A stretch of DNA of 26,667 nucleotides, taken from Spirochaetia bacterium. Lineage in GTDB: Bacteria; Spirochaetota; Spirochaetia; Treponematales; Breznakiellaceae. Of this stretch, positions 1-26,667 are shown one piece after another. Below the pieces are notes generated by a model. That model worked only from the letters and a program-made list of their open reading frames with translations. It was not told the DNA's origin and ran no database searches. Position 1 is the stretch's first letter. Every line of letters starts with the position of its first letter. Where the stretch lies: contig BNUW01000016.1 of NCBI GenBank assembly GCA_025997655.1, positions 1 through 26,667 on the forward strand, given 5' to 3'. The translations under genes were made by a program, and so were the position numbers.

Positions 1-232
1 CGAGGTAGTCAATATCTTCGACGGCTGCCGGGAAACGGAAGCCCGCCTTGACCACCAGCCGGTCGATCCGCTTTGACCGTTTTGAAAGCCATTCGGCTTC
101 GACCAACAGGGCAAGCCGTTCTTCAAAGGGGAGTACAATCATATCCTGCTGTTCCTGCTGTTCAATGAACTTGGCGGCCATGGCTGAGAGGTGAAGGTCA
201 TGCAGTTGGTTTATCGTAGTTTTATTAAGCAT
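1..232 (-). CDS. istB: IS21 helper ATPase IstB, N-terminal part only
   Basis: This frame opens with ATG at 232 and reads MLNKTTINQLHDLHLSAMAA onward for 77 codons to the left edge. The N-terminus has the leucine- and glutamate-rich helical pattern of IstB, including FEERLALLVEAEW and KRSKRIDRL followed by AGFRFPAAVEDIDY, which precedes the AAA+ domain. The Walker motifs lie beyond the window. IstB is the DnaC-like ATPase that assists the IstA transposase in target selection. Its start overlaps the istA stop by 8 bases, so translation is probably coupled. Whether the full gene is intact cannot be judged here. Confidence 0.85.
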   Translation of the reverse strand, partial: MLNKTTINQLHDLHLSAMAAKFIEQQEQQDMIVLPFEERLALLVEAEWLSKRSKRIDRLVVKAGFRFPAAVEDIDYL

Positions 233-1763
233 GAAGCGCCTCCTCTGCCAAAGAATAGTATTCCTGTCCACGAATGTTCTCATGGGTAATGGGGTTGCAT
301 TTCTCTTGACCATCAACCGACAAATCGCTGCGCTTAAACAACCGTTCAAAATACTTGTAAGTATAAATATTGTTGGCCATGGCTTGTTCGCAAACCTGCT
401 CCATATGTTCCTTGGTTCCCTGTCCCCCCATGCGTAGTATCCCTGCGCAAGTTTTAAACGCCTGTTCCGGATGTTCCCGCTGCTCCATGAGCCAAACAAT
501 ATAGGCTTCCGTTCTTGCACCTGTTTTTGCTGCCCATTTACGGAGCCGTTCCGGTGTCCAGTCGGCGACCGCCTTGTGCTTTTCGGGCATATGCTCATCA
601 TCGGTGGTATACCGGCTATATTTATCGTAATTGCGTAAATGACCGGCTAAACGCTCTCCATCTGCCAATATCTCGATAGTTCGGGAAGTAGCCCTGACTG
701 TTACCTGCTTCCCCACATTGGTGTAGGGGACGCTGTAGTAATGGGAGTCAAAGTGAACGTGGTAATCGAAACCAACCTTGGCCAGCTTGTGTTCGGCGTA
801 CTCATACCGGGAGGGCGGTAGTTTCCGCAACTGCCCCTGTTCCAGTTCCCGAAATGTTTCCCGCCGATTCCCTGACAGTTTTGCAAATGGCTGGGTGTTA
901 AGAATCTCAAGTTCCTCCTGCACCGCCTTCCACACTTCCGGGAATGAATGAAACTGCCGGTCTCGCAGCTTTGCTATTATTCTCCGTTCAACGATGAGTA
1001 CCGAATTTTCAACAGGGGCTTTGTCACGGGGGGCTCTCGACCTAGTCGGGATGATTGCTGCCCCATAATACTGGGCCATGTCATGATACGTCTTGTTGAG
1101 TTCCGGGTCATAATATTTCGCTTTTATAACCGCAGTTTTAGTGTTGTCTGGAACAATGATAGCAGGGACTCCGCCGTAATACTCAAACGCATTACCGTGA
1201 GCGGTAATCCATGATTCCTGCCCCATGTTCAGGAATGGTTCCACATACAGGTAGGAACTGGCCGGAAGAACCGCCACAAAATAGTACACCTTTACTATTT
1301 CTCCGTTAGTATTGGTGTATTGCAAGGTAAGTCCTGCCCAATCGACCAACATTCGTTCCCCAGCCTTGTAGGTTTTGTGCATATAGACGTCATTCTGTTT
1401 GCAAAACTTCCGGTACCGCTCGCAAAACTGCGAAAGCATATACCCGTTAGGATGGGCCGTCTTGTACTCCTCCCAGAGCAGGGTCAATGTTACCCCTGGA
1501 CGCTGCATCTCCCGCCTGACCCAGTTCAGATCCGGCTCTTCCCGTTTCGTTCCCGCCTCTTTTACCGGCGGATACAGGATCGTGCTCAGCTCCTTATTCC
1601 TCACCGTCTTCAAATCTACAATGCCTGCCTCCCGTGCCCGCACCAGAATGGCGTTGACATTCCCCAGCGAGCATCCCGTGGCACAGGCGATTTCCCGTTG
1701 TGTCATCCCGGCGTCATTCAAACGCAGGATCTCTCGTGCTTTTTCCATTCCTACTCTCCTCAT
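225..1763 (-). CDS. istA: IS21-family transposase IstA
   Basis: This is a DDE transposase of 512 aa, a normal IstA length. The N-terminus (MRRVGMEKAREILRLNDAGM) starts a helix-turn-helix region, with TQREIACATGCSLGNV as its likely recognition part. The catalytic core shows the expected acidic residues in MLVDWAG, VPDNTKTAV and APVENSV, followed by the IstA C-terminal domain. The start at 1763 is chosen because AGGAGG lies eight bases upstream. The frame stays open further upstream to 1910, but that extension only translates the terminal repeats and is unlikely to be used. The gene appears intact. With istB it forms the transposition operon. Confidence 0.93.
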   Translation of the reverse strand: MRRVGMEKAREILRLNDAGMTQREIACATGCSLGNVNAILVRAREAGIVDLKTVRNKELSTILYPPVKEAGTKREEPDLNWVRREMQRPGVTLTLLWEEYKTAHPNGYMLSQFCERYRKFCKQNDVYMHKTYKAGERMLVDWAGLTLQYTNTNGEIVKVYYFVAVLPASSYLYVEPFLNMGQESWITAHGNAFEYYGGVPAIIVPDNTKTAVIKAKYYDPELNKTYHDMAQYYGAAIIPTRSRAPRDKAPVENSVLIVERRIIAKLRDRQFHSFPEVWKAVQEELEILNTQPFAKLSGNRRETFRELEQGQLRKLPPSRYEYAEHKLAKVGFDYHVHFDSHYYSVPYTNVGKQVTVRATSRTIEILADGERLAGHLRNYDKYSRYTTDDEHMPEKHKAVADWTPERLRKWAAKTGARTEAYIVWLMEQREHPEQAFKTCAGILRMGGQGTKEHMEQVCEQAMANNIYTYKYFERLFKRSDLSVDGQEKCNPITHENIRGQEYYSLAEEALHA

Positions 1764-1819
1764 GGTTCTTGCCTCCTGGTTTATTCCCAGGAAGCATACG
1801 ATATTTCGGAGAGGTTGAT

Positions 1820-1991
1820 GTTCAAGTATTCCGCAAGGGCGTTCAAGTGTTCCCGCAAGCCTGTTCAAATGTTCCGCAAAGGCGTTCAAGTGTTCCGCAT
1901 GCGTGTTCAAATGTTCCCGTTTTTCTGTTCAAGTATTTCCGCACGGCTGTTCAAGTAAGCCGGAATTCGTGTTCAAGTGTCCCCGCAGAAC
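1820..1991. repeat. Eight-copy 21-22 bp tandem repeat at the IS21 end
   Basis: Eight copies begin at 1820, 1841, 1863, 1884, 1905, 1927, 1949 and 1971. The consensus is close to GTTCAAGTGTTCCGCAAGGC, with GTTCAA invariant. The spacing of 21 or 22 bp equals two turns of B-DNA, so all copies face the same side of the helix. Multiple internal repeats at the ends of IS21-family elements are known and are thought to bind transposase, so this array is most likely an IstA binding platform. The copies lie between the inferred IS end and the istA ribosome site. Confidence 0.9.
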
Positions 1992-2198
1992 GCAATAATA
2001 ATACAAAAGGCATTGGAATCAGGTTTTTCAGATTTTGAAGATGCGGTACAATATTATACGGCAGTAGAAAATAAAATTGATTATATACTTACAAGGAATA
2101 CAGAGGATTATAAGAAATCAACAATAAAAGTATATACTCCGGGTGAATATTTAAAAATAAAAGAAATACAAAAATTAGAAAAAGGCAACGAAGTATAA
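1988..2198 (+). pseudogene. C-terminal remnant of a PIN-domain (VapC-type) toxin
   Basis: The frame reads NAIIIQKALESGFSDFEDAV, then continues with YILTRNTEDYKKS and VYTPGEYLKI to a stop at 2196-2198. DFEDAVQYY followed by TRN is the conserved C-terminal half of PIN ribonucleases, including an acidic catalytic cluster. The N-terminal half is absent because the IS21 end lies immediately upstream. A GTG at 1977 could open the frame inside the IS repeat, but the product would be only 73 aa and would lack the first catalytic aspartate. The AT-rich codon use differs from the core genes. The gene was probably inactivated by the IS insertion. Confidence 0.75.
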
Positions 2199-2279
2199 AA
2201 TACGGTGCGATACCTGAGAAAGATACATCGCAAATATTTTTTTAACCATTTATATTAATGGAAAAATAATGCCGTATTT
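2198..2279. other. Nested inverted repeats after the PIN remnant
   Basis: AAATACGG (2198-2205) can pair with CCGTATTT (2272-2279). Inside it lies a second stem, CCATT with AATGG, around 2247-2262. No T-tract follows, so this is not a clear intrinsic terminator. Its role is unknown. Confidence 0.4.
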
Positions 2280-2284
2280 CTTTC

Positions 2285-2394
2285 GCATAACGCGATAGGT
2301 TTCTGATGTTTTGGGCGGAAATGTGTCGGAGCGACCGGCAGGGAGCGGAGACCTAGCCGCCTTCGGGCGGCGTTTCAGAAACCGTGTGATATAC
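2285..2394. other. Long stem-loop site resembling a degenerate integron attC
   Basis: Reading rightward, GCATAAC (2285-2291) is followed by GGTTTCTGA (2298-2306), a variable middle, TCAGAAACC (2375-2383), a GTGT spacer and GATATAC (2388-2394). The 9-bp arms pair exactly. The middle contains a strong hairpin, GCCGCC-TTCG-GGCGGC (2356-2371). This order mimics an attC site (outer R box, spacer, L arm, variable part, L arm, spacer, R box), but the right box departs from GTTRRRY at two positions. It shares the left CATAACG and right GTGT spacer with the site at 2987-3047. A MITE or another palindromic repeat is the alternative. Confidence 0.4.
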
Positions 2395-2595
2395 GATGCG
2401 AAACTCTGCTACCGATAGCCGTGCATGGACACGCAGCGGTGTTTCCTTATTTTTTTCCATCAACACACCACTCCACGTTCAGCGGCCATTTCAAAATGGC
2501 GAGCATTGGCGGAACACCTATCACCTTGCTGATATTGGCAAAGTGATAATTGATTCCCCGCACTTCGTCCACAGGACTGCTCCCAGAAGCCCTAT
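2395..2595. other. Unassigned 200-bp stretch
   Basis: No gene could be recognised on either strand. A short open frame exists on the plus strand from 2396, but its translation shows no known motif and it runs antisense into the broken small gene that follows. On the minus strand the segment reads through stops. It is probably decayed sequence. Confidence 0.4.
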
Positions 2596-2809
2596 TTACA
2601 CCTTATTTATATTTTTTATTTCGCAGCTTATATCTTCAATAGTTAGATTATCCAGCCAAGCATGCCGTTCTTTCGTATAATCGCCATAGCCGGAATCAAA
2701 TTGGTGCATAAATTCAACCATGCACCACCGGACCCAGTTTTTCCATCAATGCTTCTATGCCTAATTTCCGTATGGAATTTATATCCCTTGTGATTACTTG
2801 ATTATTCAT
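2596..2809 (-). pseudogene. Frameshifted small antitoxin-like gene
   Basis: From ATG at 2809 the first frame reads MNNQVITRDINSIRKLGIEA then LMEKLGPV, and stops at 2714. The shifted frame continues from 2721 as MVEFMHQFDSGYGDYTKERH then AWLDNLTIEDI, and stops at 2596. Joined, they make one protein of about 65-70 aa that I recognise as a widespread small uncharacterised type (IRKLG, EKLGPV, GYGDYTKER) often beside PIN toxin genes, and hence a presumed antitoxin. The break is explained by one extra base near 2727-2733. Function is inferred from context, not established. Confidence 0.6.
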
Positions 2810-2946
2810 ATCAGGACCCATTTACCATAAAAACACTTCTATAAAATGGCCATTATGGTATCACTTTCTATATGGATTTTGTCCTGAGTTTGATCATCAA
2901 ATGACCTGTTTAGGCAACAGCAACCCATATAAATTTCCATACTCAT
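2806..2946 (-). pseudogene. N-terminal remnant of a second PIN-domain toxin, with nonsense mutation
   Basis: From ATG at 2946 the frame reads MSMEIYMGCCCLNRSFDDQT and continues to a TAG at 2839-2841. Beyond the stop, the same frame reads KCFYGKWVLI up to a TGA that overlaps the ATG of the next remnant. The pattern IY-x-x-x-CCLNR-x-FDDQTQ is the N-terminus of a PIN toxin subgroup, in which the residue after IYL/IYM is normally the first catalytic aspartate. Here it is glycine. The C-terminal two thirds are missing. Loss of the Asp, the stop codon and the truncation together mark a dead gene. Confidence 0.6.
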
Positions 2947-2986
2947 TTTCTCTGCTCAAATATGCATCAAGAGTCGCAATATTGGT

Positions 2987-3047
2987 ACATAACGAAAGCT
3001 ATACGACCAAGCCGCTACTGCGGCGTAGCGTATAGCGTGTGTTAAAC
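2987..3047. other. Integron attC-like recombination site
   Basis: The 61-bp site reads ACATAAC (2987-2993), spacer, GCTATACG (2998-3005), ACCAA, GCCGC (3011-3015), loop TACT, GCGGC (3020-3024), GTAG, CGTATAGC (3029-3036), spacer GTGT, then GTTAAAC (3041-3047). The last box matches the GTTRRRY attC core exactly. The first matches the complementary RYYYAAC at all but one position. The 8-bp inner arms pair perfectly around an unpaired centre and a terminal hairpin, as in folded attC sites. No integrase gene is in the window, and no extrahelical base is evident in the inner arms, so the call stays tentative. Confidence 0.5.
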
Positions 3048-3104
3048 GAAGTAAAAATCTGCTACATGAGCCATTTTTACCTCATTCCCTATAAAAAAAC
3101 TGGA

Positions 3105-3905
3105 TCACCTACTTAACTCAACTGTACCCGGATAGGCTCCACCAGTCATCCCAATTTTCATCCCTCCATGGCCATCTGTTTGTGCATAACCTATTTCAGT
3201 ATAGTCAGGTACTGTTTGGAATATATTAACGCGGATTGTAGTTTCACCAATTTCAGCTATCTGCCACACTCCAGAGCTATCAAATTCTAAGCCATAACCA
3301 TCGAGAAAGTCAATTGACAACTCCCAAGTTCCATCCCTTATTACTAATTGAAAAGGATAATCGTCATCAAAAACTGTTACAGATCCATTCCAAGCGCCGA
3401 AATAATCAGCAAATTCTACAACCGTAGTTGTTATATTATCCCATGATGTTATCGTTATTGATGTGCCATCATTAAGCTCCACCTCGCCCTCAATTAATAA
3501 TGCAACGTCTGAAAGTGTACCCGTAAACATAGGTTTCCCCGATGCGGGTGTAAATGTTGCTATAGATCCTCCCATATATACAGCACCGTTACTTTTTACA
3601 ACGCCATTACCTCTTAGAGTATATTCGGCCGTTTCCCCATCAGTTAATACAGCCCTTGACCATGCGCTACCTTCATAATCTCCCATTGGGTAAATGCTTT
3701 TCATAGAGATAATACTTTTTGCGGGATTTGCCTTTGTAATGATCATTTCATACCCATCACCGCTACTGTAAGTATACGATATTGTTGATGGTATATTGCC
3801 GCCACCTCCGTTACCACCGCCACCTCCGCCATCACAACCAACAACCATCATTCCGAATGCCAGCACCATACCAAGCATTGCCACAAAAAACACATTCTTC
3901 TTCAT
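3105..3905 (-). CDS. Poly-Gly-linker lipoprotein of unknown function
   Basis: This encodes 266 aa. Residues 1-24 form a lipoprotein signal: MKKN, a hydrophobic core, and the lipobox VVGC with Cys24 as the likely lipidated residue. A Gly/Asn-rich spacer follows directly, as in many treponemal lipoproteins, and should hold the folded part away from the membrane. The rest is rich in Thr, Gly and aromatic residues with alternating patterns that suggest beta structure, but no known domain is recognised. The start is supported by GAGGAGG seven bases upstream. The gene stands alone between the attC-like site and a hairpin-rich spacer. Surface or periplasmic exposure is inferred. Confidence 0.8.
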   Translation of the reverse strand: MKKNVFFVAMLGMVLAFGMMVVGCDGGGGGGNGGGGNIPSTISYTYSSGDGYEMIITKANPAKSIISMKSIYPMGDYEGSAWSRAVLTDGETAEYTLRGNGVVKSNGAVYMGGSIATFTPASGKPMFTGTLSDVALLIEGEVELNDGTSITITSWDNITTTVVEFADYFGAWNGSVTVFDDDYPFQLVIRDGTWELSIDFLDGYGLEFDSSGVWQIAEIGETTIRVNIFQTVPDYTEIGYAQTDGHGGMKIGMTGGAYPGTVELSR

Positions 3906-3977
3906 TTTCAGCCTCCTCAGCTAATGTTTATTTGTCCTGTAGGCGAATTTTCCTTCACCAAATACCTCTCTAGCCAA

Positions 3978-4015
3978 TGGGCAACGCCCACCGTCTTTAA
4001 GCCGCCCAAAGACGG
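3978..4015. other. Two adjacent hairpins
   Basis: TGGGC-AAC-GCCCA (3978-3990) is followed without a gap by CCGTCTTT (3991-3998) pairing with AAAGACGG (4008-4015). No T-run follows on either strand. The pair lies upstream of the lipoprotein gene and may act in mRNA structure or as a repeat remnant. Confidence 0.5.
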
Positions 4016-4078
4016 CATAAAAGCCACTACTCCATGTCTCACACCACCTTGGCCCGGTATCTGTAAATACCTTGCCAA

Positions 4079-4098
4079 TTTAGTCGTCAATGACTAAA
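4079..4098. promoter_or_regulatory. Perfect 7-bp palindromic arms, possible operator
   Basis: TTTAGTC (4079-4085) and GACTAAA (4092-4098) form an inverted repeat with a 6-bp centre. It lies between the leftward lipoprotein gene and the rightward XRE regulator gene, so it could be an operator of that regulator. There is no direct evidence of binding. Confidence 0.35.
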
Positions 4099-4193
4099 CC
4101 TATGCTGTCACCATATAAACAATTTCGTAGGATAATACCATAATATCTTAAACTATGTCAATACCAAGTTTTGATAAAATATGACAATGCCAT

Positions 4194-4580
4194 ATGTTTT
4201 TATACGTGAAGAAATCCATTGATTTAAGAAAAACGCTCTCCACTAACATACGGACGGCTCGGGAAACCCTCCATATAACTCAGCCGCGGTTGGCGGAATA
4301 TGCCAATATTTCCATGTCCTATATGGCAAATATTGAATACTGCAAAACCTGGGTAAGCGATAAAACCCTTATGCGTATCGCCAAGGCGTTGAATATGGAG
4401 GTCTATGAACTCCTGCGGCCTCCGGGCGGGGTACCAACTGCGGAGGGTGCGGAAAAAGGGACGAATTTACATCAAATAGCAGAGTTGGTTAACGATAAAA
4501 AGAAGGTCCTGAAAAAGGCCGCCGAGGAATCCCTGGATGACCTTATCTCACAAATAATCAAGCTCCATTCAGCGGATTAG
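4194..4580 (+). CDS. XRE-family helix-turn-helix regulator
   Basis: This is a 128-aa protein. Residues 11-75 make a Cro/CI-type HTH: LRKTLSTNIRTARETLHITQ, then LAEYANISMSYMANIEYCKT and IAKALNMEVYELL. The C-terminal 50 residues are charged and probably helical, ending in a Lys/Glu-rich segment. No strong Shine-Dalgarno precedes ATG 4194. A GTG at 4206 is an alternative start that leaves the HTH intact. The upstream AT-rich region carries a palindrome (4079-4098) that may be a target. The ATPase gene follows after 77 bp in the same direction, but co-transcription is not shown. The target genes are unknown. Confidence 0.85.
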   Translation: MFLYVKKSIDLRKTLSTNIRTARETLHITQPRLAEYANISMSYMANIEYCKTWVSDKTLMRIAKALNMEVYELLRPPGGVPTAEGAEKGTNLHQIAELVNDKKKVLKKAAEESLDDLISQIIKLHSAD

Positions 4581-4657
4581 GGCCGGATCCTGCCCCTTGC
4601 GCTTTTCCCAAATCCCGGCTAATCTAGGACTATATCCCAGATCTGCCGAGGTACATA

Positions 4658-5908
4658 ATGACCTACATACACCGGAATATGGAGCCTGTTTTCCAAAGCT
4701 TAAGCCGGGAATACCCTGCGGTTCTCATCACCGGTCCCCGGCAGACCGGCAAAACCACCATGCTTCAGAAATTAGCGCGGGAAGAAGGCCGGAACCGCAT
4801 CTATGTCTCCCTGGATAATATCAAGGATCGGGTTTTGGCACAGAAAGATCCGGAGATGTTTTTCCAGCTGCACAAGCCGCCCATTTTTATTGATGAGGTG
4901 CAATACGCCCCGGAGCTGTTTACCTATATCAAGATACATATTGATACCAACCACAGGCCGGGCGATTTTTGGCTTACCGGTTCCCAGCTTTTTAAACTCA
5001 TGCGGGGCGTGCAGGAATCCCTGGCCGGACGGATTGCCCTGTTGCAGCTTCTGCCCCTGTCTCAAAACGAAACCGAGGCTCCCTATAAAATACCTGGCCC
5101 TGTTTTGTCCGAACCCTTTAAGCCGGATCTTGACTATCTTATGGAAAAACAAAAACAACGTAAGCCTGCCGGACTACGCGAAATATTCAGCCGTATCTTT
5201 ACCGGCGGTATGCCCGCCCTGGTAAGCGGGCAATATTCAAACCGGGAAAACTTTTACCAGAGTTACATCAATACCTATCTGGACCGGGATATTAAGGATC
5301 TTTCGGGAACCATTAACTCCCTCAAATTTTATACCTTTCTGGTTGCCGTTGCCGCCCGTACCGGACAGCTCGTTAATTATGCGTCCATCGCCGAGGAAAG
5401 CGATATCGATCACACCACTGCGAAAAACTGGCTGCGTATCCTGGAAACATTGGGCATCATTTTTTATCTCCACCCCTATTCCAATAATACGCTCAAGCGG
5501 ACTATTAAGACCCCAAAATTGTACTTTTATGATTCCGCTCTTGCGGTCTACCTGACCAAGTGGAGCAGCGTAGAAACTCTGCAGAATGGGGCCATGGATG
5601 GAGCTTTTCTGGAAAATTTTGCGGTAAGTGAAATTGTAAAAAGCTATTACAATGCCGGGCTTGAACCCTTCGTCTATTACTACCGTGACCGGGACAACAA
5701 AGAAATTGATCTGATTCTTGAACGGGACGGAACCCTGTTCCCGCTGGAAATCAAAAAAACCGCCGCCCCCGAAAGCCGGCTTACCAGAGTTTTTTCGTCC
5801 CTGGATAATGTTCCTCTGCGGCGGGGGACCGGGGCTATTCTCTGTATGGCAGAAAAACTAAGCGCCTTTGATACCGCTAACCTTATTGTCCCGATCCGGC
5901 TTTTGTAA
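4658..5908 (+). CDS. AAA_14/DUF4143-type ATPase
   Basis: This is a 416-aa protein of the widespread AAA_14 plus DUF4143 family. The Walker A motif is GPRQTGKTT at about residues 26-34 and Walker B is IFIDEVQ with Asp79-Glu80. The C-terminal DUF4143 part contains YYRDRDNKEIDLILERDG then LFPLEIKKTA, the conserved D-x-x-EIDLI and EIKK residues that resemble a PD-(D/E)XK nuclease core. A winged-helix-like middle (DIDHTTAKNWLRILETLGII) sits between them. Cellular roles of this family are poorly defined; many occur in variable copy number near mobile or toxin loci, as here. A GAGG six bases before ATG 4658 supports the start. Confidence 0.9.
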   Translation: MTYIHRNMEPVFQSLSREYPAVLITGPRQTGKTTMLQKLAREEGRNRIYVSLDNIKDRVLAQKDPEMFFQLHKPPIFIDEVQYAPELFTYIKIHIDTNHRPGDFWLTGSQLFKLMRGVQESLAGRIALLQLLPLSQNETEAPYKIPGPVLSEPFKPDLDYLMEKQKQRKPAGLREIFSRIFTGGMPALVSGQYSNRENFYQSYINTYLDRDIKDLSGTINSLKFYTFLVAVAARTGQLVNYASIAEESDIDHTTAKNWLRILETLGIIFYLHPYSNNTLKRTIKTPKLYFYDSALAVYLTKWSSVETLQNGAMDGAFLENFAVSEIVKSYYNAGLEPFVYYYRDRDNKEIDLILERDGTLFPLEIKKTAAPESRLTRVFSSLDNVPLRRGTGAILCMAEKLSAFDTANLIVPIRLL

Positions 5909-5910
5909 CA

Positions 5911-5930
5911 TTATGCGGTCAAATCCGCCG
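5911..5930. repeat. 20-bp direct repeat, left copy
   Basis: TTATGCGGTCAAATCCGCCG is identical to 6694-6713. The two copies bracket the VapBC module. Within the repeat, GCGG and CCGC can form a short hairpin. Confidence 0.85.
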
Positions 5931-5952
5931 GAAAAGACACATGGCATTCTGT

Positions 5953-6348
5953 TCATTTCCAGTTCTCTATCCTTAGTTCTTTAATCTTCCCGAAGTGCCT
6001 GACATTGTGCGTCACCAATGTTTGATCCCATGTTAATGCGGTAGATGCAATGAGTAAATCGAAATCGTCTATTACTATTCCTGTTTTCCGGTATTTTGCC
6101 TTAAGATCGCTGAATACTTCGATGATTGGCAGATCAATCTCTATTATTGGAAATAAACTTTTTATTCTATAAACTTCCGCCAAATTTTTTTCTACCCATT
6201 CTGATTTTTTGGCGCCGTATAATAATTCCCCATAGGTGATTATGGAAATAAACTTGGGTATTTTTTCATTTTTGAGGAAATTGGCCTGAACTTTCTTGTC
6301 CCGCTTTAAACTATAAATGATAATATCAGAGTCAATCAAATACGCCAT
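5953..6348 (-). CDS. vapC: VapC-type PIN-domain toxin
   Basis: This is a 131-aa PIN-domain ribonuclease. The N-terminus MAYLIDSDIIIYSLK carries the first catalytic aspartate (LIDSD). ITYGELLYGAKKS supplies the conserved Glu, and VIDDFDLLIASTAL the C-terminal acidic cluster, followed by LVTHNVRHF (the T-x-N motif). VapC toxins cleave RNA, often initiator tRNA or rRNA, when free of antitoxin. The start at 6348 is chosen over upstream ATGs because it begins exactly at the PIN fold and overlaps the antitoxin gene by 17 bp, a normal vapBC layout. All visible active-site positions are intact, so the module may be functional. Confidence 0.88.
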   Translation of the reverse strand: MAYLIDSDIIIYSLKRDKKVQANFLKNEKIPKFISIITYGELLYGAKKSEWVEKNLAEVYRIKSLFPIIEIDLPIIEVFSDLKAKYRKTGIVIDDFDLLIASTALTWDQTLVTHNVRHFGKIKELRIENWK

Positions 6349-6604
6349 CAAATTCCCCAAAGGATTTTTTATTTTTCCGATCCTTCGATATGGTATCAAT
6401 GATTTCTGCAGCGGTTCTATCATCATCCCACGATAGATTCAGGAATTCCCGGGTTGAATTTTCATTAGATATATTTGGATTTGAAAGATGAAATTCCAAA
6501 ATAGAAATCACTTCCTGGCTAATTGAGCGATTATCATTTTTTGCTTTTTGTTTAAGGGATGAATACAGTCTGTCATCTATGTCACGAACCTGCAAAATTG
6601 CCAT
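6332..6604 (-). CDS. vapB: VapB-type ribbon-helix-helix antitoxin
   Basis: This is a 90-aa antitoxin. Residues 1-40 (MAILQVRDIDDRLYSSLKQK, then AKNDNRSISQEVISILEFHL) form a ribbon-helix-helix DNA-binding domain of the FitA/VapB kind. The tail, rich in Asp and Phe (SWDDDRTAAEII, FDGVFD), would wrap the toxin. The start at 6604 follows TAGAGG by about eight bases; a longer upstream frame has no domain support. The stop overlaps the vapC start. The protein probably represses its own operon through the palindrome at 6615-6635. Confidence 0.85.
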   Translation of the reverse strand: MAILQVRDIDDRLYSSLKQKAKNDNRSISQEVISILEFHLSNPNISNENSTREFLNLSWDDDRTAAEIIDTISKDRKNKKSFGEFDGVFD

Positions 6605-6614
6605 CACTATACCT

Positions 6615-6652
6615 CTATACGCAAGCGTACTATAGGTTGCATGAAATGTCAA
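6615..6652 (-). promoter_or_regulatory. vapBC promoter with overlapping palindrome
   Basis: On the minus strand TTGACA (6647-6652) is a perfect -35 box. A 17-bp spacer leads to TACGCT (6624-6629) as a weak -10. A near-palindrome, CTATACGC-AA-GCGTA-C-TATAG (6615-6635), covers the -10 region, placing a likely VapBC operator where it would block polymerase. Confidence 0.55.
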
Positions 6653-6693
6653 GCAAAATTCATCATACAAGGTAAGAAAAGGCGGATTACCCC

Positions 6694-6713
6694 TTATGCG
6701 GTCAAATCCGCCG
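6694..6713. repeat. 20-bp direct repeat, right copy
   Basis: This is the exact second copy of 5911-5930, 783 bp away. Here it also completes a larger hairpin: GGCGGATT (6681-6688) pairs with AATCCGCC (6705-6712). Confidence 0.85.
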
Positions 6714-6723
6714 TCTTAGCCGC

Positions 6724-6764
6724 AATAAACTCCCGCTGACCCCGGACTCTCGAATAAACTCCCG
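6724..6764. repeat. 12-bp direct repeat upstream of proC
   Basis: AATAAACTCCCG occurs at 6724-6735 and again at 6753-6764, 29 bp apart, ending about 20 bp before the proC start. It may be a regulator site or a chance duplication. Confidence 0.4.
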
Positions 6765-6784
6765 AATTATGCTTTACTAAGGTC

Positions 6785-7615
6785 ATGAACACAACTATCG
6801 CCTGTATAGGCAGCGGAAACATGGGACGGGCCCTGATGCACGGGGCAGCAAATATACTTCCGGCGGGAAACATCGGTGTTTCCGATGCCGATACGGTAAA
6901 GGCCGAAGTCCTGGCCAGGGAGCTGGGCGGCGCCAAGGTGTATCCCTCCAACAGTGATGCGGTTATGGAGGCGGATTTTGTTTTCCTCGCCGTAAAACCC
7001 CAGGCGCTGGATACGCTGCTGAAGGAAATTGCCCCGGCCTTACCCATGCGGGCAGATAACAAGAAGCCCGTAACCCTGGTTTCCATGGCCGCCGGCTGGA
7101 ACATCAGGAAGATCCAACTCCTCCTGGATGTACCGGTGGAACGGGCCGTACCGGTGGTACGGATCATGCCGAATACTCCGGCCTTGATTTCCCAGGGGCT
7201 CATTGCCATGGCCGCCTCGGCGGAAGTGACGGAGGAGTCTCTGGCGGTTTTGGAAAAAATCCTGGGCGCTTCAGGGATAGTTGACCGTATCGGCGAGAAT
7301 TATATGGATGCGGTCACCGGCCTTTCCGGTTCCGGGCCGGCCTTTGTGTACCTCTTCATTGAAGCCCTGGCGGATGGCGGGGTTCGGGCGGGGCTGCCCC
7401 GGGATAAGGCCCTGCGCTACGCCGCCCAAACGGTCCTGGGGGCCGCAGCGATGGTGAAGGAAACCGGAAAACACCCGGGGGAACTGAAGGACATGGTTAC
7501 CTCCCCCGGAGGAACCACCATAGCAGGGGTGGCCGCCCTGGAGAACGGCGCTTTCCGGGGAACCGTGATGAATGCGGTGGAAGCGGCGTACAGGCGGTCA
7601 AAAGAATTGGGGTAG
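6785..7615 (+). CDS. proC: Pyrroline-5-carboxylate reductase
   Basis: This is a 276-aa enzyme of normal family length. It reduces 1-pyrroline-5-carboxylate to L-proline with NAD(P)H, the last step of proline synthesis, in the cytoplasm. The Rossmann motif CIGSGNMG is at residues 7-14. The C-terminal dimerisation domain has the family signature LSGSGPAFVYLFIEALADGG and the conserved DMVTSPGGTT. AAGG lies just two bases before the ATG, which is close for a ribosome site, but the protein start matches the family. The gene is monocistronic on the plus strand and converges with the PHP gene, with only two bases between the stops. Confidence 0.96.
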   Translation: MNTTIACIGSGNMGRALMHGAANILPAGNIGVSDADTVKAEVLARELGGAKVYPSNSDAVMEADFVFLAVKPQALDTLLKEIAPALPMRADNKKPVTLVSMAAGWNIRKIQLLLDVPVERAVPVVRIMPNTPALISQGLIAMAASAEVTEESLAVLEKILGASGIVDRIGENYMDAVTGLSGSGPAFVYLFIEALADGGVRAGLPRDKALRYAAQTVLGAAAMVKETGKHPGELKDMVTSPGGTTIAGVAALENGAFRGTVMNAVEAAYRRSKELG

Positions 7616-7617
7616 TA

Positions 7618-8412
7618 TTACTGTTCCAGAAATTCCCACAAATCCTGTCCGGTACTGCGATCCCCGGCGTCCCGAATATCCACGGGTAGTGTTACTGTCT
7701 CATCACCGTGAAAATCGCAGCGCCCCGGGGTCATCCGTAATCCCGCGAGGGTATGCTCCCTGACGGCCTTCACGTAATCCTGTATGGTATTCATCTTCTT
7801 ATCCAGATAGGTCCCGAAAATCTGTCCTGTTTCGATCTGGCCGCAGTGGTGGATGTCCGATCCGGCGGTAACCGGGAGGCCCAGTTTTTCTGCGTAGCGC
7901 ATGGCCAGGGCATCATTGGAAGCAGATGTGTTGCAGGCGTTACCCGCCTCTACCGCGTCGACGCAGCCGGTGGACAGATGAATCGTATCGATGTAGTACA
8001 CCTGCCTGAAGGGATGCGCCTGGACAACGCAGCCGCCGTAACGGTGTACTTCATTGAACTGTTCCAGCCGGGTCCAGTGGGCCGCCTCGGGATGGGCAAG
8101 GAGCCAGTCCTTGTCCAGGCCGTAGATGAGGTAGTCATCGGCGTCAAAGGTTTCCTCCCAGCCGAAAAACACATCAAGCCCCAGCTTCTCCCCTTCACGC
8201 CGGGTGTCCTCATAGCCCCGGCAGAAGCCGTTGACCCATTCCCTCCAGGGCAGGTGGCGGTTGACCGCAGAGTTTCCGTTATAGAAATGATCCGTCACGA
8301 TGATGCCGGCGAATCCCATTTCCTTATAGCCCCGGATATAGGAGCGCCCCTCGGACTGGCCGCAGGCGCTGGATTCCACCGTGTGCAAATGTGTTTCGTA
8401 CAGGTACTTCAT
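7618..8412 (-). CDS. PHP-domain metal-dependent hydrolase
   Basis: This is a 264-aa PHP-fold protein. Metal ligands are visible in ETHLHTVESS (His8, His10), VTDHFYNGN, QAHPFRQ, VEAGNACN and GSDIHHCG. The PHP superfamily includes histidinol phosphatases and other phosphoesterases, and the exact substrate cannot be read from the sequence. Its start codon overlaps the stop of the upstream acyl-CoA synthetase gene (ATGA), so it is translationally coupled to it and is the last gene of a three-gene operon. This suggests it acts on a product or side product of the same pathway, but that is inference. Confidence 0.85.
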   Translation of the reverse strand: MKYLYETHLHTVESSACGQSEGRSYIRGYKEMGFAGIIVTDHFYNGNSAVNRHLPWREWVNGFCRGYEDTRREGEKLGLDVFFGWEETFDADDYLIYGLDKDWLLAHPEAAHWTRLEQFNEVHRYGGCVVQAHPFRQVYYIDTIHLSTGCVDAVEAGNACNTSASNDALAMRYAEKLGLPVTAGSDIHHCGQIETGQIFGTYLDKKMNTIQDYVKAVREHTLAGLRMTPGRCDFHGDETVTLPVDIRDAGDRSTGQDLWEFLEQ

Positions 8413-10094
8413 TGCGCGGGAGTTTCCGAACCGTCCTGCTTCCGTATCACGTTCCGCTGGATCTTTCCGCTGATTGTCTTGGGCAGCTCATCCACGAATT
8501 CCACAATCCGGGGGTATTTGTAGGGGGCGGTAACCCGTTTGACGTGGTTTTGCAGTTCCCGCTTCAGTTCTTCTGTGGAGGTAAAGCCCCGGGCTAGTAC
8601 CACGGTGGCCTTAACAACCTGCCCACGGTTTGGATCCGGGGCGGCGGTGACCGCGCACTCCAGTACTGAGGGATGTTCCATCAAAGCGCTTTCCACCTCA
8701 AAGGGGCCGATACGGTAACCCGAACATTTGATCACATCATCGTTTCTGCCGACGAACCAGTAGTAGCCATCGCCGTCATGCCAAGCCATGTCACCGGTAT
8801 GATAGGTACCGTCATACCAGCAGTTCCGGGTGATCTCCTCGTCCTTCCAGTAACCGGTAAACAATCCCGGCGGGGGCTTATCACCGCCGTTAGTAATACT
8901 GATGTTACCCACAATGCCGTCATCGCAGGGCTGCTCATTTTCGTCCAATAGATTGAGGCCGAATAGGGGCGAGGGCTTTCCCATGGAGCCGGGCCGTACC
9001 GGGAGCCACTTGAAGGTAGCGGCCATCACCGATGTTTCTGACTGGCCGAAACCTTCCCGAAGTTCCAGGCCCGTAAGTTCCTTTAGTTTATTGTAGACCT
9101 CGGGGCTCAGGGGTTCCCCCGCAACAGAACTGTGGTTAATATAACTAAAATCATAACCCGAAAGATCTTCCTTTATGAGGAACCGGAAAATTGTTGCGGT
9201 GGCGCAGAAGGTGGCCGGGCGGAGGCGTCCCAAGGCGTCGAGTATGCCCTGGGGGGTAAACTTTTCCGTATCGTATGCGCCGATAGCCGCCCCACAGATC
9301 CACTGCCCGTAGATCTTACCCCAGGCAAATTTCGCCCAGCCCGAATCGGTTTGGGTCAAATGGATTTTATCATCCTCTACGCACTGCCAGTATTTCGCCG
9401 TAACGATGTGGCCCAGGGGCAGGGAATAGTTGTGGAGCACCATCTTTGGCATCCCGGTGGTACCGGAGGAAAAGTATATCAGCATATTGTCTTTGGTCAC
9501 CGTTCCGGCGGATCCCGTGGGCCGGACAAAGGCACTTGGCGCCTTTTCTATTTCGGTGCAGAGATCGATAAAGCCGGGGGGTATCTGCGTTCCCACCAGG
9601 GCTATTTTTTTAAGCCCCGGACATTGGGCACGGGCGGCGGAAATATTGGCCACAAGCTCCGGATCATCCACACTGACAAGGAGTTTAACCTCGGCGATAT
9701 TACAGCGGTACACAATGTCCTTTTGGGTGAGTTGGTAAGTACCGGGGATGCAGATCGCGCCCACCTTCATCAGGGCGTTTAACATCACCCAAACTTCGGG
9801 GCGCTGCTTGAGGATCAACATTACTACGTCACCTTTCTTGATACCCAGTGCAAGGAGGGCGTTGGCGGCCTTGTCGCTCAGGCGTTTCATATCGCCAAAG
9901 GTGTAGGACTTCATTTCCGCAGCATCGTTGGTCCAGACCAGGGCGAGCTTGTCCGGTTTGATCCGCGCCCATTCATCGGTCACATCGTAGGCAAAGTTGA
10001 AGTTGTCCGGGACAATGCATTGGTAATTCCGGTAGAAATCTTCGTAGCTGTCGAAGTCTATCCGGGGGCAATATTTAGACAGTATCTCGTTCAT
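8409..10094 (-). CDS. AMP-forming acyl-CoA synthetase
   Basis: This is a 561-aa ANL-superfamily enzyme. The phosphate-binding loop is SSGTTGMPK at residues 209-217. GFGQSET is the A5 motif, YHTGDMAWHDGDGYYWFVGR the A7-A8 hinge, and KTISGKIQR near residue 544 carries the catalytic Lys of A10. The order and length fit acetyl/medium-chain acyl-CoA synthetases, which activate a carboxylic acid with ATP and CoA via an acyl-adenylate. GWAKFAWGKIYGQW resembles the medium-chain (ACSM-like) subgroup. The acid substrate is not predictable here. It starts one base after the stop of the HTH-cupin regulator and overlaps the PHP gene by four bases. Confidence 0.93.
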   Translation of the reverse strand: MNEILSKYCPRIDFDSYEDFYRNYQCIVPDNFNFAYDVTDEWARIKPDKLALVWTNDAAEMKSYTFGDMKRLSDKAANALLALGIKKGDVVMLILKQRPEVWVMLNALMKVGAICIPGTYQLTQKDIVYRCNIAEVKLLVSVDDPELVANISAARAQCPGLKKIALVGTQIPPGFIDLCTEIEKAPSAFVRPTGSAGTVTKDNMLIYFSSGTTGMPKMVLHNYSLPLGHIVTAKYWQCVEDDKIHLTQTDSGWAKFAWGKIYGQWICGAAIGAYDTEKFTPQGILDALGRLRPATFCATATIFRFLIKEDLSGYDFSYINHSSVAGEPLSPEVYNKLKELTGLELREGFGQSETSVMAATFKWLPVRPGSMGKPSPLFGLNLLDENEQPCDDGIVGNISITNGGDKPPPGLFTGYWKDEEITRNCWYDGTYHTGDMAWHDGDGYYWFVGRNDDVIKCSGYRIGPFEVESALMEHPSVLECAVTAAPDPNRGQVVKATVVLARGFTSTEELKRELQNHVKRVTAPYKYPRIVEFVDELPKTISGKIQRNVIRKQDGSETPAQ

Positions 10095-10095
10095 G

Positions 10096-10644
10096 TTATT
10101 CCTGTATGATGGTAATGAATTTTGACGGCAGCTTTACTGCGCTCTGGGCATGGGGGAGCAGGGCGTTGAAGTAGATGGAGTCACCGGCCTCCAGGATATA
10201 CTCCCGTTTGTTCACCGTTACCTTTACTACCCCCTCAACCACATAGTTGAACTCCTGGCCGGAATGGGTCACCGGCGCGGCGGGTTCCCTGGATGGGTCC
10301 AGAAACACCAGGAGGGGCTCCAGGGTCCGGTTTTTGAAATTGTAGGCCAGGCTGGAAAACTCATAACCCGGGTACCGCTCAACCTCTACCCCCTTGCCCG
10401 CCCGGCACACGCTGGCGGTATCCATCCTGGGGTCCTCCCCGGTCAGCAGCACGGTGGCGTCCGTGCCGAGCCGGTGGGCTATTTTGTAGAGAACACTGAT
10501 GGGGATGTCCAGTTCCCCGGATTCGTACCGGGTATAGGTTTCGTAGGGGACGCCGGTATCCGCCGCCATATCCATGGCGCTGACTTCCATTATCTCCCGT
10601 AGTTCCTTGATTCGTCCCGGTATCTGGGCAAGATTATCCTGCAT
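10096..10644 (-). CDS. HTH-cupin transcriptional regulator
   Basis: This is a 182-aa two-domain regulator. Residues 8-65 form an XRE-type HTH (IKELREIMEVSAMDMAADTG, then YTRYESGELDIPISVLYKIA). The C-terminal half is a cupin barrel (HSGQEFNYVVEGVVKVTVNK, EAGDSIYFNALLPHAQ), a probable ligand sensor. Such regulators usually control the adjacent metabolic genes. This one is the first gene of an operon with an acyl-CoA synthetase and a PHP hydrolase, so the ligand may be the acid or acyl-CoA. No Shine-Dalgarno is evident before ATG 10644. A possible promoter (TTGAAA 10677-10682, TATACA 10656-10661, spacer 15) lies so close that the mRNA leader would be very short. Confidence 0.9.
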   Translation of the reverse strand: MQDNLAQIPGRIKELREIMEVSAMDMAADTGVPYETYTRYESGELDIPISVLYKIAHRLGTDATVLLTGEDPRMDTASVCRAGKGVEVERYPGYEFSSLAYNFKNRTLEPLLVFLDPSREPAAPVTHSGQEFNYVVEGVVKVTVNKREYILEAGDSIYFNALLPHAQSAVKLPSKFITIIQE

Positions 10645-10689
10645 AATGGAATGAGTGTATACTGCCGCCGAATTTTTTTCAAGCGCCCG

Positions 10690-11517
10690 CTACAGTTCCT
10701 TAAATTCATAGCGAAACCCTCCCGCCGAAACGTGTACCCGGCAGTAGGTCTTGTTGCTCTTAAAATCCTCAATGGAGATATAGCCGACGCCCCCGGCTTC
10801 CCGGATAATCCGCCGGTGTACATGGCCCGCGAACATGGCGTCGGTACGGCCCTTGAGGATTGACATGATCCTGGCCCGTTCCCGGGTGTCGGTGATCTGT
10901 TCAATATCACCCGGGTATTGCACAAACAAATTGGCATGGGTAAAAACAAAGACATGCTTTTTGGCCGTCCGGAGTTCATCCTGAAGCCAGTCAAGCTGGG
11001 CTGCGCCGAAGGAGGCGTTGGCGGAATCCAGGATAAACAGCGTAGTAGTATCGCTATTAATACGATAGCGGGTAGACCCGATCAGGTCCCTCCATACCGG
11101 CCAGTTATCAAAATAAATATCGTGGTTCCCGATAACCGGATAACAGGGGACGCCAAGCGTACCGGCTATGTCGATGAATTTCTGCACATCCTGCCGACGG
11201 CCGTTCTGGGTAATATCCCCGGTAATAACCACAAATTTATCTTGCGGCTTGATAACATCCTTCAGTTTTTCAAGCCCCTGGGCATCGCCCTTTTCAATGT
11301 GGGTATCGCTCAGTACAATAAACGAATACGTTTCCCCCAGGGAAAGGTTTCTGTCGGCATTGCTCAGAAAAGCAAAGCGGTTTTTGCTCTCAAGCCGTGT
11401 ATCCAGTTCGGTGGAACCGAAAAGGCCGAAGAGGTCCACATTGCAAGCCGCCTGAAAGGAAAGGACCGCAAGGAGGATGGCCAGAAGCGGTATCTTTCCG
11501 CGCAGTGATACTACCAT
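10690..11517 (-). CDS. Calcineurin-like metallophosphoesterase lipoprotein
   Basis: This is a 275-aa protein with an N-terminal lipoprotein signal: hydrophobic core LLAILLAVLSF then QAAC, with Cys25 the likely lipidation site. The metallophosphoesterase motifs appear in order: SDTHIEKG, GDITQNG, GNHDIY, FTHAN and GHVHRR. These bind two metal ions and hydrolyse phosphate esters, so the enzyme acts outside the cytoplasmic membrane on an unknown substrate. The gene overlaps the preceding putative barrel gene by 7 bp and is the last of four genes in a tight leftward operon starting with exonuclease III. Confidence 0.9.
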   Translation of the reverse strand: MVVSLRGKIPLLAILLAVLSFQAACNVDLFGLFGSTELDTRLESKNRFAFLSNADRNLSLGETYSFIVLSDTHIEKGDAQGLEKLKDVIKPQDKFVVITGDITQNGRRQDVQKFIDIAGTLGVPCYPVIGNHDIYFDNWPVWRDLIGSTRYRINSDTTTLFILDSANASFGAAQLDWLQDELRTAKKHVFVFTHANLFVQYPGDIEQITDTRERARIMSILKGRTDAMFAGHVHRRIIREAGGVGYISIEDFKSNKTYCRVHVSAGGFRYEFKEL

Positions 11518-12197
11518 TTGAATACCACTCCCGCCTTATAGGCTATGCCGTAAAAGTTGGAACTTAGGCCGACGCTTCCGGTCTGGTAGAATTCCATATC
11601 GTTTCGCAGGGAAAGCCATCGGGTAATACCCAGGGTGCTGTTCAGGCTGAGGTAATACGCGCCGAAATTGCCGGCGGCAAGGTCATTGAAGTTGGCGGCC
11701 CGTAACCCAATTCTAAATTTTTCGGTATTATAAAAATTGACGTAGGCCTCGGCTGCCAGGATCGGCTCAAAGATAGCCGGTTCGTCAAAGAAGACGGTGA
11801 AGCGGAGGTTGTGCCCCAGGGTAATCCCCGCATACTTTCCCCTGAAACCTATGAGGGGAAGAATAGTATGACTGTGGGTTTCATAGTCCGGAATGGTGTT
11901 AAATATATAGGAAAGGTACACATAGAGGGGCAGATTACGGAGTAGTTTCATCCTAAAACCCGCGGCGGCGTCGACCTCGTAGGCCTTACCTGCGGCCAAC
12001 ACGGAAAAGCTGCCCCGGGTGGTATAGCGTTTATTCAATTCAAGGGATGCGGAAGCGGCGAAGGTCATGCATCCGTAATAGGTCCGGTTATATTCCGGCG
12101 TAAGCTCAATGCCCGCTTCCTTCCCGGTGATCGAAGTATTCAAGCCGTAGAGGGCGGGCGTCAGTAATAGTAACACCGCCAATCCCGTTATATGCAC
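11511..12197 (-). CDS. Putative outer-membrane beta-barrel protein
   Basis: This is a 228-aa protein beginning with GTG at 12197, which overlaps the upstream stop codon (TAGTG). Residues 1-18 form a signal peptide (MHITGLAVLLLLTPALYG). The mature part has many alternating hydrophobic and polar strands rich in Tyr, Gly and Asn and ends in VVFKW, an aromatic C-terminus as in many outer-membrane barrels. No known family is recognised. Around ten strands could be drawn by eye, but the count is not reliable. Its place between a rhomboid protease and a lipoprotein phosphoesterase suggests an envelope role. Confidence 0.7.
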   Translation of the reverse strand: MHITGLAVLLLLTPALYGLNTSITGKEAGIELTPEYNRTYYGCMTFAASASLELNKRYTTRGSFSVLAAGKAYEVDAAAGFRMKLLRNLPLYVYLSYIFNTIPDYETHSHTILPLIGFRGKYAGITLGHNLRFTVFFDEPAIFEPILAAEAYVNFYNTEKFRIGLRAANFNDLAAGNFGAYYLSLNSTLGITRWLSLRNDMEFYQTGSVGLSSNFYGIAYKAGVVFKW

Positions 12198-12802
12198 TAC
12201 AGTTCTTCCAGCATCGGTCCCGGCCTCGGCCCCCGCCTTTGGGGCCTGAAAAACCCGAAGAGGCTGCCGCAGAAACCCCCGGCGATATGGGCAAACTCAG
12301 AAACATTGTTTGCGCTGAAGGAATTGAACAGTTCCCGCCCCAGGTACAGCGCCAGTACCAGGATGAAGGTCAGGGGAATTTCCCCCTCGGTAAAGTTGGT
12401 GAAGGAGGATAGCAAAATCATCATAAACACGACGCCGGAGGCGCCCAGGAGGGCGGTTTTGAAGAGGAACACATTCAGCACCCCCGTTACCAGGGCGGTG
12501 ATGGCGATCATCAGGAGCAGGGACAGGGAACCGTAGGTGGTTTCCAGCATGGGACCGATGAGCAGGATAAAGGCGAAGTTATTCAGCAGGTGGTTCCAGT
12601 TTGAATGGCCGATAACATGGGTAAAGAGGGTTATCCAGTGCCGTATCCGCGAAGGATCAAAACTCCCCCTGCCGGGCACCCTAAACCAGTCCACGGTCAG
12701 GGAATGGGAAACAAACTGGGTCAGGAGCAGGACAACGGCGCTGACAAAGGCATAGGTCAGCACCGTGGGGGAATTGTATTTTATCTTCATCTTTATTCTC
12801 AT
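12197..12802 (-). CDS. Rhomboid-family intramembrane serine protease
   Basis: This is a 201-aa membrane protein with about six transmembrane helices. The rhomboid signatures are present: HSNWNHLLNN (residues 66-75), the catalytic serine in GASG (Ser122) and the catalytic histidine in EFAHIAGG (His172). Rhomboids cleave transmembrane substrates within the membrane; the partner is unknown. A Pro/Arg-rich tail (FRPQRRGPRPGP) follows the last helix. The start at 12802 has GAGG five bases upstream inside the exonuclease gene, and the two genes overlap by four bases (ATGA). All key residues are intact. Confidence 0.87.
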   Translation of the reverse strand: MRIKMKIKYNSPTVLTYAFVSAVVLLLTQFVSHSLTVDWFRVPGRGSFDPSRIRHWITLFTHVIGHSNWNHLLNNFAFILLIGPMLETTYGSLSLLLMIAITALVTGVLNVFLFKTALLGASGVVFMMILLSSFTNFTEGEIPLTFILVLALYLGRELFNSFSANNVSEFAHIAGGFCGSLFGFFRPQRRGPRPGPMLEEL

Positions 12803-13590
12803 TTGGTCCTCACTTCAATTTGTACCGGGCAATGGTCCGAGCCCTGCACCTCAGGCCTGATTATCGAGCTTGTCACCTTGGGCATAAAGGCCCGGTCCAC
12901 ACAATGGTAGTCAATCCGCCACCCCACATTCCGTTCCCGTGCGCCCGCCCGGTAGGACCACCAACTGTAATGGTTGGGCTCCCCGGGGTGCAGGCTCCGG
13001 AAGGTGTCAACATAGCCTGCGGCGGTAAAGGTATCCATCCAGGCCCGTTCCTCGGGGAGATACCCGGCGTTTCCCTCATTCTCCTTGGGCCGGGCGATAT
13101 CGATGGGGGTATGGGCGATATTGTAATCCCCGCAAAGCACCAGATGGCGACCCGCGGCGACAAGCTTGTTGCAGCAGGCCAGGATGGCGGCGCAGAAGTC
13201 CAGCTTGTAGCCCAGCCGTGCGCCGGCATCCTGGGAATTGGGAAAATAGGCGCTTATCAGGACAAAGTCCTTAAAGTCCACCTGTAATACCCGCCCTTCA
13301 TCATCGAACTCCGGGACCCCCAAGGGCTGAACATCCAGGGGCTCCTTTCTACTATAAATAGCCACCCCGGAGTACCCTTTTTTCCGGGCGCTGGCCCAGT
13401 AGGTCCGGTAGGGTTTCCCGTCCTTGTTCACCGGGGCGGTAAGTTCCGGGGAAAGCTGACCGGGATGGGCCTTGGTTTCCTGGAGGCAGAGCATATCCGG
13501 GGATTCCTGCCGGAGCCACTCCACAAAGCCCCGCTTTTCCACCGCCCGGATACCGTTTACGTTCCAACTCAGTATCTTCAATTTAGTCAC
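12799..13590 (-). CDS. xth: Exodeoxyribonuclease III
   Basis: This is a 263-aa AP endonuclease/exonuclease III of the EEP fold. It repairs abasic sites and 3' blocks in DNA. Motifs include SWNVNGIRA near the start, LQETKAH with catalytic Glu38, YFPNSQ, GDYNIAHTPIDIARP, RIDYHCVDRA and GSDHCPV with His253. GTG at 13590 is the longest start. TTG at 13581 (giving a start of MKILSWNVNGIRA) is an attractive alternative, since AGGTG lies six bases before it and family members often begin this way. A TATAAT at 13593-13598 (minus strand) could be the -10 box. It leads a four-gene operon of envelope-type genes, which is an odd partnership. Confidence 0.95.
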   Translation of the reverse strand: MTKLKILSWNVNGIRAVEKRGFVEWLRQESPDMLCLQETKAHPGQLSPELTAPVNKDGKPYRTYWASARKKGYSGVAIYSRKEPLDVQPLGVPEFDDEGRVLQVDFKDFVLISAYFPNSQDAGARLGYKLDFCAAILACCNKLVAAGRHLVLCGDYNIAHTPIDIARPKENEGNAGYLPEERAWMDTFTAAGYVDTFRSLHPGEPNHYSWWSYRAGARERNVGWRIDYHCVDRAFMPKVTSSIIRPEVQGSDHCPVQIEVRTK

Positions 13591-13612
13591 CTATTATATT
13601 GTTCCCCAGTAT

Positions 13613-13943
13613 ACCATTTTGGGCATCGTTTTGCCATAGCTTACCTGCGGCACTGCATTGCGGGGGAGGCGGGGGAGCTAAAAGAGGCGCAGCGGCTGAT
13701 TGAAGGTTTGGATGAATTGCCTGCTGTTATTATCCTGGATATTGCGCTGGGGGAAGAAAACGGGCTGGAGTTTATCGGCTACTTAAAAAAAAATTACGCG
13801 CTGCGGCGGGTCAAAATGCCCGCTTTGCTGATGTGTTCGATGTATGAAGATCCCTTTCGTATCAAAACGGCCATGCAGCTTGGGGCGACGGGGTACAACC
13901 TCCGGGGTAATAATAAAATCCAATTGCCCAATATTGGATAAAA
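13613..13943 (+). pseudogene. Decayed response-regulator receiver domain
   Basis: A plus-strand frame reads RFAIAYL, then GEAGELKEAQRLIEGLDELP, IILDIALGEENGLEFI and MQLGATGY before losing similarity and stopping at 13939-13941. This is the middle of a CheY-like receiver, with the phospho-acceptor Asp in IILDIA, of the kind found in NarL/LuxR response regulators. The N-terminal acidic pocket, the conserved Lys after GATGY and the HTH output domain are missing. No start codon or ribosome site belongs to it. It is a remnant left by deletion and should not be called as a working gene. Confidence 0.65.
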
Positions 13944-13965
13944 CGATAAGGCAGCTTGTATGGGA

Positions 13966-14116
13966 AATTATCTTAGGCATTGGCTATATCAGCGAGTATA
14001 TTTTTAATTTACCACTAACTCCCGGGCCTTATCCCAATCCGGCGCGGTGGTACGTGGCACCAAAGCTGTTCGCCATCAATAAAAACGGCGAGACCGTTAC
14101 CATTGTGGATCGTTGA
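13966..14116 (+). other. Possible second coding remnant
   Basis: A short open segment ends with LPLTPGPYPNPARWYVAPKL and KNGETVTIVDR before a stop at 14114-14116. It has protein-like composition but no start, no ribosome site and no family that I recognise. It may be the tail of a gene deleted together with the response regulator. Confidence 0.3.
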
Positions 14117-14195
14117 CCGATGAATAGGGATCAGGCAGCCGGGCATCGCGGGGAAAATACATTTAACGCAGAAAGAAAAAATAATCCGGCCTTGA

Positions 14196-14242
14196 AGAAG
14201 GGCTGTCCGGAAAATCGTTGTTTCGGCCGGCCCTTTCTTTTC
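14196..14242. terminator. Terminator-like hairpin after the uracil permease gene
   Basis: GAAGGGC (14197-14203) pairs with GCCCTTTC (14230-14237), and CCGGAAA with TTTCGG inside. TCTTTT follows on the plus strand and a shorter T-rich flank on the minus strand, so it could stop transcription from both sides. It sits just beyond the stop of the leftward uraA gene. Confidence 0.55.
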
Positions 14243-14248
14243 AGCAGT

Positions 14249-15487
14249 TTAGTTACCTTCTTTTTCCTTCGGCAGAACCAAATTAAGTATAATCCCAACA
14301 ATAGCCGCAAACGCAATTGACGTCAGTAACGGATAGGGGCTTCCGGGTAACTGAAACACCGAGCCGCCGCATCCAAGAATAAAGATGACCGACGCGATAA
14401 TCAAATTGCGGGTTTTATCAAAATCAACCTTGTTTACCACCAGCTGCTTGAGACCGTTTACCGCAATGGTGCCGTACAGGAGGATACACAGGCCGCCTAA
14501 AACATGGGCAGGTATGGTTTGTAATACCCCGCCAAGCTTGCCAAAAATTGACAGAATAACTGCTAAAACGCCGGAGAAGATAAACACGAAAACTGAAAAT
14601 ACCTTTGTTGTTGCCATCACCCCAAGACTTTCACCATAGGTTGTGTTTGCTACGGAACCGAAAAGGCCTGCCACGCCGGTTGCAAGACCATCCCCCAGAA
14701 TAGTCCGGTGAAGCCCCGGATTTTTAATGATATCCCGGTCAATAATCTGCCCGGTCACCATGGTATGGCCAATGTGTTCACAGATTGTTGCGAATGATAC
14801 TAAGGAGAACACCAGAATAACGGTGCCGTTAAACTTTGGCGCCACAAAAACCGGAAGGTTTATAATCGGGGCTGCGGCAATCGCAGAATAATCTACCCGG
14901 CCAAATATCGCGGACAGGAGATACCCGCCGGCCAAACCAATAACGATGCTGATACTTGAAACGAATTTATTTTTACAAAACATGGCAATAATGGTTATCG
15001 CGAGGGTTGCGAGGGCCAATAACATAGCGGTAAAATCACCCCCATCCGCCGCGCCGGACATACCAATTGCGGTTCCGGCCAGGGAAAGACCAATTACGGC
15101 AACAACCGGGCCGATAACAACCGGGGGTAATACTTTATTAATCCAACCGGTTCCGGCCCGCCACACTAACAGGGAAATGAGTACATAAAAACACGCCGAC
15201 ACAATTGCTCCGCCGGCCAAATACGCCGGGCCGTAGGTTTGTAACACCATGATGGCGCATCCAATGAACGCAAAGGATGATCCCACAAAGTTTGGTACCT
15301 TAAACTTGGTGATACACAAATATAACAAGGTACCGATACCCGCTGAAAACAACGCGTATAAGGGGTTTAACCCCACCAGCATTGGTACCAGCACCGTGGC
15401 GCCAAAACATGCAAGCAGATGCTGCAATCCGTAAAATAGTGATTTTGAGAAAGGGGGCCTTTCTTCAACATCATAAATCGGCTTCAT
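14249..15487 (-). CDS. uraA: Uracil permease (NCS2 family)
   Basis: This is a 412-aa integral membrane transporter with about 14 hydrophobic segments. It has the nucleobase-cation symporter-2 features: FYGLQHLLACFGATVLVPML at residues 18-37, the half-helix region with SFAFIGCAI, and the substrate-binding stretch SLVSFATICEHIGHTMVTGQ followed by LGDGLATGVAGLFGSVANTT. These are close to UraA, which imports uracil with protons. Xanthine specificity is less likely given the short length and the CEHIGH sequence. The start has AGGAG six bases upstream. A good promoter lies at 15523-15551 and a terminator-like hairpin at 14196-14242, so it is probably transcribed alone. Confidence 0.93.
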   Translation of the reverse strand: MKPIYDVEERPPFSKSLFYGLQHLLACFGATVLVPMLVGLNPLYALFSAGIGTLLYLCITKFKVPNFVGSSFAFIGCAIMVLQTYGPAYLAGGAIVSACFYVLISLLVWRAGTGWINKVLPPVVIGPVVAVIGLSLAGTAIGMSGAADGGDFTAMLLALATLAITIIAMFCKNKFVSSISIVIGLAGGYLLSAIFGRVDYSAIAAAPIINLPVFVAPKFNGTVILVFSLVSFATICEHIGHTMVTGQIIDRDIIKNPGLHRTILGDGLATGVAGLFGSVANTTYGESLGVMATTKVFSVFVFIFSGVLAVILSIFGKLGGVLQTIPAHVLGGLCILLYGTIAVNGLKQLVVNKVDFDKTRNLIIASVIFILGCGGSVFQLPGSPYPLLTSIAFAAIVGIILNLVLPKEKEGN

Positions 15488-15522
15488 AAATTCTCCTATA
15501 AAACGTGGGTTAATGTGCGGTT

Positions 15523-15551
15523 AGTATGAAGTTTTTTCTTTCGTATGTCAA
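15523..15551 (-). promoter_or_regulatory. uraA promoter
   Basis: On the minus strand TTGACA (15546-15551) is a perfect -35. A 17-bp spacer leads to CATACT (15523-15528), matching the -10 consensus at four of six positions. The predicted start of transcription is about 28 bases before the uraA ATG. Confidence 0.65.
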
Positions 15552-15597
15552 TTTCCTTTTTGCCCCCCTATACCAAGCGCCTAAAATATCCGATACT

Positions 15598-17697
15598 ATG
15601 GATAAATTACAATTGGCAGGATTTTTAGTGGTTGTTTCCCGGAAGGCCATACTGAGCTTACTCGTTTCTGTGGTGTTATTCGCCGGTTTTACCATCCTGG
15701 CGTATACAAACCTGTTTGATATGGTGGAAGCCCGGTTCTATAATCCCTCGGTAGTCAAGGCCTTAAACCGGGAACTTACCGAAGATACCCAAACCATAGA
15801 GCAATTCCTTGCGGAACTGCAAACCCGTTTTGCCGCCGCCCTGGAAGACGAAGCGGTCAAGCGGAGTTTTGCCGCCAACCAGGACAGCGGCGATATAATC
15901 CGGCGGGCGAGTGTCTTCGGAGCCCTCATGGAATCCCTGCCGGGCCTCCAATCGGTACGGTTTATTGATGCCCAGGGGATACGTATCCACTATTCCACCT
16001 GGCAGCCCGATATTCTACGCCGGGACCGGGACTCCATTAGCTACCAGAATTACCCCGAAAGCCCCGGCTATATCCCCTACTGGCAGGTGGAAGCCCCGGA
16101 TCGCTCAAATCCGCATATTGTTATCGATGATGCTGGGGAGCGGCTCATCTTTTCCCATCCCTTCTTCGATTCCTATGGGGTATACCGGGGAACCGCCCTC
16201 TTCTCCCTTTCGGTCCGGGCCGTGATGGATAGGATGGCCGAAGCGGGACGGATAAAGGTTGGGGAGGATATCTCGGCCATCTCCGAACCGGCGGGCCTGG
16301 TGACCGGTCTCCCCCACGCGGGAAAAAGCGCCGCCCTTCCCCTGGTCGCCCAAATTTGGCGGGACAACGTCCTTTCCCTGGGCAGGCTCCATTCCGGCCT
16401 TACGGATACCGGGCTGGCCCTTCTGTCCATGAAAACCACCCAGGGTCTCTTTATAGGCCGCCTGGTAAACGAGTCTGTCCTGGGTTTCCCGGATGCCCTG
16501 CGGGTAATACTCCTCGCTTCGTTCCTCCTCACGGTCTATCTCATTCTTTTCCTGCTCCTCAATATCCGCCAGGACAACATGACGGTCATCCGGAACCGGA
16601 TCAAAGGGCTGCAGATCAACTTGATTAAGGAATATTATGACGCCAAGGGTGATGTGGACTGGGACCGTTGGAGAAAAGAACTGCAGCAGCGCCGGAAGGA
16701 ACTCCATACCGAATTAAAGCGGGACCTGAAAACCAAGGGTAAGGACACTGAAATCGACGCATTGATTGACAAATCCTGGGATGAACTTCTGCCGGCTATC
16801 GGCGGTGGTACCGGCGGTGGTACCGGCGGTGATACCGGGCGCAGTGCAAGTATTGATGAAGAAAAGCTCAAGGCACTTGTGGACCAGTACCTGCTCACGA
16901 AACCGCCTAAGGCGGAAGAAAAACTAACGATAAATGAAGCGGAAGACCTGGAAGAATTAGGGGGATTTGCGTCCCCGCAAACCCGGGAGCTTGATCCATC
17001 GGAATTAGCGTATGGCGAGGATGATTTCGGCAGGGTCAACCCGGCCAGTCAGGTTGAATTCAGCCCTCTCCCGAAGGAAATTGAACAACAAAAGGAGGTT
17101 GCAGCAAAATCCATGGTCGAAAAATTTAAAGTCCAATCCCCCTTTCCCGTAATATTCTCGAGTTTAACCGGAGGGGAATTGTCAGGCTGGAGGCCGGCGG
17201 CTAAAGAGGAGGAACCCGTCGAGCTGTTATCCCTTGAGGAAGATGTGCCGGAGCTTGCCGAACTGCTCTCTCCTGAGGAAGACACGCCGGAGCCTGCCGA
17301 GATGCTATCCCTTGAAGACGAAGCGTTGGAGCCTGCCGATCTGTTATCCTCCGATGACGAAGCACCGGAAGCCGACGAGGCGAAACTACCGCTGAATATG
17401 TATTTTGTAAAGCCCCTGCTTTCCGTACCCCTTTCCAGCGCCCTGAACACTGAAATCGAAATACTTACGGTGCAGGACATGGGTGATACCGATACTAATA
17501 CTACCGATACAATTCCGGAACTGGCGTACGGAGAATTTAGCCGCAAACTGCCTTCAGGGAGAGGAAACACCGTTATTGCGAAACGGAATGAGGTTTCTTA
17601 TATAAACGAACATATCCGTAACCCGGACAAGGAAACCACAAAAAGCCTGGACCGGAACTTCAAACGCCTGGTCGAATCGGTACTTACCAACGAGTAA
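15598..17697 (+). CDS. Two-TM sensor-like membrane protein with acidic repeat tail
   Basis: Function is not known. From 15598 the protein is 699 aa. A first helix (ILSLLVSVVLFAGFTILAYT) and a second (ILLASFLLTVYLILFLLLNI) enclose about 280 residues that look like an extracytoplasmic sensor domain of Cache type, with SVRFIDAQGIRIHYST and a matching distal half. The cytoplasmic part is charged, with a Gly-Thr linker, then an acidic tail of four imperfect repeats of about 15 residues (pattern ELLSLEEDVPEL). No kinase, methyl-accepting, cyclase or other output domain is seen. An ATG at 15526 would extend the protein by 24 residues but lies inside the uraA promoter. A GTG near 15628 is another option. 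Stop 17695-17697. Confidence 0.75.
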   Translation: MDKLQLAGFLVVVSRKAILSLLVSVVLFAGFTILAYTNLFDMVEARFYNPSVVKALNRELTEDTQTIEQFLAELQTRFAAALEDEAVKRSFAANQDSGDIIRRASVFGALMESLPGLQSVRFIDAQGIRIHYSTWQPDILRRDRDSISYQNYPESPGYIPYWQVEAPDRSNPHIVIDDAGERLIFSHPFFDSYGVYRGTALFSLSVRAVMDRMAEAGRIKVGEDISAISEPAGLVTGLPHAGKSAALPLVAQIWRDNVLSLGRLHSGLTDTGLALLSMKTTQGLFIGRLVNESVLGFPDALRVILLASFLLTVYLILFLLLNIRQDNMTVIRNRIKGLQINLIKEYYDAKGDVDWDRWRKELQQRRKELHTELKRDLKTKGKDTEIDALIDKSWDELLPAIGGGTGGGTGGDTGRSASIDEEKLKALVDQYLLTKPPKAEEKLTINEAEDLEELGGFASPQTRELDPSELAYGEDDFGRVNPASQVEFSPLPKEIEQQKEVAAKSMVEKFKVQSPFPVIFSSLTGGELSGWRPAAKEEEPVELLSLEEDVPELAELLSPEEDTPEPAEMLSLEDEALEPADLLSSDDEAPEADEAKLPLNMYFVKPLLSVPLSSALNTEIEILTVQDMGDTDTNTTDTIPELAYGEFSRKLPSGRGNTVIAKRNEVSYINEHIRNPDKETTKSLDRNFKRLVESVLTNE
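17217..17393 (+). repeat. Acidic Leu-Glu-Pro repeats within the sensor-like gene
   Basis: The encoded tail repeats the pattern (E/D)LLS-(L/P)-E-E-D-x-P-E-x-A-(E/D) about four times at 15-residue spacing. The copies have diverged in DNA sequence, so recent slippage is unlikely. They may form a flexible binding arm. Confidence 0.6.
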
Positions 17698-17747
17698 TAA
17701 ACAAAAGGAGCAGTACCGCGATAGGGCCATTTATCTATTTTGGGCTT

Positions 17748-18047
17748 TTAGGTAAGAAGATGACGGCCAATATCCCACGCTCCAGGAAGAATACGATGAA
17801 TATTGACAAGACGCTTTCCGTCATCAACCGTATAAAATACAAGGTAGTTTAAAACTACTACTTTACGGTAAATTGGTTGCTTTTCATAGACTGGGTACAT
17901 ATAAGGCATATCCTGTAGATTTAATTTTACTTTTTCCAATGCGTCAAGAAATTTCTTCGGCGTACTTGGATAGAATTGCGATGAATAGGTTATAATTGAA
18001 TCCAAATCAGCCACTGCGGGCGCCAAAACTTTAATCTCATATTCCAT
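17748..18047 (-). CDS. parE: ParE/RelE-type toxin
   Basis: This is a 99-aa protein of the RelE/ParE superfamily. EYEIKVLAPAVADLDSIITY is the typical first strand and helix, followed by the central KFLDALEKVKLNLQDMPYMYP, then YRKVVVLNYLVFYTVDDGKR and VNIHRILPGAWD, the conserved C-terminal strand with a catalytic-type Arg. ParE members poison gyrase and RelE members cut mRNA on the ribosome; which applies here cannot be told. The gene overlaps the upstream antitoxin gene by 11 bp. Both appear intact. Confidence 0.85.
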   Translation of the reverse strand: MEYEIKVLAPAVADLDSIITYSSQFYPSTPKKFLDALEKVKLNLQDMPYMYPVYEKQPIYRKVVVLNYLVFYTVDDGKRLVNIHRILPGAWDIGRHLLT

Positions 18048-18225
18048 GCTTTACCTTGATGAAATTTCTGACTTCATCCCATGTATACCATTTTGCATCA
18101 GGTCCGGCAGCATAGGCCTCTGCTTCGGCAAGTTTTTCTTGTATATACAGCTCATATTCAGCGTCAGAATCCGTTATGGCAGCAGTTTCAGGCAGAACAA
18201 TAGGTTTGTCAAGAATATCCGGCAT
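18037..18225 (-). CDS. Antitoxin partner of the ParE/RelE toxin
   Basis: This is a 62-aa protein starting at 18225, where GGAGG lies six bases upstream. A longer frame exists upstream but has no such site and crosses the promoter. The sequence (MPDILDKPIVLPETAAITDS, then AEYELYIQEKLAEAEAYAAG) is acidic and helical, with WYTWDEVRNFIK near the C-terminus, a pattern common in antitoxins of ParE systems. No clear DNA-binding fold is visible, so self-regulation is uncertain. The identification rests on gene order, overlap and size. Confidence 0.75.
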   Translation of the reverse strand: MPDILDKPIVLPETAAITDSDAEYELYIQEKLAEAEAYAAGPDAKWYTWDEVRNFIKVKHGI

Positions 18226-18244
18226 ACTAGTCCTCCGTTTGAAT

Positions 18245-18273
18245 ACGATAACGTAAAAATTGCCCATTTGCAA
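18245..18273 (-). promoter_or_regulatory. Promoter of the toxin-antitoxin pair
   Basis: On the minus strand TTGCAA (18268-18273), a 17-bp spacer and TATCGT (18245-18250) give a reasonable sigma-70 promoter just upstream of the antitoxin ribosome site. Confidence 0.45.
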
Positions 18274-18281
18274 GGCATCAC

Positions 18282-18316
18282 AAAAAAAGGGGATGACCGT
18301 AGCCCGATCATCCCCC
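18282..18316 (-). terminator. Intrinsic terminator after the alanine symporter gene
   Basis: On the minus strand GGGGATGA (18308-18315) pairs with TCATCCCC (18289-18296), followed by seven T (18282-18288). This is a textbook intrinsic terminator for the leftward symporter transcript, and it insulates the toxin-antitoxin pair downstream. Confidence 0.85.
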
Positions 18317-18339
18317 ACTACAAGCAGACTTAGGAGGTG

Positions 18340-19749
18340 TTACCCCCGGGTCTTCCGGAATTCCTCCAGGAGGGGAACCGGGTCCGAATCAACATCTTCA
18401 ATGTGTTCGAGGCTCCCGTACTTCTTCGTTTCCGCGGCGATTACCCCGCTGAGGAGCAGTACCGCGACAATGTTCGGTAGGATCATCAGGCCGTTTAGGG
18501 TGTCCGCAATATTCCACACCAGGTTCAGGGGAATGGTGGCCCCGACAAATACGACAACGGTATACAGCACACGGTAGGGAATAATTACCTTGGTGCCGAT
18601 CAGATACTCCGCGCCCCGCTCGCCGTAGTAGGACCAGCCGAGGATAGTGGAAAAGGCAAAAAAGAACAGGCCGAAGGTGAGGATAATGGTGCCGATAACG
18701 GGTATTGATCCGAATGCTTCATGTACGAGGGTCCCGCCGTTTGAAAAGTTTGAACTGCCGTTGGGCGCGACTTCAAAAGTAACAATGACCAGGCCGGTCA
18801 TAAGGCAGATGATTACGGTGTCCCAGAAGGTACCGGTCATGGAGACCAGCGCCTGCCGGACGGGATTTGCGGTTTTGGCTGCCGAGGCAACGATAGGCGC
18901 GGAACCCATACCGGATTCGTTGGAGAACAAGCCCCGGGCAATACCGAAGCGGGCCGCCGCCATAATTCCGAAGCCGGCTAATCCACCCCCAACAGCCTTA
19001 GTATTAAAAGCGGCCGCTAAAATGGTAGAAATCGCCGGGCCTATGTAAGCCCTGTTCACCACAAGGACAATAAGACACCCCAGGACATAGATAAGGGACA
19101 TAAACGGTACGATGGCTTCACAGACCTTGGAAATCCACTTTAAGCCGCCGATGAGCACCGCCCCCGTAAAAATCATCAATATCAAACCGGTAATCCAGGT
19201 TGGAACCTTAAAGGTTTCCTGAACAAGGCCCGAAACCGCGTTGGACTGGGTCATGTCCCCAATCCCAAAGGCTGCCAGGGCCGCAAAGAGCGCAAAGAGG
19301 ATACCCAGAACCCGCCCGGCTTTCTTGTTTTTAAGGCCCCGTTCCAGGGCGAACATGGCGCCCCCTAACATGGCCCCTTTCTCGTTCTTTACCCGGTACT
19401 TGACCGCAATCAGGGATTCACTGTACTTGGTGGCGATCCCGAATACGCCGGTGAGCCACATCCAGAGCACCGCCCCGGGGCCGCCCAGGGCAACCGCCGT
19501 CCCGACGCCGATGATATTCCCGGTTCCGATGGTAGAGGCCAGGGCCGTGGTCAGCGCGGCGAACTGGGATACGTCCCCTTCGCCGTGGGCGTCCTTGGTC
19601 ACCGATAACTTGATACCCAAACCAAGCTTCTTCTGGATAAACCCGGTCCTGACGGTAAGGTACAGGTGGGTTCCGAACAGGAGAACCAGGAGCCAAGGGC
19701 CCCAGACCCACCCGTTAATGGTGTTTACGACATTTTCAAATGCTTCCAC
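18340..19749 (-). CDS. agcS: Sodium:alanine symporter (AGCS family)
   Basis: This is a 469-aa integral membrane transporter of normal AGCS length. Signatures include NTINGWVWGPWLLVLLFGTH at the start, ALTTALASTIGTGNIIGVGT, GGPGAVLWMWLTGVFGIATK and ARGLFSNESGMGSAPIVASA, which form the Na+ and substrate sites. The family takes up alanine or glycine with sodium. The start is GTG at 19749 with AAGGAG seven bases upstream. It lies 63 bp downstream of alanine dehydrogenase on the same strand, so the pair would import and deaminate alanine. A strong terminator follows. Confidence 0.93.
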   Translation of the reverse strand: MEAFENVVNTINGWVWGPWLLVLLFGTHLYLTVRTGFIQKKLGLGIKLSVTKDAHGEGDVSQFAALTTALASTIGTGNIIGVGTAVALGGPGAVLWMWLTGVFGIATKYSESLIAVKYRVKNEKGAMLGGAMFALERGLKNKKAGRVLGILFALFAALAAFGIGDMTQSNAVSGLVQETFKVPTWITGLILMIFTGAVLIGGLKWISKVCEAIVPFMSLIYVLGCLIVLVVNRAYIGPAISTILAAAFNTKAVGGGLAGFGIMAAARFGIARGLFSNESGMGSAPIVASAAKTANPVRQALVSMTGTFWDTVIICLMTGLVIVTFEVAPNGSSNFSNGGTLVHEAFGSIPVIGTIILTFGLFFFAFSTILGWSYYGERGAEYLIGTKVIIPYRVLYTVVVFVGATIPLNLVWNIADTLNGLMILPNIVAVLLLSGVIAAETKKYGSLEHIEDVDSDPVPLLEEFRKTRG

Positions 19750-19774
19750 TTTTAAACTCCTTATAAGTTAAGAC

Positions 19775-19800
19775 GTTTCCAGCGGGGTACCACTGGAAAC
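19775..19800. other. Hairpin between ald and the symporter gene
   Basis: GTTTCCAG (19775-19782) pairs perfectly with CTGGAAAC (19793-19800) around a 10-base loop. There is no T-run. It could stabilise the upstream ald message or allow partial read-through so that the two genes are expressed at different levels. Confidence 0.5.
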
Positions 19801-19812
19801 ACTTTTATGGAC

Positions 19813-20928
19813 TTAGGACAGAACTTCGGTGGCAGGAACATAGGGCAGGCCGTGAGCGTCGGACACCCCTTTATAGGTGACTTTGCCCTTGAAGGTGTTG
19901 AGCCCTTCAAGGAGGCCCTTGTCAGCCTTCAATGCCGCAGCTACGCCCTTGTCCGCAATGGCAAGGCCGTAGTTCAGGGTGGCGTTCTCCAGGGCAAGGG
20001 TGGAGGTGTTGGCCACCGCGCCGGGCATATTGCCCACGCAATAGTTCACCACGCCGTCCTCGGTATACACCGGGTTGTCATGGTAGGTGACATGGCTGGC
20101 TTCACTGCTCCCGCCCTGGTCAATGGCCACGTCCACGATTACCGACCCCGGCTTCATGGTCTTGAGGTGGGCCTTTTTGATAACCTGGGGGGTGGCGGAA
20201 CCGGGGATGAGCACCGCGCCGATCACCAGGTCCGCCGTGGGCAGAATGGCGTCGATGTTTTGAGGGGTGGAATACTGGGTATTGAGGGCGGCGCCGTAGA
20301 TGTCCTCCAGGTACTCAAGCTTCTGGAGGTTGACGTCCAGCACCGTAACCCGTGCGCCGAAGCCCACCGCAATTTTCACCGCGTTGGCGCCCACCGTGCC
20401 GGCCCCAAGGACCACCACTTCCGCCTTGGGAACACCGGGGACACCGGAGAGCAGCACACCGCGCCCGCCGAAGGGCTTCTCAAGGTACTTGGCCCCTTCC
20501 TGGATGGCAAGGCGGCCTGCAATCTGGCTCATGGGGATCAGGCAGGGAAGCTGGCCCCGGCTGTCCTTAATGGTTTCAAAGGCAATGCCGATACATTTGC
20601 TCTTGAGCAGCGCATCGGTTAGCAGTCTATCCGGCGCAAGGTGCAGATAGGTGTACAGAATCTGGCCTTCCCGGATGAGCTTGTATTCCGCTTCCAGGGG
20701 TTCCTTGACCTTGTAGATCATATCGGCCTGGGCAAAGATGTCCTCGGCCTTGTCCACAATCTTGGCGCCCGCCGCCTTGTAGAGTGCGTCCGGGAACGCA
20801 GAACCTTCCCCGGCCCCCTTCTGAACCAGCACCTCGTGGCCGTGCTTCACAAATGCCTCGACCCCTTTGGGAGTCAAGCCAACTCGGTATTCATGCTTTT
20901 TGATCTCAGTAACCGTTCCGACTTTCAT
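19813..20928 (-). CDS. ald: Alanine dehydrogenase
   Basis: This is a 371-aa enzyme, the usual family length. It interconverts L-alanine with pyruvate, ammonia and NADH. MKVGTVTEIKKHEYRVGLTP is the typical N-terminus. The NAD-binding region has VVLGAGTVGANAVKIAVGFG and VTVLDVN. The catalytic part includes KVKEPL, YLHLAP and VDVAIDQGGSSE; CVGNMPGAV is the conserved C-terminal motif. The start at 20928 is set by GGAGG seven bases upstream; a longer frame to 20979 lacks support. It is divergent from an Lrp-type regulator, a common arrangement for ald, and is probably controlled by it. Confidence 0.96.
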   Translation of the reverse strand: MKVGTVTEIKKHEYRVGLTPKGVEAFVKHGHEVLVQKGAGEGSAFPDALYKAAGAKIVDKAEDIFAQADMIYKVKEPLEAEYKLIREGQILYTYLHLAPDRLLTDALLKSKCIGIAFETIKDSRGQLPCLIPMSQIAGRLAIQEGAKYLEKPFGGRGVLLSGVPGVPKAEVVVLGAGTVGANAVKIAVGFGARVTVLDVNLQKLEYLEDIYGAALNTQYSTPQNIDAILPTADLVIGAVLIPGSATPQVIKKAHLKTMKPGSVIVDVAIDQGGSSEASHVTYHDNPVYTEDGVVNYCVGNMPGAVANTSTLALENATLNYGLAIADKGVAAALKADKGLLEGLNTFKGKVTYKGVSDAHGLPYVPATEVLS

Positions 20929-21075
20929 ACAGAACCTCCGTAAAATAATTGAAACGCCGCTTCCGGGATAATCCGACAACTGCGGCTATTCCAATTATTG
21001 TACATTTTTTTCCTTCTTAGTGAATATTTCGACAAATACGTAAACATTAACGCGGTATCCGCATCTTTCCTAAAA

Positions 21076-21107
21076 AATTAAGGCAATTTGAGCTTATCAC
21101 CTTAATT
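21076..21107. promoter_or_regulatory. Inverted repeat in the ald-lrp divergent region
   Basis: AATTAAGG (21076-21083) and CCTTAATT (21100-21107) are perfect inverted arms 16 bp apart. The arms span the predicted -10 box for ald. Position and AT-rich character fit an Lrp/AsnC-type operator, though that is inferred. Confidence 0.5.
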
Positions 21108-21120
21108 ATCATTGTGTCAA
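21091..21120 (-). promoter_or_regulatory. Candidate ald promoter
   Basis: On the minus strand TTGACA (21115-21120) is a perfect -35, followed after 18 bp by TAAGCT (21091-21096). The leader would be about 155 bases. A nearer alternative -10 (TACAAT, around 20998-21003) has no good -35. Confidence 0.4.
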
Positions 21121-21140
21121 TCCCCGATATTTGCTATTCT
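21112..21140 (+). promoter_or_regulatory. Candidate lrp promoter
   Basis: TTGTGT (21112-21117), a 17-bp spacer and TATTCT (21135-21140) point rightward. Transcription would begin at or next to the ATG at 21147, which agrees with the lack of a Shine-Dalgarno there and suggests a leaderless message. Confidence 0.35.
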
Positions 21141-21146
21141 GAACCC

Positions 21147-21599
21147 ATGGATGCCATTGACCGAAAAATTCTGGAAATTCTGCGGAAAAAAGCCCGTATC
21201 CCCCTCAAAGGGCTCAGCCAGCAGGTAAACCTTTCCCTGCCATCCACCAGTGAACGGCTGCATAAACTGGAACGGGCGGGGTACATAAAGGAATACGCGG
21301 CCATTTTAGACCCCCAAAAGTTCAATAAGGAGTTCACCTGTTTCTGCATGGTGGAATTCAGCCGCCACGACATCAACTACGACCGGGACTTTGTGGATTT
21401 TGTCATGCACTGCCCGGAAATTCTTGAGTGCCACCGCATTACGGGCGCCTACGAATATATGCTGAAGATAGTCACCCGTTCCGTAAAGGACATGGAACAG
21501 CTTATTGAGGTGATGCGCCTTGAAAAGCGGGTGATCAACACCAGCACCATAACCATTCTGACGAGCATCAAGGATGAGGCGTCTGTAGGGGCGGAATAG
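21147..21599 (+). CDS. Lrp/AsnC-family transcriptional regulator
   Basis: This is a 150-aa protein. The N-terminal winged HTH reads MDAIDRKILEILRKKARIPL then LSQQVNLSLPSTSERLHKLE and AGYIKEYAAILDP. The C-terminal RAM domain has FCMVEFSR, VMHCPEILECHRITGAYEYM and MRLEKRVINTSTITILTSI, which bind an amino acid and build octamers. ATG 21147 is the family-like start; an upstream ATG at 21114 would fall in the predicted promoter. It is divergent from ald, so alanine-responsive control is likely. The stop overlaps the next gene by one base, so it is coupled to the amidohydrolase. Confidence 0.92.
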   Translation: MDAIDRKILEILRKKARIPLKGLSQQVNLSLPSTSERLHKLERAGYIKEYAAILDPQKFNKEFTCFCMVEFSRHDINYDRDFVDFVMHCPEILECHRITGAYEYMLKIVTRSVKDMEQLIEVMRLEKRVINTSTITILTSIKDEASVGAE

Positions 21600-22921
21600 T
21601 GGATAAACCATACGACTGGGGAATCGTCAATGTCATTATCGTTTCCGCGAACTCCGAACCATTCACCGGTTCCGTAGCGGTAAAGGATGGCCGTATCGCC
21701 GCGGTCATCCGGGAAACCCTTCGGCGGGATGACTGCGCCCAATGGCTGGACGGCGGCGGCAAGATCCTCATGCCCGGCCTTTTTAACGGCCACTGTCACG
21801 GGGACATGACCCTGGGCAAGGGCCTGGGGGACGGCATGACCCTGGGGGAACAGAATGAAGCCTTTGCCGATCATAATTGGTTCCAAAAATTCATCACCGA
21901 CGAGGATCGCTATTATTCACGGCAGCTCACCTATTGCGAAGCCCTTCTTTCGGGCACAACCTTTCTCTGTGAAAACATGTACTGGAGCCTGGGCAAGGAC
22001 TCCGCAAAGGCTATGACCGAAACCGGCATACGGGGCGCACTGGTGGAGGACATACGCCGGGACTTTGTCAACCAGGACGACCTGGTCCCGGCTGCGGACC
22101 TCCGGGCCTTCATGGATGATTGCCGCCAACAGGGACTGACGCCCGTCGCGGGACTGCCGGCGGAGGAGGATTTTGAGACACACCGCCTCCTTACCGCCCA
22201 GGAAACGCTGGAAAGCTTAGGGATGCTGCGAACCATGCACCTGGCCGAAACGGACTGGCGGGTGGCCGCCGTGGAAACCAAGTACGGCCTGAGTCCCATT
22301 GAATATCTGCATCAAAACAAACTCCTGGGCAAACGCTTTATCGGCTCCCATGTGGTCCATGCATCGGATCGGGATGTTAGTTTATTGAAGGAAAATGGCG
22401 TTTCGGTGGTCAACACCCCCCTCTGCGAGATGAAAATTGCCGACGGCATCGCCCCCATCCCCGCGATGGTCCGACAGGGGGTCACCGTCTGCCTGGGAAC
22501 CGACGGGGCGATGTGGAACAATTCCAACGATATCTTTCGGGAAATGAAGGGGATGGCCCTGCTTCATTCTATCAATAGCGGTACGAGGAGCCTCTCCATT
22601 CGGGACATCCTGGACATGGCTACCATAAATGGGGCCAGGGCCTTTGGGGTGGATGCCGACTTGGGAACCATTGAGCCGGGCAAACTGGCGGATATGATCC
22701 TTGTCGAAACTGCCGTGCCCCATATGCAGCCCTTGCGGCTGGGTAAACATGAAAACGTTTTGTCAAACATCGTGTACAGCGCCACCGGGGGGGACGTTAC
22801 GGATGTGTTTGTCGGCGGCAGGAGGGTTGTGGAAAACCGGGTGTTGCAGGGTGTTGATGTGGCGGGGATTGCGGCAAGGGTACGGGGGGGGGCGGAGAAA
22901 ATTGTCGGTGCCCTGGAGTAA
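21599..22921 (+). CDS. Amidohydrolase-superfamily deaminase/chlorohydrolase-like protein
   Basis: This is a 440-aa metal-dependent hydrolase of the subgroup containing 5'-methylthioadenosine/S-adenosylhomocysteine deaminases and AtzA/TrzN-type enzymes. Metal ligands are seen in NGHCHGDMT, MHLAET, SHVVHA and the Asp of LGTDGAMWNNSNDI. IEPGKLADMILVE is the usual C-terminal beta-sandwich motif. The substrate is probably a deaminated nucleoside or similar base, but is not settled. The gene starts with GTG at 21599, sharing one base with the stop of the Lrp gene (TAGTG). Its link to alanine metabolism is unclear. Confidence 0.85.
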   Translation: MDKPYDWGIVNVIIVSANSEPFTGSVAVKDGRIAAVIRETLRRDDCAQWLDGGGKILMPGLFNGHCHGDMTLGKGLGDGMTLGEQNEAFADHNWFQKFITDEDRYYSRQLTYCEALLSGTTFLCENMYWSLGKDSAKAMTETGIRGALVEDIRRDFVNQDDLVPAADLRAFMDDCRQQGLTPVAGLPAEEDFETHRLLTAQETLESLGMLRTMHLAETDWRVAAVETKYGLSPIEYLHQNKLLGKRFIGSHVVHASDRDVSLLKENGVSVVNTPLCEMKIADGIAPIPAMVRQGVTVCLGTDGAMWNNSNDIFREMKGMALLHSINSGTRSLSIRDILDMATINGARAFGVDADLGTIEPGKLADMILVETAVPHMQPLRLGKHENVLSNIVYSATGGDVTDVFVGGRRVVENRVLQGVDVAGIAARVRGGAEKIVGALE

Positions 22922-22931
22922 TGGTATAGCC

Positions 22932-23064
22932 GGGAGGAGAGGGGCATGCCGGACGCTCATGCTGTTGGAGGAACCTGCTCCAGGAGCCCGGCCCCAGGGG
23001 GCCTTTTGGTCTCCTTGCGCAGAGACATCCAAATGCATTCGGTCCGGCACGCCCCTCTCCTCCC
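22932..23064. repeat. Long inverted-repeat element, MITE-like
   Basis: The arms 22932-22954 and 23042-23064 are 23 bp and match at 22 positions; they begin GGGAGGAGAGGGGC and end GCCCCTCTCCTCCC. The 87-bp interior holds further stems: GGCCCC-A-GGGGGCC, and GGTCTC pairing with GAGAC/CC. The whole could fold into a large branched structure. It resembles a miniature transposable or REP-like element rather than a terminator. There is no gene in 22922-23199. Confidence 0.65.
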
Positions 23065-23150
23065 GCTGCGCCAATACTGTCTCGCTGAACTGAGTGGGGA
23101 AATGCATTCGACCCCGCTGCGCCGCCATTATATCGCTGAACTGAGTGGGG
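23032..23150. repeat. Two-copy intergenic direct repeat
   Basis: Each copy has three blocks in the same order: AATGCATTCG (23032, 23101), CCGCTGCGCC (23063, 23114) and CGCTGAACTGAGTGGGG (23083-23099, 23134-23150). Copy 1 contains an extra segment of about 20 bp, which is exactly the right arm of the long inverted repeat. The two elements are therefore nested. Confidence 0.7.
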
Positions 23151-23199
23151 CGGTATCATATTGCGTACAAATTGGTGTTAGTGGTAACATTATCTTGAG

Positions 23200-24312
23200 A
23201 TGAATAGCAATTATTTTATGCCCACCAGGGTTATCATTGGTGATGATTGTGTTTTCGGGAACCGGGCTCTCCTTAAGGATCTGGGAAAGAAGGCGTTGAT
23301 TGTGAGTGGAAAAAATTCAGCCAGGGCTAACGGTTCCCTGGCGGATCTGGTGCGTGCCCTGGATGCTAATGGGCAGTCCTACTTTTTGTACGATACGGTG
23401 ATGAGTAACCCCACGGTGGACTGCATCTATGAAGCGGCGGAGGCTGCCAAGCGGGAGGGCTGCGAATTTGTGGCGGGACTGGGGGGCGGGTCTCCTCTGG
23501 ATGCCGCAAAGGGGGCCGCGGTGCTGGCGCTGAATCCGGTGGAGAAATCCAGTCTGTTCAGTACAAGCTTTACCACGGCGCTGCCCATTGTTGCGGTTCC
23601 CACCACCGCCGGTACCGGGTCCGAAGTCACCCCTACTGCGGTCTTCACTAACCATGCGGCCAAAACTAAAACTTCCATCAAAACCCCCGCCATATTTCCC
23701 CGTTATGCATTCCTGGACGCAAAATATACCCTCGCTCTCAGCCGGGTCATCACTATTAATACCGCTGTTGACGCCCTGACCCACGCGGTGGAAGGTATGC
23801 TTTCCCAGACGGCGGGGGACCTTACCGATACCCTGGCAAAAGAAAGTATTGCGGTGATCGCCGGGTGTTTCGGCGTTCTGCGCGGCGGCCGGGAACTGGA
23901 TATAGGTATACGGCAAAAACTGCTCTACGCAGCAATGCTGGCGGGGATGGTTATCGCCAATACGGGAACTAATGTGGTTCACTCCATGGGCTATAGCCTT
24001 ACCTATCATCGCAATATTGATCACGGCAGGGCTAACGGTCTGATTTTTGCAGAATTCCTAAAGCGCATAGAACAAAAGGAAGAAAACAGCGATTCTAAGC
24101 GCATTCCGGTAATACTATCCTGCCTGAAGGTAAAGTCCCTGGATGAGTTTTCCGGTATCCTCAACGGTCTGTTTGGAAAGAAGGAATCCTTCGCCGCCGC
24201 CGAATTGGTGCAGTATGCCGAACAGGCGTCCGGGGCCAGGAGTATTGCCAATGGCATATTCCGGTTTGAAAAAGAAGAACTGCTGGATATTTTCAAAAAA
24301 TCTATAGGGTAG
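23200..24312 (+). CDS. Iron-containing alcohol dehydrogenase
   Basis: This is a 370-aa group III (Fe-type) dehydrogenase. The NAD-binding part has GLGGGSPLDAAKGAA and VPTTAGTGSEVTPTAVFT. Metal ligands are Asp and His in NTAVDALTHAVEG and two His in VVHSMGYSLTYHRNIDHGRA. It reduces aldehydes or oxidises alcohols with NAD(P). The exact substrate cannot be told; butanol, 1,3-propanediol and lactaldehyde enzymes share these motifs. No good ribosome site is visible before ATG 23200. It leads a rightward run with thrC after 9 bp. Homoserine-related or fermentative roles are possible. Confidence 0.92.
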   Translation: MNSNYFMPTRVIIGDDCVFGNRALLKDLGKKALIVSGKNSARANGSLADLVRALDANGQSYFLYDTVMSNPTVDCIYEAAEAAKREGCEFVAGLGGGSPLDAAKGAAVLALNPVEKSSLFSTSFTTALPIVAVPTTAGTGSEVTPTAVFTNHAAKTKTSIKTPAIFPRYAFLDAKYTLALSRVITINTAVDALTHAVEGMLSQTAGDLTDTLAKESIAVIAGCFGVLRGGRELDIGIRQKLLYAAMLAGMVIANTGTNVVHSMGYSLTYHRNIDHGRANGLIFAEFLKRIEQKEENSDSKRIPVILSCLKVKSLDEFSGILNGLFGKKESFAAAELVQYAEQASGARSIANGIFRFEKEELLDIFKKSIG

Positions 24313-24321
24313 GCGGAGTTT

Positions 24322-25713
24322 ATGCGATATTACAGTACCAGAAGCCGGTCAAGCCCGGTTAGTTTTGCTGCCGCCGCCCTCGGAGGCCTTGCCCCGGACG
24401 GCGGTCTCTTCATCCCCGAAGAGATCCCCTCCTATCCCGGCAGAGTAAAAAATTCCCTGGGAACCATGAGCTTTTTTGACATCGCCTTTGAAACTATCCG
24501 CCCCTATGTCCATCCGGAACTGCCCGACGCCGTTCTGGAGGATCTTGTCCACTCGGCCTATCCCTTCACCGCGCCCCTGGTGAGTGTGGGGGATCGCCTG
24601 GTGCTGGAACTTTTCCACGGCCCCACCGCCGCTTTCAAGGACTTCGGCGCCCGTTTCATGGCCCGCGCCTTTTCTTACCTCCGCCGCGGCGAGGACAAGC
24701 CCCTGCATATTCTGGTAGCCACCTCCGGCGACACCGGCGGCGCGGTGGCCGACGGCTTCTACGGCGTGGAGGGCATTTCCGTCACCGTGCTCTACCCAAA
24801 AGGCCGGGTGACCCCCCTCCAGGAAAAACAGATCGCCGGCCTTGGCGGCAACATCGGGAGCCTAGCTGTGGAGGGCAGCTTTGATGACTGTCAGGCCCTG
24901 GTAAAAGCCGCCTTCGCCGACGAGGGTTTGCGGAAACGCGCAGCCCTCTCCTCAGCCAATTCCATCAACGTGGCCCGCCTCATCCCCCAGGCCATCTACT
25001 ACAGCGTTGCTGCGGGCAAAGCCTTTGCCGGCAAAACCGATAGCGATGGTGAGGCCACCCCCCGCGGTGGCCCGGCCTCTCCACGGGTCCCCGGTCAATC
25101 AGACCAAAGGTCTGCCATCGCCATTCCCAATGCGTCCCATGGTGTCAAAGCCGGAAGCCCCATTACCTTCTGTGTGCCCAGCGGCAACTTCGGCAACCTT
25201 ACTGCGGGGCTCTACGCACTAAAGATGGGGGCGCCTATCTGCGGCTTCATCGCCGCCACCAACATAAACAAGGCGGTGCCGGATTACCTTGCAAGCGGCG
25301 AATACCATGCCCGCGTATCCCAGGCAACCATTTCCAACGCCATGGACGTAGGCGCCCCCAGCAACTTTGAACGCATGGCCGCCCACTGGACCTTAGAAGA
25401 ACTGCGCGGAATGATCCGCGGCGTCCATGTGTCCGATGAGGATACCCGGAAAACCATCGCCGCCGTTCACGACAAATACGCCTACTTCCTCGACCCCCAC
25501 GGCGCTGTAGGCTGGCGGGCAGTAGATATACTGTCCGCGGTTGCAGGCCCTTTGGCGGTACTTGCCACCGCCCACCCGGCAAAGTTCGCGGAAACCGTGG
25601 AACCCTTGGCCGGTTCTGTCCCGGCCCCGGCGTCTATAAAAAACGCCCTAAGCCGTACCGCCCAAGCCCGGACCATCCCGGCGGAACTTTCCGCCCTGGC
25701 CGATACCCTATAA
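24322..25713 (+). CDS. thrC: Threonine synthase with an in-frame insertion
   Basis: This is a 463-aa PLP enzyme converting O-phosphohomoserine to threonine. MRYYSTRS begins the family N-terminal domain. [20 protein letters not shown] holds the PLP lysine, [16 protein letters not shown] the phosphate site, [20 protein letters not shown] the core, and [20 protein letters not shown] the glycine-rich loop. Between [12 protein letters not shown] and SPITFCVPS there are about 35 extra residues (from about [12 protein letters not shown] to [10 protein letters not shown]) not expected in the family. Their DNA is rich in inverted repeats (25043-25121). The frame is kept and the catalytic motifs are intact, so the enzyme may work. 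It is followed by ychJ after 19 bp. Confidence 0.93.
25043..25121. repeat. Palindromic insertion element inside thrC
   Basis: Outer arms GCGATGG (25043-25049) and CCATCGC (25115-25121) enclose GGCCACC/GGTGGCC (25053-25059, 25066-25072), with GAGGCC/GGCCTC as an alternative pairing, and CAGACC-AAA-GGTCTG (25100-25114). The element codes for about 26 residues in frame with thrC. Confidence 0.6.
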
Positions 25714-25732
25714 TAGTACCAAGGAGAAACCC

Positions 25733-26230
25733 ATGAAATTGTGCCCCTGCGGTTCCGGCCGCCCCTATGCCGAATGTTGCGAGCCCTATATCACCGGAGC
25801 CCAAAAGCCCCCCACCGCAGAATCACTAATGCGCAGCCGGTACACCGCCTACGCGGAACACGCCGTGGATTACATCGTGGAAACCTGCGTCCGGGATACG
25901 GATGAGAAACAGAACATCGACGTAAAGGAAACCCGCGCCTGGAGCGAAGGATCGAAGTGGCTGGGCTTAAAGATACTGTCGGTCACCAGGGGCGGCCCCG
26001 CCGACACCGAGGGAACCGTGGAGTTTGAGGCATCCTATGAACGGGATGGGCTGCGGGACATCCACCACGAACGGGCCCAATTCAAGAAGGTTGACGGGCA
26101 GTGGCTCTACGATGAGGGAGACATTGTGCCGAAGACCATCGTCCGCGCCACGCCGAAGGTGGGACGCAATGAGCCATGCCCTTGCGGGAGCGGGAAGAAG
26201 TACAAGCATTGCTGCGGGGCAGTGAAGTAG
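25733..26230 (+). CDS. YchJ-family SEC-C motif protein
   Basis: This is a 165-aa protein with a zinc-binding SEC-C motif at each end: [19 protein letters not shown] at residues 2-20 and [19 protein letters not shown] at the C-terminus. In between is the YchJ/NTF2-like domain ([42 protein letters not shown]). The molecular role of the family is uncertain. SEC-C motifs mediate protein-protein contacts in SecA and in other proteins. The start has AAGGAG six bases upstream. It is followed after 9 bp by a DUF6398-like gene. Confidence 0.9.
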
Positions 26231-26239
26231 GAGGGGAAG

Positions 26240-26667
26240 ATGGATAAAGAAGAAATCAAGGCACGGGAAAAAGAACTATTGGAAATGGTGGAACAGTTTT
26301 GCAAAGAAAAACTGAATGGAGATTATTATAGGCTTTGCGAAAAACTAATTAAAAAAATGTCTCGAAAACGGGAAGTTCCCTTTGCCAGCGGTAAACTAAC
26401 TATATGGGCCGCCGCAATAATACACGTACTGGGTTCAATAAATTTTTTATTTGATAAATCCTTTGAGCCATATATTCCTATGCAGGAAATAAATGACTAT
26501 TTTGTAACGAAACAGTCAACGGTTGGAACTAAATCGAAACAAATCCGGGATATGTTCAAAATGGGATATTACGATAAAGAATTTTCAACACAACATATGA
26601 AAGATAACAATCCATTCAATGATCTTGTGATGGTTGATGGCTTCATAGTCTCAATGTCAACGCTGCC
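26240..26667 (+). CDS. DUF6398-like protein, 3' end beyond the window
   Basis: From ATG 26240, preceded by GGAGGGG, 142 codons are visible before the right edge. The frame begins MDKEEIKAREKELLEMVEQF and includes YYRLCEKLIKKMSRKREVPF, KLTIWAAAIIHVLGSINFLF, QSTVGTKSKQIRDMF and NPFNDLVMVDGFIVS. I recognise this as the pattern of the DUF6398 family (conserved WAAAIIH and a short HTH-like segment), which often sits beside or is fused to SEC-C proteins, as here with YchJ. Function is unknown. The HTH-like stretch suggests nucleic-acid contact, but weakly. AT content is higher than in the genes before it. Confidence 0.75.
   Translation, partial: MDKEEIKAREKELLEMVEQFCKEKLNGDYYRLCEKLIKKMSRKREVPFASGKLTIWAAAIIHVLGSINFLFDKSFEPYIPMQEINDYFVTKQSTVGTKSKQIRDMFKMGYYDKEFSTQHMKDNNPFNDLVMVDGFIVSMSTL

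Follow-up and report, generated by a model that had tools for sequence, protein, structure and literature searches.

Nucleotides 25099-25115 of the DNA analysed here (the window, 26,667 nucleotides long) very probably represent a micro-palindromic DNA element that occurs in dispersed copies and acts like a miniature Rickettsia palindromic element (RPE). The unit is repeated, is found as an insertion, changes the length of genes by multiples of three (mostly +15 nt), nests and stacks, decays, and has one co-varying base pair. Its consensus, GC(A/G)GACC-NNN-GGTC(T/C)GA, in which unpaired G and A flank a 6-bp stem with a free loop of 3 nt, is denoted by the pattern GCRGACCNNNGGTCYGA. The window is contig 16 of its own genome (G000), a draft of 2.74 Mb in 402 contigs that is about 70% complete. 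It was compared with the sister genome G001, with the congeners G002 and G004 (all four being drafts of 220-450 contigs), and with the complete genome of a further congener, G003. The following features of the window are concerned:

24322-25713, plus strand: threonine synthase (ThrC) open reading frame (ORF) that hosts the element, 463 aa long and passing the cut-off of NCBIfam thrC (TIGR00260)

25003-25176, plus strand: hypervariable ThrC loop of 58 codons (57 without the last V), in frame and ending at VPSGNFG, delimited by homologue comparison

25043-25121, no strand assigned: outer 7-bp arms 25043-25049/25115-25121 plus inner stem 25053-25059/25066-25072, judged to be chance in a GC-rich loop

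25047-25088, plus strand: probable 21-bp tandem duplication (25047-25067, 25068-25088) adding GGPASPR, from comparison of the halves

25099-25115, minus strand: micro-palindrome copy GCAGACCNNNGGTCTGA (minus-strand loop TTT), one of the 24 exact 17-mers of this genome

The ThrC ORF at 24322-25713 is complete, and E. coli ThrC (1vb3) was both the top structural match of its model (TM 0.84/0.91) and the top sequence match. A sequence-only reading of the window had proposed an extra in-frame segment in ThrC between two conserved motifs, and a long in-frame loop is indeed present at 25003-25176, upstream of VPSGNFG; between the two matched stretches, E. coli ThrC has about 10 residues, compared with about 49 here. 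Comparison of homologues revealed a conserved loop start (AGK..DPDGEATPR) and a hypervariable remainder, the DGEATPR codons being common to most relatives with a long loop. The loop comprises 57 aa here and 39-74 aa in the best 120 of 4,988 homologues, and 16-25 aa outside the lineage (L040-L081 minus L055 and L070; motifs located). Ten loci (L024, L027, L030-L036, and L038) have a short loop of 13-32 aa, while in several family genomes ThrC matched in two pieces, the same as in outgroups. Among the sampled relatives, a long loop is common without being universal, and it predates the micro-palindrome inside it. In the AlphaFold2 model of ThrC (mean pLDDT 91.5), residues 252-271 form the sole segment below 50, and the micro-palindrome, coding for residues 260-265, lies within this only segment predicted to be disordered. 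The nearest relatives by ThrC were 'Spirochaetia bacterium' (98%) and Treponema MAGs, the latter presumably of termite origin, going by isolate naming, while the homologues P0004 and P0005 (86 and 85% identical) carry the label Treponema primitia. A second ThrC-like stretch was noticed in the own genome (G000:C42:13331-13891), with 45% identity over residues 280-460.

The sequence-only reading had taken 126 bp of this loop for a single palindromic insert. The inverted repeats named in it exist (25043-25049/25115-25121, which are the 7-bp arms, 25053-25059/25066-25072, and 25100-25105/25109-25114), and the segment as a whole did not hold up as one element. It contains two inverted repeats of at least 7 bp, and as many were found in 10% of 110 GC-matched windows and in 6.8% of all 632 windows of the same contig, which is within chance. 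The whole segment, folded as DNA, had a z-score of -0.76, and a selected 95-nt part of it, folded as RNA, one of -2.5; a known RNA family was rejected, as there were no Rfam matches at gathering score within the window. Searching the own genome with the segment at E 0.001 returned the segment alone. The left arms fall in the conserved start of the loop, which rules out a single 126-bp insertion, and the outer arms and the stem 25053-25072, whose left arms sit in the DGEATPR codons, were rejected as parts of an element. Together with the wide occurrence of the loop, its conserved start, and its very variable end, the chance level of the inverted repeats and the weak DNA fold speak for an ordinary hypervariable Pro/Gly/Ser-rich ThrC loop whose DNA in this species happens to be palindromic. 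For 25099-25115, however, this reading is refuted by copy number, since the inner 17-mer is present in 24 exact copies in the genome, while about 0.02 are expected (arithmetic). It stands for the remainder of the segment, and as an explanation of the whole we consider it improbable. Comparison with relatives, by which an ordinary loop was to be recognised, gave a divided answer: the loop itself is widespread, which speaks against a palindromic insert of that size, whereas the dispersed palindrome is absent from the loops of G002, G003, and G004, which speaks for an inserted element. The analogy with RPE fared similarly, failing for the 126-bp segment and surviving for its 15-17 nt core.

Two extra pieces distinguish the ThrC loop of the window and of its sister G001 from those of G002, G003, and G004. 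The first one, GGPASPR, probably arose by a 21-bp tandem duplication, the halves of which match at 15/21 positions in G001 and 13/21 here. The second surrounds the hairpin CAGACCAAAGGTCTG. The plus strand of this copy, TCA GAC CAA AGG TCT GC(C), codes for S-D-Q-R-S-A, while the copy of G001 has decayed and reads CCAACCAAAGGTCTG, with two changes in one arm (CCAACC). The closest homologue devoid of the hairpin, P0002 (89% identical), reads VPGQSAAKADAARGVK and has a loop of 45 aa (57 - 7 - 5); leaving aside the 7-residue duplication, it is 5 residues shorter, and in this protein-level comparison the hairpin accounts for five codons of the loop. In the DNA alignment, G002 and G004 each leave a gap of 13 nt at the hairpin and G003 one of 19 nt, giving no sharp insertion length because the loop is too variable there. 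The empty ThrC site is unclean in DNA, a difference of exactly 15 nt being indicated only versus P0002, by its protein sequence.

The same loop gathers palindromic repeats in several species. L004:2746-2866 is a different in-frame palindrome in the ThrC loop, with 103 matches (both strands) in its own genome, and L032:2699-2763 is yet another one, located in an otherwise short loop, with 57 own-genome matches; each occurs at about 40 places, as counted by hand. Hairpin DNA was also seen in the ThrC loops of L005, L007, L009/L099, and L103. The loops of P0040, P0070, P0083, P0104, and P0115 hold peptides, e.g. NFTTEDTEG and FFIPHSSFPTPHSS, which we take to resemble translated repeats.

The genome-wide look for further copies that the sequence-only reading had called for did reveal intragenic and intergenic ones, but of the third stem, 25100-25114, which matched exactly at several places when the own genome was searched permissively. 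The 15-nt hairpin CAGACCNNNGGTCTG was found at 30 sites in G000, 31 in G001, 8 in G002, 3 in G004, and none in G003, with a chance expectation of about 0.16 sites per 2.74 Mb (arithmetic), and its backwards control was found at none in all five genomes. The 17-mer including the flanks, GCAGACCNNNGGTCTGA, had 24 sites in G000, 29 in G001, 7 in G002, 2 in G004, and 12 in G045. It was present in 16 of 57 genomes of the family and in none of 39 others of the order, the control giving 0 in all 96. G045 belongs to another genus of the family, and 11 of its 12 copies have an AAA loop; most of the family's genomes contain two copies or fewer. This uneven distribution suggests bursts or transfer.

One stem pair of the micro-palindrome co-varies. 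All two-mismatch matches of G000 and G002 were tallied by hand, without selection for pairing, and the third stem position of otherwise exact 17-mers was A:T in 31, G:C in 20, A-C in 2, and G-T in 0 cases. A second tally over 92 fetched copies (A:T 59, G:C 32, A-C 1) leans to pairing because the loci were fetched by a match to the A:T or G:C pattern. The co-varying form, GCGGACCNNNGGTCCGA, had 10, 16, 10, 0, and 4 sites in G000-G004, respectively, and was present in 16 of 34 family genomes searched; outside the family it occurred once each in 3 of 23 genomes, no more commonly than its backwards control (3 outside the family, 1 within it). A two-mismatch search of G003 gave 13 matches versus 6 in the control, and a few weak matches are therefore background. 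The loop is free, with AAA in 21, GAA in 12, and TTT in 9 of the 92 copies, plus 23 other triplets. Its length was 3 nt in 75 cases, 2 nt in 1, and 4 nt in 2, in contexts preselected for 3-nt loops, as the pattern used for the genome-wide collection of sites had the loop fixed at 3 nt. Outside the fixed G and A, the 92 copies show weak preferences only (C about 0.5 at -1 and -2). As possible ends of a larger parent element, 118 GCRGACC and 92 GGTCYGA arms were counted within 97 kb of context, the hairpins' own arms included, versus 24 of each expected by chance. Of the six frames of GCAGACCNNNGGTCTGA, read on paper, one has a fixed stop (TGA).

To assess insertion, 24 sites within long ORFs or close to them were taken, and their 80-nt flanks were sought in the five genomes. 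Twenty site groups were aligned and their lengths rechecked pairwise, while the flanks of L145, L159, L194, and L204 gave no usable relative. A hairpin-less relative was found in 13 of the 20 aligned groups, and all length differences were multiples of three. The relative was a net 15 nt shorter in nine groups (L138, L139, L148, L156, L158, L166, L168, L193, and L203), one empty version of L139 being a paralogue in the same genome and a third relative of L203 differing by 12 nt. The other differences were 30 nt (L184 and L185), 33 nt (L155), and 27 nt (L137); in the last two groups, the identity of one flank dropped to as little as 54%. Groups L151, L147, and L141 had occupied relatives only. 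For L180, L177, and L187, every relative was decayed or had lost part of the copy (for L180, a further G003 stretch was unalignable), and L192 was ambiguous. Decay of copies proceeds by substitution (L249, L263, L247, and L264) or internal deletion (L238, without 9 of 15 nt). Clearest is a graded series of 0, 15, and 30 nt in a LeuD-like gene, the G004 copy of which matches Pfam Aconitase_C: VDIEKAVLTF in G004, VDIGTDRRSEASLTF in G002, and VDIGTDRRSADQRSEGTLTF in G001.

The host ORFs with an empty relative belong to unrelated families, namely HlyIII, IS66 transposase, M3 peptidase, aspartyl protease, TrkA, SBP_bac_6, QueA, pseudouridine synthase, TPR, and Aconitase_C. Further sites lie in NeuB, HEPN, Bmp, NUDIX, LptC, SLBB, and DDE_Tnp_1 ORFs, as well as in CfpA and IS1182 transposase ORFs (matches below cut-off), for which no clean empty relative was aligned. 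Chance may account for the site L174 (PurN, G004). On contig C40 of the own genome, the M3-peptidase stretch with its hairpin is found twice, in opposite orientation (G000:C40:3200 and G000:C40:14680), reflecting either recent duplication or doubling in the assembly. The alignments of the sites showed no target-site duplication, and about 2 nt of the target were apparently replaced at some of them. Such a '17 in, 2 out' event seems to be indicated at a few sites, and L148 fits a plain 15-nt insertion. From this distribution of occupied and empty sites, we infer that the micro-palindrome has moved.

Intergenic copies are consistent with the same picture. A larger intergenic repeat (...CATACGCTATACGCtgCGCCGCAGTAGCGGCTTGGC...) exists in empty and occupied versions. 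In the occupied one, GCAGACCNNNGGTCTGA replaces two bases and adds a net 15 nt, and all copies of this version may go back to a single event. Positions 3006-3024 of the window (minus strand) and about 70 nt around them form one such larger repeat, CATACGCTATACGC..GCCGCAGTAGCGGCTTGGC..CGTATAGC, with 13 matches at no more than one mismatch in the own genome, and other copies of it house the micro-palindrome. Nested copies, one sitting in the loop of another, were found at L183, L186, L198, L200, and L202, and tandem ones at L155 and L185; several nested copies with common flanks may represent one event.

The hairpin shape, the short unpaired flanks, and the copies within hairpin loops are also what a REP-type repeat mobilised by an IS200/IS605-like Y1 (RAYT) transposase would show. 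However, the GTAG or CGTC tag is absent, and the presence of Y1_Tnp is out of step with copy number: no Y1_Tnp was detected in G000 (about 70% complete), G002, or G045, which all have copies and include drafts, while there was one partial match in G001, and three matches each in G004 and in the copy-free G003. Mobilisation by a RAYT is unsupported by this pattern, and we regard it as unlikely. A site for protein binding or processing (a regulator, a nucleoid protein, or a HIP1-like word), accrued by point mutation or gene conversion without insertion, could likewise be a short, perfect, dispersed palindrome with a conserved stem and a free loop. Here, though, it comes as added length, with a shorter relative in 13 of the 20 aligned groups, its copies nest, and unrelated ORF families harbour many of them, which makes this explanation very unlikely. 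An artefact of assembly or amplification, which the draft state of G000, G001, G002, and G004 and the lack of copies in the complete G003 might suggest, is scarcely credible, given that sites recur across assemblies with differing flanks (L137/L176, L141/L175, L147/L178, and L151/L169) and that decayed copies and the graded 0/15/30 series exist.

If the micro-palindrome is a dispersed RPE-like element, its copying would place a 17-nt unit and swap out about 2 nt of the target, for a net gain of 15 nt. Many intragenic insertions would be nearly neutral, because five codons are added and five of six frames have no fixed stop. Selection would purge copies in folded cores and spare those in flexible loops such as that of ThrC. 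The mover would most likely be an enzyme or a repair process working on single-stranded hairpins, since the stem is kept, the loop is free, and some copies lie inside the loops of others. A farther-reaching reading, to which we give slightly less than even credence, is that (i) the 17-nt hairpin is a dispersal unit recognised as such and the smallest one known to spread in genes and intergenic DNA, (ii) the process prefers hairpin loops, (iii) the stem is kept by compensatory change, and (iv) five-codon modules are fed into housekeeping enzymes in this way. In a bolder variant, the hairpin may even be skipped or specially handled in translation, as mitochondrial bypassing elements are.

Protein-coding palindromes are best known from Rickettsia and Wolbachia and, to our knowledge, how they move is still open. 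The hairpin described here has spread in some termite-gut spirochaete genomes, both between and inside genes, and its empty, single, and stacked states in close genomes make the movement of a 15-17 nt unit testable. As 15-17 nt leave hardly any space for anything else, the hairpin itself is the likely substrate. The element also shows a route by which short in-frame modules get into conserved enzymes.

Among known systems, the micro-palindrome resembles RPE in being a palindrome repeated many times per genome (here 30 sites, control 0), in having copies both intergenic and in frame within genes, as insertions relative to orthologues (here 13/20 groups), and in losing its pairing with time, as PMC2229807 and PMC6649704 describe for RPE copies. 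It differs in length, since RPE are 105-146 bp long (PMC2229807), i.e. 35-48 codons, and the micro-palindrome has 15-17 nt and adds five codons. We did not file it as an RPE because of this difference in size and because the likeness is one of behaviour, not of compared sequence. In PMC3733652, RPE-4 and RPE-6 are shorter and classed as CGTC REPs. The Wolbachia elements (WPE) are grouped with RPE as the nearest kind by name alone.

The GTAG/CGTC REPs are likewise short, dispersed, sometimes intragenic stem-loops with unpaired ends, and CGTC repeats are reported from Spirochaetes (PMC3733652). According to the same paper, the stem measures 5-13 bp in the GTAG class and 8-9 bp in the CGTC class, the overall length being 20-40 bp, whereas the micro-palindrome lacks a GTAG/CGTC end and is 17 nt long in total, with 6 bp of stem and 3 nt of loop. 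Bacterial palindromic MITEs are, according to PMC2229807, also non-autonomous, dispersed, and sometimes fused in frame to genes, yet several of them have target duplications, none of which were seen in the alignments of micro-palindrome sites, and they measure 70-300 bp with terminal inverted repeats of 15-30 bp (PMC3733652). The coding palindromes of Nematomorpha mitochondria are hairpins in protein-coding DNA as well, but in PMC6649704 they are long perfect repeats (mean 43 bp) in conserved gene regions, called distinct from other coding structures, and differ in this from a dispersed 17-nt family. No report of palindromic elements inside Treponema genes was found in the open-access literature searched; the micro-palindrome is RPE-like in behaviour and, by our impression from that literature, new in size and sequence.
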